Positions 1-64,000 of a stretch of DNA of 64,000 bases are shown one piece after another. Numbering within the stretch: the stretch's first letter is position 1; the number at the start of each line of letters is the position of its first letter. This DNA is from Lutibacter oricola (GTDB lineage: Bacteria > Bacteroidota > Bacteroidia > Flavobacteriales > Flavobacteriaceae). Location of the stretch: positions 310,001 to 374,000 of the forward strand of contig NZ_FNNJ01000001.1 in the NCBI RefSeq assembly GCF_900106565.1, in the 5' to 3' direction. The notes beneath the pieces were generated by a model. The model had not been told where the DNA came from. It made no database searches and saw nothing but the letters and a program-made list of their open reading frames with translations. Made by a program: the position numbers and the translations under genes.

Positions 1-2
1 AT

Positions 3-1262
3 AAACAAGCTGAAATAGGAACGCCAGATTATTCAGATTTATATTTAGATAAGTACATTTCGGTAATTGAATTGGCAAACCCAATGCATAGTTTGTGGAG
101 CGATGGACGTTGGAATAAACTAACAATGGCGCACGGCTGCTATTGGGGTAAGTGTACGTTTTGCGATGTTTCTTTAGATTATATTGGTATTTACGAGCCG
201 TTAACGGCAAAAATTATAGTAGATAGGGTAGAACAAATTATTGAGCAAACTGGTGAGCGAGGTTTTCATTTTGTGGATGAAGCTGCTCCTCCAGGGTTAA
301 TGCGTGCAATTGCTATTGAAATTATTAAACGAAATTTAGTAATTACTTGGTGGACAAACATTAGATTTGAGAAAAGCTTTACAAGAGATCTTTGTATGCT
401 TTTAAAAAACTCAGGTTGTATTGCTGTTTCAGGAGGTTTAGAAGTAGCTTCAGATAGGTTGCTAGACCTTATAAAAAAAGGAGTTACTGTTGAGCAAGTA
501 GCACAAGTAACACGTAATTTTACAGAGGCAGATATAATGGTTCATGCTTACTTAATGTATGGCTTTCCAACTCAAACAACTCAAGAAACTGTAGACAGTC
601 TAGAAATGGTACGTCAGTTATTTGAACTAGGCATAATTAAGTCTGGTTTTTGGCATCAATTTTCACTAACAACACACAGCCCAATTGGTTTAAATCCATC
701 AGATTTTGGTGTAGAGCCAAACTATAAAGAGATTACGTTTGCTAATAATGATGTTCAGTTTAAAGATAAAATAGGCTTAAAGCACGATAAGTTTAGTTAT
801 GGATTAAGAAAATCTATTTTTAATTTTATGCACGGTGTTGGTTTTGATGTTCCGCTAGAAGACTGGTTCGATTTTAAAATACCAGAAACAACAATACCTT
901 GGAATTTTATTGAAAAATCTTTAGAAGAAGATGATAGTTTTAAAACTAAATCTTCAGCAAAAATAATTTGGTTAGGCGGAGAGCCGTTAATTTCAGAAAT
1001 AACAAAAAAGAAAAAAGGAAAAGTAAAGCAGTTACTTGTAATGACTTTTCATGATAAGCTAGAAAGCTTTGAAATAACTATGGACAAGGAAAAAGGAACT
1101 TGGTTTTTAGCTATTTTGAAAAAACTATCAATACATGAAAACTCAACGTTAACTTTTTCAGAATTAAAAGCAGATTTTGAAACTAGTTTTAATGATTTTG
1201 AATTGTTTTGGTATTCAAAACCAATTAATATATTAAAAGAATATGGATTGTTAGTTTTGTAA
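3..1262 (+). CDS. Radical SAM protein, 5'-truncated by the window edge
   Basis: The frame is open to the left edge with no stop, so the N-terminus lies outside the window; a TTG at 72 is only an internal codon. A cysteine cluster at about 138-164 (GCYWGKCTFCD) marks the 4Fe-4S/S-adenosylmethionine site. The spacing is CX4CX2C, one residue longer than the usual CX3CX2C. The following residues (HFVDEAAPP, then SGGLEVASDRLL and YLMYGFPTQT) fit the barrel of B12-binding-type radical SAM enzymes. The missing N-terminus could hold a cobalamin-binding domain, but that is inference. The substrate is unknown. The gene ends at a bidirectional terminator facing the superoxide dismutase gene. Confidence 0.8.
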   Translation, partial: KQAEIGTPDYSDLYLDKYISVIELANPMHSLWSDGRWNKLTMAHGCYWGKCTFCDVSLDYIGIYEPLTAKIIVDRVEQIIEQTGERGFHFVDEAAPPGLMRAIAIEIIKRNLVITWWTNIRFEKSFTRDLCMLLKNSGCIAVSGGLEVASDRLLDLIKKGVTVEQVAQVTRNFTEADIMVHAYLMYGFPTQTTQETVDSLEMVRQLFELGIIKSGFWHQFSLTTHSPIGLNPSDFGVEPNYKEITFANNDVQFKDKIGLKHDKFSYGLRKSIFNFMHGVGFDVPLEDWFDFKIPETTIPWNFIEKSLEEDDSFKTKSSAKIIWLGGEPLISEITKKKKGKVKQLLVMTFHDKLESFEITMDKEKGTWFLAILKKLSIHENSTLTFSELKADFETSFNDFELFWYSKPINILKEYGLLVL

Positions 1263-1283
1263 TAAACTAAAAGTTTTAATGCA

Positions 1284-1311
1284 AAAAAACACACCAATTG
1301 GTGTGTTTTTT
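1284..1311. terminator. Bidirectional terminator between radical SAM gene and sod
   Basis: A perfect inverted repeat of 14 bases per arm is centred on CACCAATTGGTG and flanked by A and T runs. It lies between two convergent genes and can end transcription from both sides. Confidence 0.8.
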
Positions 1312-1331
1312 GTATATATTGTTTTAAAAAA

Positions 1332-1940
1332 TTATTTGTTTTCAGCATATAATTTTTCAACATAGTTCCAGTTAATTACATTAAAAAATGCATTAATATA
1401 ATCTGGTCTTCTGTTTTGATAGTTTAGGTAATATGCGTGCTCCCAAACGTCTAATGCTAAAATTGGAGTTCCTCCACAAGTAATACCCGGCATTAATGGA
1501 TTGTCTTGGTTTGCAGTAGAGCAAATTTCAACTTTACCACCTTTATGAACACATAACCAAGCCCATCCAGATCCAAAACGTGTTGCTGCAGCTTTAGAAA
1601 AAGCATCTTTAAAGCCTTCAAAATCTCCATAAGCAGCTTCAATAGCGTCTTTTAATTCACCTGATAAACGTCCTTTACCTTCTGGATTCATTACATTCCA
1701 AAATAAAGAATGGTTGTAAAAACCTCCACCATTATTTCTAACAGCACCATTATTTAAATCTAATCCAGTTAAAATATCTTCAATAGATTTTCCTTCTAAA
1801 TCAGTTCCAGCAATAGCATTGTTTAAGTTGTTTGTGTAACCATTGTGATGTTTACTGTGGTGAATTTCCATAGTTCTTGCATCAATATGTGGTTCTAGCG
1901 CATCATAAGCGTATGATAATTTTGGTAATTCGAAAGCCAT
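1332..1940 (-). CDS. sodA: Superoxide dismutase, Mn-type of the Fe/Mn family
   Basis: This 202-residue protein dismutates superoxide to oxygen and hydrogen peroxide, with no visible signal peptide, so cytoplasmic. The metal ligands are His27, His77, Asp164 and His168 (the last two in DVWEH). The second-sphere glutamine is at position 145 in STANQDNPL and a glycine is in [10 protein letters not shown]. That arrangement is typical of Mn enzymes, whereas Fe enzymes place the glutamine near residue 70. The length is normal for the family. Cambialistic activity cannot be excluded from sequence. It is monocistronic, with a -7 element about 40 bases upstream. Confidence 0.95.
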
Positions 1941-1977
1941 AATTATAGTTTTTTTTAGTTTAAAATTTATAGTAATT

Positions 1978-1985
1978 CAAAGGTA
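1978..1985 (-). promoter_or_regulatory. Promoter -7 element of sodA
   Basis: On the minus strand this reads TACCTTTG, a full match to the Bacteroidota TAnnTTTG element, 38 bases before the sodA start. A TTG lies 16 bases further upstream, slightly closer than usual. Confidence 0.55.
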
Positions 1986-2057
1986 ACGAACCAATTCCAT
2001 ACAAAAAAATCGAATGTATTTATAGTGTTATTGTTTTAGCCTATGGTAAATGCACCT

Positions 2058-2588
2058 TTAAAACCGTATTTTTTTGAATAAATCCCAAAGTACAACTCCA
2101 CAACTAACGGATATGTTTAAGGAATGTTTAGTGCCAAATTGAGGAATTTCAATGCAGTAATTTGAAGCTGAAACTACTTCTTGTTGAACACCTTTTACCT
2201 CATTTCCCATTACAATAGCATATTTTTGGTTGGGTTGAATGGTGAAATCTTGAAGCATTGTACTGTTTTCAGCTTGTTCAATAGAAGCCACTAAAATATT
2301 GTCTTCTTTTAATTTTTGAACTAAAGTAAGCGTGTCTTCAACATATTCCCAAGCAACAGATTCTGTAGCACCCAAAGCGGTTTTATGAATTTCTTTATGT
2401 GGTGGTTGCGCTGTAATACCGCACAAATAAATTTTTTCAATTAAAAAAGCATCACTAGTTCTAAAAACAGAACCAATATTATTTAAACTTCTAATATTGT
2501 CTAAAACAACTATTAACGGAATTTTATCTGTTTTTTTAAAGTCATCAATATTTAGCCTGCCGAGTTCGCTATTTTTTAATTTTCTCAT
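2058..2588 (-). CDS. TrmH-family RNA 2'-O-methyltransferase (SPOUT)
   Basis: The 176-residue protein has the three SPOUT/SpoU motifs in order: LDNIRSLNNIGSVFRTSDAF near residues 30-49, GNEVKGV near 128, and the knot-forming IPQFGTKHSLNISVSCGV near 148. These build the trefoil-knot SAM site. The family methylates ribose 2'-OH in tRNA or rRNA. It lacks the N-terminal substrate-binding domain seen in some relatives. The exact target cannot be read from sequence, so no symbol is given. It is divergent from mutS, and another short SPOUT protein lies just beyond mutS. Confidence 0.9.
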   Translation of the reverse strand: MRKLKNSELGRLNIDDFKKTDKIPLIVVLDNIRSLNNIGSVFRTSDAFLIEKIYLCGITAQPPHKEIHKTALGATESVAWEYVEDTLTLVQKLKEDNILVASIEQAENSTMLQDFTIQPNQKYAIVMGNEVKGVQQEVVSASNYCIEIPQFGTKHSLNISVSCGVVLWDLFKKIRF

Positions 2589-2670
2589 ATATTTAGTTAT
2601 TGGTTAGTGGTTTTTAGTTGTTGGCATATTATCTAACCACCAAAAACTAAAGACTAACAACTATATTTTA

Positions 2671-2678
2671 TATCTTCG
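2671..2678 (+). promoter_or_regulatory. Candidate promoter -7 element of mutS
   Basis: TATCTTCG differs from the TAnnTTTG element at one position and lies 27 bases before the TTG start of mutS. No clear TTG -33 element is seen, so support is moderate. Confidence 0.45.
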
Positions 2679-2704
2679 CAAAACTAACTTAATTTCCTAA
2701 AAAA

Positions 2705-5314
2705 TTGGCAGCAAAAACCAAGAAAGTAACTCCTTTAATGAAACAATACAATGCTATTAAGGTTAAATACCCTGATGCAATGTTGTTATTTAGAGTTGGA
2801 GATTTTTATGAAACCTTTGGAGAAGATGCCAAAAAAGCGGCACACGTTTTAGGAATTATTTTAACTAAAAGAGGAGCAGGTAGTGAAACTGAAACGGCAC
2901 TAGCTGGTTTTCCTCATCACTCGTTAAATACCTATTTGCCAAAATTGGTAAAAGCAGGAATGCGTGTTGCTATTTGCGATCAGTTAGAAGATCCAAAAAT
3001 GACCAAGAAAATTGTAAAACGTGGTGTTACCGAATTGGTAACTCCAGGAGTTGCTTTAAATGATGAGGTGTTGTTAGCTAAAACAAACAATTTTTTAGCG
3101 GCTATTCACTTCGGGAAAAAGCAACTTGGAGTTTCTTTTTTAGATGTTTCTACGGGTGAATTTTTAACTGCTCAAGGAAATAGTGAATATATAGATAAGT
3201 TGTTGCAAAACTTTAATCCGAGTGAAGTTTTGGTTCAAAAACAGCATAAAACTAAGTTTTTTGAGCTTTTTGGGGATCGTTTTTATACGTTTTATTTAGA
3301 AGATTGGATTTTTAATGCAGAATATGCTTTGGAAACTTTAACAAATCATTTCAAAGTAAAAACATTAAAAGGTTTTGGTGTAGATGATTTAAATGAAGGA
3401 ATTATTTCTTCGGGTGCTGTGCTATATTATTTAGGTGAAACACAGCACAATAAGTTAGATCATATAGCGGTTATAAACCGAATTTCTGAAGATAATTATG
3501 TTTGGATGGACCGTTTTACCATCCGAAATTTGGAATTGTACAGTTCAACTTCGGTAAATGCGGTAACATTATTAGATGTTATTGATAAAACCATTTCACC
3601 AATGGGTGGAAGAATGTTGAAGCGTTGGTTGGCATTACCATTAAAAGATGTGAACCGTATAAAAAAGCGTCATGATATTGTAAAATATTTTATTGATACT
3701 GAAGACTTTTTCGAATTGTGCTCTTTTCAAATTAAGCAAATTAGCGATATTGAGCGTTTGGTTTCAAAAGTTGCTACTGGTAAGGTAAATCCGCGTGAAG
3801 TTGTGTTGTTGAAAAATTCACTAAACGCCATTCTTCCTATTAAAGAAGCTGCCGAAAAAAGTGATAACGAAAGTTTAAGAATTATTGGCGAGCAATTACA
3901 AAACTGCAATGCGCTTCGTGAGAAAATTTCAAAAACTGTAAACGAAGATGCTCCAGTAAATATTAATAAAGGAAATAGTATTGCTGAAGGTGTTTCAGAA
4001 GAGTTAGACGAATTAAGAAGCATTTCAAATTCTGGAAAGGAATATTTAGACAATATGTTGGCTAGAGAAACCGAACGAACCGGAATTACTTCATTAAAAA
4101 TAGCGTTTAACAATGTTTTTGGATACTATATTGAAGTTAGAAATTCACATAAAGACAAAGTTCCTGAAGAATGGATACGTAAACAAACGTTGGTAAATGC
4201 CGAGCGTTATATTACGGAAGAATTAAAGGAATACGAAACTAAAATATTAGGCGCTGAAGAAAAAATTGGCAAACTTGAGCAAGAGATTTTTGCTGAATTA
4301 ATTAGTGGTTTGTTAGATTATATTCAACCAATTCAATTGAATGCGCAATTAATTGGTCAAATAGATTGTTTATTGTCTTTTGCTGAATTGGCAAAGCAAA
4401 ACAATTATGTACGTCCGCAGTTAGATGAAACTACTGATTTAGAAATTAAAAACGGTCGTCATCCAGTAATTGAAAAACAATTACCTATTGGTGAAGAGTA
4501 TATTGCTAATGATGTGGTGTTGAACAGAACTCAACAACAAATTATTATGATTACTGGTCCTAATATGTCTGGTAAATCAGCAATTTTGCGTCAAACAGCG
4601 TTGATTGTTTTATTAGCACAAATGGGAAGTTATGTTCCTGCTCAAAACGCTAGAATTGGAATTGTAGATAAGATTTTTACACGTGTTGGAGCGAGTGATA
4701 ATATTTCTATGGGCGAATCTACTTTTATGGTAGAAATGAATGAAACTGCGAGTATTTTGAACAATATTTCAGAACGTAGTTTGGTGTTGTTAGATGAAAT
4801 TGGACGAGGAACAAGTACTTATGATGGTATTTCAATTGCTTGGGCAATTGCCGAATATTTACACGAACATCCTTCAAAAGCTAAAACATTATTTGCTACG
4901 CATTATCACGAATTAAATGATATGACCAACACATTTGAACGTGTAAAAAACTTCAATGTTTCGGTTAAAGAATTAAAAGATAAAGTGATTTTCTTGCGTA
5001 AACTAGTTGCAGGTGGTAGCGAACATAGTTTTGGTATTTACGTTGCAAAATTGGCTGGAATGCCAACTGCTGTTGTGCATAGAGCAAGTAAAATGTTGAA
5101 GCAGTTAGAGAAAAATCATACCAATGATGATGTAAAGGAAACGTTGAAAAGCGCTTCAGAAGAAGAAATGCAATTGAGCTTTTTTCAATTAGATGATCCT
5201 TTGTTAGAAGATATAAAAGAGGAAATCCTTTCAACAAATATAGATACGTTAACACCTATTGAAGCATTAATGAAGTTGAATGAGATTAAACGAATGTTGA
5301 CGAAGAAAAAGTAA
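2705..5314 (+). CDS. mutS: DNA mismatch repair protein MutS
   Basis: This 869-residue ATPase recognises mismatches and small loops in DNA. The mismatch-probing Phe-x-Glu motif is at residues 34-36 (FYE). The Walker A GPNMSGKS begins near residue 618, and Walker B ([14 protein letters not shown]) and the ATHYHEL helix follow. The length is normal for MutS. The chosen start is TTG at 2705, giving the N-terminus [15 protein letters not shown]. The first ATG (2738) would remove residues just before the conserved LMKQYNAIK segment. It is not in an operon with mutL. A repeat-like spacer separates it from the next gene. Confidence 0.97.
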
Positions 5315-5318
5315 TGAT

Positions 5319-5384
5319 TGTAATTTTGAGCGAAACGAAGTGAAGTTGAAAAATCTCTAGATTCTTCATTTCATTTAGAATGAC
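5319..5384. repeat. Degenerate inverted-repeat element after mutS
   Basis: The left arm (TGAGCGAAACGAAGTGAAG) and the right arm (CTTCATTTCATTTAGAATG on the same strand) form an imperfect hairpin around AAATCTCTAGATTC. It fills most of the spacer between mutS and the next gene. It resembles the short palindromic intergenic repeats scattered in many Bacteroidota genomes. Copy number cannot be seen from one window. Confidence 0.55.
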
Positions 5385-5401
5385 AAAAAGAACATAATTT
5401 A

Positions 5402-5854
5402 ATGATAAACAATTTAGAACAAGGCTTTTTTGGGATTGGAATTCAAAATGGTAAAACTCCTGAAAATTTAGGCGTTTTATGGCGTTCGGCTCAAAATATG
5501 GGAGCAAGTTTTATATTTACTATTGGAAATAGATATGCAAAACAAGCTTGCGACACACATAAAGCTGTAGGTGCAATGCCTTATTTTCATTATGACACTT
5601 TTGAAGATTTTTATAAAAATTTACCAAAAGGAGCGCAATTAGTAGGTGTAGAATTAGATGAAAAAGCTGTGCCACTTGAAACATTTACGCATCCTAGACG
5701 TTGTGTATACTTATTAGGTGCTGAAGATCACGGATTGTCTAATGCAGCCATAGAAAAATCTCATTTTTTGGTAAAATTTAAATCAACTTTAAGTTTAAAT
5801 GTATCTGTTGCTGGTAGTATTATTATGTATGATAGGCAAGCAAAGTTATTTTAA
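5402..5854 (+). CDS. Short TrmH/SpoU-family RNA methyltransferase
   Basis: This 150-residue protein consists only of the SPOUT fold. Motif 1 is near residues 14-32 (NGKTPENLGVLWRSAQNMGA), motif 2 is LLGAEDHGLS near 107, and motif 3 is the knot segment STLSLNVSVAGSIIMYDR. It lacks any extra RNA-binding domain, like the TrmL-type tRNA enzymes, although that assignment is only by general similarity. It follows mutS after 87 bases that carry the degenerate hairpin repeat. The product probably modifies tRNA or rRNA ribose. Confidence 0.85.
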   Translation: MINNLEQGFFGIGIQNGKTPENLGVLWRSAQNMGASFIFTIGNRYAKQACDTHKAVGAMPYFHYDTFEDFYKNLPKGAQLVGVELDEKAVPLETFTHPRRCVYLLGAEDHGLSNAAIEKSHFLVKFKSTLSLNVSVAGSIIMYDRQAKLF

Positions 5855-5865
5855 GCTAATTATAC

Positions 5866-5873
5866 TATCTTTG
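5866..5873 (+). promoter_or_regulatory. Promoter -7 element before the TatA-like gene
   Basis: TATCTTTG is an exact TAnnTTTG match 18 bases before the ATG at 5892. It lies just beyond the stop of the upstream methyltransferase gene. No clear TTG is seen at -33. Confidence 0.6.
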
Positions 5874-5891
5874 TAAAAATTAAAAAATAGA

Positions 5892-6200
5892 ATGTTTTTA
5901 TTTATAAGCGGTCCCGAAATATTTGTAATACTTGTAATTGTAGTAATGCTTTTTGGTGCAGATAAGTTACCAGAAATTGCTCGAGGTCTTGGAAAAGGTA
6001 TGCGCCAGGTAAAAGATGCTACAAACGATATTAAAAGAGAAATTAAAACTAGTGCCGAAAAGCACGATATAGATATTGATGCTGCAACTAAGGTTCGAGA
6101 TGAAATTAATAAAGTAAAAGAAGATTTTTCTAACCCAGTTTCTAAGGTTAAAAATAAAATTGTAGACGACCTTTCTGGGCCTATTAAACGAACTAAATAA
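5892..6200 (+). CDS. Twin-arginine translocase subunit, TatA/TatB-like
   Basis: The 102-residue protein has the TatA/B layout: one short N-terminal membrane helix (about residues 8-22), the hinge FGADKLPEIARGLGKGMR, then an amphipathic and charged tail. This subunit forms or gates the pore that exports folded proteins with twin-arginine signals. Sequence alone does not separate TatA from TatB reliably here. No tatC is nearby. It has its own -7 promoter element and is followed after two bases by the PAP2 gene, so the two are probably co-transcribed. Confidence 0.85.
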   Translation: MFLFISGPEIFVILVIVVMLFGADKLPEIARGLGKGMRQVKDATNDIKREIKTSAEKHDIDIDAATKVRDEINKVKEDFSNPVSKVKNKIVDDLSGPIKRTK

Positions 6201-6202
6201 CT

Positions 6203-6769
6203 GTGGAATTACTTGATTCCATAATTGAATACGATAAACAATTTTTACTGTTTTTACATTCGCACGGAACAGAAACTTGGGATTCTTTCTGGTTGTTTAT
6301 TACCAATCCAATATATTGGATTCCTTTATTTTTTATAATATTTTTTCTTGGCAATAAAGTTTTTTCCTTAAAACAAGCCTTATTAATAACATTTAGTACT
6401 GGATTAAGTGCTGGGGCAGCATTACTTATAGTTAATGCAATAAAAAATTCGATTAAAAGATTACGGCCAATTAATGATGAATCTATTAATGATCAGTTGA
6501 GAATATTAATGTCTGCCAGTGATTTTAGTTTTGTTTCTGGGCATTCAACAGTATCTTTTACAATTGCTTTTTTATCGTTTTGGATTTTAAAAAAGCATTA
6601 TAAATACGCTTGGTTGCTATTTTTGTTTCCTTTGCTATTTGCTTACAGTAGAATTTATTTAGCAGCACATTTTCCTATAGATATTTTTTTCGGAATGATT
6701 TTAGGGTTTTTAATTGCTCGTATTGCGTGTTTTTTAATTGAAAAGTTTATTTTAAAAAGTAACTTATAA
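6203..6769 (+). CDS. PAP2-family membrane phosphatase
   Basis: This 188-residue integral membrane protein carries all three acid-phosphatase (PAP2) motifs: KNSIKRLRP (KX6RP), VSGHST (SGH), and SRIYLAAHFPIDIFFG (SRX5HX3D). About five hydrophobic segments surround them. Relatives dephosphorylate lipid phosphates such as phosphatidate or undecaprenyl pyrophosphate; the substrate here is not determinable. The start is GTG at 6203, two bases after the TatA-like stop, indicating translational coupling. Its stop overlaps the convergent methyltransferase stop by six bases. Confidence 0.9.
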   Translation: MELLDSIIEYDKQFLLFLHSHGTETWDSFWLFITNPIYWIPLFFIIFFLGNKVFSLKQALLITFSTGLSAGAALLIVNAIKNSIKRLRPINDESINDQLRILMSASDFSFVSGHSTVSFTIAFLSFWILKKHYKYAWLLFLFPLLFAYSRIYLAAHFPIDIFFGMILGFLIARIACFLIEKFILKSNL

Positions 6770-7423
6770 AACTCTACTAATAGTTAAACCATCTCTAATA
6801 GGTAGCAAAACCGTTTCAATTCTAGCATCGTTATTTAAAAGTGTATTATACTCTAAAAGTATTTTTGTGTCGTTATCTTTAGGGTTTAATTCTTCAACAA
6901 CTTTACCACTCCATAAAACATTATCACTTAGTATAACACCACCTTTATTCATTTTATTAATAATTAAATTGAAGTAATTTATATAGTTCTTTTTGTCGGC
7001 ATCAATAAACACTAAATCAAATTTTTTATCAAGTTGCGGTATAATATCAACAGCGTTACCAATAAGTTGTTTTAGTTTTCCTTTGTAAGGCGATTGATTA
7101 AAAAAACCAGCAACAAAATCTTCTAATTCTTCATTTACATCAATGGTAATTAAAGAGCCTTCGGTTTGCATACCTTCAGCTAAACTTAGTGCAGAATAAC
7201 CTGTGTAAGTTCCAATTTCTAAAATGTTTTTTGGATTAATTAATTTAGAAATCATAGATAAAACTCTACCTTGATATGGGCCACTTAGCATACGTGGATT
7301 TAAAACTTTTTGCCAAGTTTCTTTATTTAATTTTTGCAATAACTCAGGCTCATGTTGTGAGTGTTCTACAACGTATTTATCTATGGCGTTTGGTATAAAT
7401 TCCATTATTTTATTTTGAAGCAA
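6764..7423 (-). CDS. SAM-dependent O-methyltransferase, class I (COMT-like)
   Basis: The 219-residue protein matches the metal-dependent catechol/caffeoyl-CoA O-methyltransferase fold. The SAM-binding glycine loop is ILEIGTYTGYSALSLA near residues 68-83, followed by the acidic end of strand 2 (TIDVNEE). The metal-binding FIDADKKNYINY and DNVLWSGKV segments come next. The methyl acceptor is unknown. It is transcribed toward the PAP2 gene with a six-base overlap of stops. It is separated from the upstream sigma-factor genes by a strong hairpin. Confidence 0.9.
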   Translation of the reverse strand: MLQNKIMEFIPNAIDKYVVEHSQHEPELLQKLNKETWQKVLNPRMLSGPYQGRVLSMISKLINPKNILEIGTYTGYSALSLAEGMQTEGSLITIDVNEELEDFVAGFFNQSPYKGKLKQLIGNAVDIIPQLDKKFDLVFIDADKKNYINYFNLIINKMNKGGVILSDNVLWSGKVVEELNPKDNDTKILLEYNTLLNNDARIETVLLPIRDGLTISRVL

Positions 7424-7434
7424 AGGTATAAAAA

Positions 7435-7457
7435 AACGGAACTTATAAAGTTCCGTT
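7435..7457 (-). terminator. Terminator of the ECF sigma operon
   Basis: A perfect 10-base stem (AACGGAACTT with AAGTTCCGTT) has a three-base loop. On the minus strand it is followed by a run of T. It ends the sigma/anti-sigma transcript before the O-methyltransferase gene. Confidence 0.8.
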
Positions 7458-7483
7458 GTACATAATATTATTTTAAAAGAAGC

Positions 7484-7729
7484 TTAAATTTTAGCTTTTA
7501 GTTCTTTTTCCATAGCTGCTTTTTCTTCATCACCAAGGCACTTTTTAATATCTTCTTGGTTAGAGTGTTTTTCGTAACACTTTGTCATAATACTATTTTG
7601 TTTAGAGTATAAACCGCAATTTTTACACAACAAAATATGAATATTTAGTTTTATTATTTCCCAAAGTGAAGCTTCTTTATATTGGCTTTTGTCGCAAATT
7701 GTAGTTGCTTCGTCACATGTTAATTTCAT
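7484..7729 (-). CDS. Small Cys/His-motif protein, probable anti-sigma partner
   Basis: This 81-residue protein has no membrane segment. It carries HILLCKNC near residues 31-38, an HX3CX2C pattern like the zinc motif of ZAS-type anti-sigma factors. Other cysteines are at 5, 12, 51 and 64. It starts 12 bases downstream of the ECF sigma gene on the same strand, the usual place for a cognate anti-sigma factor. Function is inferred from motif and position. Unlike many anti-sigmas it lacks an export or sensor domain, so it could act as a soluble redox or metal-sensing partner. Confidence 0.65.
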   Translation of the reverse strand: MKLTCDEATTICDKSQYKEASLWEIIKLNIHILLCKNCGLYSKQNSIMTKCYEKHSNQEDIKKCLGDEEKAAMEKELKAKI

Positions 7730-7741
7730 TCTCCTAATCTT

Positions 7742-8308
7742 TTAATTTTGAAACCAATTATCTTCCATACATTTTCTTAGCTGTGTTCTGGCTCTATGGA
7801 TAATTACCCAAAGGTTTGACGAAGTTATATCTAGCTCCTTACAAATTTCCTCAGTTTCAAACTGTTGTATGGTTTTCATTCTAAAAACTAGTTCGTATTT
7901 TTCGGGTAATTTACCTATGCATAGTTCTAAGGTGTTGCTAAGTTCTTCATTTTCTATGCTTTTTTCGGTTTCGCTATTCCAACTAGTAGGTACTCTTTCT
8001 TCAATCCATTCACCTTCACGTTCGCCATCAGCATAAAAATTCATTTTAACTTCAGCTTTTCCTTTTGCCGAATTTATTTTACGATAATAGTCTATAATTT
8101 TTCGTTTTAAAATTGAAATAAGCCAGGTGCGTTCACTAGCCTTTCCTTGAAAATTTTTCATGGCTTTTAAACCTGCAAAAAATGTTTCTTGAACTAAATC
8201 TTTAGCCATTTCGTGATTGTTTACTCTACTAATTGTATAGTTGAATAAATAATCGGCGTGTGATTTAATCCACTTGTCAGGATCTAGCGTATGTTTTTTC
8301 TGAGACAT
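7742..8308 (-). CDS. ECF-type RNA polymerase sigma factor
   Basis: The 188-residue protein has sigma-70 region 2 (about residues 15-75: YLFNYTISRVNNHEMAKDLV, then ERTWLISILKRKIIDYYRK) and region 4 (about 120-180: LPEKYELVFRMK, then helix-turn-helix EICKELDITSSNLWVIIHRA). Regions 1 and 3 are missing, as in extracytoplasmic-function sigma factors. It directs RNA polymerase to a small regulon that is not identifiable here. It is followed by the Cys/His protein that probably restrains it. A hybrid kinase and an NTF2-like secreted protein lie upstream on the same strand. Confidence 0.92.
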   Translation of the reverse strand: MSQKKHTLDPDKWIKSHADYLFNYTISRVNNHEMAKDLVQETFFAGLKAMKNFQGKASERTWLISILKRKIIDYYRKINSAKGKAEVKMNFYADGEREGEWIEERVPTSWNSETEKSIENEELSNTLELCIGKLPEKYELVFRMKTIQQFETEEICKELDITSSNLWVIIHRARTQLRKCMEDNWFQN

Positions 8309-8364
8309 TTATACTCGAAATTAGATTAAAGCTAAAATAATTAATTATTTAAAAACTATACCTT

Positions 8365-8826
8365 TTAATTGCAGTTTTCTCTTCTTCTAGTATCTATAAC
8401 TGAAATTATTTTCCATTTATTACCAATTTTTACTAGCTGAAATGAGTTTGAACCACAATGAGTTATGTTTTTGTTAACATAAAAGGTATAAGCAGTCCAT
8501 ACATTAGCTAAATTACCGTCTATTTTTATTGAGTAAGAAGTTAACTTTTCAATCCAACTATCATTTGGGTTTTTAGTTTTAATTATATTAACAAACTCTT
8601 TTTTTGAAACTTCATCAGCAATTACTGTATTTCCATTTGAATTAATATAAGTTGTTAAACCTCTAAAATTTTTATGAACAACATTCTTTATGGTTAAAGT
8701 GTCTCCTTTGTCAATAGCTTTAAAAAACAGCTTTAGCGTATTTTTTATATCTTCTTGTTGAGAAGGTTTTTGCGAGTAGCATATTGTAATATTTACAATA
8801 AATAAAAGGAGTACAAGTTTTTTCAT
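8365..8826 (-). CDS. Secreted NTF2-like protein (SnoaL/DUF4440-type)
   Basis: This 153-residue protein has an N-terminal signal peptide (MKKLVLLLFIVNITICYSQ). The rest looks like one NTF2-like cone-shaped domain: an initial helix IKNTLKLFFKAIDKGDTLTI, then beta strands including ANVWTAYTFYVN and NSFQLVKIGNKWKIISV. Proteins of this fold bind small ligands or act as minor enzymes; nothing shows a catalytic site. It starts two bases after the stop of the hybrid kinase and is therefore probably co-transcribed with it. It may contribute to the stimulus pathway, but that is only positional inference. Confidence 0.7.
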   Translation of the reverse strand: MKKLVLLLFIVNITICYSQKPSQQEDIKNTLKLFFKAIDKGDTLTIKNVVHKNFRGLTTYINSNGNTVIADEVSKKEFVNIIKTKNPNDSWIEKLTSYSIKIDGNLANVWTAYTFYVNKNITHCGSNSFQLVKIGNKWKIISVIDTRRRENCN

Positions 8827-8828
8827 TT

Positions 8829-11800
8829 TTAATTTGAAAATTCATCAATTAATTCAAACAACAATTTCCTGTCAATTGGTTTAGTTAAATAAGAATTAAA
8901 TCCTTTACCAATAGCAGTTTCTTTATCAGATTCCATAGCAAAGGCAGAAAGCGCAATTATTGGAAGTGTTGGATTTGTTTTTTTAATAGCTTTCATGGCT
9001 TCATAACCATTAAGTATTGGCATTTTAATATCCATTAATACTAAATCTATGCTATTATCATTTTGGGCAATTTTTACTGCTTCTTCACCATTCGAAGCTT
9101 CAACAATTTTAATATTTGTTGAAGAGAATAATTCATGAAGATACATCATATTAAACTCTTCATCTTCAGCAATAAGTAGGGTTAAGTTTTTATCTTTCAC
9201 GTTTGTTGTTTTATTTACAGGTTTATGGGCAATAGTTTTAGTTTTTTTAATAGTGTTGTCGTAAGGTAAAATAAACTTTATAACAGTTCCGTTTTTATCG
9301 GAATTTAACCAGATTTCTCCACCAAATAATTCAATATATTTTTTTGAAATAGCAAGGCCTAATCCAGTGCCTTTATGTTGTGAATTTAAAGAAATATTTG
9401 CTTGTGTAAAACGGTCAAAAATAGTTGGTTGTAATTCCTTTTTTATACCAACACCAGTGTCTTTTACATAACACTCTAAATAATTATCAATTTTCGAATA
9501 ACCAAATTCAACACTTCCACTTTTAGTAAATTTAAATGAATTTGAAATTAAGTTATTAAATACTTGATTTAATTTTGTTTTATCGATGCTAATAATTGAT
9601 TTGTCATCGGCTAATCCTTTTTCTAAAATTAGCTGTAGATTTTTAGTTTTAGCTTTATTTTTATGAAAAGAATATAAATCGTCTAGTAAATTATTTAGTA
9701 TTATTTTTTCGTTGTGAATTTGAACAACTCCAGCTTCAATTTTTGAAATATCTAAAACGTCGTTTACTATAGAAAGTAATTGTTGACTACTTTTAACTAC
9801 TATTTCTGCATAATTTTGCTTTTCTTTTCCAGAAGTTTCTTTATTTGAAAGTAATTCAGAAAAACCAATAATACCATTCATTGGAGTTCTAATTTCATGG
9901 CTCATATTTGCTAAAAATGCAGATTTTAACCTATCAGATTCTTGCGCTTTAGCTAGTGCTTTTTCTAGTTTGTTTTGCGTGTCTTTTATTTGAATGGCAC
10001 TACTAATTTGGTTAGCAACAAATTCTAATAGTTGTACATCGTTATCAGAATAGGCTTCTTCACTTATGTAACTTTGTACCGCAATAGCCCCAAATACATT
10101 GTTTTTTATTTTTAAAGGTACACCAATCCAAACTTTTGAAACCGGACCAACCATTCCAACTTCTTTTTGATCTATTAATTTTTGATGTTGACTTAAATTA
10201 ACTTTTAAAGGTTTTTTATTTTTAATAACATAACCTGTAAGTGTATTTTCTGCCGGGAAATTTTCAACTTTAAAATTATGTTCATCGGCAATATAAGGTG
10301 TGTTAATTGTATCAGTATCTTTATTATAAAGGGCAATGTAAAAGTTATTAGTATCTATAACTTTATTTAATTCAGTTTTTATAAATTCTCCAAATTCTGT
10401 AAAATCACTTATGGATAAAGCGCTATTTGAAATGTTGTAAATTACATTTTCAAGTTTTTCTTTTTTTACTCTTTCAGTTATATCTCTAATTACAGCATGT
10501 ACATTTGCATTGTTTAAATCTTCAATTTTTGTTAATGTAACTTCTGCTGGAAATTCTAAGCCATCTTTTCGTTTGTGAATCCAATTAAATCGATGACTTC
10601 CATCTTTTATAGCAATATCAATTAATTCGTTTGCAAAATCAAAAGATTTTTTACCGCAAGGTTGCTTTAATGGAGATATTTTTGATGGATGCTGCTTTAA
10701 TAGACCGTTTTTGTTTTTATATCCAAAAAGATCTAAAGTAGACTCATTACAATCAACAAAAATTCCATCTTTAAGTATTAAAACGGCGTCTTTTGATTTC
10801 TCAAAAAGATCTTTATATTTTTGTTCAGATTTTTGAAGTGCTAGTTCTGCTTTGTTTTTATCTGTAATATCATCTATTAAAGATGCTACTCCTATTACGT
10901 TGTCATTTGAGTCTTTTAACGCAACATTATACCAATCGCAGGTTATTAAAGAACCATTTTTTGTAATATTTTGGTTTGTATTTCTATAGCTTCCTTTTCC
11001 TTTTAATAATAATTTCCATTTGCTAAAGATAATATCTCTAAGGTTTTCAGGAATTATTAACTCATTAGCATGTTTACCAACTGCTTCTTTTTTCGAAAAT
11101 CCAAATATTCTTTCAGAAGAATTATTCCAATCCAAGACGTTGAAATCTAAATCCCACATTATAGATGCTAATGGTGTGTTGTTAAATTGCTCAATTAGCC
11201 TTTGGTTGCTTTCGAAAAATAAGTCTTCAGTTTTTTTACTTTCTGTTATATCTTCTACAATACCTTGTAGGTGTGTTATTTTATTGGTTTTATCTCTAAT
11301 TACATCAACCTTTGTTCTAACCCATTTTGTTTTTCCTTTTTTTGAAATTATTCTAAAAGGTTTAGGTTTTAAAAAGTTTAATTTTGGACTTTTGGCAATA
11401 TCAAAAATTTGATCTCTAAAAGTTGTTAAATCATCTTTATGAATAATATCTTGAAGTAGAATAGAACCCGATAAAAATTTAGAATGCGAAAAACCAAATA
11501 AATCTTTTACATTTTCTGAAATAAATTCTACAGGAAAGTTATATTCATTTTTACATAAAATAGCAACAGATGAACTTTTATTAATTATGTTATAGGCCTT
11601 TCTAATTTCGTTTTCTTTTTCCTTTTTTTGCGTTATTTCTTGGAAAAATATAAGCAATCCATCTCCTGAAGGAATTATTCGGTTTTCAAACCATTTTTTC
11701 CAAGGTGCAAAATAGTTTTCAAAACTTGTAGGTTTACGTGTAATTAAAGCTTTTTGATACTTATCATAAAACAAATCTCCTTTTTCTTCAGGAAATTCTT

Positions 11801-12851
11801 CCCAAATATTTTTACCTATTAAATCTTCTGGTTTTCTACCTAAAAGTTTAGCTGCAGAATTGTTAATATAAGTGTAGTCCGAATTATAATCTAAAATAAC
11901 AAACCCATCATTAATACTAGAAAGTGTGTCTGATAAAAGGTTTTTTGTTGAGTTTAATTTTTTTTCTGATAGAATACGTTCTGTAACATCTTGACAAATA
12001 CCTAATATTTTAACAATAAGTCCATTTTTAACAATTACACTTCTTTTTTCATTAATGTATTTTATTTTACCTGATGAAGTTATAATTCTATATTGTAATT
12101 GTTGGGTTCTGTTTTGTAATAAGTTGGAGATAGAAAAATCATCTACTAGGTCTCTATCATTTATGTGAACAAAGGATAAATAAAAGTCTAGAGATATTAA
12201 ATCTTCATTAGGGTCAATTTCTATTAGATTGTATGCCTCGTCAGACCAATACAGTTTCTTGTTTAGAAAATCGTATTCCCAACTTCCAATTTTAGAAACT
12301 TGCTGGGCTTCTTTATATCTTTTTTGACTTTCGGCAAGAATTTTTTCTGCTTTTAAACGTTCCGTAATATTTTCAATAGAAACAATAACATTGCTTAAGT
12401 TGTTTTTTTCTCTATCTACAGCGTTAAATTTAATTAAAACATCAAACTCTTCACCTTCAAGTGTTTTGTTTACAGTGCTAATTTCCACTTTAGACTTCCC
12501 TTTAAGAAGTTCTACTAACAAAGTTGAAAAACCTTCGCTTGAATTTTTTGTGAATACTTTATTTAAATTTTGAAGTAGTTCATTTTTAGTTTTTGCCTTG
12601 TAAATTTTTAAAGTAGTTTCATTAACATCTTTAACGGTAACTAAAGATGCAAGTTTTGGAATAACTTCAGGGTTCGAATCTAGATAGTTTGTAATAGTAG
12701 TATTTTGTTCTTTAACCTTTTTATCTAGATAGTTTTTTGCTTCGGAAAAATCTTCTAACCATAGAGAAATTGGAGCGTGATTAAATAGGTTAAAATACTT
12801 TTCAGCTTCTAACTTTGAATCTAACCCAGAGTTTGGTTTGTTAATTTTCAT
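8829..12851 (-). CDS. Hybrid histidine kinase with six PAS domains, GAF and receiver
   Basis: The 1340-residue protein has no membrane segment. Approximate order: six PAS/PAC units, ending near residues 165 (NITERL), 290 (DVTERI), 410, 545 (DITESK), 670 (DITDKN) and 790 (DITERV). A GAF domain follows (about 800-955), then the dimerisation helix with phospho-accepting His in SHEIRTPMNG (near 983). Next is the ATPase domain (NLISNSFKF, DTGVGI, GTGLGLAISKK), and finally a receiver with acceptor Asp in LVLMDIKMP (near 1271). It probably integrates several cytoplasmic signals and passes phosphate internally to its receiver. No separate response regulator or output domain is nearby. Confidence 0.93.
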   Translation of the reverse strand: MKINKPNSGLDSKLEAEKYFNLFNHAPISLWLEDFSEAKNYLDKKVKEQNTTITNYLDSNPEVIPKLASLVTVKDVNETTLKIYKAKTKNELLQNLNKVFTKNSSEGFSTLLVELLKGKSKVEISTVNKTLEGEEFDVLIKFNAVDREKNNLSNVIVSIENITERLKAEKILAESQKRYKEAQQVSKIGSWEYDFLNKKLYWSDEAYNLIEIDPNEDLISLDFYLSFVHINDRDLVDDFSISNLLQNRTQQLQYRIITSSGKIKYINEKRSVIVKNGLIVKILGICQDVTERILSEKKLNSTKNLLSDTLSSINDGFVILDYNSDYTYINNSAAKLLGRKPEDLIGKNIWEEFPEEKGDLFYDKYQKALITRKPTSFENYFAPWKKWFENRIIPSGDGLLIFFQEITQKKEKENEIRKAYNIINKSSSVAILCKNEYNFPVEFISENVKDLFGFSHSKFLSGSILLQDIIHKDDLTTFRDQIFDIAKSPKLNFLKPKPFRIISKKGKTKWVRTKVDVIRDKTNKITHLQGIVEDITESKKTEDLFFESNQRLIEQFNNTPLASIMWDLDFNVLDWNNSSERIFGFSKKEAVGKHANELIIPENLRDIIFSKWKLLLKGKGSYRNTNQNITKNGSLITCDWYNVALKDSNDNVIGVASLIDDITDKNKAELALQKSEQKYKDLFEKSKDAVLILKDGIFVDCNESTLDLFGYKNKNGLLKQHPSKISPLKQPCGKKSFDFANELIDIAIKDGSHRFNWIHKRKDGLEFPAEVTLTKIEDLNNANVHAVIRDITERVKKEKLENVIYNISNSALSISDFTEFGEFIKTELNKVIDTNNFYIALYNKDTDTINTPYIADEHNFKVENFPAENTLTGYVIKNKKPLKVNLSQHQKLIDQKEVGMVGPVSKVWIGVPLKIKNNVFGAIAVQSYISEEAYSDNDVQLLEFVANQISSAIQIKDTQNKLEKALAKAQESDRLKSAFLANMSHEIRTPMNGIIGFSELLSNKETSGKEKQNYAEIVVKSSQQLLSIVNDVLDISKIEAGVVQIHNEKIILNNLLDDLYSFHKNKAKTKNLQLILEKGLADDKSIISIDKTKLNQVFNNLISNSFKFTKSGSVEFGYSKIDNYLECYVKDTGVGIKKELQPTIFDRFTQANISLNSQHKGTGLGLAISKKYIELFGGEIWLNSDKNGTVIKFILPYDNTIKKTKTIAHKPVNKTTNVKDKNLTLLIAEDEEFNMMYLHELFSSTNIKIVEASNGEEAVKIAQNDNSIDLVLMDIKMPILNGYEAMKAIKKTNPTLPIIALSAFAMESDKETAIGKGFNSYLTKPIDRKLLFELIDEFSN

Positions 12852-12936
12852 TTAGCAGTTTATTTTTTTAGCACAAGTAAAGATTAAATATACAAAATTT
12901 AGATGTGATTCAAAGCGATACTAAATCAAAAAATAA

Positions 12937-13722
12937 TTAAAGGGGTAATTTAACGGTAACAGAAGTTCCTTTGTTTGGTGTGCTGCTTATTTTTATTGTT
13001 CCTTTATGAAATTCAATAATTTTTTTAGCAATAGTTAATCCTAAACCAATACATTTTTTACGTTTGGCAGTGTAGGTGTTCTCTACAAAAAAAGCATTAA
13101 ATACTAACGGAACGTTTTCAGGAGTAATTCCAACACCTTGATCTGTAATTTCAGTAATTATATGTGTAGAGTTTGTTGTAGTTATTACAGAAGTCATTTT
13201 ATTTTCAGAAGAAAATTGTAGTGCATTGTTTAATAGTTGGTTAAATGCAAATGTTAAATCTGCTTGGTCAAATTTTAAGGTTAAATTTTCTTCAGTTTGA
13301 TAAAATAAATTTTGGTTTTCTTCATTAAATTTAATGCTGTATTTATTTAGAATTTCATTTAAAAATTCTGAATAATTGTTTTCTTCTAAATTTAAAGAGT
13401 AGGTATCGTTATTTACACTATTAAATTTTACAAAAGAATTTAGTAAATCTATAGCGTATTTAGACGAGCTATTAATTACATCAATATGTTTGGCAAGCTT
13501 TTCTGAATCGTAATTTTCAACATTTTCTAAAATCATTTCAGAAAACGAAAAAGAAATTCCAATAGGGTTTTTTAAGTTGTGTGTTAACTTATTTAATAAT
13601 TGCGTATGACTTTTCTGGGTTTCGTTTAATTTATTGGTTAAATTTTTAACCTTTAAGCTAAGTTCAACAAGCCTTTCTTCAAGTTCTAATGTGTAATTTT
13701 CTATTTCTTCTACTTTTTTCAA
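12937..13722 (-). CDS. Small cytoplasmic sensor histidine kinase
   Basis: The 261-residue protein begins with a coiled coil (residues 5-45) and leads straight into the phospho-acceptor region, His48 in KLTHNLKNPIG. The ATPase domain has the N box (FNQLLNNALQFS), G1 (DQGVGI) and G2 (GLGLTIAKKIIEFH). There is no sensor domain and no membrane helix, so the coiled coil must receive the signal from a partner. It lies 85 bases upstream of the six-PAS hybrid kinase on the same strand; cooperation between the two is plausible but unproven. No response regulator is adjacent. Confidence 0.88.
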   Translation of the reverse strand: MKKVEEIENYTLELEERLVELSLKVKNLTNKLNETQKSHTQLLNKLTHNLKNPIGISFSFSEMILENVENYDSEKLAKHIDVINSSSKYAIDLLNSFVKFNSVNNDTYSLNLEENNYSEFLNEILNKYSIKFNEENQNLFYQTEENLTLKFDQADLTFAFNQLLNNALQFSSENKMTSVITTTNSTHIITEITDQGVGITPENVPLVFNAFFVENTYTAKRKKCIGLGLTIAKKIIEFHKGTIKISSTPNKGTSVTVKLPL

Positions 13723-13817
13723 AATGCAAACATTTTAATGTAAAAATAAATTTATTAAACTAATTATCAAACAAACTGCTATATTTTGTTGCAATAAAAA
13801 TTAAAAGTGCTTAATAA

Positions 13818-13838
13818 TACAGAATCTGTAATACAGAT
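13818..13838. promoter_or_regulatory. TACAGA palindrome with an extra half-site upstream of panB
   Basis: TACAGA-A-TCTGTA is a perfect 6-1-6 palindrome at 13818-13830, followed directly by a third TACAGA copy at 13832-13837. It lies in the divergent spacer between the small histidine kinase and panB. It looks like a binding site for a dimeric regulator, but no regulator is identified. Confidence 0.4.
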
Positions 13839-13913
13839 GTTATTAAAAATAATGCTAACTTTCTCTAAAAGCCGTTTTTTCATTACTTTTACGGCTCAAG
13901 AAAAAAATATAAA

Positions 13914-14732
13914 ATGTCAACTGCAAAAAAGAGTTACAAAAAAATTACCACAAAATCATTAACTGAAATGAAAAACAATGGCGAGAAAATTGCCATGTTA
14001 ACTGCTTATGATTATACCATGGCAAAAATTGTGGATAATGCTGGAATAGATATTATTTTAGTTGGAGATTCAGCATCTAATGTTATGGCTGGGTACGAAA
14101 CAACTTTACCAATTACTTTAGATCATATGATTTATCACGCTAGTTCGGTAGTTAGAGCTACGGAACGTTCGCTTGTTGTTGTAGATTTACCGTTTGGTAG
14201 TTACCAAGGAGATTCTAAAGGAGCTTTAGATTCTGCCGTAAGAATAATGAAAGAATCTGGTGGTCATTCTGTAAAACTTGAAGGAGGAAGCGAAATTGCA
14301 GAATCTATTTCAAGAATACTAACTGCTGGAATACCTGTAATGGGGCATTTAGGGTTAACGCCACAATCTATTTATAAATTTGGAACATTTACGGTAAGAG
14401 CTAAAGAGGAAGAAGAAGCAAAAAAGCTATTATCAGATGCTAAATTATTAGAAGAACTAGGTTGTTTTGCATTGGTGTTAGAAAAAATTCCGGCTAAATT
14501 AGCGAAACAAGTTGCTGAAAGTATTAGTATTCCAGTAATTGGAATTGGAGCAGGTAACGATGTTGATGGTCAGGTTTTAGTAACGCACGATATGTTAGGT
14601 ATGACTCACGAGTTTAACCCTCGTTTTTTACGTAGATATTTAGATTTATTTACGGATATGACAGGAGCATTTGAGAGTTATATATCTGATGTGAAATCTC
14701 GCGATTTTCCAAATGAAAATGAGCAGTATTAA
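13914..14732 (+). CDS. panB: 3-methyl-2-oxobutanoate hydroxymethyltransferase
   Basis: The 272-residue cytoplasmic enzyme transfers a hydroxymethyl group from methylene-tetrahydrofolate to 2-oxoisovalerate. The product is ketopantoate, the first committed step of pantothenate and coenzyme A synthesis. Typical signatures are seen: [43 protein letters not shown] and [16 protein letters not shown]. Length is normal. The next pathway enzyme, ketopantoate reductase, is encoded about 39 kb away in this window (52998-53921), so the pathway is not an operon here. A VOC gene follows after 18 bases. Confidence 0.96.
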
Positions 14733-14750
14733 ATCGTAAAAATTAAATTT

Positions 14751-15143
14751 ATGAAACAAAAAATTGGCAATATAGCATTAGTTGTAAATGACTATGATGA
14801 AGCTATCGATTTTTATGTGAATAAATTAAAATTTGATTTAATTGAAGATACAAAATTAACTAGTAAAAAAAGATGGGTTTTAATTGCGCCTAAAGGAAGT
14901 AATGAAACCAGAATTTTACTAGCTAAAGCAGATTCTGAAGAACAAATAAATAGTATAGGAAACCAATCTGGAGGACGTGTATTTATGTTTTTATTTACCG
15001 ATAATTTTGAAAGAGAATTCGAAAATTTGAAACTAAATAATGTAACTATTGTACGTAAGCCAGTTAAGGAGCCTTATGGAAAAGTTTTAGTCTTTTCTGA
15101 TTTGTATGGTAATCTTTGGGATTTAATTCAACCAAAAGAATAA
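14751..15143 (+). CDS. VOC (glyoxalase/bleomycin-resistance) family protein
   Basis: This 130-residue protein is a single VOC unit made of two beta-alpha-beta-beta-beta modules. The first is near residues 4-55 (IGNIALVVNDYDEAIDFYV), and the second ends in GKVLVFSDLYGNLWDLIQP, with the usual C-terminal metal-ligand region. VOC proteins bind divalent metal and catalyse isomerisations, dioxygenations or drug binding; the reaction here cannot be read. It sits between panB and a dehydrogenase that itself carries a fused VOC domain, with 10 bases before the latter. Confidence 0.85.
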   Translation: MKQKIGNIALVVNDYDEAIDFYVNKLKFDLIEDTKLTSKKRWVLIAPKGSNETRILLAKADSEEQINSIGNQSGGRVFMFLFTDNFEREFENLKLNNVTIVRKPVKEPYGKVLVFSDLYGNLWDLIQPKE

Positions 15144-15153
15144 ACTTTTTACA

Positions 15154-16506
15154 ATGTTAAAAGTACTTCATATAGATACAAATCACCAAGTTTTAAAAGA
15201 TGGTTTAGAAAAGTTGGGCTGTATTTGCAGTGAAGATTATACGTCTTCAAAAACTGAAATTGAACAAAAAATTTCAAAATATAACGGTATTGTTATTCGG
15301 AGCAGATTTAAAATTGATAAGCAGTTTATTAATGCTGCTAAAAATTTAAAGTTTATTGCTAGAGTTGGTGCCGGGTTAGAAAGTATAGATGTAGAATATG
15401 CTGCTGAAAAAGGTATTCACTTAATTTCTGCTCCCGAAGGAAATAGAAATGCCGTAAGCGAGCAAGCTTTAGGTATGATACTTTCTTTATTTAACAATAT
15501 TAAAAAAGCAGATTTAGAAATAAGAAGCGGTAAATGGCTTCGCGAAGCTAATAGAGGAGTTGAGTTAGAAGGCAAAACTGTTGGACTTATTGGTTATGGT
15601 AATATGGGAAAAGCTTTTGCTAAAAAACTAAGAGGTTTTGATGTTGAAGTAATTTGTTACGATATTAAAGATGGTGTTGGAGATGAAAATTGTACGCAAG
15701 TATCCTTAGAAGAGTTGCAAGAAAAAACAGATGTTTTAAGTTTACACACGCCATTTAATAAGCTTTCTCACGAAATGGTAAATGAAGACTTTATTAATAA
15801 GTTTTCGAAACCATTTTACCTTATTAATACAGCACGTGGTTCTGCAGTTGTAACAAATCATTTGGTTAATGCACTAATAAGTAAAAAGGTATTAGGTGCT
15901 TGTTTAGATGTGTTAGAATACGAAAAAGGTTCTTTCGAAAATTTGTTTGAAAACGAAACTTTACCAAAGGCTTTCGATTATTTAATTAAGGCAGATAATG
16001 TATTGTTGTCTCCGCACGTTGCAGGTTGGACTGTAGAATCTAAAGTTAGATTGGCACAAACAATTGTAGATAAGGTAGAAACAATTTTTTATTCTGAAGG
16101 AAAAGAGCTTCAGCAAAAAGAATTAAAAAAAGTTACAGGTATTGGAGGTCTATTTTTTAAAACCAAAGACCCAAAGGCTATAAAAGAATGGTATAAAAAC
16201 CATTTAGGATTTAATGTAGACGATTGGGGTTGTACTTTTTGGTGGAAAGATAAAAAAGGTAACGAAGCAAGTACGCAATGGAGCCCTTTTAAAAGCGATA
16301 CCGATTATTTTAACCCTTCAAAAAAAGATTATATGTTTAATTATCGTGTAGATAATTTAGAGGCATTGTTAGAAAAATTAAATAATGAAGGTGTTACAAT
16401 TGTTGGTGAAATACAAAAATACGAATACGGAAAATTTGGTTGGATATTAGATCTTGAAGGAAACAAAATTGAACTTTGGGAACCAATAGATGCAGCTTTT
16501 AAATAA
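15154..16506 (+). CDS. D-2-hydroxyacid dehydrogenase fused to a C-terminal VOC domain
   Basis: Residues 1 to about 320 form a SerA-like NAD-dependent D-2-hydroxyacid dehydrogenase. They include the nucleotide loop GLIGYGNMGKAF near 145, the catalytic Arg in NTARGSAV near 227, and His in LSPHVAGW near 287. After EGKELQQKELKK a complete VOC domain follows (about 326-446: VTGIGGLFFKTKDPKAIKEW to DLEGNKIELWEP). There is no stop or start signal at the junction and the frame is continuous. The dehydrogenase part lacks the ACT-type regulatory domain of classical SerA. Substrate is unknown; 3-phosphoglycerate or another 2-hydroxyacid is possible. Confidence 0.87.
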   Translation: MLKVLHIDTNHQVLKDGLEKLGCICSEDYTSSKTEIEQKISKYNGIVIRSRFKIDKQFINAAKNLKFIARVGAGLESIDVEYAAEKGIHLISAPEGNRNAVSEQALGMILSLFNNIKKADLEIRSGKWLREANRGVELEGKTVGLIGYGNMGKAFAKKLRGFDVEVICYDIKDGVGDENCTQVSLEELQEKTDVLSLHTPFNKLSHEMVNEDFINKFSKPFYLINTARGSAVVTNHLVNALISKKVLGACLDVLEYEKGSFENLFENETLPKAFDYLIKADNVLLSPHVAGWTVESKVRLAQTIVDKVETIFYSEGKELQQKELKKVTGIGGLFFKTKDPKAIKEWYKNHLGFNVDDWGCTFWWKDKKGNEASTQWSPFKSDTDYFNPSKKDYMFNYRVDNLEALLEKLNNEGVTIVGEIQKYEYGKFGWILDLEGNKIELWEPIDAAFK

Positions 16507-16530
16507 AAAACGAATAAAAACTATATAAAA

Positions 16531-16800
16531 ATGAACGTTATAGACGAAAAAGGGAACCAAGTTCCACAGCAAGAAAGTAAAAGAGTAATAGCAGGTGTTT
16601 TAGCTATTTTATTAGGCTCTTTAGGAATTCATAAATTTATTTTAGGGTATACTACAACAGGTATTATTCATATTGTAGCTTCATTTGTTACTTGTGGAGC
16701 GTTTGGAATAGTTGGATTAATTGAAGGTATTATTTACCTAACAAAAACAGATGAAGAATTTGTTTATATGTACCAAGACAACGAAAAAAAGTGGTTTTAA
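16531..16800 (+). CDS. TM2 domain membrane protein
   Basis: The 89-residue protein has two membrane helices (about residues 20-40 and 46-68) joined by a short turn. These carry the TM2 signature: AGVLAILLGSLGIHKFILGY, then CGAFGIVGLIEGIIYLTKTD. TM2 proteins are widespread small inner-membrane proteins of unknown role. It follows the dehydrogenase-VOC gene by 24 bases and may be co-transcribed. It converges on the acyltransferase gene. Confidence 0.88.
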   Translation: MNVIDEKGNQVPQQESKRVIAGVLAILLGSLGIHKFILGYTTTGIIHIVASFVTCGAFGIVGLIEGIIYLTKTDEEFVYMYQDNEKKWF

Positions 16801-16830
16801 ATAACTAAAAATATATGTTGAAGGTGGTAT

Positions 16831-18645
16831 TTATTTATCGCCTTCAGCTTTTTCATTTTCAAGCTTGCTTTCTAACTCTGCTTGAAATTCTTCCATAACC
16901 GGTTTTACAGTACTTTCAGGTATGTCCGAAACTCTTATGTACATTAAACCATCTACAGCATTATTAAATTTTGGGTCTACGTTAAAAGCAACTAAACGAG
17001 CGTTTTGTTTTACGTATTTTTTAATTAAAACAGGTATTCTTAAAGCGCCTGGCTCAATTTCATCTATCACTTTATCAAACTTGTTTAAATCAGCTTCTGT
17101 GGCATCAAAAACAAAGTCTTTATCGGCATCTTTTAATTTAACTTTATATTCTTTTTTAGGGTGAATGTATTGCGCAATATATGGATCGTAATAATGAGAT
17201 TTCATAAACTCAATCATTAACGATTTTGAAAAGTTAGAAAACTGATTGCTAATACTTACACCACCAATTAAATACTTGTATTCCGGATAACGTAAGGTTA
17301 TATGTACAATACCTTTCCAAAGTAAAAATAAAGGCATTGGTTTTTGTTGGTATTGTTTAATAATAAAAGCTCTACCCATTTCAATAGAGTTTTCCATCAT
17401 TTTATATAATTCTGGCTCAAATTTAAAAAGGGTATGTACATAAAAACCTTCAATACCATATTTCTCATAAATTTGTTTTCCAAGACCCATTCTGTAAGCT
17501 CCAACAAGGTGGTTAGTCTCGCTGTCCCATAAAAATAAGTGGTGGTAATAACCATCAAAAGTGTCTAAATCTATAGACTCGTTTGTTCCTTCACCTACTT
17601 CTCTAAATGTAATTTCTCGCAGCCTTCCAATTTCAAACATAATGTTTGGAATTTTTTTACTTGGAGCAAAAAACACTTCATAGTTTTTACTTTTTAAAAG
17701 TCGGCCATCTTCTTTTCTTAGAGTTTCAACCTCTTCAATCATTTTGTCAACATTACGTTGAGTAACAATTTCTTTAGGTGATTTGTTTATTTTTAAAGAT
17801 TGTGTACTTAATGATTTTGATTCTTTTTCAAAAGGATTCGCTAGCATGTAAGTTTTTTTTCGAATAAATTCTCCAAAGTCCGTTACATTCTCATATGCTT
17901 TTTGATCTTTTACTGAAATAGGCTTACCAATTCTAACTTTAATTACACGTTCTTTTTGAGACAATAATTCTGAAGGTAGTTTAGCTGTTCTAAGCGTATC
18001 GTTTAGTTTAGATAAAAAGTAAAATAACCTACTGTTTTTAGCGTGAAAATAGATAGGGATAACTGGTACGTTTGCCTTTTTTATAAGTTTAATGGCACCT
18101 TCTTCCCAAGGTCTGTCTACAATTACTTTTCCATCTTTATAGGTAGAAACTTCACCTGCAGGAAAAACACCTAGCGGATAACCTTCACGTAAATGCAAAA
18201 GTGCACTTTTAATACCTGCAACACTCGATTTTACATCCTTTCTATCTTCAAAAGGATTTACCGGCATTATATAAGGTTTCATAGGTTCTATTCTATGTAA
18301 TAAAAAATTGGCTATAATTTTATAGTCAGGTCTTTCTTTTATTAAAAGTTTTAGTAATAAAATACCATCAATACCACCAAGTGGGTGGTTAGAAACAGTT
18401 ATAAAAGCACCGTTTTTTGGGATTCTTTTTAAATCTTCTTCAGGAATTTCAAACTTAACCTTAAAGTCACCTAGTATAGCATCTAAAAATTCTAATTCAC
18501 TTAAATGTTTGTTTTTATTGTAAATTCGATTAATGGCTGAAATTCGTAATAATTTCATAATTCCCCATCCAAATACAGTTCCAAGAAATCCGTATTTATC
18601 AAAGTTTATAGCTTTTGCTACTTCTTTTGGTGTTACTAAGCTCAT
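16831..18645 (-). CDS. Bifunctional aminolipid acyltransferase (OlsF/GlsF-like)
   Basis: The 604-residue protein joins two acyltransferase parts. The N-terminal half (about 70-260) is PlsC-like, with SNHPLGGIDGILLL as the catalytic His/Asp motif and FPAGEVSTY as the substrate motif. The C-terminal part (about 310-520) resembles the OlsB/GNAT-type N-acyltransferase of ornithine and glycine lipid synthesis (LREITFREVGEGTNES, DLDTFDGYYHHLFLWD, GAYRMGLG). Known two-domain relatives make ornithine or glycine lipids by successive N- and O-acylation. The amino acid headgroup here cannot be decided. It is a peripheral inner-membrane enzyme, monocistronic, with a -7 element and a DtxR-like sequence upstream. 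Confidence 0.85.
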   Translation of the reverse strand: MSLVTPKEVAKAINFDKYGFLGTVFGWGIMKLLRISAINRIYNKNKHLSELEFLDAILGDFKVKFEIPEEDLKRIPKNGAFITVSNHPLGGIDGILLLKLLIKERPDYKIIANFLLHRIEPMKPYIMPVNPFEDRKDVKSSVAGIKSALLHLREGYPLGVFPAGEVSTYKDGKVIVDRPWEEGAIKLIKKANVPVIPIYFHAKNSRLFYFLSKLNDTLRTAKLPSELLSQKERVIKVRIGKPISVKDQKAYENVTDFGEFIRKKTYMLANPFEKESKSLSTQSLKINKSPKEIVTQRNVDKMIEEVETLRKEDGRLLKSKNYEVFFAPSKKIPNIMFEIGRLREITFREVGEGTNESIDLDTFDGYYHHLFLWDSETNHLVGAYRMGLGKQIYEKYGIEGFYVHTLFKFEPELYKMMENSIEMGRAFIIKQYQQKPMPLFLLWKGIVHITLRYPEYKYLIGGVSISNQFSNFSKSLMIEFMKSHYYDPYIAQYIHPKKEYKVKLKDADKDFVFDATEADLNKFDKVIDEIEPGALRIPVLIKKYVKQNARLVAFNVDPKFNNAVDGLMYIRVSDIPESTVKPVMEEFQAELESKLENEKAEGDK

Positions 18646-18654
18646 TAATAATTT

Positions 18655-18669
18655 TTAGGTTAGGCTAAC
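18655..18669. promoter_or_regulatory. DtxR-box-like sequence at the acyltransferase transcription start
   Basis: On the plus strand TTAGGTTAGGCTAAC matches the left arm and part of the right arm of the classical DtxR/IdeR consensus (TTAGGTTAG-C-CTAACCTAA), with the core palindrome GTTAG-G-CTAAC. It lies between the -7 element (18672-18679) and the start codon, where a bound repressor would block initiation. Function is inferred. Confidence 0.35.
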
Positions 18670-18671
18670 TG

Positions 18672-18679
18672 CAAAAATA
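18672..18679 (-). promoter_or_regulatory. Promoter -7 element of the aminolipid acyltransferase gene
   Basis: Minus-strand TATTTTTG is a full match to TAnnTTTG, 26 bases before the ATG of the acyltransferase gene. Confidence 0.55.
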
Positions 18680-18686
18680 CGCATTT

Positions 18687-19940
18687 TTAATGAGATTGTT
18701 CAATAACAATTTGCACTGTATTTTTTGTAGCTTGTTTTAACAAAATTGCTCCCTTTTTTTCAATATTAGAAATTGCATTTTTGGTTGCATGTCTAATGGT
18801 AAATAATGCTGTGTTTTTTTTATATTGAATGTTAAAGTTGGGTTTAATTTCCTTTAAAAAAGAATCGAAGTTATTAAAATTATCTTCAATACAAACAGAA
18901 AAACTTAATGCCGAATTTTGAATTAAATTTACTTTTAATTTGCTGTTATGAAGCATTTTAAAAATAGTACTTAAATTATGTTCTACCATAAACGAAAAAT
19001 CTAGGGCAGAAATTGAAACTAGTATTTGATTTTGTTTTAAAATAAAACAAGGAGTTTCTGGTATTAATTTAGAGCCTTTACCTACAACAGTACCTTCTTT
19101 GTCTAAGTTTAAAAACGAACGAACAAATAACGGTATGTTTTTGTTTTCTAATGGTTTTAACGTTTTTGGGTGAATAACTGAAGCGCCATAAAAGGCCATT
19201 TCGATAGCCTCACTATAAGAAATTTGTTCTAGAAGCTGCGTTTCATTAAAATATCTTGGGTCGGCATTTAAAACACCGTCTACATCTTTCCAAATAGTTA
19301 AGCTTTTTGCATTTAAACAATGCGCAAAAATGGCTGCAGAGAAATCAGAACCTTCGCGTCCTAAAGATGTTGTTTTTTTGGTAGAACAACTTCCTAAAAA
19401 ACCTTGGGTAATATATAAGTTTGTTGTGTTTAGTTTTTGAATATTGGTAGTTGTAGTATCCCAATCTACCTTAGCAGCACGGTAATTATTATCAGTAATT
19501 ATATATTCTCTAACGTCAATCCAATTATTTGTAATTGCTATTTCATTTAAATAATGACTAACAATTTTTGTTGATAAAAGTTCTCCAAAACCAATAATTT
19601 GATCGTAAATATAATTGTAATCATTAGAGTTGTTTGAAGTTAAAAACCCACTAAGTTTTCCAAATAAAATTTCTATTTCAAAAAGAATTTCAGTGCTATT
19701 TTCAAAAAGATCATTAACTAAGTTTGTGTGAAATGCTCTAACGGTTTCAATATTAGTTACTAACTCTTTGGTGTTTTTGTAATACGAATCAATAATTTTT
19801 TCAAAAGCATTGGTCATTTTTCCCATTGCAGAAATTACAATAAGAGTATTGCTAGAACCTTCTTTTTTTAGAACTTTTACTAGGTTTTTTACACCTTCAG
19901 CATTTTTAACCGATGCACCACCAAATTTAAATATTCTCAT
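18687..19940 (-). CDS. Aspartate kinase, monofunctional
   Basis: The 417-residue enzyme phosphorylates aspartate as the first step toward lysine, threonine and methionine. The amino-acid-kinase domain begins with FKFGGASVKNAEGV and contains TSLGREGSDFSAAI near residue 190 and IWKDVDGVLNADPR near 215. The C-terminal region from about 300 is divergent and ACT-like. No homoserine dehydrogenase is fused. It starts three bases after the GNAT gene and is translated from the same transcript. The branch or feedback inhibitor cannot be inferred, so lysC versus thrA naming is left open. Confidence 0.92.
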   Translation of the reverse strand: MRIFKFGGASVKNAEGVKNLVKVLKKEGSSNTLIVISAMGKMTNAFEKIIDSYYKNTKELVTNIETVRAFHTNLVNDLFENSTEILFEIEILFGKLSGFLTSNNSNDYNYIYDQIIGFGELLSTKIVSHYLNEIAITNNWIDVREYIITDNNYRAAKVDWDTTTTNIQKLNTTNLYITQGFLGSCSTKKTTSLGREGSDFSAAIFAHCLNAKSLTIWKDVDGVLNADPRYFNETQLLEQISYSEAIEMAFYGASVIHPKTLKPLENKNIPLFVRSFLNLDKEGTVVGKGSKLIPETPCFILKQNQILVSISALDFSFMVEHNLSTIFKMLHNSKLKVNLIQNSALSFSVCIEDNFNNFDSFLKEIKPNFNIQYKKNTALFTIRHATKNAISNIEKKGAILLKQATKNTVQIVIEQSH

Positions 19941-19943
19941 ATA

Positions 19944-20420
19944 CTATTTACCTAAATATTGTTTCATTGCTGCTCTATCAATTTGGGCAGTATCCCAATC
20001 TCTTAAAACATTAGCTCCTGTACTTTCATAAAATTTTATTGCAGGCTCATTCCAGTCTAAAACAGCCCACTCAACTCTTTCAACTCCTAAATTATAGCCA
20101 TATTCAATAACTTTTTTGTACAATTCTCCACCAATTTTTAAACCTCTTTTGCTTTCGGTAACAATTAAATCTTCTAAATGTATTGTTGGTCCTTTCCAGG
20201 TCGAATAACGTGGGTAGCATAGCGACATTCCAACAATTTCATTATCTATTTCGGCAATAAAACATTTAAATAAAGGTTGAGCGCTAAAACCTGCATTTTC
20301 TAAATCATTAACCGTAACAATTACGGCATTTTCTTCCTTTTCGAATATGGCAAGTTCTTTTATTAAACTAAGAACAGCTGGCATATCTTCTGTTTTGGCG
20401 TCTCTAATATTGAAATTCAT
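19944..20420 (-). CDS. GNAT-family N-acetyltransferase (diamine-acetyltransferase-like)
   Basis: The 158-residue protein is a single GNAT domain. It starts FNIRDAKTEDMPAVLSLIKE, has CYPRYSTWKGPTIHLEDLIV in the core strands, then the acetyl-CoA loop KRGLKIGGELYKKVIEY, and ends with WNEPAIKFYESTGA. The YSTWKGPTIHLEDL segment resembles spermidine/thialysine acetyltransferases, so a polyamine or related amine may be the substrate; this is by resemblance only. It is the first gene of a two-gene operon with aspartate kinase. Confidence 0.85.
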   Translation of the reverse strand: MNFNIRDAKTEDMPAVLSLIKELAIFEKEENAVIVTVNDLENAGFSAQPLFKCFIAEIDNEIVGMSLCYPRYSTWKGPTIHLEDLIVTESKRGLKIGGELYKKVIEYGYNLGVERVEWAVLDWNEPAIKFYESTGANVLRDWDTAQIDRAAMKQYLGK

Positions 20421-20439
20421 AATAAAATGTTTATAGAAA

Positions 20440-20447
20440 CAAATCTA
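20440..20447 (-). promoter_or_regulatory. Promoter -7 element of the GNAT-aspartate kinase operon
   Basis: Minus-strand TAGATTTG is an exact TAnnTTTG match, 19 bases upstream of the GNAT start codon. Confidence 0.55.
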
Positions 20448-20536
20448 AATTAAAAAACTTAATTTATTGATATTAAAAATTACTTCTTTTTGTGAAAAAA
20501 AAGTCGATATTTGTGACAACATAAAACCCTAATATT

Positions 20537-21568
20537 ATGGAAAATAACTTAACTCTAGGTGAGTTTATTATTGAAAATCAGAAACATTACAAGTCTACTT
20601 CTGGAGAGTTTTCGCGCTTATTAAGTTCAATAAAGCTTGCAGCTAAAATTGTTAATTATAAAGTTAATAAAGCTGGGTTAGTTGATATTTTGGGTGATGC
20701 AGGTGATGTAAACATTCAAGGTGAAGATCAAAAAAAATTAGATGTTTATGCGAATGATGTATTTATGCAAACACTAATTAATAGAGAAATTGCTTGTGGT
20801 ATTGCTAGTGAAGAGGAAGATGATTTTGTTGCTATTAAAGGAAAACATGGCACTAATGAAAACAAGTATGTTATGTTAATTGATCCTTTAGATGGATCTT
20901 CTAATGTAGATGTAAATGTTTCGGTAGGTACTATTTTTTCTATTTATAGAAGAGTTACTCCTATAGGTACACCTGTTCAGCAAGAAGATTTTTTGCAAAG
21001 AGGTAACCAACAGGTTGCAGCAGGTTATGTTGTGTATGGTACATCTACAATGTTGGTGTATACATCTGGACACGGCGTTAACGGATTTACTTTAAACCCA
21101 GCAATAGGTTCGTTTTATTTGTCGCACCCAAATATGGAGTTTCCAAAAGATGGAAATATTTATTCTATAAATGAAGGGAACTATGTTCACTTTCCTCAAG
21201 GAGTAAAAGATTACTTAAAATATTGTCAAGAAGAAAAGGATGATAGACCATATACATCTCGTTATATTGGTTCATTGGTTTCAGATTTTCATAGAAATAT
21301 GATTAAAGGAGGTATTTATATGTATCCAACAAGTTCTATTGGGCCAAAAGGAAAATTACGTTTGTTATATGAATGTAACCCAATGGCATTTTTAGCAGAA
21401 CAAGCCAATGGAAAAGCAACGGATGGTTATGTGCGAATTATGGATTTAAAACCTACAGAATTACACCAACGTGTACCTTTTTTCTGCGGAAGTACAAATA
21501 TGGTTAATAAAGCTGAAGAATTTATGGCTAAATATCCAGAAGATGCTAAGTATAATGATTTAGATTAA
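20537..21568 (+). CDS. fbp: Fructose-1,6-bisphosphatase, class I
   Basis: The 343-residue enzyme hydrolyses fructose 1,6-bisphosphate to fructose 6-phosphate in gluconeogenesis. The metal-binding motif is [20 protein letters not shown] near residues 114-133, with the upstream acidic ligands in ASEEEDDF near 93. The C-terminal [20 protein letters not shown] and substrate-binding [12 protein letters not shown] match class I enzymes. The length is normal. It converges on mgtE with a single base between the two stops. Confidence 0.96.
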
Positions 21569-21569
21569 A

Positions 21570-22919
21570 TTAAAAACCTAATATCAGTTTAGCAATCCAA
21601 AAATAAATTAGAATTCCAAAAATATCATTAGAGGTAGTAATAAATGGTCCTGTAGCAATTGCAGGATCTATGCCTCTTTTGTCTAAAAATAACGGAATAA
21701 ATGTTCCAATAATTCCGGCAACAATAATAACTGCAAATAACGATATTGAAATTGCTAGAGCAGTGTTAAAATCGCTTTGCCAAATCCAAGTAAAAGCAAA
21801 TAAAACAACTGCTAAAACAGCTCCGTTTACAAGAGCCAAAGAAAACTCTTTTAATAGTCGGTTACTAATGCTTCCCTTTAAATTATCGTTTGCTAAACCT
21901 TGCACAATAATTGCTGAAGATTGTACCCCTACGTTACCAGCCATAGCGGCTATTAAAGGTGTAAACATAAATAATATGGCGTTATCTTCTAATGCACCTT
22001 CAAAAAGACCCATTATACGCGCGGCTCCAACACCACCTAAAAGGCCTAAAAATAACCAAGGTAAACGAGCTCTTGTTAGTTCCCAAATAGTATCATCAGC
22101 TTCAACATCTTCAACTAAACCGGCTGCCATTTGGTAATCTTTTTCGGCTTCTTCTTTAATTACATCAACAATATCATCAATAGTAATTCTACCTACTAAA
22201 CGACCAATTTCATCTACAACAGGTATAGCTTCTAGATCATACTTTTGCATAATTCTAGCAACTTCTTCATCTTCTTCATTAACAGTTACAGAATCTACTT
22301 TTTTTATAAAAACATCTTTAATAGCTGTTTTTGTTGAAGTAGTTAATAAATCTTTAAGTGAAAGTCGTCCTTTTAAAATATCGTTATCATCTACAACATA
22401 TATAGAGTGAACTCTAGTAACCTCTTCTGCCTGAGCGCGCATTTCTTTAACACAAGTTAGCACATTCCAGTTTTCGTTTACTTTTACCAACTCTTTTGCC
22501 ATTAAACCACCGGCAGTATCATCATCGTAACGTAAAAGTTCAACAATTTCTTTGGCGTGTTCAACATCTTCAAGGTGCGATATTACTTCTTCCTTTTGTT
22601 CTTCAGGTAATTCGGCAATAATATCAGCAGCATCATCGGTGTCTAATTCATCAATTTCTTCTGCAATTTCTTTAGCAGAGAGTTCTTTTAAAATCTTTTC
22701 TCGATCATCTTCATCTAACTCTGCAATTACGTCTGATGTTTTTTCACTATCTAATAATTTAATTAAATATAAACCATCATTAAAATTAAGTTCTTCAACA
22801 AGTTCTGCAATATCGGCATAGTGAACTTCATCTAATAAATTTAGAATATGTTCATTACTTTTTGAAGCAATTAATTGTTGAATTTCTTCAAGATATTCTT
22901 TGGTGATTTCAAACGACAT
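21570..22919 (-). CDS. mgtE: Magnesium transporter MgtE
   Basis: The 449-residue protein has the MgtE order: a cytoplasmic acidic superhelical N domain (about 1-130, many [21 protein letters not shown]), a pair of CBS domains (about 130-255, [19 protein letters not shown]), then about five membrane helices (285-449). The helices include the pore segment [17 protein letters not shown] and the C-terminal [17 protein letters not shown]. It imports Mg2+ and is gated by Mg2+ bound to its N and CBS domains. It overlaps the end of rsmA by 11 bases and is the last gene of its operon. Confidence 0.96.
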
Positions 22920-23685
22920 CTTTTTCTATTTTAGAAGTAAGACTTATAAACTCTTGAACAGATAATTGTTCTGGACGTTGTGCAAAGATACTATCTTCTC
23001 TTAAACTATCTGATAAATTGAATGTTTTTAAACTGTTTCGAAGTGTTTTTCTACGTTGTTGAAAAGCTGTTTTTACAACTCTGTAAAACATTTTTTCATC
23101 TACAGGTAAGCTAAAATCTTCTTTTCTAATTAAGCGTAAAACTCCAGAATCTACCTTTGGAGGTGGATTAAATACACTTGGTGGTACGGTAAATAAATAC
23201 TCCGCATGGTAAAAAGCTTGTGTTAAAACCGATAGAATTCCATAGGCTTTTGTACCTGGTTTTTCGCAAATACGTTGTGCAACTTCTTTTTGAAACATTC
23301 CCGTAAATTCAGGGATTTGCTCTTTGTTTTCGAGCGCTTTAAATACAATTTGAGTAGAAATGTTATAAGGGAAATTCCCAGTAATCGCTAACTGTTCATC
23401 GCTAAAATAATCTTTCAAATTAATTTTTAAAAAATCTTTTGAAATAATACGATCAGCTAAATTTAAATAATGAGCTTTTAAATACTCAACCGATTCTGTA
23501 TCTATTTCAATTACATGTGTTGTGTACGATTTTTCGAGCAAATATTTAGTTAAAACACCCATTCCTGGGCCAATTTCTAACACATTTTTATATCCTCTTT
23601 CCGTTAAAGTATCACCAATTTTTTTGGCAATGTTTTCATCTTTCAAAAAATGCTGACCTAAATGTTTTTTTGCGCGTACACTCAT
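22909..23685 (-). CDS. rsmA: 16S rRNA dimethyladenosine transferase
   Basis: The 258-residue enzyme (also KsgA) dimethylates two adjacent adenines near the 3' end of 16S rRNA. It starts [18 protein letters not shown], has the SAM loop [15 protein letters not shown] near residue 36, and the catalytic NFPYNIS near 103. [19 protein letters not shown] and RRKTLRNSL complete the family signature. It begins three bases after the DUF4286 stop and overlaps mgtE at its end. Confidence 0.97.
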
Positions 23686-23688
23686 ATG

Positions 23689-24021
23689 TTAGTTTTTTAA
23701 GCTCATACTAAATTGTTCAGATATTACTTGTAACTCTGTTCTAAATGAAAGTATTTTTTCACCAAAAAGTTGTTTAGCCTCATTACGTAATTTTGGTGCG
23801 TTCTCGGTATAATAACTCTCTAACATATCTTCATTGTCTGTAGTGTATTGAACAGAGTAAGTAACACCACCCATTTCTTCGTTAATTAAAACTTTACACA
23901 TTTTAGCCTTCGTAAATTTTTCGGTTGCTAACATGTCTGGTATGTGTTTGGTTTTCATCCAATTTAACCATTGCTGGTGTATAGATTCGTCTACGTTTGT
24001 TGTTACGTTATATATGTACAT
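23689..24021 (-). CDS. DUF4286 family protein
   Basis: This 110-residue cytoplasmic protein matches the DUF4286 pattern common in Bacteroidota: MYIYNVTTNVDESIHQQWLN at the start, then HIPDMLATEKFTKAKMCKVL and a middle YSVQYTTD. It looks like a ferredoxin-like alpha/beta fold. The function is unknown. It sits between a TPR protein and rsmA in one minus-strand operon, with 16 and three bases of spacing. Confidence 0.85.
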   Translation of the reverse strand: MYIYNVTTNVDESIHQQWLNWMKTKHIPDMLATEKFTKAKMCKVLINEEMGGVTYSVQYTTDNEDMLESYYTENAPKLRNEAKQLFGEKILSFRTELQVISEQFSMSLKN

Positions 24022-24037
24022 TATTGTTTTTTTCTTG

Positions 24038-25825
24038 TTAATTTAAAACATCACCTCTAAGTTTTCTGAATTTTTTACGAGCTTCAACCAAATGAATGCT
24101 TGACGGGTAATCGAAAATTATTTTTTGGTAATATTCTTTTGCTTTTTCTGTATTGTTGAACTTGTTTAGGTATAATTCAGCTAAATAATAAATGGCATCG
24201 TCTACTAAAATATCTTCAGCATTTAATTCAATAATTTTTAAATAATTTGCTTCAGCATTTTCAAACATTTTTTCGCTTTTGTATAATTCAGCTTGCTTAA
24301 AAAGTACTTCGTCAATTATTGGGTGCTCTTTATAGTTTTTATTGTTATACAAGTTAGATAAGGTGTCTATTGCAGCTTTGTTTTTATGCTGAAATGCTAA
24401 TAACTCTGCTTTAGCATAGGTTTTTAAAGCAATTTTTAAACTGTCTTTAACCTCGTTATCTGTAATTAATAAGTTTAAATCTAAAGCATCGTTAGAAATT
24501 AGTTGAGAAGTAGAACGCTTTAATACTTTTAACTGCGTTTGTGCCCAATCAAAATCTCCTTTAAAGTACGATGTTTGTGCAATTTTAAAACGTGCTTGTT
24601 GCCCAATTTCATCATTTTTTAAACTGTTTTGAACCTGTGTATAATAAATAAGTGCACTACTATATTTACCGCTAAAAACTAAAATATCAGCAAGTTTTAT
24701 TTTTACTCTACCTTTTTCAAATTCATTTAAGGGAAATTTTAAAGTGTTTTTAAGTTCTTTAATAGCTTTTGGAATTTCGTTTTTTTGAAATGCCAAAAAT
24801 TCAGCATAAACAATTAAAATACTTAGAGATTCTGCATTTTTACCATACTCATTAAACAATTGTTGAAATTGATTTTCAATAATTTCATTACTTGCTTTTT
24901 GTTCTCTATTTATTTGAAGTAAATAAAGTTTAGCAACCAATTTATCGTTACTATTTGTTGCGTTTTCTAAAATATAATTAAAACTGTTTTTTGAAGTTTC
25001 ATAGTCTTTGTTTTCAAAAGCAATTTTACCAACATCAGTAATGCCTAAAAGTTTTTCTGGATTACGTTTAAATAATGCTTTTTCTTGAATTAAAGCTTTA
25101 TTGTAATCTTTTTGCTGCATAAACAACCAGCTTAATAATTGGTTCCAAGTGTTTTTTGGGTTGTTTTGTAGGCGTTTTAGCAATAATCTTCTAAGCGAAA
25201 TATTGTGCTCGTTTTGAGAATCTTCAGTAATAAATTGACCAATATATGTTTTAGCATTAGAAATATAACCTTCGTTTAGCTCAGTCATATTTAAATAAGT
25301 ATCAAACATTTTTTCAATTTCACCTTGTTCACCATAAATAAATGCAATCTGAAAATAATAATTCGCTTTCGGATTAATTTCCATAGATGTTTGGTAGGCT
25401 TGCAAAGCATAATCTAACAAATGGTTGTTTTGAAATGCTTTACCCACTAGATAACCTAAAGATGAATTTTTTGTTTCAGAAATAAGGTTTAATGCTTTTT
25501 GGTAATAATTTTCAGCTTCAATTTTATTGTGTTGAAGTTGATAGTTATAGCCGTAATCTACATATAAATACTCTTTGTTTTTTTCGGTATTTAATTGGTT
25601 GTTAATAAGGTTTTTAGCCTCGGTAAATTTTTCTAATTGCTGGTAGCAGTTTATTAAATAGTTGGTGTAACTAGAGTTGTATGAATGTTTTTCGTGTAAA
25701 GTTTTATAAATAGAAGCAGCTTTTTCGTACTCACCACTTCTATAATATTGGTATGCCATTTGCTGCTCTTGTGCAACTAGTTGCAAAGAAAACATACACA
25801 TAAAAAACATAAATATAAACCGCAT
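24038..25825 (-). CDS. Exported tetratricopeptide-repeat protein
   Basis: The protein of about 595 residues has a signal peptide (MRFIFMFFMCMFSLQLVAQ) and then many TPR-type helix pairs. Examples are AYQYYRSGEYEKAASIYKTL, QNHLLDYALQAYQTSMEINP and, near the end, AEANYLKIIELNAED with AKEYYQKIIFDYP. An ATG 33 bases upstream (25858) would put MVIFTKINKAI before the signal peptide. A TATATTTA sequence resembling a -7 element lies inside that extension, so the downstream start is preferred. It is probably a periplasmic scaffold; no partner is known. It is the first gene of the operon leading to rsmA and mgtE. Confidence 0.82.
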   Translation of the reverse strand: MRFIFMFFMCMFSLQLVAQEQQMAYQYYRSGEYEKAASIYKTLHEKHSYNSSYTNYLINCYQQLEKFTEAKNLINNQLNTEKNKEYLYVDYGYNYQLQHNKIEAENYYQKALNLISETKNSSLGYLVGKAFQNNHLLDYALQAYQTSMEINPKANYYFQIAFIYGEQGEIEKMFDTYLNMTELNEGYISNAKTYIGQFITEDSQNEHNISLRRLLLKRLQNNPKNTWNQLLSWLFMQQKDYNKALIQEKALFKRNPEKLLGITDVGKIAFENKDYETSKNSFNYILENATNSNDKLVAKLYLLQINREQKASNEIIENQFQQLFNEYGKNAESLSILIVYAEFLAFQKNEIPKAIKELKNTLKFPLNEFEKGRVKIKLADILVFSGKYSSALIYYTQVQNSLKNDEIGQQARFKIAQTSYFKGDFDWAQTQLKVLKRSTSQLISNDALDLNLLITDNEVKDSLKIALKTYAKAELLAFQHKNKAAIDTLSNLYNNKNYKEHPIIDEVLFKQAELYKSEKMFENAEANYLKIIELNAEDILVDDAIYYLAELYLNKFNNTEKAKEYYQKIIFDYPSSIHLVEARKKFRKLRGDVLN

Positions 25826-25915
25826 AATTGCTTTATTTATCTTGGTAAATATAACCATTCAACTGTTAAAATTTTGATAAAAACAGGTGTTTTTGATATT
25901 TGTGCTGTAACATTT

Positions 25916-25933
25916 TGGCACGAATCTTGTCTT
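25916..25933 (+). promoter_or_regulatory. Sigma-54-type promoter of a 47-residue gene
   Basis: TGGCACG, four bases, then TTGTC matches the RpoN consensus TGGCACG-N4-TTGCW at all but the last two positions. The -24 GG and -12 GT are correctly spaced. Initiation would fall near 25941, giving a leader of about 20 bases. The -12 C is replaced by T. No activator-binding site was identified. Confidence 0.55.
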
Positions 25934-25962
25934 AACAGTATAAACAACTAAATTTTTATATT

Positions 25963-26106
25963 ATGAAAGAACTAATCAAAAAATACAACGCAGCTAAACA
26001 AAAAGCAACAAAATTTATGCAAGCAGGAAAATTAAATGCTTACTTCGATGCTTTAATTGAAATGAATAACTACAAAATGCAATTAGTTGCAATTAAAGCT
26101 AGTTAA
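25963..26106 (+). CDS. Small basic protein, 47 residues, unknown function
   Basis: An ATG frame encodes MKELIKKYNAAKQKATKFMQ followed by AGKLNAYFDALIEMNNYKMQ and LVAIKAS. The product is lysine-rich, looks fully helical and amphipathic, and has no signal or membrane segment. Codon use resembles the neighbours. It lies directly behind a sigma-54-like promoter and its end overlaps the convergent serS end by eight bases. I do not recognise a family. Candidates are a small regulator or a stress-related helix protein, but nothing proves this. Confidence 0.7.
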   Translation: MKELIKKYNAAKQKATKFMQAGKLNAYFDALIEMNNYKMQLVAIKAS

Positions 26107-27373
26107 TTATATCAAAACCACAATAAGGTACTAGTACTTCTGGTATTTTAATACCTTCAGGTGTTTGGCAGTTTTCTAATAAACCTGCTAATACACGTGG
26201 TAAAGCTAAAGAACTACCATTAAGTGTATGCGCTAATTCGCTTTTACCATTGCTGTTTTTAAAGCGTAATTTTAAACGGTTTGCTTGAAAATTTTCGAAG
26301 TTAGATACCGAGCTAACTTCTAACCAACGATCTTGAGCTGTAGAAAATAGTTCAAAATCATAAGTTAATGATGCTGTAAAACCTAAATCGCCACCACATA
26401 AACGTAAAATACGGTAAGGCATTTTTAATTCTTGTAAAATACCTTTTACATGTTCAGCCATTCCGTCTAATGCTTCGTAAGATTTTGATGGGTGCTCAAC
26501 ACGTACAATTTCAACCTTATCAAATTGGTGTAATCTATTTAAACCTCGAACGTGCGCTCCGTAAGAACCAGCTTCGCGTCTAAAACATGGAGTATAAGCC
26601 GTTTTACAAATAGGAAATTCGTCTTCTTTTAAAATAACATCTCTAAAAATATTAGTTACAGGAACTTCAGCAGTAGGAATTAAAAATAAATTATCCTGTG
26701 CATCGTGGTACATTTGCCCTTCTTTATCTGGCAATTGTCCAGTTGCAATACCTGAAGCTTCATTTACTAAATGTGGTACTTGAACCTCGTCATAACCAGC
26801 GGCGGTATTTTTATCTAAAAAATAATTGATTAAAGCGCGTTGTAACCTAGCGCCTTTACCTTTATATACCGGAAATCCTGCACCTGTAATTTTGTTTCCA
26901 AGTTCAAAGTCTATAATATCATATTTTTTAGCTAATTCCCAGTGTGGTAATGCGCCTTCGTGTAAAGTTGGAATTTCACCTTCTTCAAAAACAGTTAAAT
27001 TATCATCTTCACCTTTTCCATTAGGAACTATTTTGTTAGGAATGTTTGGAATTATATACAACAACTCCTGTAATTCGTTTGCTTTGTTTTGAAGGTTATC
27101 TGTAAGTACTTTTGATTGTTCTTTTAATTGAACTGTTTTTTCTTTAAGTAGTTCAGCTTTTTGGCGTTCACCAGATTTGAATAACATTCCAATATCTTTC
27201 GATAGTTTGTTAGATTCTGCTAAAACGGCATCTAATTCCGTTTGAATTGCTCTTCTATCTTCATCAGCAGCAATAGTTTTGCTAACTAATTCATTTGCAT
27301 TGCTAAGGTTTCTTTTTTCTAAACCTTTAATAACAGTCTCTTTGTTTTCTCTAATAAACGCTACTTGTAACAT
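26099..27373 (-). CDS. serS: Serine--tRNA ligase
   Basis: The 424-residue class II synthetase charges tRNA-Ser (and tRNA-Sec where present). The N-terminal long coiled-coil arm (about residues 25-105) grips the tRNA. The catalytic core shows motif 2 (FRREAGSYGAHVRGLNRLHQ near 265-284) and motif 3 (LNGSSLALPRVLAGLLE near 385), with TAEVPVTN before motif 2. The length is standard. It is transcribed alone from a -7 element about 25 bases upstream. Confidence 0.97.
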   Translation of the reverse strand: MLQVAFIRENKETVIKGLEKRNLSNANELVSKTIAADEDRRAIQTELDAVLAESNKLSKDIGMLFKSGERQKAELLKEKTVQLKEQSKVLTDNLQNKANELQELLYIIPNIPNKIVPNGKGEDDNLTVFEEGEIPTLHEGALPHWELAKKYDIIDFELGNKITGAGFPVYKGKGARLQRALINYFLDKNTAAGYDEVQVPHLVNEASGIATGQLPDKEGQMYHDAQDNLFLIPTAEVPVTNIFRDVILKEDEFPICKTAYTPCFRREAGSYGAHVRGLNRLHQFDKVEIVRVEHPSKSYEALDGMAEHVKGILQELKMPYRILRLCGGDLGFTASLTYDFELFSTAQDRWLEVSSVSNFENFQANRLKLRFKNSNGKSELAHTLNGSSLALPRVLAGLLENCQTPEGIKIPEVLVPYCGFDIIN

Positions 27374-27397
27374 CTTCTAATTCGTTTTGTTAATGCG

Positions 27398-27405
27398 CAA
27401 ATTTA
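27398..27405 (-). promoter_or_regulatory. Promoter -7 element of serS
   Basis: Minus-strand TAAATTTG is an exact TAnnTTTG match about 25 bases upstream of the serS ATG. No clear -33 TTG is seen. Confidence 0.5.
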
Positions 27406-27441
27406 ACAAATTGCATTTAAAAGAAACTAATTAGTTTACAA

Positions 27442-27984
27442 TCATTTTATAGAAACTGTAGTGTTAAAGTTTTTTACAATTTGCGGTACCTCTGTAATTT
27501 CGAATTTAGCACTAAAATTTATGGTGTTTTTTGTAGGTTTTGTAATGTTAAATTTTCCTTTTTTTATAGCAAAATAACCAGTAGATCCTTTGCAGTAACA
27601 TAAACGACCAAAATATAATTTTACCTGTTGAAGCGAAAGGTTTTCTAGCGAAATCTCATTAATATTAGCGTCTAATTCAGCATAAATAATTTCTGAATAA
27701 TTAGCATCTGCAGTATTTGGTGGTGTTTTTTTGTTGAAGGTATATTTTAAAACTGTTTTATTACCTTCATTTAAAATAGGATAACCAATACCAAAATTAT
27801 CTTTTTTAAATATTATACTTTTATTTGGTATTAATTCGAAGGTACAGTCTCCATTTTTAGAACAATTATCTAATTTTTGGCTAATGTTATTTTTAATAGT
27901 ACTCACAATTTTTGGTGTTGTTTGTTGCTGTGTGGGTTTACAACCAAAAGTAACGGCTATTAAAAGTAATATTAGTTTTTTCAT
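27442..27984 (-). CDS. Putative lipoprotein, unknown function
   Basis: The 180-residue protein starts with a hydrophobic signal (MKKLILLLIAVTFGCKPTQQ) ending in a cysteine at residue 15, as in lipoproteins, though the residues before it (TFG) are a loose lipobox. The rest is mostly beta strands with four further cysteines (CSKNGDC and LCYC), probably disulfide-bonded. I do not recognise a family. It follows ribF on the same strand by 18 bases and is likely co-transcribed with it, without an obvious functional link. Confidence 0.7.
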   Translation of the reverse strand: MKKLILLLIAVTFGCKPTQQQTTPKIVSTIKNNISQKLDNCSKNGDCTFELIPNKSIIFKKDNFGIGYPILNEGNKTVLKYTFNKKTPPNTADANYSEIIYAELDANINEISLENLSLQQVKLYFGRLCYCKGSTGYFAIKKGKFNITKPTKNTINFSAKFEITEVPQIVKNFNTTVSIK

Positions 27985-28002
27985 AATGTGAATTTAAAGT
28001 AA

Positions 28003-28941
28003 TTAATTTAAATTCAGTGAATTGATATGGTTTTCTGAGTTTTCTTTATCAACTTTAAGTTGAGTTTTTAAAGCTTCAATTGAATCAAACTTTTTCTCGT
28101 CGCGTAAAAAGTGTAAAACTTCTACTCTTAGGTTTTTGTTGTATAAATCTTTATTTAAGTTGAAAAAATTAATTTCAATAGTTTGGTTTTTTCCACTAAC
28201 AGTTGGTCGGTAACCAATATTCATCATACCAAAAACAGTTTTATCTTCAATAGTAGATTTTACAACGTATGCACCAGTTTTTGGAATTAGTTTATAGTCT
28301 TCTTTAATAAATAAGTTTGCAGTTGGAAATCCTATTTTTTTACCTAAACTTTTACCTTTAACAACTTGGCCGGTTAGCATAAAGTTGTAGCCTAAGTAAT
28401 TGTTTGCTTTTTCAATTTCTCCATTTTCAATTGCAATTCTTATTTTGGTTGAACTTACAGCAATATTATCAATATCTTTTTGAGAAATTTCTTTAACATC
28501 AAAGCTGTAGGTGTGTCCGTAGTCTTCTAATTGTTCAAAATTTCCTTCTCTGTTTTTACCAAAATGATGATCGTAACCAATAACTAATCGAGAAACATTT
28601 AATGTGTTTACTAAAATATTTCGAACAAAATCTAATGCAGAAAGCTTGGCAAATTCTTTATTGAATTTGTAAACAACTAAGTTTTCTAGGCCTGTTTTTT
28701 CGAGTAATTCTATACGCTCTTCAATAGTGTTAATAAGTTTTATATTAATATCTTTTTGCAAAACCATTCTAGGATGCGGAAAGAAAGTTAACAATAATGA
28801 TTTTGCATTTTTTTTACCAGAACTGTTTATAAGTTTACTTAATACTTTTTGATGCCCAATATGTACACCATCAAAAGTGCCTATGGTAATAAAAGTTTTA
28901 GATTTTGAGGAATAGTCTTCTAAATTGTTAAAAAGCTTCAA
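28003..28941 (-). CDS. ribF: Bifunctional riboflavin kinase / FAD synthetase
   Basis: The 312-residue enzyme phosphorylates riboflavin to FMN and adenylates FMN to FAD. The N-terminal adenylyltransferase half has TIGTFDGVHIGHQKVL near residue 16 and VIGYDHHFGKNREGNF near 115. The C-terminal kinase half has GKSLGKKIGFPTANLFIKED near 197 and GMMNIGYRPTV near 237. The start is TTG at 28941; no in-frame ATG gives the complete N-terminus. A matching -7 element lies about 27 bases upstream. Confidence 0.95.
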   Translation of the reverse strand: MKLFNNLEDYSSKSKTFITIGTFDGVHIGHQKVLSKLINSSGKKNAKSLLLTFFPHPRMVLQKDINIKLINTIEERIELLEKTGLENLVVYKFNKEFAKLSALDFVRNILVNTLNVSRLVIGYDHHFGKNREGNFEQLEDYGHTYSFDVKEISQKDIDNIAVSSTKIRIAIENGEIEKANNYLGYNFMLTGQVVKGKSLGKKIGFPTANLFIKEDYKLIPKTGAYVVKSTIEDKTVFGMMNIGYRPTVSGKNQTIEINFFNLNKDLYNKNLRVEVLHFLRDEKKFDSIEALKTQLKVDKENSENHINSLNLN

Positions 28942-28967
28942 TTAGTATAGTTTCAAATGTTAAAATG

Positions 28968-28975
28968 CAAAAATA
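28968..28975 (-). promoter_or_regulatory. Promoter -7 element of ribF
   Basis: Minus-strand TATTTTTG is an exact TAnnTTTG match 26 bases before the TTG start of ribF and supports that start. Confidence 0.5.
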
Positions 28976-29030
28976 ATCAATTAATTATAACGATGTTATT
29001 GTTAAATTATTAATTAAGATTTTATTTTTA

Positions 29031-29061
29031 TTGTAAATAATGCCAAACAATGTTACATTTG
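29031..29061 (+). promoter_or_regulatory. Promoter of the first metalloprotease gene
   Basis: TTG (29031-29033), 20 bases, then TACATTTG (29054-29061) is a full Bacteroidota promoter. Initiation near 29068 is downstream of an in-frame ATG at 29050, so translation must begin at the ATG at 29092. Confidence 0.7.
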
Positions 29062-29091
29062 TCAATATCAAAAAAAAACTTAAAAAAACTT

Positions 29092-32000
29092 ATGAAATTT
29101 CTATTAACTAAAAGATTGGTTTATTTATATTCTTTTTTCTTTTCGCTTTTTATTACTGCACAGCAATCTTCGGATAACATTTGGTTAAAAAATGAAGTTG
29201 TTAGTAAAGCAGAAACAAAAGAGATTTTTAAAAACTCTTTGCCTGATTCTTACAAGGTGTATCAATTAAATGTTGCTGAGTTAAAAAAATCTTTATCGTC
29301 AGCTCCAGAGAGAGGAATTAAATCGAATACTGTAATTAGTTTTCCAAATGCTGATGGAGAATTAGAAAAATTTAGAGTGTTTGAAGCGTCAGTTATGCAT
29401 CCAACATTACAAGCTAAATATCCAAATATTAGATCGTATGCTGGTCAAGGAATTGATAACCCAGCGTCAAGAATAAGATTTAGTGTTTCTCATTTAGGTT
29501 TTAAAGGAATGAATATTTCAGCAGGGTCTAATACTGTTATTATAGAGCCTTTAACAAAAAATGCTGGACAATATATTATTTATAATAAAAAAGAAAATAA
29601 ATCGCCTGGAACATTTGAATGTGAGGTTGAGGACGAATTAACTAATAGAATAAATAATTCTCAAAATACAAGTACAGCAAAAAATGCAGATGATGGTATT
29701 TTAAGAAAATATAGGTTAGCAATGTCAGCTACTGGTGAGTATACAGACTATTTTGGTGGAACTAAAGCAGACGCTTTAGCTGCTATAAATGCTACTATGA
29801 CAAGAGTTAATGGAGTATTTGAAGTAGATTTTAATATTACTACTGAATTAATTGCCAATACAGATGAGGTTATCTATATAGATGCTGACACGGATCCGTA
29901 TACAGGAACTTCATTTAATGATCAACTTCAAAATACATTAACAGATGTTATTGGTGAAGCAAATTATGATATTGGTCACTTAGTAACTAGAGGTAGTGAT
30001 AATGGAAATGCAGGTTGTATTGGTTGTGTTTGTGTAGATGGAGAAAAAGGTAGTGGTTTTACTTCTTTTGGAAGTCCAGAAGGTGACTTTTTTGATATTG
30101 ATTTTGTAGCACACGAAATGGGCCACCAATTTGGAGCTAACCATACTTGGACATTTAATGGAAGTGAAGGTACTGGAGTTCAAATGGAACCTGGTAGTGG
30201 ATCTACAATTATGGGGTATGCTGGTATTACTGGAGCAACAGATGTACAAGATCATAGTGATCCTTATTTTCACGCAGCATCTATTAGACAAGTAACAGAC
30301 TATGTTAAAACTACTAGTTGTCAAACAGATTTTGCAACTGGAAATAATGTGCCAACAGCAGATGCTGGTATGGATTATACAATTCCGAAAGGAACTGCTT
30401 TTACGTTAGTTGGAGATGGTACAGATACTGATGGTGATGCTTTGTCATTTTGTTGGGAACAAATAGATCAAAATGCAGCTTCATCAACGTACCCAAGTAC
30501 AACAAGTACAACAGGTGTATCTTTTAGATCATTTAACCCTTCAACAATAAAATCTAGAACTTTTCCTAAAATGGAAACAGTTTTAGCAGGTAGTACATCT
30601 AGCCAATGGGAAGCAATTCCAAATGTTGGAAGAGATTTAAACTTTAGATTAACAGTTAGAGATAACGTAGCTGGAGGTGGAACTAATAATAGTGACGATG
30701 TATTGGTAACTGTAGATGATGCAACAGGGCCATTTGTAGTAACTTCACAAGCAACAACTGAAAGTTGGGATGCGGGAACAAAGAAAACAGTTACTTGGGA
30801 TGTAGCAAATACTGATGCTGCACCTGTAAACTGTGCTAATGTTAATATATTAATGTCGATAGATAATGGATTAACGTTTCCAATAACTGTAGCATCTAAC
30901 GTACCAAATAATGGTAGTTATGATGTGTTAGTTCCAAATAGTACAACAACAGAAGCAAGAATTAAAATCGAAGCTGTAGATAATATCTTTTTTGCAGTAA
31001 ATGCTGCTAAAATCGAAATTCAAGCTTCAGAGTTTATTATGGAGTTTGAGTCGTACACAAAAAGTGTTTGCGAGCCAAATAGTGTTGTGTATGCGTTCAA
31101 CTATAAAACATTTTTAGGCTTTACTGAAGAAACAACTTTTTCTGCAGATAACCTACCAGCAGGAACAACAGCGGTATTTAGCCCTGCAACAGCTACTGCA
31201 GATGGTACAAGAGTTGAGATGACAATTTCAGGATTAACAAACAGTAATATTGGTAATTATGCAATTGCACCTATCGGAACTTCAGCTACTGTTACTAAAA
31301 CATTTGAAGTTAATTTAGATGTGTATTCTCCAACAATTTCTACAACAACATTATTGTTACCAGCAAATGATGCTGTGAATGTATTGCAGCCTTATACATT
31401 AAGCTGGGATAATGATTTAAATGCAACTTCATATGAATTACAAATTTCTGAAACAAGTGATTTTGCTTCAATAAAAGAAACTGCTACAATTTCAGAAGCA
31501 ATGTACGACCCTCAATTACTTGAATTAAACACAGATTATTACTGGAAGGTAAAATCTATAAATGATTGTGGGGAAAGTTCTTTTTCTGAAGTTAGAAAAT
31601 TTAAAACTGTTAATATTGAATGTAAATTTGATGACAATACAGTTTCAGAAGATATTCCAGAAATTGTTAGTGAAGGAATTACTAAAACAATTAGTACAAC
31701 GCATAACAAATCAATTTTAAGTGTTATTGTAACAGTAGATATTGTGCATCCAAATGTTGAAGATTTAATTTTAAAATTAATTAGTCCTCAAGGAACTGAA
31801 GTTACTTTAGTTTCAAATTTAGCTGCCAACGGAGCAAATTATACAAGCACTGTTTTTGATATGGAAGCTGCTAATTCAATTAATACAGGAACAGCACCAT
31901 ATACAGGATCATTTATTCCACAAGGAGATTTAAGTGTTTTTAATGGTGAAGAATCATTTGGAGATTGGCAATTAAATATTGTGGATGCAGGTTTCTTAAA

Positions 32001-32946
32001 TTCAGGTTCGTATACAAGCTGGGGAATTGAAATTTGTGGTTACCCAATTGAAAGTGATGATAATGATAATGATGGTGTTTTAAATGATGATGATTTATGT
32101 CCTAATACTCCAGATGGTGAAACAGTAGATGCAAATGGATGTTCAAACGGTCAGTTAGATGATGATAATGATGGTGTAATAAACTCTATTGATGTTTGTG
32201 ATGGTACTCCAGCAGGAACTATTGTTGATGAAACAGGTTGTGAAGTGTTTATGCTTGCCGAAAATAATTTTTCGATAGAAGTTACTGGAGAAACTTGTAC
32301 AGATAAAAACAATGGTCAAATTAATATTACAGCATTAGAAAATCATAATTACAAAGCTTTAATAAACGGACAAACTTTAGACTTTACATCAACACTGTTA
32401 ATAGAAGGGTTAGATCCTGGAAGTTATGAGTTGTGTATAGAAATTGAAGAAGAAGATTATGAGCAGTGCTTTACTATTGTTGTTGAAGAAGGAACTTCAA
32501 TTTCTGGTAAGACAACTATTTCTTCGAACAGAGCAAGTTTTGAAATAGAAGAAGGGGAAGGTCCTTTTACTGTATTGGTAAATGGAGTTAGTGTTTTAAC
32601 AACTAGCCAAAGTGTGTTTAATGTGGAGGTGAAGCACGGAGATTTAATTAGTGTAAAAACAGCTAAAGATTGTGAAGGTGAAATTACTAAAAAAGTAAGT
32701 TTGTTTAACGAGATTGTAGCGTATCCAAACCCTACTAAAGGTAGTCTAGATATTGCAATTCCTGTTTCTCAAAAAGAAGTTTTAGTACAATTGTTTAATA
32801 TTCAATCTCAATTAATTTTAACTAAAACGGTTAATTCTTCAACAGGTAGAGTTAATTTAGATTTGAGTAATTTACCAAAAGGAGTGTATATTGCTAGAGT
32901 TGAGGTAGATGGAGATGTAAAAACTTTGAAAGTTATTAGAGAGTAA
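29092..32946 (+). CDS. Secreted reprolysin-type metalloprotease with P domain, TSP3 repeats and T9SS tail
   Basis: The protein of about 1284 residues has a signal peptide (MKFLLTKRLVYLYSFFFSLF) and a pro-region. A metzincin domain follows with zinc ligands in HEMGHQFGANH (His341, 345, 351) and Met-turn GSGSTIMGYAGI. Next come beta-sandwich modules, a fibronectin-like segment near 760-850, and a proprotein-convertase P-like domain (HPNVEDLILKLISPQGTEV to DLSVFNGEESFGDWQLNIVD). Calcium-binding TSP type-3 repeats (DDNDNDGVLNDDDLCPNTPD) lead to a type A sorting domain (YPNPTKGSLDIAI to GVYIARVEVDG). The last directs export by the T9SS. The ATG at 29050 lies upstream of the expected transcription start and was rejected. 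Confidence 0.92.
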   Translation: MKFLLTKRLVYLYSFFFSLFITAQQSSDNIWLKNEVVSKAETKEIFKNSLPDSYKVYQLNVAELKKSLSSAPERGIKSNTVISFPNADGELEKFRVFEASVMHPTLQAKYPNIRSYAGQGIDNPASRIRFSVSHLGFKGMNISAGSNTVIIEPLTKNAGQYIIYNKKENKSPGTFECEVEDELTNRINNSQNTSTAKNADDGILRKYRLAMSATGEYTDYFGGTKADALAAINATMTRVNGVFEVDFNITTELIANTDEVIYIDADTDPYTGTSFNDQLQNTLTDVIGEANYDIGHLVTRGSDNGNAGCIGCVCVDGEKGSGFTSFGSPEGDFFDIDFVAHEMGHQFGANHTWTFNGSEGTGVQMEPGSGSTIMGYAGITGATDVQDHSDPYFHAASIRQVTDYVKTTSCQTDFATGNNVPTADAGMDYTIPKGTAFTLVGDGTDTDGDALSFCWEQIDQNAASSTYPSTTSTTGVSFRSFNPSTIKSRTFPKMETVLAGSTSSQWEAIPNVGRDLNFRLTVRDNVAGGGTNNSDDVLVTVDDATGPFVVTSQATTESWDAGTKKTVTWDVANTDAAPVNCANVNILMSIDNGLTFPITVASNVPNNGSYDVLVPNSTTTEARIKIEAVDNIFFAVNAAKIEIQASEFIMEFESYTKSVCEPNSVVYAFNYKTFLGFTEETTFSADNLPAGTTAVFSPATATADGTRVEMTISGLTNSNIGNYAIAPIGTSATVTKTFEVNLDVYSPTISTTTLLLPANDAVNVLQPYTLSWDNDLNATSYELQISETSDFASIKETATISEAMYDPQLLELNTDYYWKVKSINDCGESSFSEVRKFKTVNIECKFDDNTVSEDIPEIVSEGITKTISTTHNKSILSVIVTVDIVHPNVEDLILKLISPQGTEVTLVSNLAANGANYTSTVFDMEAANSINTGTAPYTGSFIPQGDLSVFNGEESFGDWQLNIVDAGFLNSGSYTSWGIEICGYPIESDDNDNDGVLNDDDLCPNTPDGETVDANGCSNGQLDDDNDGVINSIDVCDGTPAGTIVDETGCEVFMLAENNFSIEVTGETCTDKNNGQINITALENHNYKALINGQTLDFTSTLLIEGLDPGSYELCIEIEEEDYEQCFTIVVEEGTSISGKTTISSNRASFEIEEGEGPFTVLVNGVSVLTTSQSVFNVEVKHGDLISVKTAKDCEGEITKKVSLFNEIVAYPNPTKGSLDIAIPVSQKEVLVQLFNIQSQLILTKTVNSSTGRVNLDLSNLPKGVYIARVEVDGDVKTLKVIRE

Positions 32947-32971
32947 ATATTTAAAAATATTTTTATTAAAG

Positions 32972-33002
32972 AAAAGCACATAATTTATTATGTGCTTTTT
33001 TT
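32972..33002 (+). terminator. Terminator after the first metalloprotease
   Basis: AAAAGCACATAA pairs with TTATGTGCTTTT around a four-base loop and is followed by more T. It separates the two paralogous protease genes. Confidence 0.8.
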
Positions 33003-33079
33003 GTTTTTACTTTTTTTGAATTATTAATAATATATAGTTAAATTGCGCTTTTAAATAACCCCTTTAAAATCACTTTATT

Positions 33080-35770
33080 ATGAAGATTAAATCCCGCTTA
33101 TCTTTATTTTTTTTTATTATTAGTAACTTTTTTATAGTAGTTCAAGCGCAAGATTTAGGAGTAAAATTTTGGCAAAAATCAAACAAAACTGTAGAAACAA
33201 TAACTGATAAAATTGTCAGAAAAAACCTTCCTGAAAAATATAAATTATTTAATTTGAATTTGGATGAGTTTAAATCAAATTTTAAATCTAGTAACTTAAA
33301 GTTGGGTGTAATCTTAAGTTTTCCAAATGAAAAAGGTAATTTAAAAAAGTTTGAAGTGTTTGAGTCTTCTATAATGGATGAAAAACTTCAAGAAAAACAC
33401 CCAGATATAACTTCATATATAGGTAAAGGAATCGATAATCCAGCAGATGTTATTCGATTTAGTATTACAAAAAAAGGAGTTCATGCAATGGTATTTAGAA
33501 ATGGAAAATCTACGTTATTTATAGACCCTTTCTCAAAAGATTTAACAGAATATATAGTTTATTCTAAAAGTAGCTTGCCAGTTATAGAAGAAGTAATGAA
33601 GTGTTATGTTGAAGAAAAGGTGAGTAATGTTAATGTATCTTCAAAAACAACAAATGCTAATGATGGAAAGCTGAGAACATACAGACTTGCTATTGCAACT
33701 ACTGGTGAATATTCACAATATCATTTAACAGGTTCTGAAGCTAACGATGCAGAGCGTAAAGCTACAGTTTTATCTGCTATTGTAACAACAATGACAAGAG
33801 TCAATGGAATTTTTGAAAGAGATTTAGGGTTAAAAATGATTTTGGTGGCTAATAATACTGATATTATTTATCTTGATGGAGTAACAGACCCTTTTACAAA
33901 TGATAGTGCGGGTTCTTTAATAAATGAAAGTCAAACTGAAATAGATTCTAAAATTGGATTTTTTAATTATGATATTGGACATACTTTTAGTACAAGTGCA
34001 GGTGGGTTAGCACAGTTAAACTCTCCTTGTACATCCAATAAGGCAAAAGGAGTTACAGGAACAAACAATCCAATTGGAGATGCTTATGATGTAGATTATG
34101 TTGCTCATGAAATGGGCCACCAATTTGGAGCAAATCATACTTTTAACACAACATCAGGTTTTTGTGGTAGTAATAGCCAGCGTAATTCTGGGACTGCTGT
34201 TGAGCCTGGTAGTGGATCTACAATAATGGCATATGCAGGTATATGCTCTCCAGATAATGTGCAAAATAACAGTGACTCTTATTTTCATACAATTAGTATT
34301 GGTGAAATGTGGGCAAATATTTCTGGCGGTACAGGAAGCTCTTGTGCAACATTAATAGATACTTCAAACGATAATGTACCAGTTTCTAATGCAGGAGCAA
34401 ATTATACAATTCCTAAATCAACACCTTTTGTGTTAACAGGTTCAGGAAGCGACGCAGATGGTGATGCTATTACTTATTGTTGGGAGCAAGTAGATACTAG
34501 CGTAACTTCAGAGCCTTTAAGCTCTACGGTTACTGATGGTCCAGCGTATAGATCTATTTTTCCTTCAACTTCAGAAAAAAGATATTTTCCAAGTTTTGAA
34601 ACTGTTTTAAACGGTAATTTATTTAATAGTTGGGAGGTAACACCTTCTGTAGGTAGAACATTAGATTTTGCATTAACTGTTAGAGATAACAATGCTGTTG
34701 GAGGTCAATCAGCAAAGTCTGAAATGACAGTTACTGTTGATGGAGCAGCAGGTCCATTTGAAGTTTTATCTCAAAATACAACGGGAGTAACTTGGCAAAG
34801 TGGCACAACAGAAACCATAACTTGGGATGTTGCTAATACAGATGTGAGTCCTATTAATTGTACGGCAGTAAATATTGTTTTATCTATTGATGGAGGGTTA
34901 ACTTATCCTATAGTTTTAGCATCGAATACAGCAAATGATGGTAGCGAACCTATTACTGTACCAAATAACCCTGCTCCGTATTGTAGGGTAATGGTTGTGC
35001 CAACTAATAATATTTTTTATAGTATTAATAGCGAAAATTTTGCTATTGATTATACAGTATCAACAACATGTAAAACATATAGTGCATCTCCTAATGCTGT
35101 AATTTCAGATGAAGCTTGGACATTAGATAATATTAATATTGGAGATGATATGGAAATTTCTGATTTAAACCTAAGTATAAATATAACCCATAATAATATA
35201 AGAGATGTTATTATTAGGTTGGTTAGCAGTGGTAATTCTACAAACCAAATTGTATACGAGTATTCTTGTGATGAAGTTGGTAATATGAACCTTATTTTTG
35301 ATGATCAAGCTACTCCATTAAATTGCGGGAGCTTAGATTCAGGCTCTCATGTACCAGTTAATCCATTGAGTGTTTTTAATGGAGGGATGAGTCAGGGAAA
35401 TTGGCAGTTACAAGTTGGCGATGGGTATACAAATGGAATAGAAGGAGTTCTTAATAATTGGTCAATAGAAGTTTGTACGGTATCAGAACAGCCTTTAGCT
35501 GTTAACGAGTTTGAAATAGGGAATTTTTCTATGTATCCAAATCCTTCGAGTGGAATATTTAATATAAATTTTCTTTCAAAAAATAATTCAGACGATATTA
35601 AAGTTAAATTATTTGACTTAACAGGAAGGTTAATTGAATTAAAAAACTATACTCAAAATGGTATAAGTTTTTCCAAAGAAATAGATTTTAGCCATATTTC
35701 AAGTGGAACATATATAATTAAGCTTGAGCAAGGAAATCAATCAATTTCAAAACATTTAGTAAAATATTGA
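33080..35770 (+). CDS. Secreted reprolysin-type metalloprotease, paralogue of the preceding gene
   Basis: The 896-residue protein has the same plan as its neighbour but is shorter: signal peptide (ending near IVVQAQ), pro-region, metzincin domain, P-like domain and T9SS type A tail. Zinc ligands are in HEMGHQFGANH (His343, 347, 353) and the Met-turn is GSGSTIMAYAGI. The P-like domain runs from about 680 to 800 (DLNLSINITHNNIRDVIIRL, then NPLSVFNGGMSQGNWQLQVG), and the tail has MYPNPSSGIFNINF to GTYIIKLEQG. It lacks the fibronectin-like and TSP3 segments. It probably arose by tandem duplication. Substrates are unknown; extracellular protein digestion is likely. Confidence 0.92.
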   Translation: MKIKSRLSLFFFIISNFFIVVQAQDLGVKFWQKSNKTVETITDKIVRKNLPEKYKLFNLNLDEFKSNFKSSNLKLGVILSFPNEKGNLKKFEVFESSIMDEKLQEKHPDITSYIGKGIDNPADVIRFSITKKGVHAMVFRNGKSTLFIDPFSKDLTEYIVYSKSSLPVIEEVMKCYVEEKVSNVNVSSKTTNANDGKLRTYRLAIATTGEYSQYHLTGSEANDAERKATVLSAIVTTMTRVNGIFERDLGLKMILVANNTDIIYLDGVTDPFTNDSAGSLINESQTEIDSKIGFFNYDIGHTFSTSAGGLAQLNSPCTSNKAKGVTGTNNPIGDAYDVDYVAHEMGHQFGANHTFNTTSGFCGSNSQRNSGTAVEPGSGSTIMAYAGICSPDNVQNNSDSYFHTISIGEMWANISGGTGSSCATLIDTSNDNVPVSNAGANYTIPKSTPFVLTGSGSDADGDAITYCWEQVDTSVTSEPLSSTVTDGPAYRSIFPSTSEKRYFPSFETVLNGNLFNSWEVTPSVGRTLDFALTVRDNNAVGGQSAKSEMTVTVDGAAGPFEVLSQNTTGVTWQSGTTETITWDVANTDVSPINCTAVNIVLSIDGGLTYPIVLASNTANDGSEPITVPNNPAPYCRVMVVPTNNIFYSINSENFAIDYTVSTTCKTYSASPNAVISDEAWTLDNINIGDDMEISDLNLSINITHNNIRDVIIRLVSSGNSTNQIVYEYSCDEVGNMNLIFDDQATPLNCGSLDSGSHVPVNPLSVFNGGMSQGNWQLQVGDGYTNGIEGVLNNWSIEVCTVSEQPLAVNEFEIGNFSMYPNPSSGIFNINFLSKNNSDDIKVKLFDLTGRLIELKNYTQNGISFSKEIDFSHISSGTYIIKLEQGNQSISKHLVKY

Positions 35771-35868
35771 TAATCTTATTGTGAAATCCTCTTTTTTTTA
35801 ACGATTATTATGATAATTGAAAAAAAATTGTATTTTGCAAAACCTTAATCAATTATTTATTAAATATT

Positions 35869-38817
35869 ATGAAAAAACTACTAACAGTAATTTTTGCTTT
35901 TTTTGTAGGTTCAATGTTGTTTGCTCAAACTTCAGTTACAGGAACCATAAAAGAAGCAAAAACAGGTGAGCCTATACCTGGTGCAAACATTAAAATTGAA
36001 GGTCGCTCTATTGGAACAACTGCAGATTTTGATGGTAACTTTGTATTAAAAGTGGCAAATGAACTTCCATTTACTATCGAAGTTTCATTAATTGGATTTT
36101 CAACTAAAAAGGTTGAAATTAATAAAAACAATCAAAACGTTATTGTGAGTTTAGATGAATCTGCAACTGCTTTAGATGAAGTTGTAGTATCTGCATCTAG
36201 AACTCCAGAGCGTATTTTAGAATCTCCTGTAACTATCGAACGTATGGATGCAAGAGCTATTAAAAGTACATCATCACCATCTTTTTATGATGGGTTGGAA
36301 AACCTTAAAGGAGTTGATATTAATGCCAATAGTTTAACCAATAAAAGTGTTAATACTAGAGGTTTTGCCACTTTCTCTAACACTAGGTTTATGCAGTTAG
36401 TGGATGGAATGGATAATTCTTCTCCGGCATTAAACTTTGCTTTAGGTAATCTTTTAGGCTTGTCTGAATTAGATGTAAATACGGTAGAATTGTTGCCAGG
36501 AGCATCATCGGCCTTATATGGTGCAAATGCATTTAATGGTATTTTATTTATGACAAGTAAAAGCCCTTTTGATTCTGCAGGAATAAGTACTTATGTAAAA
36601 ACAGGAATTACATCTCAAGAAGCGGCAGGAGATAACCGTTTTTTTGATGGTGGTATTAGAATGGCTTATAAGTTTAGCGATAAGTTTGCAGCAAAAGCAT
36701 CTTTTTCATTTTTAAAAGGAACGGATTGGTATGCTACAGATTATAGAGATTATGATCATGATAATAGTATTACAGGTTCTGCAACACCAATAAAAGCCGA
36801 AACAGGTCAAACTTCGTTCGATAGAATGAATATTTATGGAGATGAAGTTAATTTAGCTTCAGCAGGTTTAGGTAATTTAAATACGTTTGGTCAATACCTA
36901 GAGAGTGTAGGAGCTTTACCAGCTGGTGCAAGTGCTCTTTTACCACAAGATAATGTATCTAGAACTGGTTATAGAGAAGTAGATTTAACAGATTATACTG
37001 CAAGAAGTGTTAAAACAAATATTTCGTTACACTATAGACCGTTTGCAGATGATTTAGAAATTATTTATAACGCCAAATTTGGTCAAGGAAATACTATTTA
37101 CCAAGGAACAAATAGATATAATATTAATAACTTTTTTATGCAACAACATAAATTAGAAATTAAAAATGATCGCTTTTTTGTTAGAGGTTATTTAACAAGT
37201 GAAGATGCAGGAGATTCTTACGATATGAAATTTGCAGGTGTTAATTTAAATAAACAAACTGCAGGAACTTGGTTTGGAACTTATGCAGGTGCGTATGCAA
37301 CAGGAGCAAGTGCTATACTCCAAGGCGGTGGTTCAATTGCTGATGTTATGGCTGCATCTTCTCAATTACATAGTGGAGCTCGACAATATGCTGATGCGAA
37401 TGTTACTTTACAACCTGGAACACCAGAGTTTAAAGCTGCATTAGATGATGTAATTTCAGATCCTAATATTTTAACTGGAGCAAAATTTAAAGATAACACG
37501 AAGTTATATCACGTAGATGCAAATTATAACTTTCATGGGTTGGTTGATTTTGCCGATATTCAGATAGGTGGTTCTTGGAGACAATACTCATTAAATTCTG
37601 ACGGAACAATTTTTACTGATTCTGATGGTCCAATTCATTATAATGAATATGGTGCTTATACTCAAATTCAGAAAAAAATGATTGACGATAGATTGAAGTT
37701 TACAGGATCTTTGAGATATGATAAAGCTAAAAACTTTGATGGTAACTTTTCGCCAAGACTTTCTGTGTCGTATGCTTTAGGAAAAGGAAAAACACGTAAT
37801 TTAAGAGCTTCTGTTCAAACAGGATTTAGAAATCCAACAACACAAGATTTATACATTGGTTTAGATGCAGGTGTTGGATTGTTAGTAGGATCTGCTCCTG
37901 ATAACTTAGATAGATATACATCTTCTCCAATTCCAATTAATAGTCCAATTGGTCAAGCTGTTTCAGGTGCTGCTTCTGTTCAATTATCTGGAGCAAGAGC
38001 ATATGACAATGCTTTTTCAGAATCATCTTTAATTAATTTTGCTACGGCTGTTCAAACAGCTATAGCAGGTGGAGCAACTCCAGCTCAAGCAGCAGGTTTA
38101 AACGCAGGCTTAATAGAGCAATCTAAAGTAGAGTATGTACAACCAGAACATATAACAGCATTTGAAGTTGGTTATAGAGCAGGTTTTGGAAAGTTTTCTA
38201 TAGATGCAAGTGCTTATTACAATAAGTATGAAGACTTTATTGGAAACAAAAATGTTGCTGTGCCATTATATGGAAGCGTTCCAGCATTTGATGCTGCTAG
38301 TGTAGCTACAGATCAAAATACTCAATTATTATTAGAGGCTATTGGAAGTGGAGATTTACAAGGGTTTCAAGTGTACACAAACTCTACTGCAGACATTTCT
38401 TCTTACGGAGGTAGTATAGGTTTATCTTCTAGAGTATTTGGTAATTATAATGTGGGATTAAATTATACATTAGCAAAGTTTGATTTTGATCAATCATCAG
38501 ATCCAGATTACGAAGCAGGCTTTAACACACCAGAACATAAAGTGAAGTTTTCATTTGGAAATCCAAAGGTTATGGATAATTTAGGGTTTAATATAAATGT
38601 TAGATGGAGTGATGAATATTTATGGCAATCTACAATTGCAGATGCTTTAATTGATGCAAGAACAGTTGTAGATGCACAGGTAAATTATTCGGTGCCAAGT
38701 ATGAAATCTACATTTAAAATTGGAGGTGCAAACCTTGGAGGTAAAGAATATTTTAGTGCTCCAGGTAACGGAAAAATAGGCTCTCAATATTACATTTCTT
38801 GGACAATTAACCCTTAA
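35869..38817 (+). CDS. TonB-dependent outer-membrane receptor with CarboxypepD_reg-like N-terminus
   Basis: The 982-residue protein has a signal peptide (MKKLLTVIFAFFVGSMLFAQ). A carboxypeptidase-regulatory-like beta sandwich follows (about 22-105, TGTIKEAKTGEPIPGANIKI). Next are the plug (about 115-235, DEVVVSASRTPERILESPVT, and ELLPGASSALYGANAFNGI) and a beta-barrel to the C-terminus. It imports a large or scarce ligand across the outer membrane, driven by TonB. There is no SusD-like partner beside it, so a glycan SusCD system is unlikely. Substrate is unknown. It follows the secreted proteases on the same strand, so peptide uptake is possible. Confidence 0.88.
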   Translation: MKKLLTVIFAFFVGSMLFAQTSVTGTIKEAKTGEPIPGANIKIEGRSIGTTADFDGNFVLKVANELPFTIEVSLIGFSTKKVEINKNNQNVIVSLDESATALDEVVVSASRTPERILESPVTIERMDARAIKSTSSPSFYDGLENLKGVDINANSLTNKSVNTRGFATFSNTRFMQLVDGMDNSSPALNFALGNLLGLSELDVNTVELLPGASSALYGANAFNGILFMTSKSPFDSAGISTYVKTGITSQEAAGDNRFFDGGIRMAYKFSDKFAAKASFSFLKGTDWYATDYRDYDHDNSITGSATPIKAETGQTSFDRMNIYGDEVNLASAGLGNLNTFGQYLESVGALPAGASALLPQDNVSRTGYREVDLTDYTARSVKTNISLHYRPFADDLEIIYNAKFGQGNTIYQGTNRYNINNFFMQQHKLEIKNDRFFVRGYLTSEDAGDSYDMKFAGVNLNKQTAGTWFGTYAGAYATGASAILQGGGSIADVMAASSQLHSGARQYADANVTLQPGTPEFKAALDDVISDPNILTGAKFKDNTKLYHVDANYNFHGLVDFADIQIGGSWRQYSLNSDGTIFTDSDGPIHYNEYGAYTQIQKKMIDDRLKFTGSLRYDKAKNFDGNFSPRLSVSYALGKGKTRNLRASVQTGFRNPTTQDLYIGLDAGVGLLVGSAPDNLDRYTSSPIPINSPIGQAVSGAASVQLSGARAYDNAFSESSLINFATAVQTAIAGGATPAQAAGLNAGLIEQSKVEYVQPEHITAFEVGYRAGFGKFSIDASAYYNKYEDFIGNKNVAVPLYGSVPAFDAASVATDQNTQLLLEAIGSGDLQGFQVYTNSTADISSYGGSIGLSSRVFGNYNVGLNYTLAKFDFDQSSDPDYEAGFNTPEHKVKFSFGNPKVMDNLGFNINVRWSDEYLWQSTIADALIDARTVVDAQVNYSVPSMKSTFKIGGANLGGKEYFSAPGNGKIGSQYYISWTINP

Positions 38818-38838
38818 TTTGTTCATTCAAAATATATT

Positions 38839-38874
38839 AGAAAGCACCCTTATAATTAAGGGTGCTTTCTTTTA
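38839..38874 (+). terminator. Terminator after the TonB receptor gene
   Basis: AGAAAGCACCCTT pairs with AAGGGTGCTTTCT around a six-base loop, followed by a T-rich tract. Confidence 0.85.
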
Positions 38875-38897
38875 TCTAAAAATACCGACCTAAAATT

Positions 38898-38927
38898 TTT
38901 GAAAATTAAATCAAAAAACTATCTTTG
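38898..38927 (+). promoter_or_regulatory. Promoter of atpD-atpC
   Basis: TTTG (38898-38901), 18 bases, then TATCTTTG (38920-38927) is a full Bacteroidota promoter. The leader to the atpD ATG is about 55 bases. Confidence 0.7.
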
Positions 38928-38977
38928 CGAAGCAAAAATTGGGTGTAATCTCAATAGAACAAATAACTAAAAAATAA

Positions 38978-40498
<1,521 letters not shown>

Positions 40499-40539
40499 AC
40501 TAGCTTAAGGCTTAGGCTTAAAGCATAAAGCATAAAATT

Positions 40540-40818
40540 ATGATTTTAGAAATTGTAACACCAGAAGCAACATTATTAAACTCTGAAGTAGAATCAGTAT
40601 TAGTTCCTGGAATTAATGGTGAGTTTCAAATGTTAAATAATCACGCACCAATAGTTTCATTATTAGTTGAAGGAACTATTAGAATAAAAGGTAGTGATTT
40701 GAAAATTGAAAAAGAGTTTAAAAGTAAATTTACTGAAAACAAAGATGAATTTACGTTGCCAATTAAAAGTGGTACTATTGAAATGAAAGAAAACAAGGTT
40801 ATTATACTTGCGGACTAA
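40540..40818 (+). CDS. atpC: F1F0 ATP synthase subunit epsilon
   Basis: The 92-residue protein is the beta-sandwich domain of the epsilon subunit (EIVTPEATLLNSEVESVLVP, then GINGEFQMLNNHAPIVSLL). It lies in the central stalk and couples rotation to catalysis. The C-terminal inhibitory helices of the 130-140-residue enterobacterial form are missing; short epsilon subunits are common in this phylum. It follows atpD by 41 bases and ends at a terminator. Confidence 0.93.
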   Translation: MILEIVTPEATLLNSEVESVLVPGINGEFQMLNNHAPIVSLLVEGTIRIKGSDLKIEKEFKSKFTENKDEFTLPIKSGTIEMKENKVIILAD

Positions 40819-40840
40819 GTTTTAATAAAATATATAGTGA

Positions 40841-40868
40841 AAAGGCCTCGTTTTTAGCGAGGCTTTTT
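40841..40868 (+). terminator. Terminator of atpD-atpC
   Basis: GCCTCG pairs with CGAGGC around a seven-base loop, with flanking A and T runs extending the stem. It also faces the convergent DUF3179 gene and may act in both directions. Confidence 0.8.
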
Positions 40869-40872
40869 GCAT

Positions 40873-41847
40873 TTATTCAATAAAATTAAAGTCATCATAA
40901 AAATTTTTCCAAGCCCACCATTCTGCATTAAAACTAATTGATGGTTTTAATTGTGTACCAATGTTTGGTCCGCTAACAGCCTTACCAAAAACATTCCATT
41001 TATTTCCAAATTCATCCTTCATTATTATTGGAAATTCATTTAAAATAGGAGTGAAATTGAATGTGTTTTCATTACTATAACTTGTTATGAAGTTTAATTT
41101 TTGACTCCCAATTATTTTTGTATTATTAGTTATTGAACTGTTGTAAATTTTAATTTCATCTCCAAAATCGGAATATTTAAAAATTGAAACATTTGAGGTT
41201 TTTACAGTGTTATTTATTACTCCAAATACTTTTTCGCTATTGCTAATTGAATTTAAATTTTTTGATTGTTTGTTGTTTGAATTTGAAAATACCAATGCAT
41301 CTGGGAAATACGTTTTAGCCGTTTTCCAAGTAGTTTCTAAAAAAGGAGCAATAGTGAAAGACTCGTTTGTATAAGTGCCTTTAATGCCATATAAAAGCAT
41401 TTGAGACCAATAGGAATTACTGTTTTCATCAAAGAGTACTAGGTTTTCTTTATAAAGAATTCCTGAGGCTCTAAGTGTAATAGGTTTGTTAGAAATGTTA
41501 GCTTTTATAACTATTGTACTATTGGTTTTTGGGCAAAAAGTAACAATATATTTTTCACTGTCAATTATGTCGTTTATACATTCATACTGATGAATTGAAG
41601 TAAGCGGATAAATTTTTGTTGTATTATTTATTGAAACAATAATTACTTCAGCATTATCATTTAAATTAATATTACTAATGCTTTTTAATGTGGGGTTAAC
41701 TACTAATTCATAAGGATTAAGATCTCCTACTAAATCATTTAATGGAACTGCCCATTCTTTTGGTTGAATTGTTTCGGAAAACTCATTAGAATTTGATTCG
41801 GAACAAGAAATAAAAAGAATTATAAAAAAGACGTTTAATAATTTCAT
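40873..41847 (-). CDS. DUF3179 domain lipoprotein
   Basis: The 324-residue protein has a short signal with lipobox-like LFISC (Cys15) and a DUF3179 pattern. It contains EVIIVSINNTTKIYPLTSIH, then ECINDIIDSEKYIVTFCPKT in the place of the family's conserved ND...G...TYCPLC block, then RASGILYKENLVLFDENSNS. The family is secreted or periplasmic and of unknown function. This copy has only one cysteine in the CPK segment, where many relatives have two. It is separated from rseP upstream on the same strand by a strong terminator, so it has its own promoter. Confidence 0.8.
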   Translation of the reverse strand: MKLLNVFFIILFISCSESNSNEFSETIQPKEWAVPLNDLVGDLNPYELVVNPTLKSISNINLNDNAEVIIVSINNTTKIYPLTSIHQYECINDIIDSEKYIVTFCPKTNSTIVIKANISNKPITLRASGILYKENLVLFDENSNSYWSQMLLYGIKGTYTNESFTIAPFLETTWKTAKTYFPDALVFSNSNNKQSKNLNSISNSEKVFGVINNTVKTSNVSIFKYSDFGDEIKIYNSSITNNTKIIGSQKLNFITSYSNENTFNFTPILNEFPIIMKDEFGNKWNVFGKAVSGPNIGTQLKPSISFNAEWWAWKNFYDDFNFIE

Positions 41848-41852
41848 AAAAA

Positions 41853-41884
41853 AAAGCTTTTAATCTAAGTCGATTAAAAGCTTT
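41853..41884 (-). terminator. Terminator of rseP
   Basis: A 13-base stem (AAAGCTTTTAATC with GATTAAAAGCTTT) has a six-base loop and is followed on the minus strand by a run of T. Confidence 0.8.
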
Positions 41885-41908
41885 GTATCTTACAATTTAA
41901 GTTGTAAT

Positions 41909-43222
41909 CTAAGAAAACAGCTTAACTATGTCATTTCCATTTGCTAATAATAACAAGGCTATTAGTAATATAAAACCAGTCATTTGAGCATATTCTAAAA
42001 ATTTATCATTTGGTTTTCTGCCAGTAATCATTTCATAAAGAGTAAATACAACGTGACCACCATCTAGTGCTGGAATAGGAAGTAAATTCATAAATCCAAG
42101 CATTATAGATAAAAAGGCTGTAATACTCCAAAAAGCTTTCCAACTCCAAGTTGAAGGGAAAATTTTACCAATGGCAATAAAGCCACCAATACTAGTTGCT
42201 CCTTTTTTAGTGAATACATATTTAAATTGATTGATGTAATCTTTTAAAGTCCATATTGCTAATGAATTTCCTTTTACAATACTTTCTCCAAATGAGTAAT
42301 CTTTATGTTGTATATTAACTGAAGAAACTGGGTCTGGAGCAACACCAACCTTACGTTTGTCGCTTGGAGTTACAGTTAAAGATTTGGTTTCTTCGCCTCT
42401 TTTAACGGTTAGTTTTACATTTCCTTTAGAGGTAACTACTTCATTCGTAAACTCGTGCCAAAATGTAATAGGTTTATCGTTAATACTTAATATTTTATCA
42501 CCTTCTAAAACACCTGCTTTTTCTGCTGCAGAACCTTCAGCAACTAAAGCTATAATAGGTAATGTTCTAACATTAAAAGGTTCCATAACACCATTCTCCC
42601 ACATAATTTCGCCTATGTTTTCAGGTAGGTTTATGGTTTCCGTAGCTCCGTTAGGGTGAATTACTTCGAGAGAATTAACACCTCTTAAAAACATATGTTT
42701 ATTTACATCTGTAACATCTAATGGTTCAACACCGTTAAATTTGGTAATCTTATCACCTTCTTCAAATCCGTATTCTTTAAAAGTTTCGTTAACTGCAAAC
42801 CCGTATTTTACATCGTTTGGTTTAATGGTATCTACACCCCAAACAAAAGTTATCATAATATAAATTAAGATACCTAGTATAAAGTTTACAATTACACCGC
42901 CAAGCATAATAATTAAACGTTGCCAAGCAGGTTTAGATCTAAATTCCCAAGGTTCAGCAGGCTTGTCAAGATGTTCAGTATCCATACTTTCATCAATCAT
43001 TCCAGATATTTTAACATATCCACCTAATGGAATCCATCCTATACCGTATTCAGTTTCTCCAATTTTCTTTTTAAGTAATGAGAATTTGTAATCGAAAAAT
43101 AAGTAAAATTTTTCAACACGAGTTTTAAATAATTTTGCAGGAATAAAGTGCCCTAATTCGTGTAAAACAATTAAAAACGATAAACTTAAAATAAACTGTG
43201 AAGCCTTTATTAATATTTCCAT
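41909..43222 (-). CDS. rseP: RIP metalloprotease RseP (site-2 protease)
   Basis: The 437-residue zinc protease cleaves membrane-embedded anti-sigma factors and cleaves remnant signal peptides. The zinc motif HELGH is in the first membrane helix (LSLSFLIVLHELGHFIPAK). The third ligand motif is NLLPIPALDGGH near residue 390. Between them are PDZ-like regions (AEGSAAEKAGVLEGDKILSI). The ATG at 43222 was chosen because the longer GTG frame (43252) begins inside the -7 element. An ECF sigma factor is in this window, but its partner has no membrane helix, so a link is unlikely. Confidence 0.95.
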   Translation of the reverse strand: MEILIKASQFILSLSFLIVLHELGHFIPAKLFKTRVEKFYLFFDYKFSLLKKKIGETEYGIGWIPLGGYVKISGMIDESMDTEHLDKPAEPWEFRSKPAWQRLIIMLGGVIVNFILGILIYIMITFVWGVDTIKPNDVKYGFAVNETFKEYGFEEGDKITKFNGVEPLDVTDVNKHMFLRGVNSLEVIHPNGATETINLPENIGEIMWENGVMEPFNVRTLPIIALVAEGSAAEKAGVLEGDKILSINDKPITFWHEFTNEVVTSKGNVKLTVKRGEETKSLTVTPSDKRKVGVAPDPVSSVNIQHKDYSFGESIVKGNSLAIWTLKDYINQFKYVFTKKGATSIGGFIAIGKIFPSTWSWKAFWSITAFLSIMLGFMNLLPIPALDGGHVVFTLYEMITGRKPNDKFLEYAQMTGFILLIALLLLANGNDIVKLFS

Positions 43223-43251
43223 ATATGTATTTTCAATATTGTAAAATCGCA

Positions 43252-43259
43252 CAAATGTA
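43252..43259 (-). promoter_or_regulatory. Promoter -7 element of rseP
   Basis: Minus-strand TACATTTG matches TAnnTTTG exactly, 29 bases upstream of the ATG at 43222. Confidence 0.6.
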
Positions 43260-43354
43260 CGGTTTTTAATATAGTTGTAAAAGCTAAAAAAATGTATGGC
43301 GATTTATTTAACAAAGATTTAGAAAAGTTAAGCAACAATGATTGCTTATTATAT

Positions 43355-43362
43355 TAACTTTG
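43355..43362 (+). promoter_or_regulatory. Promoter -7 element of the SCO gene
   Basis: TAACTTTG matches TAnnTTTG exactly, 21 bases before the ATG at 43384. It lies within the longer TTG-started frame and so rules that start out. Confidence 0.6.
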
Positions 43363-43383
43363 TGTTTTAATTTTGAAATAAAA

Positions 43384-44058
43384 ATGGATTTAAAATTCTT
43401 CAAAAAGTCAGTTCCAACGTTAGCTATTATGGCAATTTTTTCGGTATTAATGATATATGCTATTTATAGTATTTTAACACCAGAAAAAAGATTGCCTGTA
43501 TTTAATCCAGCAGATGTAAATCCGAAATTGGTTGATGAAAGTCTAACTCATGTAAGAAGAGATCATAAAATTGCCGATTTTGAATTGATAAATCAAAATG
43601 GAGATACCATTACTTATAAAGATTACGAAGGTAAAATTTTTGTTGCCGATTTCTTTTTTACACGTTGTTTAACTATTTGTCCGGTTATGACAAATAATAT
43701 TGGAAAGCTTCAAAAAGTATTTTTAAATGATGATGATGTAAAATTTTTATCGCACTCTGTAACACCTGTTATTGATAGTGTTTCTGTATTAAAAGAATAT
43801 GCTATTAAAAAAGGAGTAATAGATAGTAAGTGGAATATTACCACAGGGCCAAAAAAACACATTTATCAATTATCTCGTAAAAGCTATTTTGCTGTTTTAG
43901 ATGAAGGTGATGGTGGTTTACAAGATTTTGTTCACACAGAAAACTTTGTGTTGGTTGATAAAAAACGCCAGATTAGAGGCTTTTATGATGGTACCGACAA
44001 TGAAGAAATTGAGCGTTTAATTGAGGATATTAAACTGCTACAGGCCGAAAAGGATTAA
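43384..44058 (+). CDS. SCO1/SenC-family copper chaperone, membrane-anchored
   Basis: The 224-residue protein has one N-terminal membrane helix (about residues 10-30) and a periplasmic thioredoxin-like domain. The copper-binding motif is FFTRCLTICPVM (CX3C near residue 97), and the third ligand His is in VHTENFVLVDKKR near 182. SCO proteins deliver copper to cytochrome oxidase or act as thiol reductases. No oxidase genes are adjacent. The feoA promoter lies immediately downstream. Confidence 0.92.
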   Translation: MDLKFFKKSVPTLAIMAIFSVLMIYAIYSILTPEKRLPVFNPADVNPKLVDESLTHVRRDHKIADFELINQNGDTITYKDYEGKIFVADFFFTRCLTICPVMTNNIGKLQKVFLNDDDVKFLSHSVTPVIDSVSVLKEYAIKKGVIDSKWNITTGPKKHIYQLSRKSYFAVLDEGDGGLQDFVHTENFVLVDKKRQIRGFYDGTDNEEIERLIEDIKLLQAEKD

Positions 44059-44072
44059 AATGACAATTATCA

Positions 44073-44104
44073 TTGTTTAGAATCATTCTAATTTAGTATA
44101 TTTG
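44073..44104 (+). promoter_or_regulatory. Promoter of feoAB with an internal palindrome
   Basis: TTG (44073-44075), 21 bases, then TATATTTG (44097-44104) is a full Bacteroidota promoter. The perfect palindrome TTAGAAT-C-ATTCTAA (44077-44091) fills the spacer, so a bound regulator would exclude RNA polymerase. The 7-1-7 geometry is that of a Fur box; TTAG/CTAA ends also recall DtxR sites. Confidence 0.65.
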
Positions 44105-44133
44105 CCTTATATTATTTATAATTAGTCTTAATA

Positions 44134-44358
44134 ATGTTTGGAACGATTGCAAATTTACGTATTGGAGAAAAAGCTTTTATAGAAAAACTTTGTTTAGACA
44201 AAATTCCTTTAAAACTTTTAGAAATGGGTTGTTTACCAGGTATTGAAGTGCAATTAATACAGGTAGCACCTATGAACGATCCTTTGTATATTAAGGTGAA
44301 TGGGAGTCATTTAGCTATAAGGAAGGAAACTGCCGAAAAAATAACTGTTGTTAAGTAA
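44134..44358 (+). CDS. feoA: FeoA, ferrous iron transport accessory protein
   Basis: The 74-residue cytoplasmic SH3-like protein supports FeoB-mediated Fe2+ import. Signatures include LLEMGCLPGIEVQLI and APMNDPLYIKVNGSHLAIRK, matching the FeoA core. The length is normal. It lies nine bases upstream of feoB in the same operon, behind a promoter containing a perfect palindrome. Confidence 0.94.
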   Translation: MFGTIANLRIGEKAFIEKLCLDKIPLKLLEMGCLPGIEVQLIQVAPMNDPLYIKVNGSHLAIRKETAEKITVVK

Positions 44359-44367
44359 TTCAAAATA

Positions 44368-46479
44368 ATGAGTGTTGACAATGTTGTAAAAGTTGCCCTA
44401 ATTGGAAATCCAAATACAGGGAAAACTTCATTATTTAATCAACTTACCGGATTAAAACAAAAGGTTGGAAATTATCCAGGTATTACTGTTGAAAAAAAAC
44501 AAGGAAAGTGCAAATTAAGCGATTCCGTTTATGCAGAGGTAACGGATTTACCAGGTACATATAGTATAAACCCTACATCTTTAGACGAAACATTGGTGTT
44601 AGATACGTTGTTAAATGAAAAAAACGAAACCTATCCTGATGTTATTGTTGTTGTTGTAGATATTGAAAATATTAAACGAAACCTTTTATTGTTTACGCAA
44701 TTAAAAGATTTAAAAATTCCTACAATTTTGGTTGTCAATATGGTTGACCAAATGAAAAGAAAGGGAATTAATATTGATATAGAACAACTAGAAGAAAAAC
44801 TTAATACAAAAATTGTTTTAGCAAGTGCTAGAAAAAAAATTGGTATTGAAGAGCTAAAAGAAGCAATTTTAAATTATAAAAGTTTAAGTAAAACTCCTGT
44901 AGGAAATATTTCAAACAAAATAGATAAAGAGTATTTTTCTAAATTAAGAGATGCATTTCCAGAGTTTCCTTTATACAAGTCATGGTTGTTAATTACACAA
45001 CAAACCGAGTTTGAATTTCTTACTCAAAGCCAAAAACAATTGGTTGTAAAGTTTAGAGAAAATTTAGAATGTATAAAACGTTACCAGCATAAAGAAACTA
45101 TTTTTAGATATCAAATAATTAATGATGTTTTAAAAGAAACATTTAATGTTGATAAATCTAAAGCTACAGATTTACGAGGTGTATTAGATAGAATTTTAAC
45201 TCATAAAATATTTGGTTACGTAATTTTTGCGTTAATCTTACTGTTCATATTTCAAGGAATATTTGATTGGGCAACATACCCAATGGATTTAATTGATACT
45301 GCTTTTGCAAGTTTAAGTTCGTGGACAAAATCGGTAATGCCACAAGGAATGTTTACAGATTTAATTGCTGAAGGTGTTATACCAGGTATTGGAGGTGTTA
45401 TCATTTTTATACCTCAAATAGCAATATTATTTACGTTTATTTCCATTTTAGAAGAAACTGGCTATATGAGTCGTGTTGTATTTTTAATGGATAAAATAAT
45501 GCGAAAATTTGGAATGAGTGGTAAAAGTGTTATTCCTTTAATTTCGGGTACGGCTTGTGCTATTCCTGCAATAATGGCCTCTAGAAATATTGGCTCTTGG
45601 AAAGAGCGTTTAATAACTATTTTAGTTGTGCCGTTTACAACCTGCTCTGCTAGATTACCAGTATATGCTATATTAATTGCATTAATTATACCTGATAAAA
45701 AAGTTTTTGGATTTTTAAATTTGCAAGGCCTTACAATGATGGCTATGTATTTATTAGGTTTTGCAGCGGCTATTGTTTCGTCTGTTTTATTGCATAACGT
45801 GTTAAAAGTTAAGAGTAAAAGCTTATTTGTAATAGAAATGCCTAATTATAAAATACCTTCAATAAAAAATATATTTTATGAAGTTGTTGAAAAAACTAAA
45901 GCGTTTGTTTTTGGTGCTGGTAAAATAATTTTAGCATTATCTATTGTATTATGGTTTTTAGCATCTAACGGACCTTCAACCTTTAAAAATGCAGAAAAAA
46001 CTGTAGTTGCAAATGTTGAAAATACAAACCTTGAACAAGAAGAGTTACAAAAAAAGATTGCTTCCTATAAATTAGAACATTCATATATTGGTTATATGGG
46101 TAAAACAATTGAGCCAGCTATTAAGCCAATGGGTTATGATTGGAAAATTGGTATTGCTTTGATTAGTTCTTTTGCTGCCCGTGAAGTTTTTGTAGGTGCC
46201 TTAGCAACTATTTATAATGTTGATAGTGATGATGAAAATACGGGAACGATAAAAGAACGTATGGCTGCAGAAATTAACCCAGATACTGGAAAAAAACGAT
46301 TTGATTTCCCTACCGGAATGTCTTTATTAATATTTTATGCTTTTGCAATGCAATGTATAGGTACTTTGGCAATTGTTAAGCGCGAAACTAATAGTTGGAT
46401 GTGGCCAATGTTGCAATTAGTTGGTATGGGAATTTTAGCTTATGTTTCTGCAGTAATAACATTTAATATTTTTAGTTAG
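44368..46479 (+). CDS. feoB: Ferrous iron transport protein B, full length
   Basis: The 703-residue inner-membrane protein imports Fe2+. The N-terminal G domain shows G1 GNPNTGKTS near residue 13, G3 DLPGTYS, and G4 NMVDQ. The membrane part has the two gate motifs SGTACAIPAIMASR near 392 and VPFTTCSARLPVY near 420-432, in the normal FeoB form. The length is slightly below the enterobacterial 770. It is followed by an overlapping small Cys-rich membrane gene. A second, split FeoB is encoded convergently. Confidence 0.96.
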   Translation: MSVDNVVKVALIGNPNTGKTSLFNQLTGLKQKVGNYPGITVEKKQGKCKLSDSVYAEVTDLPGTYSINPTSLDETLVLDTLLNEKNETYPDVIVVVVDIENIKRNLLLFTQLKDLKIPTILVVNMVDQMKRKGINIDIEQLEEKLNTKIVLASARKKIGIEELKEAILNYKSLSKTPVGNISNKIDKEYFSKLRDAFPEFPLYKSWLLITQQTEFEFLTQSQKQLVVKFRENLECIKRYQHKETIFRYQIINDVLKETFNVDKSKATDLRGVLDRILTHKIFGYVIFALILLFIFQGIFDWATYPMDLIDTAFASLSSWTKSVMPQGMFTDLIAEGVIPGIGGVIIFIPQIAILFTFISILEETGYMSRVVFLMDKIMRKFGMSGKSVIPLISGTACAIPAIMASRNIGSWKERLITILVVPFTTCSARLPVYAILIALIIPDKKVFGFLNLQGLTMMAMYLLGFAAAIVSSVLLHNVLKVKSKSLFVIEMPNYKIPSIKNIFYEVVEKTKAFVFGAGKIILALSIVLWFLASNGPSTFKNAEKTVVANVENTNLEQEELQKKIASYKLEHSYIGYMGKTIEPAIKPMGYDWKIGIALISSFAAREVFVGALATIYNVDSDDENTGTIKERMAAEINPDTGKKRFDFPTGMSLLIFYAFAMQCIGTLAIVKRETNSWMWPMLQLVGMGILAYVSAVITFNIFS

Positions 46480-46595
46480 TGCAAGAGGTTTTAACTTACA
46501 TAGCACTTGCATTAGCCATTGGTTTTCTGGTTAAAACTTACTTTTTTAAACCTAAAAAAGAAGGGAATTGTGGCTCTGACTGTGGAAGTTGTTAA
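46479..46595 (+). CDS. FeoB-associated Cys-rich membrane protein
   Basis: A 38-residue frame starts with GTG at 46479, sharing one base with the feoB stop. One membrane helix (EVLTYIALALAIGFLVK) is followed by YFFKPKKEGN and the Cys-rich end CGSDCGSC. This matches the small FeoB-associated proteins found after feoB in Bacteroidota and other phyla. It probably assists FeoB at the membrane, perhaps by binding iron through the cysteines. Overlap with the stop indicates coupled translation. Confidence 0.8.
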   Translation: MQEVLTYIALALAIGFLVKTYFFKPKKEGNCGSDCGSC

Positions 46596-46613
46596 TAAGC
46601 CAAAAAGAAAAAA

Positions 46614-46645
46614 CTGATAATAATTTTACTTACTATCAGCTTTGT
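46614..46645. terminator. Weak hairpin between the two convergent feo operons
   Basis: CTGATA pairs with TATCAG around a 14-base loop, with flanking A and T runs. It lies between two convergent genes. The stem is short, so support is limited. Confidence 0.35.
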
Positions 46646-46657
46646 TTATTTTTATGT

Positions 46658-48070
46658 TTAAGCAAGTATTCTCCATACTTGAGTTACAATAAAACATACT
46701 GTAAAACCTAAAATTATAGGTAAAATACTGGCTATTGTAGTCCATTTAACACTTTTAGTTTCTTTATAGATGGTGTAAATAGTTGTACTGCACGGGTTGT
46801 GTAATAAGCTAAATAACATAAGATTAATTGCAGTAAGCAATGTCCAACCTCCGGCTTTTAAAATGTCTCCAGTTGCAGGAACAGATTCTAGTTCAAACAT
46901 AACTCCGTTTCCTTCTCCTACACCAGTAATAGCGGCACTCATTACAGTTAGCATAAGTATGGTAGGAATTACAATTTCGTTAGCAGGAATGGCAACTATA
47001 TATGCTAAAAGAATAACACCGTTTAGACCTAACAATAATCCAAAACCATCCATATGTAATATCATCCAATTTGCAATGTTAGAATCTCCAATGCTTACAT
47101 TAGAAATTAACCAGATAACAGCACCAGCTGGCGCAGCAAAAATACAAGCTCTCCATAAAACAATTAGTGTTCTATCTATTAAAGAGGTGTAAATAGTTTT
47201 CCAAAAGCGTGGTGGTCTATAAGGCGGTAGTTCTAAAGTAAAAGATGATACTTCACCTTTTAACATTGTTTTTGATAAGAATAAAGAAACTATAAACGTA
47301 AAAAATATACCTAATAGCGCTATAGCAATAACAGCTAATGTTGATACTGCGCCTGCAAAATTTTCAGGTACTAATGCTCCAATAAAAATAGAAGCAATTA
47401 ATATTTGCGTAGGCCAACGTCCATTACATAATGAAAAGTTATTAGTTATTATGGCAATTAAGCGTTCTCTTGGGCTATCAATTATACGTGTAGCAATTAC
47501 ACCAGCTGCATTGCAGCCAAATCCCATACTCATAGTTAAAGCTTGTTTGCCATGGGCTCCAGATTTTTTTAATAAATGATCTAAATTAAAAGCTACACGA
47601 GGTAAATACCCAAAATCTTCAAGTAAAGTAAAAAGCGGAAAAAATATTGCCATTGGAGGCAGCATTACTGCTATAACCCAAGCTAGTGCTAGATAAACAC
47701 CATCAAATAAAAAGCCACTTAACCACCAGCTAAAACCTAGAGATTCTCCAATACCTTTAAGCCACGGATAAATTTCACCAATTAATAAGTCTGCCAATAA
47801 ACCAGACGGGTAATTAGCTCCAATTATAGTAAGCCATAGAACAACAGATAGAATTAGAATCATAATTGGGAATCCCCAAATTTTACTAGTTACAATTTTA
47901 TCTAAACTTCTGTCAAATCTAAACCGTTTTGCATCTCCTTTTTTATGTACTGAATTTTGAGCAATGGTAGCAGCGTCTGAATAAATTCCTTCAGTTAATT
48001 TATCGTGAAAACCTTCACCTATTTGCCACCTTAAATCATTACTAGTATTTAATATTTTATTTGTTTTCAT
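46658..48070 (-). CDS. Split FeoB, membrane permease part
   Basis: The 470-residue protein corresponds to the membrane half of FeoB without the GTPase. A short cytoplasmic lead ([20 protein letters not shown]) precedes about eight membrane helices with two gate-type domains. The gate motifs differ from standard Feo[14 protein letters not shown] (183-195) and [11 protein letters not shown] (210-220), instead of the usual CSARLP form. It has its own start and a purine-rich site (GAAGAGAAA) 25 bases after the GTPase gene, in a different frame, so it is not a simple frameshift. Probable substrate is Mn2+ or Fe2+; the altered gate favours a different specificity from the full-length copy. Confidence 0.85.
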
Positions 48071-48095
48071 TATTTTTTCTCTTCAAAAAAATTAA

Positions 48096-48866
48096 TTATT
48101 CTGTAATAAATTCACCAGTTTTTACAGCTTCAATTATACGTTCATCACCATCTAAAAGTCTTAAAGCAATCCATCTGCTATTTGGTACGTTTGGATAGGT
48201 AGCTTCAATTTCTAAACGTAGTTTTTCAATAGCATTATTTATGTTTTTAGGAACATTTTTTATTCTGTGTGGTTTGCAAATAATTTCTCCAGTTGCAACT
48301 TGATGTACAGTTTTTAATAATTCAGGTATTCCTTCTTTAGATCTTGCGCTAGTTGGTACTACAGGAATTCCTAAATCGCGAGCCAATGTTCTATCGTCAA
48401 TTTCAATATCTAAGCGTGTAGCTTCATCCATTAGGTTAAGGCATAACACAGCTTTGTTAGTTATTTCTAGTATTTGTAAAACTAAATTCAAATTTCGTTC
48501 TAGCCTACTAGCATCTACTACAATAATGGTTACATCTGGTTTTCCGAAGAGTATAAAATTTCTGGCAACTTCTTCATCTTGAGATGTTGAAAGTAAAGAG
48601 TATGTTCCTGGAAGATCTACTATTTTATATTTATTATTATTAAAGTTATAACCACCTTCGGCACGAGTAACTGTTTTTCCTGGCCAATTACCAGTATGCT
48701 GCTTTAATCCTGTTAAGGCATTGAAAACCGTGCTTTTACCAGTGTTTGGATTACCAGCTAAGGCAACAACATAATCATTATTGTCTATATTTATTCCTAA
48801 TTTTTTTAGGTTAGAAGCTTGGTTTAAATCACAACCTTCACAAGCACTATTAGTTGGTTTCTGCAT
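48096..48866 (-). CDS. Split FeoB, GTPase part
   Basis: The 256-residue protein is the G domain of FeoB with its helical subdomain. It shows G1 [12 protein letters not shown] (38-49), switch region [11 protein letters not shown]3 [11 protein letters not shown]4 NLMDEA and G5 TSARSKEG. An N-terminal CEGC (Cys9, Cys12) precedes the G domain and may bind metal or a partner. It has no membrane helix and must act with the separate permease encoded next. It overlaps the preceding gene by 17 bases, showing coupled translation. Confidence 0.88.
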
Positions 48867-49887
48867 GAATTTTTATTTTTTCAATTAGTATAAATTTAGC
48901 TTGCTCATTTCTAATAGCAATAGAAGTATCTCTTACTAAATATGCTCTTGGATTTCTCATTGGGCTTGTTAAATCTACCTCTATTTTGGTATTCATTACA
49001 AAACCTAAATCCAATAATCTTCTTCTAATTTCTCCTCTACATTCTCTCGAAATTCCAATTATTTTTGCGTGTTCGTGTTCTTTTAAATTTGAAAGTCTAA
49101 AGGTGTCTTTTTCTGAAATATCTTCTTTTTTTAATTCAGAAATTGTAATGTTATTAGCTACAATTGGAGCTAGAATAAACTCTTCTCCTTCAGAGTGAAA
49201 AACAATTCTTTTTTTATTTTTTTCGATAATATGTATATGAGAACCAATATGAAGATCTTCAGCTAAAATTTGTTTGTAAATAATTTCTGGCTCATCCTCA
49301 ATATGAATAATTCGGCCAATAGCACCTTCTTTAAATTTTGGTAGTGGTTTACCATTTAATTGTTCTACTTCACCAGTTTCAGTAGGAATTGGATCTCCGT
49401 GTGGATCAAACCTTGGGTTACCTAAATTTATAGCAAGCTGTTTTGTTTGCTGAGAATCTAATTTATGTTCCATTTTTTCGGCAATTTCGTGCCAATCTTT
49501 TTTATGGAAACCTGTTTTCTCTGAAAGGTATTTTTCCCACAATCTGTGCACTCTAATAATTCTAAGTGCGTAGTCCATACCGGTTTCACTTAATTTAATT
49601 TCACCTTTTTTAAAGCGTATTAGTTCCTTGTCTTCCATTTCAGAAATAGTTTCTAATATCTTTTTTGGACTGCTATTAAGTGAATTAATAATATGATCGC
49701 TACTTAGTTTAGTACCATTATCTTCGGCATGATATAGTTTTTTTAAAATATCTTCAATAAGAATTTTTGGATCTGTTTTATAGCTTTGTTGAAGTCTCCA
49801 ATAAAAACCAGTTTTAGGATAAAATAAAATGAAAAGTAGTACTAATACAATTCCAAATATAATTAATAATGTTACCGGATTTGTCAT
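48850..49887 (-). CDS. Membrane-anchored DtxR-like regulator fused to FeoA domain
   Basis: The 345-residue protein starts with a membrane helix (residues 4-23, [20 protein letters not shown]). A winged-helix DNA-binding part follows (about 40-105). The DtxR dimerisation/metal region comes next (HRLWE 114-118; His133, Glu137, Glu140, His141; DPHGDPIP 161-168). A beta domain (about 185-245) leads to a complete FeoA-type SH3 domain (about 264-338, [20 protein letters not shown]). It is followed by the split FeoB GTPase with a 17-base overlap. It may serve both as the FeoA partner of that FeoB and as a tethered metal sensor. Confidence 0.83.
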
Positions 49888-49891
49888 ATTG

Positions 49892-50560
49892 TTATTTTAT
49901 AGTTACAAATACGTTAGTGCAAACTTTTTTAGAAAGCGTTAATGTATTTCCTTGTTTTAATTGAACGGTAACAGATTCATCAAAATCAAATTTATCAAGT
50001 ACTGTTAACTCTGTATTTATTGTTAAAAAATGCTTATCTAAAAATTGCAATAACGCTTTAGAATTGTCTTTTACATTTGCAATTTTGTACAAAACATGTT
50101 GTTTAGCATCACTTAATAAAACCTTTTGTTGAATTTTTACATTTCCATTTTTGTCTGGAATAGGATCTCCGTGCGGATCGTGTGTTGGGAAATTGAGATA
50201 AGCCTCAAGTTTGTCAATAAGTGTATTTGATTTTATATGTTCTAGTTGTTCCGCTAATACGTGAACTTCATCCCAAGCATAGTTTAAATTATTTACCAAA
50301 AACACTTCCCAAAGTCTATGTTTTCTAACAATTCTAACTGCTATTAGTTTTCCTTCATCCGTAAGACTTGAACCCTTATATTTTTTATAATCTACTAATT
50401 TTTTTTCCGAAAGCTTTTTAATCATATCAGTTACAGAAGAAGCTTTTGTTTTAAGTTCTTCTGCAATTTTGTTTGTGCTAACATTTTTACCTGTATGAAC
50501 ACCAATGCTATAGATAGCTTTTATATAATTTTCTTCGGTTTGTGATAACTTAAATTCCAT
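49892..50560 (-). CDS. Metal-dependent regulator, DtxR/MntR family
   Basis: The 222-residue protein has the winged helix (about 1-75, STNKIAEELKTKASSVTDMI), the dimerisation domain, and a C-terminal FeoA-like SH3 domain. Metal ligands by alignment with DtxR are His81, Glu85, His100, Glu104, Glu107 and His108. Glu at the position of DtxR Cys102 points toward MntR-like Mn2+ sensing, while Asn11 at the first-ligand position is unusual. A TTG nine bases upstream overlaps the -7 element, so ATG at 50560 is used. It is the first gene of the split-FeoB operon and probably autoregulatory. Confidence 0.88.
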   Translation of the reverse strand: MEFKLSQTEENYIKAIYSIGVHTGKNVSTNKIAEELKTKASSVTDMIKKLSEKKLVDYKKYKGSSLTDEGKLIAVRIVRKHRLWEVFLVNNLNYAWDEVHVLAEQLEHIKSNTLIDKLEAYLNFPTHDPHGDPIPDKNGNVKIQQKVLLSDAKQHVLYKIANVKDNSKALLQFLDKHFLTINTELTVLDKFDFDESVTVQLKQGNTLTLSKKVCTNVFVTIK

Positions 50561-50566
50561 TAGTTG

Positions 50567-50574
50567 CAAATATA
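50567..50574 (-). promoter_or_regulatory. Promoter -7 element of the split-FeoB operon
   Basis: Minus-strand TATATTTG matches TAnnTTTG exactly and lies only six bases before the ATG at 50560, implying a leaderless or almost leaderless transcript. Confidence 0.6.
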
Positions 50575-50597
50575 CAATTTTTAACTGTATAAATATA

Positions 50598-50617
50598 TTT
50601 TTAGATAAGTCTAAAAA
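50598..50617. promoter_or_regulatory. DtxR/MntR-type operator shared by divergent promoters
   Basis: TTTTTAGA-TAAG-TCTAAAAA is a perfect 8-4-8 palindrome. Its core TTAGA-n4-TCTAA has the 5-4-5 geometry of DtxR-family boxes (TTAGG-n4-CCTAA). It lies between the -7 elements of the regulator operon (50567-50574) and the TonB receptor (50624-50631), at the expected -33 position of both. Confidence 0.65.
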
Positions 50618-50623
50618 ATATTA

Positions 50624-50631
50624 TAGATTTG
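50624..50631 (+). promoter_or_regulatory. Promoter -7 element of the metal-locus TonB receptor
   Basis: TAGATTTG matches TAnnTTTG exactly, 17 bases upstream of the TTG start at 50649. Confidence 0.6.
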
Positions 50632-50648
50632 CAGAAAAATAAAAAATA

Positions 50649-52964
50649 TTGAAAAATTATATTTATTTACTAGCAACGCTATTTTGTACGGTTGTTTTTG
50701 CTGAAAACACGATTAATACAAGCGCTATACTTAAAGGAAAAATTACAAGTAACAATAAATCAATTCCTGGAGCAACAATTCATTTAAAAAATGGAACAAT
50801 TGGTTCTTCTGCAAACATAAATGGAACCTATGAGTTTACTGTGCCAACAGGAAAATTTGTGGTTGTAGCAAGCGCTATTGGCTACAAAACCAAAGAGGTA
50901 AAAGTGTTATTAAAAAATAATGAAACTAGAATTTTAAATTTTGAGTTGGAAGAAGATTTGTTTGGGTTAGAACAAGTTGTTGTAACCGGAACAAGAACGT
51001 TTAAAAAACAAACTAATTCGCCAGTAATTGTAAATATTATTGATAGTCAATTAATGGAGAATGTCCAAGCCTGTTCTTTGTCTGATGGGTTGCGTTTTCA
51101 AACAGGATTACGAGTTGAAACGGATTGCCAAACGTGTAATTATACCCAATTACGTATGAACGGACTTGCAGGAGGGTATTCGCAAATTTTAATAAATGGC
51201 CGTCCAATATTTAGCCCTTTAACTGGTTTGTATGGTTTAGAACAAATACCTGCAAATATGATTGATAGGGTTGAAGTAGTTCGTGGTGGAGGTTCTGCTT
51301 TATATGGTTCTGGAGCTATTGGAGGAACAGTAAATGTGATTACAAAAATTCCTAAATCGGATAGTTTTGAAGTTAGTTATACACATCAAAGTATTAAAGG
51401 TTCAGCTTTTGAAAATATGTTAAATGCCAACACAACGGTGGTTAACAAAAATGAAAACGCTGGTTTATCTGTTTTTCTGAATCATAGAAATAGAACAATG
51501 TATGATGCCAATGATGATGGATATTCTGAATTGCCAAAACTAAAAAATACATCGTTTGGTATTAATAGTTTTTTTATGCCTACTCAGAATCAAAAAATAG
51601 AGTTAAGTGTTGGGTATTTAAACGAGCTCAGGTACGGTGGTGAAATGGTTAACAAGCCTGCTTATTTAACACAACAATCTGAAGAAAGAACTCACAATGT
51701 TTTAATGGGAACGTTAGATTATCAAATTAATTTTAATAATTATAACAGTTCTTTAATCACCTATTTTTCTGCTCAAAAAACAGATAGAGATCATTATACA
51801 GGTATTTTTCCAGAAGAAGAAATTGAAATTAAAAATCATTTAGAAAACCCTCCTTACGGAATTTCAGATGTAAAAACGTTTCAAGGAGGAGTGCAATTCA
51901 ACCATAAATTATTAGCGTTTTTAAATGGCGAAAACACGCTAACTTTTGGAACTGAATTTGTTGAAGATAAGGTTTATGATGAAATAGATGCGTATAGTTA
52001 TTTAATAGATCAAAAAACAACTAATTTGGGAGTGTTTGCTCAAAGTGATTGGGAAGTTTCAGAAAAATTAAATGTATTAGCAGGAGTAAGAGCAGATAAA
52101 CATAATTTTCTAGATAATTTTGTTTTAAGTCCAAGAGTTTCTTTACTGTATAAACCTTTGGAAAGAACTCAGTTTAGAGTTACCTATGGTACTGGGTTTA
52201 GAGCTCCACAAGCTTTTGATACTGATTTACATATTGCCTTTTCTGGAGGTGGAATTTCAAGAATTCAATTGGCTAATGATTTAAAGGAAGAAAGATCTCA
52301 GAGTTTAACTACATCTATTAATTACGATAAAGCTTCAGATAATTTTATAGCAGGTTTTACTTTAGAAGGTTTTTATACCAAATTAACCGATGCTTTTTAT
52401 CAGCATTCATTAGGTGAAGATGAATTTGGCGAGGTTTACGAAAAACGAAATGGAGATGAGGCTACTGTTAAAGGTGTTACCTTAGAATTACGTGCTAATT
52501 ACAATAAAAAAGTGCAATTAGAAACAGGTTTTACATTACAATCGAGTGAGTTTAGCGAAGCTGTACTTTATGCTGATGAATTGGCAGCAAAAAAGAACTT
52601 TTTAAGAACTCCAGAATTATACGGTTATGCTACCTTAACTTATACACCAAACAAAAAATTTAATACAGCTGTAAATTTCCTTTATACAGGAGAAATGGAT
52701 GTGTTGCATTTGGCAGGAGCTCCAGAGCAATTAGAAGATGAATTTATTAAATCTCCAAGTTTTACGGAATTAGGTTTTAAATCTTCATATACAATTGAAG
52801 CAAAAAAGCTACAAACAGGGATTGAAATTTTTGGTGGAATTAAAAATATATTTGATAATTATCAATCTGATTTTGATTCAGGTAAAAACCGTGATAGCAA
52901 TTATATTTATGGTCCTTCTATGCCAAGAACTTATTTTGTAGGTTTAAAGCTGATGTCTTTGTAA
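50649..52964 (+). CDS. TonB-dependent receptor, probably for a metal complex
   Basis: The 771-residue protein has a signal peptide (MKNYIYLLATLFCTVVFAEN), a CarboxypepD_reg-like domain (about 26-105), a plug (about 110-225, VVVTGTRTFKKQTNSPVIV, then RVEVVRGGGSALYGSGAIGG) and a barrel ending in YFVGLKLMSL. The plug contains a CxxC (Cys160, Cys163) followed by NYTQLRMNGLAGGYSQI. The start is TTG at 50649. It is divergent from the DtxR/MntR-like regulator and shares its palindrome, so metal-controlled outer-membrane import feeding the split FeoB system is likely. Heme, siderophore or another ligand cannot be chosen from sequence. Confidence 0.87.
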   Translation: MKNYIYLLATLFCTVVFAENTINTSAILKGKITSNNKSIPGATIHLKNGTIGSSANINGTYEFTVPTGKFVVVASAIGYKTKEVKVLLKNNETRILNFELEEDLFGLEQVVVTGTRTFKKQTNSPVIVNIIDSQLMENVQACSLSDGLRFQTGLRVETDCQTCNYTQLRMNGLAGGYSQILINGRPIFSPLTGLYGLEQIPANMIDRVEVVRGGGSALYGSGAIGGTVNVITKIPKSDSFEVSYTHQSIKGSAFENMLNANTTVVNKNENAGLSVFLNHRNRTMYDANDDGYSELPKLKNTSFGINSFFMPTQNQKIELSVGYLNELRYGGEMVNKPAYLTQQSEERTHNVLMGTLDYQINFNNYNSSLITYFSAQKTDRDHYTGIFPEEEIEIKNHLENPPYGISDVKTFQGGVQFNHKLLAFLNGENTLTFGTEFVEDKVYDEIDAYSYLIDQKTTNLGVFAQSDWEVSEKLNVLAGVRADKHNFLDNFVLSPRVSLLYKPLERTQFRVTYGTGFRAPQAFDTDLHIAFSGGGISRIQLANDLKEERSQSLTTSINYDKASDNFIAGFTLEGFYTKLTDAFYQHSLGEDEFGEVYEKRNGDEATVKGVTLELRANYNKKVQLETGFTLQSSEFSEAVLYADELAAKKNFLRTPELYGYATLTYTPNKKFNTAVNFLYTGEMDVLHLAGAPEQLEDEFIKSPSFTELGFKSSYTIEAKKLQTGIEIFGGIKNIFDNYQSDFDSGKNRDSNYIYGPSMPRTYFVGLKLMSL

Positions 52965-52997
52965 TAATTCGTTATTTTTGAAGTTAAAATTTCAAAA

Positions 52998-53921
52998 ATG
53001 AATATTGTAATATATGGTACTGGTGGTGTAGGTGGTTATTTTGGAGCACGTTTGGCTCAAGCAGGTAATAATGTAACGTTTATAGCACGTGGAAAACACT
53101 TAGAAGCAATTAAAAATAATGGATTGCAACTTAAAAGTGTAAACGGTAATTTTTTAGTGAAGCCGGCAAATGCAACTTCAGATATTTCAGAAATTAAAAA
53201 CATAGATTTAATTTTAATTAGTGTTAAAACTTGGCAACTTTCAGAAGTTGCTGAAATTATAAAGCCAGTTTTAAATGAAAATACTATGGTAATTTCGTTG
53301 TTAAATGGTTGTAATAATCACGATGTTCTGGCTTCAGTAATAGATAAAAAACACATTTTAGGTGGTTTGTGCAAAGTAATAAGTTTTGTTGAAGATTATG
53401 GTGTAATTAATCATGTTGCTTACGAACCTACCATAGTTTTTGGTGAATTGAATAATGAAAAAACTGAAAGAGCACTTCAATTAGAAAAGGTGTTAAGTGA
53501 AGCCAAAATCACAAACGAATTAGCCGATGATATTCAAAAAGAAATTTGGACAAAGTATTTATATATAACAACAGTTAGTGCATTGGGAGCTTTAACAAGG
53601 TCTTCTCATGGCGAAATGATAGCTTCACCATATATTAAAAATATGCTGTTTAAAACAGCTGAAGAAATTTATGCAATAGCAATAGCTAAAGGAGTTAATT
53701 TGCCTAATAATATTATTGAAAAGCAATTCGAAATAATAGAATCGTTACCATATGAAACCACAGCCTCGTTACAGCGAGATATTATGGATGGAAAACCTTC
53801 TGAATTAGAAGCTCAAAACGGAACCATTGTTCGTTTAGGAAAGGAGCTTGGAATTAAAACTCCAATAAACGATTTAATTTATTATACATTACTTCCACAG
53901 GAAAATAAAGCGAGACTTTAA
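52998..53921 (+). CDS. panE: 2-dehydropantoate 2-reductase
   Basis: The 307-residue NADPH-dependent enzyme reduces ketopantoate to pantoate. The dinucleotide loop is IYGTGGVGGYFGARLA (residues 4-19), followed by FIARGKHLEAIKNNGL. The ISVKTWQL segment, the catalytic Lys in DIQKEIWTKYLY near 183, and the C-terminal DIMDGKPSELEAQNG are all typical. Members of the family can act on related 2-oxoacids. panB is at 13914-14732. It starts 33 bases after the TonB receptor but has no metal-related role. Confidence 0.92.
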   Translation: MNIVIYGTGGVGGYFGARLAQAGNNVTFIARGKHLEAIKNNGLQLKSVNGNFLVKPANATSDISEIKNIDLILISVKTWQLSEVAEIIKPVLNENTMVISLLNGCNNHDVLASVIDKKHILGGLCKVISFVEDYGVINHVAYEPTIVFGELNNEKTERALQLEKVLSEAKITNELADDIQKEIWTKYLYITTVSALGALTRSSHGEMIASPYIKNMLFKTAEEIYAIAIAKGVNLPNNIIEKQFEIIESLPYETTASLQRDIMDGKPSELEAQNGTIVRLGKELGIKTPINDLIYYTLLPQENKARL

Positions 53922-54088
53922 TTGATGATTAACAATTGAAAATATTAGCCGTAGCTGAGCGGAGTTGAAGCATAAAAGGTGAAACATAGAAATTTTACCG
54001 TAAAAATGTAGAAGTACGTCATGCTGAACTTGTTTCAGCATCTCACCCGATTTGTTGTACTCTATAGGTTGAAGTTGAAAGTCCAAAG
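53922..54088. repeat. Intergenic repeat-like segment between panE and the DMT gene
   Basis: The spacer holds two short motifs that look like dispersed Bacteroidota repeats: GTAGCTGAGCGGAGTTGAAG near 53951 and the near-perfect palindrome ATGCTGAACTTGTTTCAGCA at 54021-54040. The second can form a hairpin between the convergent genes and may help termination. No gene is seen. Confidence 0.5.
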
Positions 54089-55006
54089 CTAATTATCAAT
54101 TTCAACCTTCTTTTTCACGCTAATTAAATAAACACCCGCAATTACTAATATAGAACTTAGTATTTTAATAAAGCTAATATCTTGTGCATATTCTTTATTC
54201 CCAAAAACAAAAGCATAAATAGTAACCATTGCAAAACTAACTACTGGTTGTAAGTATATATAACTTCCATTTACACTTGGTGGAACTTTTGAAAGCGCGT
54301 AGATATTAAATAAATACGTCATAAAAGTAGTTCCGAACAAAACAAAAGCAATTACCAAATAAGTGTTTAAAGTAAAAGCATTGAAATTGGTAGAAATTAC
54401 ATCGTTAATACCTACAGGAATCATAAAAATAAACCCAATTAAAAACACCCAACTAATAACAGTTATTGGATGGTACTTTTTCATTAAAGGTTTAGCGTAC
54501 ACTAAATAAAATGCATAAAAAATAGCATTTGAAAAAATTAATCCATTCCCTAAAAGTGTACTAGTGCCTTCGTTTTTATTACCGTATAAAATAAGTAATA
54601 AGGCACCCGCTCCTCCAATAATAATTCCTAATATTTTTGTTTTGGTAATTTTTTCCTTCAACAAAAAGTAACTGAATATTAATACTAAAACAGGTACAGA
54701 TGTATAAATAATAGATGCATCAATTGGAGATGTTTTACTTAATCCGTGAAAGTATAAAAGTTGATTAATTGCAATACCTAAAACCCCACAAACTGCCAAT
54801 CTAAAATAATCTTCTTTGTCTATTTTTTCTTTAATGAAGTTTTTTATAGTCCAAAATAGAATACTTGCACCTAAAATTCGAATAAAAATAAAAGCTGTAG
54901 GACCTAATTTTTCAGGCATTATGTCTTTTGCAATAATATGGTTCATACCATAAATTACATTTGCACCTAATAAAGCTAGGTGAGCTTTGTACGTGTTTTT
55001 ATTCAA
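54089..55006 (-). CDS. DMT-superfamily transporter, EamA type
   Basis: The 305-residue protein has ten membrane helices in two EamA repeats. The first starts HLALLGANVIYGMNHIIAKD and contains LYFHGLSKTSPIDASIIYTS. The second includes VYAKPLMKKYHPITVISWVF and SKVPPSVNGSYIYLQPVVSF. EamA proteins export or import small metabolites such as amino acids. The substrate is unknown and no neighbour suggests one. Confidence 0.9.
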   Translation of the reverse strand: MNKNTYKAHLALLGANVIYGMNHIIAKDIMPEKLGPTAFIFIRILGASILFWTIKNFIKEKIDKEDYFRLAVCGVLGIAINQLLYFHGLSKTSPIDASIIYTSVPVLVLIFSYFLLKEKITKTKILGIIIGGAGALLLILYGNKNEGTSTLLGNGLIFSNAIFYAFYLVYAKPLMKKYHPITVISWVFLIGFIFMIPVGINDVISTNFNAFTLNTYLVIAFVLFGTTFMTYLFNIYALSKVPPSVNGSYIYLQPVVSFAMVTIYAFVFGNKEYAQDISFIKILSSILVIAGVYLISVKKKVEIDN

Positions 55007-55167
55007 TTTGTTGCTTTATTTTAAAGGGCGAAATTAAACAATATTAAAAGAAAACGAACACTTCTTTTAAAAAAGGCTTTAACATAATATTAATATAATT
55101 TACTGTATGAAAACCTAATTTAGTTAGACTAAGCGCTTATAATTTAACAATCAAATATTATTTAATA

Positions 55168-55710
55168 ATGAAAAAAAATCTATTGTTTGTTGCTGTAATG
55201 GCAATCGTATTACTATTTACAAATGAAATTACTGCTCAAAAATTTGCGAAGTTAGACAAAAGCCCTATGGATGCTGCGGCATATCCGGCTAGTTACAAAG
55301 AGTCTAATAAGTTGGTGAAAATTGTTTACAGCCGTCCACAGTTAAAAGGAAGAACTGTTGAGAAATTAGCGCCAAGTGGAAAAGTTTGGAGAACCGGTGC
55401 TAATGAAGCTGCTGAAATTACTTTTTATAAAGATGTTGTTTTTGGCGGAAAGGCTGTGAAAGCAGGTTCGTATACATTGTTTACAATTCCAAATGATAAT
55501 GAATGGACTGTGATTTTAAGTACAGCTAAAAATGTTTGGGGATCTTATTTTTATAAAGAAAGTGAAGATGTTGTAAGAGTTAAAGGTGTGGTTTCTAAAT
55601 CAGAAGAATCAATTGAAGCGTTTTCTATAGCTTTTAATGGTGAAGGAAACAATGCAAATATGTATTTCGGTTTTGGTAACGTGGTTGTTACTGTACCGGT
55701 AAAAGGATAA
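55168..55710 (+). CDS. DUF2911 domain secreted protein
   Basis: The 180-residue protein has a signal peptide (MKKNLLFVAVMAIVLLFTNE, cleavage after ITAQ). One DUF2911 domain follows: SPMDAAAYPASYKESNKLVK, then YSRPQLKGRTVE, KVWRTGANEAAEITFYKDV, AGSYTLFTIPNDNEWTVILS. It is predicted all-beta. The family is common in Bacteroidota and its function is unknown. It is monocistronic with a terminator after it. Confidence 0.88.
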   Translation: MKKNLLFVAVMAIVLLFTNEITAQKFAKLDKSPMDAAAYPASYKESNKLVKIVYSRPQLKGRTVEKLAPSGKVWRTGANEAAEITFYKDVVFGGKAVKAGSYTLFTIPNDNEWTVILSTAKNVWGSYFYKESEDVVRVKGVVSKSEESIEAFSIAFNGEGNNANMYFGFGNVVVTVPVKG

Positions 55711-55730
55711 TCTTTTTTCTTTTTCAAGTT

Positions 55731-55768
55731 AAGGTCTGTAAACTTAGGTTTATGGGCCTTTTTTTTGA
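55731..55768 (+). terminator. Terminator after the DUF2911 gene
   Basis: AAGGTCTGTAAAC pairs with GTTTATGGGCCTT (three G-U pairs) around a short loop, followed by a run of T. Confidence 0.7.
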
Positions 55769-55814
55769 GATATTAATACTTAAAATTAGACTTTATTCTT
55801 TTGTAGATTAACCG

Positions 55815-55822
55815 TAACTTTG
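55815..55822 (+). promoter_or_regulatory. Promoter -7 element of leuS
   Basis: TAACTTTG matches TAnnTTTG exactly. Initiation would fall near 55828, inside a palindrome and about 20 bases before the ATG at 55848. Confidence 0.6.
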
Positions 55823-55823
55823 C

Positions 55824-55843
55824 GCTTTCAAAAATTTGAAAGC
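55824..55843. promoter_or_regulatory. Palindrome at the leuS transcription start and leader
   Basis: GCTTTCAAA-AA-TTTGAAAGC has nine-base arms. It lies immediately after the -7 element and ends four bases before the leuS ATG. It could be an operator or a leader hairpin that hides the ribosome site. Function unknown. Confidence 0.45.
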
Positions 55844-55847
55844 GACC

Positions 55848-58664
55848 ATGGAATATAATTTTAGAGAGATAGAAGCCAAATGGCAACAGTATTGGGCAGA
55901 CAACCAAACGTTTAAAGCCGAAAATAAATCAGATAAACCAAAGTTTTTTGTGTTAGATATGTTTCCATACCCATCGGGTGCAGGATTACACGTTGGGCAT
56001 CCACTTGGTTATATAGCATCAGATATTTATGCACGTTACAAACGTCATAAAGGTTTTAACGTTATGCATCCGCAAGGATATGATTCTTTTGGATTACCTG
56101 CAGAGCAATATGCTATTCAAACAGGGCAACATCCTGCAGTTACTACTGCAGCTAATGTTAAAACATATAGAAAACAATTAGATAAAATTGGTTTTTCGTT
56201 CGATTGGTCTCGTGAGGTACGAACTTCAGATCCTAATTATTACAAATGGACACAATGGATTTTTATTCAATTGTTCAATTCATGGTATAACAAAACAAGC
56301 GATAAAGCTGAGGATGTTTCTACTTTAATTTCAATTTTTGAAGCTGAAGGAAATGCAACAGTAAAAGCTGCTTGTGATGATGAAATAGCCATTTTTTCGG
56401 CTGAAGATTGGAAAAATTATTCAGAAGAAAAGAAACAAGAAATATTATTACAATACCGTTTAACATTTTTATCTGAAACTGAAGTTAACTGGTGTCCTGC
56501 TTTAGGAACTGTGTTAGCAAATGATGAAATTGTAAACGGAGTTTCAGAGCGTGGAGGTCATCCAGTAGTTCGTAAAAAAATGATGCAATGGAGTATGAGA
56601 ATTACTGCGTATGCACAACGTTTATTAGATGGATTGGATAAAATTGATTGGCCACAGCCTTTAAAAGATTCTCAAACTTACTGGATTGGTCGTTCAGAAG
56701 GTGCAATGGTAGATTTTAAGGTTGACGGATTTGAAAATGACAAAATTTCTGTGTTTACAACGCGTCCTGATACAATTTACGGAGTAAGTTTTATGACATT
56801 GGCTCCAGAACACGAATTAGTGTCTAAAATTGTAACAGATAAGCAAAGAGATGCAGTTGAGGAATACGTGAAGGCTACTGCAAAACGTAGCGAATTAGAG
56901 CGTATGGCCGATGTGAAAACCATTTCTGGTGTGTTTACAGGTGCTTATGCTTTACATCCTTTTACTGGTGAAAAAGTACAAATTTGGATTGGAGATTATG
57001 TATTGGCTAGTTATGGAACGGGAGCTGTAATGGCTGTGCCTTGTGGAGATGAGCGTGATTATGCTTTTGCTAATCATTTTGGATTAGAAATTCCTAATAT
57101 TTTTGAAGGTGTAGATATTTCTGAAGAGGCTTGTTCAACAAAAGAAGGTGTAAAAATTGCAAATTCTGACTTTTTAGATGGATTGACCTATAAAAAGGCA
57201 ATGAAACGTATTATTTACGAAATTGAACAAAAAGGAATAGGTTATGGTAAAATAAACTATCGTTTACGTGATGCTGTATTTAGTCGTCAACGTTATTGGG
57301 GTGAACCTTTCCCTGTGTATTATAAAAACGGATTACCACAAATGATTGACAAAGCACATTTGCCAATTGTTTTACCAGAAGTTGAAAAATATTTACCTAC
57401 TGAAGATGGAAAACCACCTTTAGGAAATGCATCAGTTTGGGCTTGGGATACCGTTAAAAATGAGGTTGTTTCAAATAATGAAATTAATGGTGAAACAGTG
57501 TTTGCTTTAGAGTTGAATACTATGCCAGGTTGGGCAGGAAGTTCACAGTATTTTAACCGTTATATGGATCCAACAAATAGTGAGGATATCTTCTCGCAAG
57601 AAGCGGTAAATTATTGGCAAGATGTAGATTTATACATTGGAGGAAGCGAGCACGCAACAGGTCATTTACTGTATTCTCGTTTTTGGCAAAAGTTTATGTT
57701 TGATAGAGGTTTTGTACCAAATGATGAGTATGCTAAAAAATTGATTAACCAAGGAATGATTACTGGAACTTCGGCTTTTGTTTATAGAGTTGAGGGTGAA
57801 AATAAGTTTGTTTCAAAAGGATTAAAAGGAGATTATAAAGTTCAAAAAATTCATTCTGATGTTTCTTTTGTAAATACATCAGATGAGTTAGATGTTGAAG
57901 CTTTTAAAAACTGGAGAGAAGAATTTAAGGATGCTGAATTTGTTCTGGAAGATGGAAAATATGTTGTTGGCCGTGAGGTAGAAAAAATGTCAAAATCTAA
58001 ATACAATGTTGTAAACCCAGATACTATTTGTGAAGAATACGGAGCGGATAGTTTACGTTTATTCGAAATGTTTTTAGGCCCTTTAGAACAATCAAAACCT
58101 TGGAAAACTTCAGGAATTTCTGGAGTATATTCATTCTTGAAAAAACTTTGGAAATTATACATTGTTAATGGAGAATTTTCAGTTAATGAAGAAGCGCCAA
58201 CAAAAGATGAATTAAAAACGCTTCATAAAACAATTAAAAAAGTTGAAGAGGATATTGCTAATTTCTCTTTTAATACATCAGTTTCAACATTTATGATTGC
58301 CGTTAATGAGTTAACAGCTTTAAAATGTAATAAACGTGCAATTTTAGAACCTTTAGCTGTAATAATTGAGCCTTATGCGCCACATATTGCTGAGGAATTA
58401 TGGAGTAAATTAGGAAACACAACTTCGGTTTCTGATACTGATTTCCCAATTTTTGAACCAGAACATTTGGTAGAAAGTAATAAAGTGTATCCTGTTTCAT
58501 TTAATGGTAAAATGCGTTTTAAAATGGAATTACCATTAGATATGAGTAAAGAAGATATTGAAGCTGCTGTAATGGCACACGAGAAAACCGAAGCTCAATT
58601 ACAGGGTAGAACCCCTAAAAAAGTAATTATTGTACCTGGCAAAATTATTAATATAGTTGGGTAG
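55848..58664 (+). CDS. leuS: Leucine--tRNA ligase
   Basis: The 938-residue class I synthetase charges tRNA-Leu. The HIGH-type motif is HVGHPLGY near residue 47, and KMSKSKYN lies near 710. The editing domain contains the threonine-rich FTTRPDTIYGVSFM and the DERDYAFA segment. It is about 80 residues longer than the E. coli enzyme, because of insertions such as VSTLISIFEAEGNATVKAAC in the early catalytic core and GLKGDYKVQKIHSDVSFVN just before KMSKS. The ATG at 55848 was chosen; a TTG 12 bases upstream lies inside the leader palindrome. Confidence 0.97.
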   Translation: MEYNFREIEAKWQQYWADNQTFKAENKSDKPKFFVLDMFPYPSGAGLHVGHPLGYIASDIYARYKRHKGFNVMHPQGYDSFGLPAEQYAIQTGQHPAVTTAANVKTYRKQLDKIGFSFDWSREVRTSDPNYYKWTQWIFIQLFNSWYNKTSDKAEDVSTLISIFEAEGNATVKAACDDEIAIFSAEDWKNYSEEKKQEILLQYRLTFLSETEVNWCPALGTVLANDEIVNGVSERGGHPVVRKKMMQWSMRITAYAQRLLDGLDKIDWPQPLKDSQTYWIGRSEGAMVDFKVDGFENDKISVFTTRPDTIYGVSFMTLAPEHELVSKIVTDKQRDAVEEYVKATAKRSELERMADVKTISGVFTGAYALHPFTGEKVQIWIGDYVLASYGTGAVMAVPCGDERDYAFANHFGLEIPNIFEGVDISEEACSTKEGVKIANSDFLDGLTYKKAMKRIIYEIEQKGIGYGKINYRLRDAVFSRQRYWGEPFPVYYKNGLPQMIDKAHLPIVLPEVEKYLPTEDGKPPLGNASVWAWDTVKNEVVSNNEINGETVFALELNTMPGWAGSSQYFNRYMDPTNSEDIFSQEAVNYWQDVDLYIGGSEHATGHLLYSRFWQKFMFDRGFVPNDEYAKKLINQGMITGTSAFVYRVEGENKFVSKGLKGDYKVQKIHSDVSFVNTSDELDVEAFKNWREEFKDAEFVLEDGKYVVGREVEKMSKSKYNVVNPDTICEEYGADSLRLFEMFLGPLEQSKPWKTSGISGVYSFLKKLWKLYIVNGEFSVNEEAPTKDELKTLHKTIKKVEEDIANFSFNTSVSTFMIAVNELTALKCNKRAILEPLAVIIEPYAPHIAEELWSKLGNTTSVSDTDFPIFEPEHLVESNKVYPVSFNGKMRFKMELPLDMSKEDIEAAVMAHEKTEAQLQGRTPKKVIIVPGKIINIVG

Positions 58665-58721
58665 CGGTTAATATTATATTGGTTAATATTAATATCGTAG
58701 TATTAATGTTAATTTTATCTT

Positions 58722-58770
58722 AAAAAGAGCTTTTTTAACAATAAATATGTTAAAATAAGCTCTTTTTTTT
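58722..58770 (+). terminator. Terminator after leuS
   Basis: A long stem (AAAAAGAGCTT...TTAACA with TGTTAA...AAGCTCTTTTT) is followed by eight T. It separates leuS from ald. Confidence 0.8.
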
Positions 58771-58804
58771 GCTTATTTTGCGCAATAAATAAAAAATCTC
58801 AAAA

Positions 58805-59875
58805 ATGATTGTAGGTCTTCCAAAAGAAATTAAAAATAACGAAAGTAGGGTAGCAATAACTCCAGGAGGAGTATTTGAATTAACTAAAAATAACCATAAA
58901 GTTTATGTTCAAAAAGGAGCTGGATTTGATAGTGGTTTTGGAGATAGTGATTATATAAACGCAGGTGCTGAAATTCTTCCAACTATAGAAGATGTATATG
59001 CTATCGCTGAAATGATTGTGAAGGTTAAAGAACCTATCGAAGAAGAATATAAGTTAGCAAAAGAAGGTCAAATTATTTTTACATATTTTCACTTTGCTTC
59101 AAACAATAATTTAATTGATGCAATGGTAAATAGTAAAGCAGTTTGTATTGCTTATGAAACTGTTGAGGTAGATAAAACTTTGCCTTTATTAACACCAATG
59201 TCTGAGGTTGCTGGTAGAATGGCTGTGCAACAAGGTGCTAAATACTTAGAAAAACCAATTAAAGGAAAAGGCGTTTTATTAGGTGGTGTACCAGGTGTTA
59301 AACCAGGAAAAGTACTTATTTTAGGTGGTGGAGTTGTTGGTGTTCAAGCAGCAAAAATGGCCGCTGGTTTAGGAGCTATTGTTAACATTTTAGATATTAA
59401 CTTAGATCGTTTAAGATATATAAACGATATTATGCCTAATAACGTAATTACTGAGTTTTCTAGTGAGTATAATATTAGAAAGCATATTAAAGATGCAGAT
59501 TTAATTGTTGGAGGAGTTTTAATTCCAGGAGCAAAAGCACCAAAATTAATTACTAGAGATATGTTAAAGGACATGCAACCAGGAACTGTAATAGTTGATG
59601 TTGCAGTAGATCAAGGAGGTTGTATTGAAACTACTAAAGCAACTACGCACGAAGACCCTATTTATATTATTGATGATGTTGTACATTACTGTGTAGCTAA
59701 TATGCCAGGAGCAGTACCTTACACTTCTACAATTGCATTAACTAACGTAACACTGCCTTACGTACTGCAATTAGCAAATAAAGGATGGGAAAAAGCTTGT
59801 GATGAAAATGCACCTTTACAAAAAGGAGTAAACATAGTTAATGGTGAAATTATTTGTCAAGATATATTAAAATAA
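58805..59875 (+). CDS. ald: Alanine dehydrogenase
   Basis: The 356-residue NAD-dependent enzyme interconverts L-alanine and pyruvate plus ammonia. It starts MIVGLPKEIKNNESRVAITP and has TYFHFASN near residue 92. The catalytic His lies in this segment, and TPMSEVAGRMAVQQGA follows near 130. The nucleotide loop is ILGGGVVGVQAAKMAAGLGA near 165. The length is slightly below the usual 370. It is monocistronic, bounded by terminators on both sides. Confidence 0.95.
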   Translation: MIVGLPKEIKNNESRVAITPGGVFELTKNNHKVYVQKGAGFDSGFGDSDYINAGAEILPTIEDVYAIAEMIVKVKEPIEEEYKLAKEGQIIFTYFHFASNNNLIDAMVNSKAVCIAYETVEVDKTLPLLTPMSEVAGRMAVQQGAKYLEKPIKGKGVLLGGVPGVKPGKVLILGGGVVGVQAAKMAAGLGAIVNILDINLDRLRYINDIMPNNVITEFSSEYNIRKHIKDADLIVGGVLIPGAKAPKLITRDMLKDMQPGTVIVDVAVDQGGCIETTKATTHEDPIYIIDDVVHYCVANMPGAVPYTSTIALTNVTLPYVLQLANKGWEKACDENAPLQKGVNIVNGEIICQDILK

Positions 59876-59903
59876 TACAGTTGTTTTAAAAATATAAGAG
59901 TTC

Positions 59904-59938
59904 AAAAAAGCCTTCATATTTCTATGAAGGCTTTTTTT
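59904..59938 (+). terminator. Terminator after ald
   Basis: AAAAAAGCCTTCAT pairs with ATGAAGGCTTTTTT around a six-base loop and runs into T. The longer open frame of the following SemiSWEET gene begins inside this T-run. Confidence 0.85.
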
Positions 59939-59941
59939 GTT

Positions 59942-59949
59942 TAGTTTTG
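59942..59949 (+). promoter_or_regulatory. Promoter -7 element of the SemiSWEET gene
   Basis: TAGTTTTG matches TAnnTTTG exactly, 14 bases before the ATG at 59964, directly after the ald terminator. Confidence 0.55.
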
Positions 59950-59963
59950 TGTTTTATATTATA

Positions 59964-60233
59964 ATGATAGATAATTACGAAATTATAGGTTTAATAGCAG
60001 CTACTTTAACTACAGCATCATTTATTCCACAAGTTTACAAAACTTGGAAAACAAAAGATGTTAGCAGCTTGTCTTTAACCATGTATTTAGTGTTTTTTAC
60101 AGGAATTGTTCTGTGGCTTATTTATGGTATTCATTTAAAAAGCTTGGCAATGATAGTTTCTAATATTGTAACTGGGATATTAGCTATAATGCTTATTGTT
60201 TTTAAGTTAGTTTATACTAATAATAAGAATTAA
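59964..60233 (+). CDS. SemiSWEET sugar transporter
   Basis: The 89-residue protein has three membrane helices. It carries the PQ-loop signature TTASFIPQVYKTWKTKDVSS in helix 1 and MYLVFFTGIVLWLIYGIHL in helix 2-3. SemiSWEETs dimerise into a passive transporter for small sugars. The ATG at 59964 was chosen; the longer TTG frame begins inside a terminator and carries the -7 element. Its end overlaps the convergent TraB-like gene by 17 bases. Confidence 0.92.
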   Translation: MIDNYEIIGLIAATLTTASFIPQVYKTWKTKDVSSLSLTMYLVFFTGIVLWLIYGIHLKSLAMIVSNIVTGILAIMLIVFKLVYTNNKN

Positions 60234-63200
60234 AGTTATTTTCTTGCTTTAAGTTAACACGTTTTCTGTTTTTTAATCTAGTTGCTTCTACAAAATTATC
60301 CAATAGTTCAGATAATTCTTTAGTTTCATCTATTTCTTGACCCGTTTTTTTGTGGAAATATTTAGTTTCAATTTTATTGTTTTTAGGTATTTCAAAAGCT
60401 ATAAAATTTAGTTTCCAACCTTTGTTATAGTTGTTAAAACTGTTGTTTTGTTTGGTTTTATAAAAGTAGATGTTGTAATTTTTTTCTGAAATTTTAAAAG
60501 TTCGTTTTTCTAAAAACTCTAAACTGTCTTTATTTTTTTCGATATCTCTATAATTCTTAAATAAAACTGAGGTAGCAATTGCTTGTTGATTTTTGAATTT
60601 ACTTGGAAATAAGTGTTCTTTTTTTATCTCTTTAAGCTCTTTATATAAAATAGATCTACTTTTTATGTTAGAAGCTAATTCATTAAACATTTCAGTATTA
60701 AAGCTTTCTTTAGCTTCAATTTTTAAAATAATAAAAAGAATTTTAACGAAATAATTATCTGTAGTTTCAAGCTTAGTTAAAAACTCTGCTATATTTTTAT
60801 CTTTTCTAAACGGAAACAATAATTGGGTATATGAATTTAAACTATTGTCCATACTATAATTATTATAGCTTCTATAAGAGCCTTTTTTAAACGAATTATT
60901 TTCAATTTTTTTACTTAATTGTCTTTTTAATTCAATTTTAGCTTCTGTTAAAATCTGATTTTTATAACTTTTATATACTTTAGGATTTATTAGTTTCTTT
61001 TTAGTTAACGCGGCTAATAAATCATAAATAGGCTCTTTATATTCATTAATTGTTGTAAAATTAAGTAAGCTAGGAAAAAGCTGTTTGCTAATTTCTAACG
61101 AGTCATTTAATGGCCTTAGCATTGAAGAAATTTCAAAAGCTTTAGAAGTTAACGGAAAATCATATTCCAATAGTTTTAAAAGCTTTTTGTTGGCTTCACT
61201 TGTGTTTTTATTTGCAAAAGAATTGATAATTGCTATTTGATTGTACGGGTTGTCGTACGAGTTTTTGTAAAGGTTTTCTAAAAACGGTTTTACTTTAGGA
61301 TTTTTTAAATAAGACAACTGTTTTAATAAGCTCGTTTTAACTTTTTGTTGACTTTCGTCAAACTTAAAATTAGAAATAATATCAATTAATTCATCAGTGT
61401 TAGATTCATTAAAATCTATTGTTTGATACGAGTCGTAAACTAAACTGTCTTTATTTTTAAGGGCTTCAAAAAACAAATCGGTTTTACTTGTTAAAAGCGA
61501 TTTGCCAAATACAGAATCGTTTGGTTTAAACGAATTGTAGAATTCATCAATAAATTTAGAGTGCGTTTGTGCAGTGTCTATTAGAGATTCTAATTTGTAA
61601 ACTACACCATTTTTTAAAACATATTTTACTTTAATGGCTTTGCTACTTTCTTTATTTTTCAATAAAAAATTAAGTTGTTCAAACCCATTTTTATCTTTAC
61701 CGGTAGTTTTGTTCGATAAAATAAACTTTTTCTTTTTGTTTGAAGTGTTGTTAAGTAGGTAATCTGGATTTATAGAAGCTACATTAACGCTGTTTAAATG
61801 ATTAAAAACAGAGGTTGAAGTGTATTGTTTAGTTAAATTGTTCCATAGCGAATCTACGTTTGCGTAGCTTTCATAATCGTGATATTTATTAAAAGTTACC
61901 CTAACATCTTCATTTAAATCACTTTTATAAACTAAGCTTCGTTTTTTAGGCATATAATCCTTCTTCTTTTTGCGATTGTTCCAAAAGTAATTTAAATCCA
62001 ACGGTGGTTTTATAGTTGTATTTACTGTAAAATGAAGACTTGTATCTTTTCTAACTTCAAACTTTTCTGCTGGAATTTTAAAGTTGGTAATTTTAAAAGA
62101 ATCGAAGAATTTTTTAGGTGTAACTTTTGTATTACTTAAGCATCCAATTAGATAGTATTTACCTCCGTTTAAAACTGTTTTTAAGTGAAGAAATTGTGAG
62201 TTGTTAAATTTAGTATTTGAAATAAATGTTTTGGTAGTAGAGTTTTGAAATTTACCGCCGTTGTATTTTAAATCTATATTTTTATAAAAACGTTCGTGAA
62301 TTCGTTCTAATTCAAAATCATCTTCTTCAATATAATTTATGTCATTTAAAATAACCTCTTTTACAAAATAATAATTGTTTGTACCCATAGCTTCAATTAA
62401 ACGCTCTCCAACGCTATTTTTGTTAGAAAATTTATTAAACTTTGGTACTTCAACAGTAAAACCTCCAAGTTTTGGAGCAACAGAAACAAACTCGTTTCCA
62501 ATATTGTTAAATTTTATAGTGCTAAATAGTTTTTCACCTTCTTTTTTAACAAAATCTTTTTTACCTCCCATTTTAAAAATAATAACCTCTATTGGAGTAA
62601 CAAAAATTTGGTAGCGTTGATAATTGCCTGTTTTGGTTTTGTTTACAATATTAAAGCCTTCAAATCCACTTTTAGAAATTTTAGTTTTTTCAATAATTTT
62701 TCCAGGTATGTTTTCGAATAATAATTTATCAATTTCGTTTAAGGTTAGTTTTTCTTTGTTTAAGGCGTTAAATGTGCTAATTCTAGAAATGTTTATGTAT
62801 GAGCCGTTAGTTAAATCTGGACATAAATAAACTTGGCTATTCATAAAATTAAGCTCAAATAATTTGTGAGGTAAATTAACCGTAAAAAACCCGTCAGAAC
62901 TTGTTTGAGGTTGGTAAGGTGTATTTATAAATTTTTCATCAATTTTATTTTTAATGCTTTCCCCTTTTTTAGTTTTTTTAGATAATAAAGGAGTTAAGGT
63001 ATAGCCTTTTTCTTTTAATAAATTTAAAACACCTTCGTCTCCAGCTAAATGTGCAGCACCTATACCAGCAAACAAGCTACCTTTTTTCATAATCGTATCC
63101 ATATTGGCAGCCATTTCTTCGTTACGTAAGTACAGCATATATTTCATATGGTGTTTTGTAAACATACCTTTATTTATAGAGTCTAAAAGCGAAATATTTT

Positions 63201-63831
63201 TTTCTCTATATGTATTGTTTAAAAGATTCATATAGTAATCGTCTTTTAATTTTTTCTGAAGCCAAACATCAGGTTTTTCTTTATTTGCATTTATAGAGGC
63301 TCTTTCAACAAGGTAAGTAGAGCGCTCAACATCTTCTAAGCTAAATATTTTTTTGTTGAATTTTTTACCAGCTTGGTAAATAAACATATCCAAATAAGTA
63401 TCTTCTTGAAAATCTTGCATAGCTGTATTTGTTCTATACAAAACATTGTTTATTAACTGATTTTCTTGCGAAATAAAGAATACTAATTGTTCTTTTTTAG
63501 GTTGTTTTAATTCAAAAGCTTTATTGTAAAAACTACTGTTACCATAAAGGTTGTTGTACGAAAGTGCTAGTGTCATTTCACGCATGTTAAAAGCGTATTC
63601 TAGCCATTCATTAGGGTCAGATTCTAATGCAACAAAATCAGCTTTTTGAAGCGATTCAAAAAATATGTCATCTAAATTAAATGCAATTTTCTGACTAACA
63701 TGCATGGTTCCAAATAGATATGATTCTTTTTCTAATCCATTACCAGAAATTTTCCAAAGTAAGCTATTTTCTTTTTGAGCTTGAGCTATAATTGCGCAAA
63801 AAAGAAGAAGGAATAAAAATATTTTTTTCAT
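60217..63831 (-). CDS. TraB/GumN-type protein with very long C-terminal extension
   Basis: The 1204-residue protein has a signal peptide (MKKIFLFLLLFCAIIAQAQ). A TraB/GumN domain follows (about 20-290: LLWKISGNGLEKESYLFGTM with the GTMH motif near 42, and GIGAAHLAGDEGVLNLL near 255). That domain alone is normally about 280-300 residues. The remaining 900 residues are unusual. About 305-800 looks like up to three successive beta-rich modules (FFTVNLPHKLFELNF; GGFTVEVPKFNKFS; NGFEQLNFLLKNKES). About 820-1020 is helical and HEAT-like (QQKVKTSLLKQLSYLKNPKV). Function is unknown; TraB-domain proteins are suspected metalloproteases. Confidence 0.82.
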   Translation of the reverse strand: MKKIFLFLLLFCAIIAQAQKENSLLWKISGNGLEKESYLFGTMHVSQKIAFNLDDIFFESLQKADFVALESDPNEWLEYAFNMREMTLALSYNNLYGNSSFYNKAFELKQPKKEQLVFFISQENQLINNVLYRTNTAMQDFQEDTYLDMFIYQAGKKFNKKIFSLEDVERSTYLVERASINANKEKPDVWLQKKLKDDYYMNLLNNTYREKNISLLDSINKGMFTKHHMKYMLYLRNEEMAANMDTIMKKGSLFAGIGAAHLAGDEGVLNLLKEKGYTLTPLLSKKTKKGESIKNKIDEKFINTPYQPQTSSDGFFTVNLPHKLFELNFMNSQVYLCPDLTNGSYINISRISTFNALNKEKLTLNEIDKLLFENIPGKIIEKTKISKSGFEGFNIVNKTKTGNYQRYQIFVTPIEVIIFKMGGKKDFVKKEGEKLFSTIKFNNIGNEFVSVAPKLGGFTVEVPKFNKFSNKNSVGERLIEAMGTNNYYFVKEVILNDINYIEEDDFELERIHERFYKNIDLKYNGGKFQNSTTKTFISNTKFNNSQFLHLKTVLNGGKYYLIGCLSNTKVTPKKFFDSFKITNFKIPAEKFEVRKDTSLHFTVNTTIKPPLDLNYFWNNRKKKKDYMPKKRSLVYKSDLNEDVRVTFNKYHDYESYANVDSLWNNLTKQYTSTSVFNHLNSVNVASINPDYLLNNTSNKKKKFILSNKTTGKDKNGFEQLNFLLKNKESSKAIKVKYVLKNGVVYKLESLIDTAQTHSKFIDEFYNSFKPNDSVFGKSLLTSKTDLFFEALKNKDSLVYDSYQTIDFNESNTDELIDIISNFKFDESQQKVKTSLLKQLSYLKNPKVKPFLENLYKNSYDNPYNQIAIINSFANKNTSEANKKLLKLLEYDFPLTSKAFEISSMLRPLNDSLEISKQLFPSLLNFTTINEYKEPIYDLLAALTKKKLINPKVYKSYKNQILTEAKIELKRQLSKKIENNSFKKGSYRSYNNYSMDNSLNSYTQLLFPFRKDKNIAEFLTKLETTDNYFVKILFIILKIEAKESFNTEMFNELASNIKSRSILYKELKEIKKEHLFPSKFKNQQAIATSVLFKNYRDIEKNKDSLEFLEKRTFKISEKNYNIYFYKTKQNNSFNNYNKGWKLNFIAFEIPKNNKIETKYFHKKTGQEIDETKELSELLDNFVEATRLKNRKRVNLKQENNFNSYY

Positions 63832-63975
63832 AGAGTTTTCTTATAAGAGGGTAAACTTTAAAATTAACTAAAACATTCACAAACAGCAAACTTTAAAGGT
63901 GTAAATAATTTGTATATTTACTTTTTTAAGGAAGCAAAAGTTGTAAGTCTTCAATCAAAAAACAACTTATAATTA

Positions 63976-64000
63976 ATGAAAATTAAACAACTCTCATTAA
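63976..64000 (+). CDS. Start of a gene cut by the right edge
   Basis: ATG at 63976 opens a frame (MKIKQLSL) that runs to the edge without a stop. The upstream GTATATTTAC resembles a -7 element with one mismatch. The basic-then-hydrophobic beginning could be a signal peptide. Nothing more can be said from eight codons. Confidence 0.4.

Follow-up and report, generated by a model that had tools for sequence, protein, structure and literature searches.

Which role is played by a DtxR-type metalloregulator that carries a membrane helix of its own, is fused to FeoA and is encoded beside a split FeoB transporter? Such a protein is found in the window, the 64,000-nucleotide stretch of the Lutibacter oricola genome analysed here (contig NZ_FNNJ01000001.1, positions 310,001 to 374,000), together with the features listed in Table 1. 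The original prediction left two possibilities: a single protein that senses metal, touches the transporter and possibly binds DNA, or a DtxR part turned into a metal-sensing gate for FeoB that no longer binds DNA. The reading favoured here, with modest confidence, is that the tethered protein would act as a regulatory subunit of the split FeoB and not as a transcription factor, throttling the transporter by metal at the membrane.

Table 1. Position of the tethered DtxR-FeoA gene and of the neighbouring features in the window.
Feature	Position	Strand	Description
Tethered DtxR-FeoA gene	48850..49887	-	345 aa; membrane helix, linker, degenerate wHTH, metal/dimer domain, SH3-like domain, FeoA
Membrane helix, residues 4-23	49819..49878	-	followed by FYPKTG (F.P..G motif)
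Soluble DtxR/MntR	49892..50569	-	225 aa, intact wHTH; upstream of the tethered gene, same strand
NFeoB (FeoB GTPase domain alone)	48096..48866	-	256 aa; PF02421, 207.7 bits
CFeoB (FeoB permease alone)	46658..48070	-	470 aa; PF07670, PF07664
Palindrome TTTTTAGA-N4-TCTAAAAA	50598..50617		candidate operator for the soluble DtxR; separates the DtxR gene from that of the divergent TonB receptor
TonB-dependent receptor with carboxypeptidase-regulatory-like domain	50649-52964	+	divergent from the DtxR operon

The tethered protein consists of a transmembrane helix (residues 4-22), a winged helix (wHTH, 40-99), a metal-binding/dimerisation domain (101-169), an SH3-like domain (about 186-251) and a FeoA domain (264-337). 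The metal-binding/dimerisation domain is recognised by PF02742 (78.2 bits, cut-off 27). The FeoA domain, described as complete from the start, is indeed so (PF04023, 74.6 bits, cut-off 23). PF04023 matches two stretches of the protein, and the structure model agrees with this, showing the DtxR part followed by two FeoA-like domains. The DNA-binding domain PF01325 reaches 14.3 bits, below the curated cut-off of 26; despite this low score, the winged-helix fold is present in the structure model, as the original prediction had it, and no loss of the fold was seen there. A fold comparison with VIA-align gave rows that cover mainly residues 38-252. Exactly two genes of the L. oricola genome carry PF02742, the second being the soluble DtxR (PF01325, 61.8 bits; PF02742, 103.9 bits), in which recognition helix and wing are conserved.

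Membrane insertion of residues 4-23 was looked at both in the structure model and in the family, and a helix is predicted in each. For the family, a set of 120 relatives was used, made up of 76 of the 78 proteins of the multi-phylum set described below (filter: at least 260 aa and more than 150 bits) and 44 rows of another alignment. An N-terminal membrane helix is predicted in 116 of the 120, which rules out a chance hydrophobic stretch, and 103 of these 116 proteins have P..G in their N-terminal part. The tethered protein is thus predicted not to be soluble, as a DtxR/MntR metalloregulator would be. It had been remarked that classical DtxR proteins are soluble; this is correct, but membrane-attached DtxR domains are already known from YtgCR (PMC5599777), and PgMntR is a known case of a DtxR with two FeoA domains encoded in a Mn transporter operon (PMC4805248).

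The association with FeoB, proposed for this one locus, proved to be very general. In the window, the tethered gene and NFeoB share 17 bases, at the end of the former and the start of the latter. A multi-phylum set was assembled from the best 80 of at least 588 confirmed loci, mostly on MAG contigs, and the tethered protein is present at 78 of these 80, in 11 phyla. Within this best-80 set, the 78 loci belong to Chloroflexota (20), Bacteroidota (19), Ignavibacteriota (9), Gemmatimonadota (9), Acidobacteriota (8), Verrucomicrobiota (4), Planctomycetota (3) and, with one locus each, Calditrichota, Balneolota, Myxococcota and Chlorobiota; two loci are unplaced. The next gene is FeoB in 77 of the 78 loci of the best 80 (split in 55, fused in 22), the contig of the last one ending inside the gene, and in 75 of these 78 FeoB overlaps the tethered gene or lies at most 60 bases away. 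A second set, of 53 Bacteroidota loci, shares some genomes with the first (L037 and L088 have identical helices); the split GTPase follows the tethered gene in 52 of them and the other locus is cut. No natural fusion of the tethered gene with FeoB was found in these loci, the long spanning frames of L120 and L118 lying in another frame.

Counting its own genome each time, the tethered protein is encoded in 12 of 38 genomes of the genus (E ≤ 1e-36), 12 of 100 of the family (E below 1e-90) and 42 of 394 of the phylum (E ≤ 1e-36). This type of CFeoB occurs in 47 of the same 394 genomes (E ≤ 1e-60), which include all 42. Among the five genomes that have the CFeoB without the tethered protein, one is cut by a contig end; the other four have a free-standing FeoA directly before NFeoB (frames of 77, 122, 81 and 80 codons), with a soluble DtxR near by. 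As a free-standing FeoA takes the place of the tethered protein in four of the five, the tethered FeoA domain would be the FeoA of that system. Like a FeoA, the tethered protein is encoded with FeoB, and the gene content thus indicates that it supplies the FeoA of the split-FeoB system, with a metal sensor added. Loci L180-L183, where the same split FeoB stands with a free-standing FeoA and a soluble DtxR, represent the form of the system without a tethered sensor.

The split NFeoB also has a CxxC pair (ACEGC) in its N-terminal part, ahead of the G domain. This pair is present in 106 of 106 split NFeoB of tethered-protein systems and in 15 of those 21 fused FeoB of such systems whose G1 motif was located automatically; of four split NFeoB in systems with a free-standing FeoA, just one has it. 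Possibly, the pair accompanies the tethered sensor as a redox or metal input.

The sensor and the DNA-reading face of the DtxR part have had different fates. In the 120 relatives, H114, E118, H133, E140, H141, D161, H195 and D198 are invariant; H163 and E197 are found in 118, D46 and E199 in 116, and E137 in 96, being replaced by another residue in the remaining 24. The metal ligands noticed in the single protein are therefore near invariant throughout the set. For 41 operons encoding both the tethered protein and a soluble DtxR, the mean pairwise identity of each region was compared between the two. The recognition helix has an identity of 0.226 in the tethered proteins versus 0.546 in the soluble ones, and the wing 0.315 versus 0.522. 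The metal/dimer domain, on the contrary, is as well kept in the tethered proteins (0.636 versus 0.600), and the SH3 domain (0.484 versus 0.333) and the first wHTH helix, which carries the ligand D46 (0.634 versus 0.542), are better kept. The residues conserved in the recognition helix and wing of the soluble neighbour are lost, and the positions that do remain fixed in this part of the tethered protein are hydrophobic. The net charge of the wHTH is -3.2 for the tethered and +2.1 for the soluble proteins, with the tethered protein lower in 37 of the 41 pairs. Tethering by itself does not explain this loss, as the ABC-3 permease-DtxR fusions that were sampled keep a positive wHTH (+2.2 for 14 rows and +4.1 for 8 rows). 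At 30 loci where no DtxR was seen near by, recognition-helix identity is slightly higher (0.283) and the wHTH charge is closer to neutral (-1.3), so some members of the family might still touch DNA. In the tethered family, the sensor is kept and the DNA-reading face has decayed, and this pattern speaks for a metal-sensing gate that would no longer bind DNA, the second of the two original possibilities.

The palindrome, confirmed as an inverted repeat at 50598-50617, points in the same direction. At 66 of 96 loci (9 of the 96 being second copies from the same genome), the 200 bases ahead of the soluble DtxR contain the palindrome core, TTTAG-N6-CTAAA; shuffled sequences predict 0.45. Only 3 of the last 23 loci listed, whose DtxR is at most 46% identical, have it, and the core is thus a trait of the nearer relatives. 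Across the genome, the pattern is not enriched (90 matches versus 82 for the reversed pattern), and a second match lies within the window at 54491-54506; hence, only its fixed place upstream of DtxR counts. The core is also found upstream of DtxR at loci that have a ZIP transporter and no tethered protein. From its position, the palindrome most plausibly serves the soluble DtxR as operator. Binding by the tethered protein, which had been suggested, is not supported: the core follows the soluble DtxR, even where the tethered protein is absent, and the recognition helix and wing of the latter lack the residues conserved in its soluble neighbour. The TonB receptor shares the palindrome region with the DtxR operon, and TonB receptors adjoin DtxR in several relatives; the receptor of the window might be an outer-membrane Mn receptor.

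A winged helix, a dimer domain and a tether in one protein, with a palindrome ahead of the operon, could also describe a one-component regulator of the CadC kind, which stays in the membrane and binds DNA from there. Such a regulator is very unlikely here: the palindrome goes with the soluble DtxR gene and not with the tethered one, recognition helix and wing are unconserved in a wHTH that is acidic on average, a soluble DtxR is already ahead of the tethered gene in 48 of the 53 Bacteroidota loci, and the sampled ABC-3 fusions keep a basic wHTH.

The tether probably comes from the permeases of Mn/Zn ABC transporters. In flavobacteria, the C-terminal tails of such permeases align by BLAST with residues 2-110 of the tethered protein and have no Pfam winged-helix match; at L074-L077, both ABC-3 permeases of the transporter have tails that resemble a winged helix and lack the DtxR metal domain. 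In other Bacteroidota, permeases are found fused to a DtxR that includes the metal domain, which is the architecture described for YtgCR of Chlamydia (PMC5599777). In hhalign, a profile built from residues 1-44 of the tethered family finds the final helix plus linker in each of the two fusion types (probability 91 and 93%, E 1e-6 and 3e-7); the rest of these permeases gives no match. When windows of 46 permease residues were compared, the score was 34.8 at this site and did not exceed 8.2 in any window that does not overlap it. That any membrane helix would match is ruled out by the controls, as the reversed profile, CFeoB and the soluble DtxR gave probabilities of 0.1-0.3%. With the permease profile cut at residue 280, which removes most of the linker, the match drops to 29% (E 6e-4); the helix alone would not carry the homology claim. 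Over the whole protein, residues 3-250 align to 253-494 of a 495-residue fusion, the predicted helices of which correspond in order and spacing to those of the tethered protein (pLDDT 76). The ABC-3 permease domain PF00950 has no match on the tethered protein, unlike L160 and L166, which contain it.

A tree of 95 DtxR cores (128 columns; 42 of the cores sub-sampled from the 120-row set), in which many inner forks are weak, places the tethered family on one side of a branch (100/97) and does the same for the soluble proteins (99/97). If the soluble proteins are taken as outgroup, the tethered family groups with the permease fusions. As the final helix of the permease-DtxR fusions is the only match of its helix and linker, the tethered protein resembles the end of such a fusion with FeoA attached. 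The simplest history suggested by these alignments is that the last permease helix and DtxR were cut loose and then joined to FeoA.

This ancestry raises the question of a latent repressor, in which a protease would release the DtxR-FeoA part by a cut after the membrane helix and let it go to the DNA, as in Chlamydia YtgCR. Homology to the permease-repressor fusions extends across helix, linker and DtxR, the wHTH fold is kept, and YtgR is reported to be cleaved from YtgC and then to repress (PMC5599777). Nevertheless, a latent repressor is unlikely in view of the unconserved recognition helix and wing and the acidic wHTH, where the sampled fusions (14 and 8 rows) keep a basic one (+2.2 and +4.1). 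Furthermore, the soluble DtxR already precedes the tethered gene at 48 of the 53 Bacteroidota loci, and the palindrome core is present also where the tethered protein is absent.

The favoured reading, a metal-sensing subunit of FeoB, builds on the anatomy, the predicted tether, the conservation of the ligands, the operon, the ABC-3 fusion homology and the decay of the DNA face, all of which are computed. To these, a direct contact of FeoA with NFeoB, the direction of the switch and the identity of the metal are added by inference. At low cytosolic metal, most likely Mn2+, the FeoA domain would engage the GTP-bound G domain and the importer would stay on. Sufficient metal would fill the DtxR sites, including the SH3 residues H195/E197/D198/E199, and lock the dimer; the metal-filled DtxR dimer would then pull FeoA off the G domain, and transport would be shut. 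The FeoA of Bacteroides fragilis is reported to contact NFeoB with a GTP analogue, not with GDP, and to slow hydrolysis, and its authors propose that some downstream signal could dislodge FeoA at sufficient metal (PMC8980893). PgMntR, from the operon of the Mn transporter FB2, is described as binding Mn2+ with an overall Kd of 2e-11 M and as losing Mn2+ binding without its last FeoA domain (PMC4805248), which indicates that FeoA and the metal site are coupled there. The tethered sensor would form a fast arm of control, and the soluble DtxR, acting through the palindrome, a slower transcriptional feedback. A soluble DtxR lies directly upstream of the tethered gene at just 28 of the 78 loci of the more distant best-80 set (from at least 588), so this division of labour is not universal within the operon.

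Some observations go against the proposed subunit role. The kept wHTH fold and the conserved first helix exceed what a tether needs. By analogy, PgMntR, which is near in architecture, binds DNA, and the YtgR part of Chlamydia represses after cleavage. Ligands that stay near invariant while the DNA face decays, in a gene fixed to FeoB, would also suit a metal acceptor or chaperone, in which the ion leaving the FeoB pore is captured and buffered at the DtxR sites and FeoA only docks. We consider this quite improbable: such sites can bind tightly, as the Kd given above for PgMntR shows (PMC4805248), which is poor for hand-over, and the dimer and SH3 residues, being conserved, suggest a switch.

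For the FeoB of the tethered protein, several analogies make Mn2+ the likelier ion over Fe2+. The genus Lutibacter has, behind the same DtxR, either the three-gene cassette or a ZIP transporter, which replace each other: among 30 loci taken from 39 matches, 9 have the cassette, 21 the ZIP gene and none both. Cassette and ZIP loci (L192-L221) often have the same flanking genes. At L189 (826-2709), a 627-residue Nramp-type protein, longer than the 357-position family model, is encoded beside a related DtxR; within the genus, Nramp does not discriminate, as 35 of 38 genomes have one. A Glu at the position of Cys102 of DtxR is described as a trait of MntR (PMC4805248), and the tethered protein has E137 there. 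These ZIP and Nramp neighbours, E137 and the presence of FB2 in the PgMntR operon together make Mn2+ the likelier choice. The ZIP family is not Mn-specific, which is a point against it.

If the subunit mechanism is accepted, it may still operate with Fe2+, FeoB being by default a ferrous importer and PgMntR being reported to bind Fe2+ as well (PMC4805248). Within that mechanism, Fe2+ appears doubtful: besides E137 and the ZIP and Nramp genes of related DtxR loci, the genome has a separate complete FeoA-FeoB next door to the tethered-protein operon. The CFeoB motifs differ between the two as well, with CNGR and GCN in 72 of 72 loci examined versus CSAR and ACA in the canonical FeoB of the window, and may bear on the choice of ion.

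The closest precedents of the tethered protein are PgMntR and YtgCR. PgMntR (PG1044 of Porphyromonas gingivalis) likewise has a DtxR wHTH, a metal/dimer domain, an SH3/FeoA domain and a second FeoA domain, and shares its operon with a FeoB-type transporter (PMC4805248). All 12 metal residues listed for it have counterparts in the tethered protein, namely D46, H114, E118, H133, E137 (for Cys108), E140, H141, D161, H163, H195, D198 and E199, matched by residue number at an offset of 29 (27 for D46). As described in the same source, PgMntR was handled as a soluble protein and binds the DNA of its own promoter, and the just 18 residues before its first ligand would leave no room for a helix and a linker. 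In the tethered system, on the contrary, the membrane helix is conserved, the DNA face is degenerate and a soluble DtxR is encoded separately. When PgMntR-like relatives were sought in the order of genome G205, 0 of 77 genomes gave a match at E ≤ 1e-18; run without a positive control, this search is uninformative. The frames of 280-312 aa at L171, L172 and L174-L177, considered as PgMntR-like, are ordinary DtxR with long upstream extensions.

With the YtgCR-type ABC-3 fusions, for which the comparison was made on Bacteroidota fusions, the tethered protein shares a homologous and collinear last permease helix, linker, wHTH and metal domain, and with one type also the SH3 domain. Unlike them, it has no permease domain, FeoA has been added, and its partner is FeoB. 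Among the partners of FeoB, FeoC is a winged-helix protein. The gammaproteobacterial FeoC is described as a small-domain FeoB accessory thought to be regulatory, which resembles the role proposed here; unlike the tethered protein, it is small, cytoplasmic and without a DtxR metal domain (PMC8749426). FeoA of B. fragilis and the FeoAB fusions are also tied physically to the FeoB G domain or to the membrane (PMC8980893), but the tethered FeoA carries a metal sensor and a membrane helix of its own. As parts, a DtxR with twin FeoA, a DtxR on a permease and a FeoA on FeoB are thus already known. A membrane-tethered DtxR-FeoA protein as partner of FeoB was not found in the open-licence PMC literature, going by the titles and opening abstract lines among the matches listed.

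Taken together, a metalloregulator family of at least 11 phyla, derived from an ABC permease-repressor fusion and FeoA, would now serve as a membrane-bound metal off-switch of a GTP-driven importer, the fast arm beside a soluble DtxR, with the CxxC pair as second input. As a chain this is tentative, with slightly more chance of failing in one of its links than of holding throughout. The names on several public records, "metal-dependent" or "Mn-dependent transcriptional regulator", are put in question. If the proposal is true, the family shows how a transcription factor can turn into an allosteric subunit of a transporter. Its main interest is that a metal sensor naturally joined to FeoA would make the proposed off-signal of FeoB testable with point mutants.
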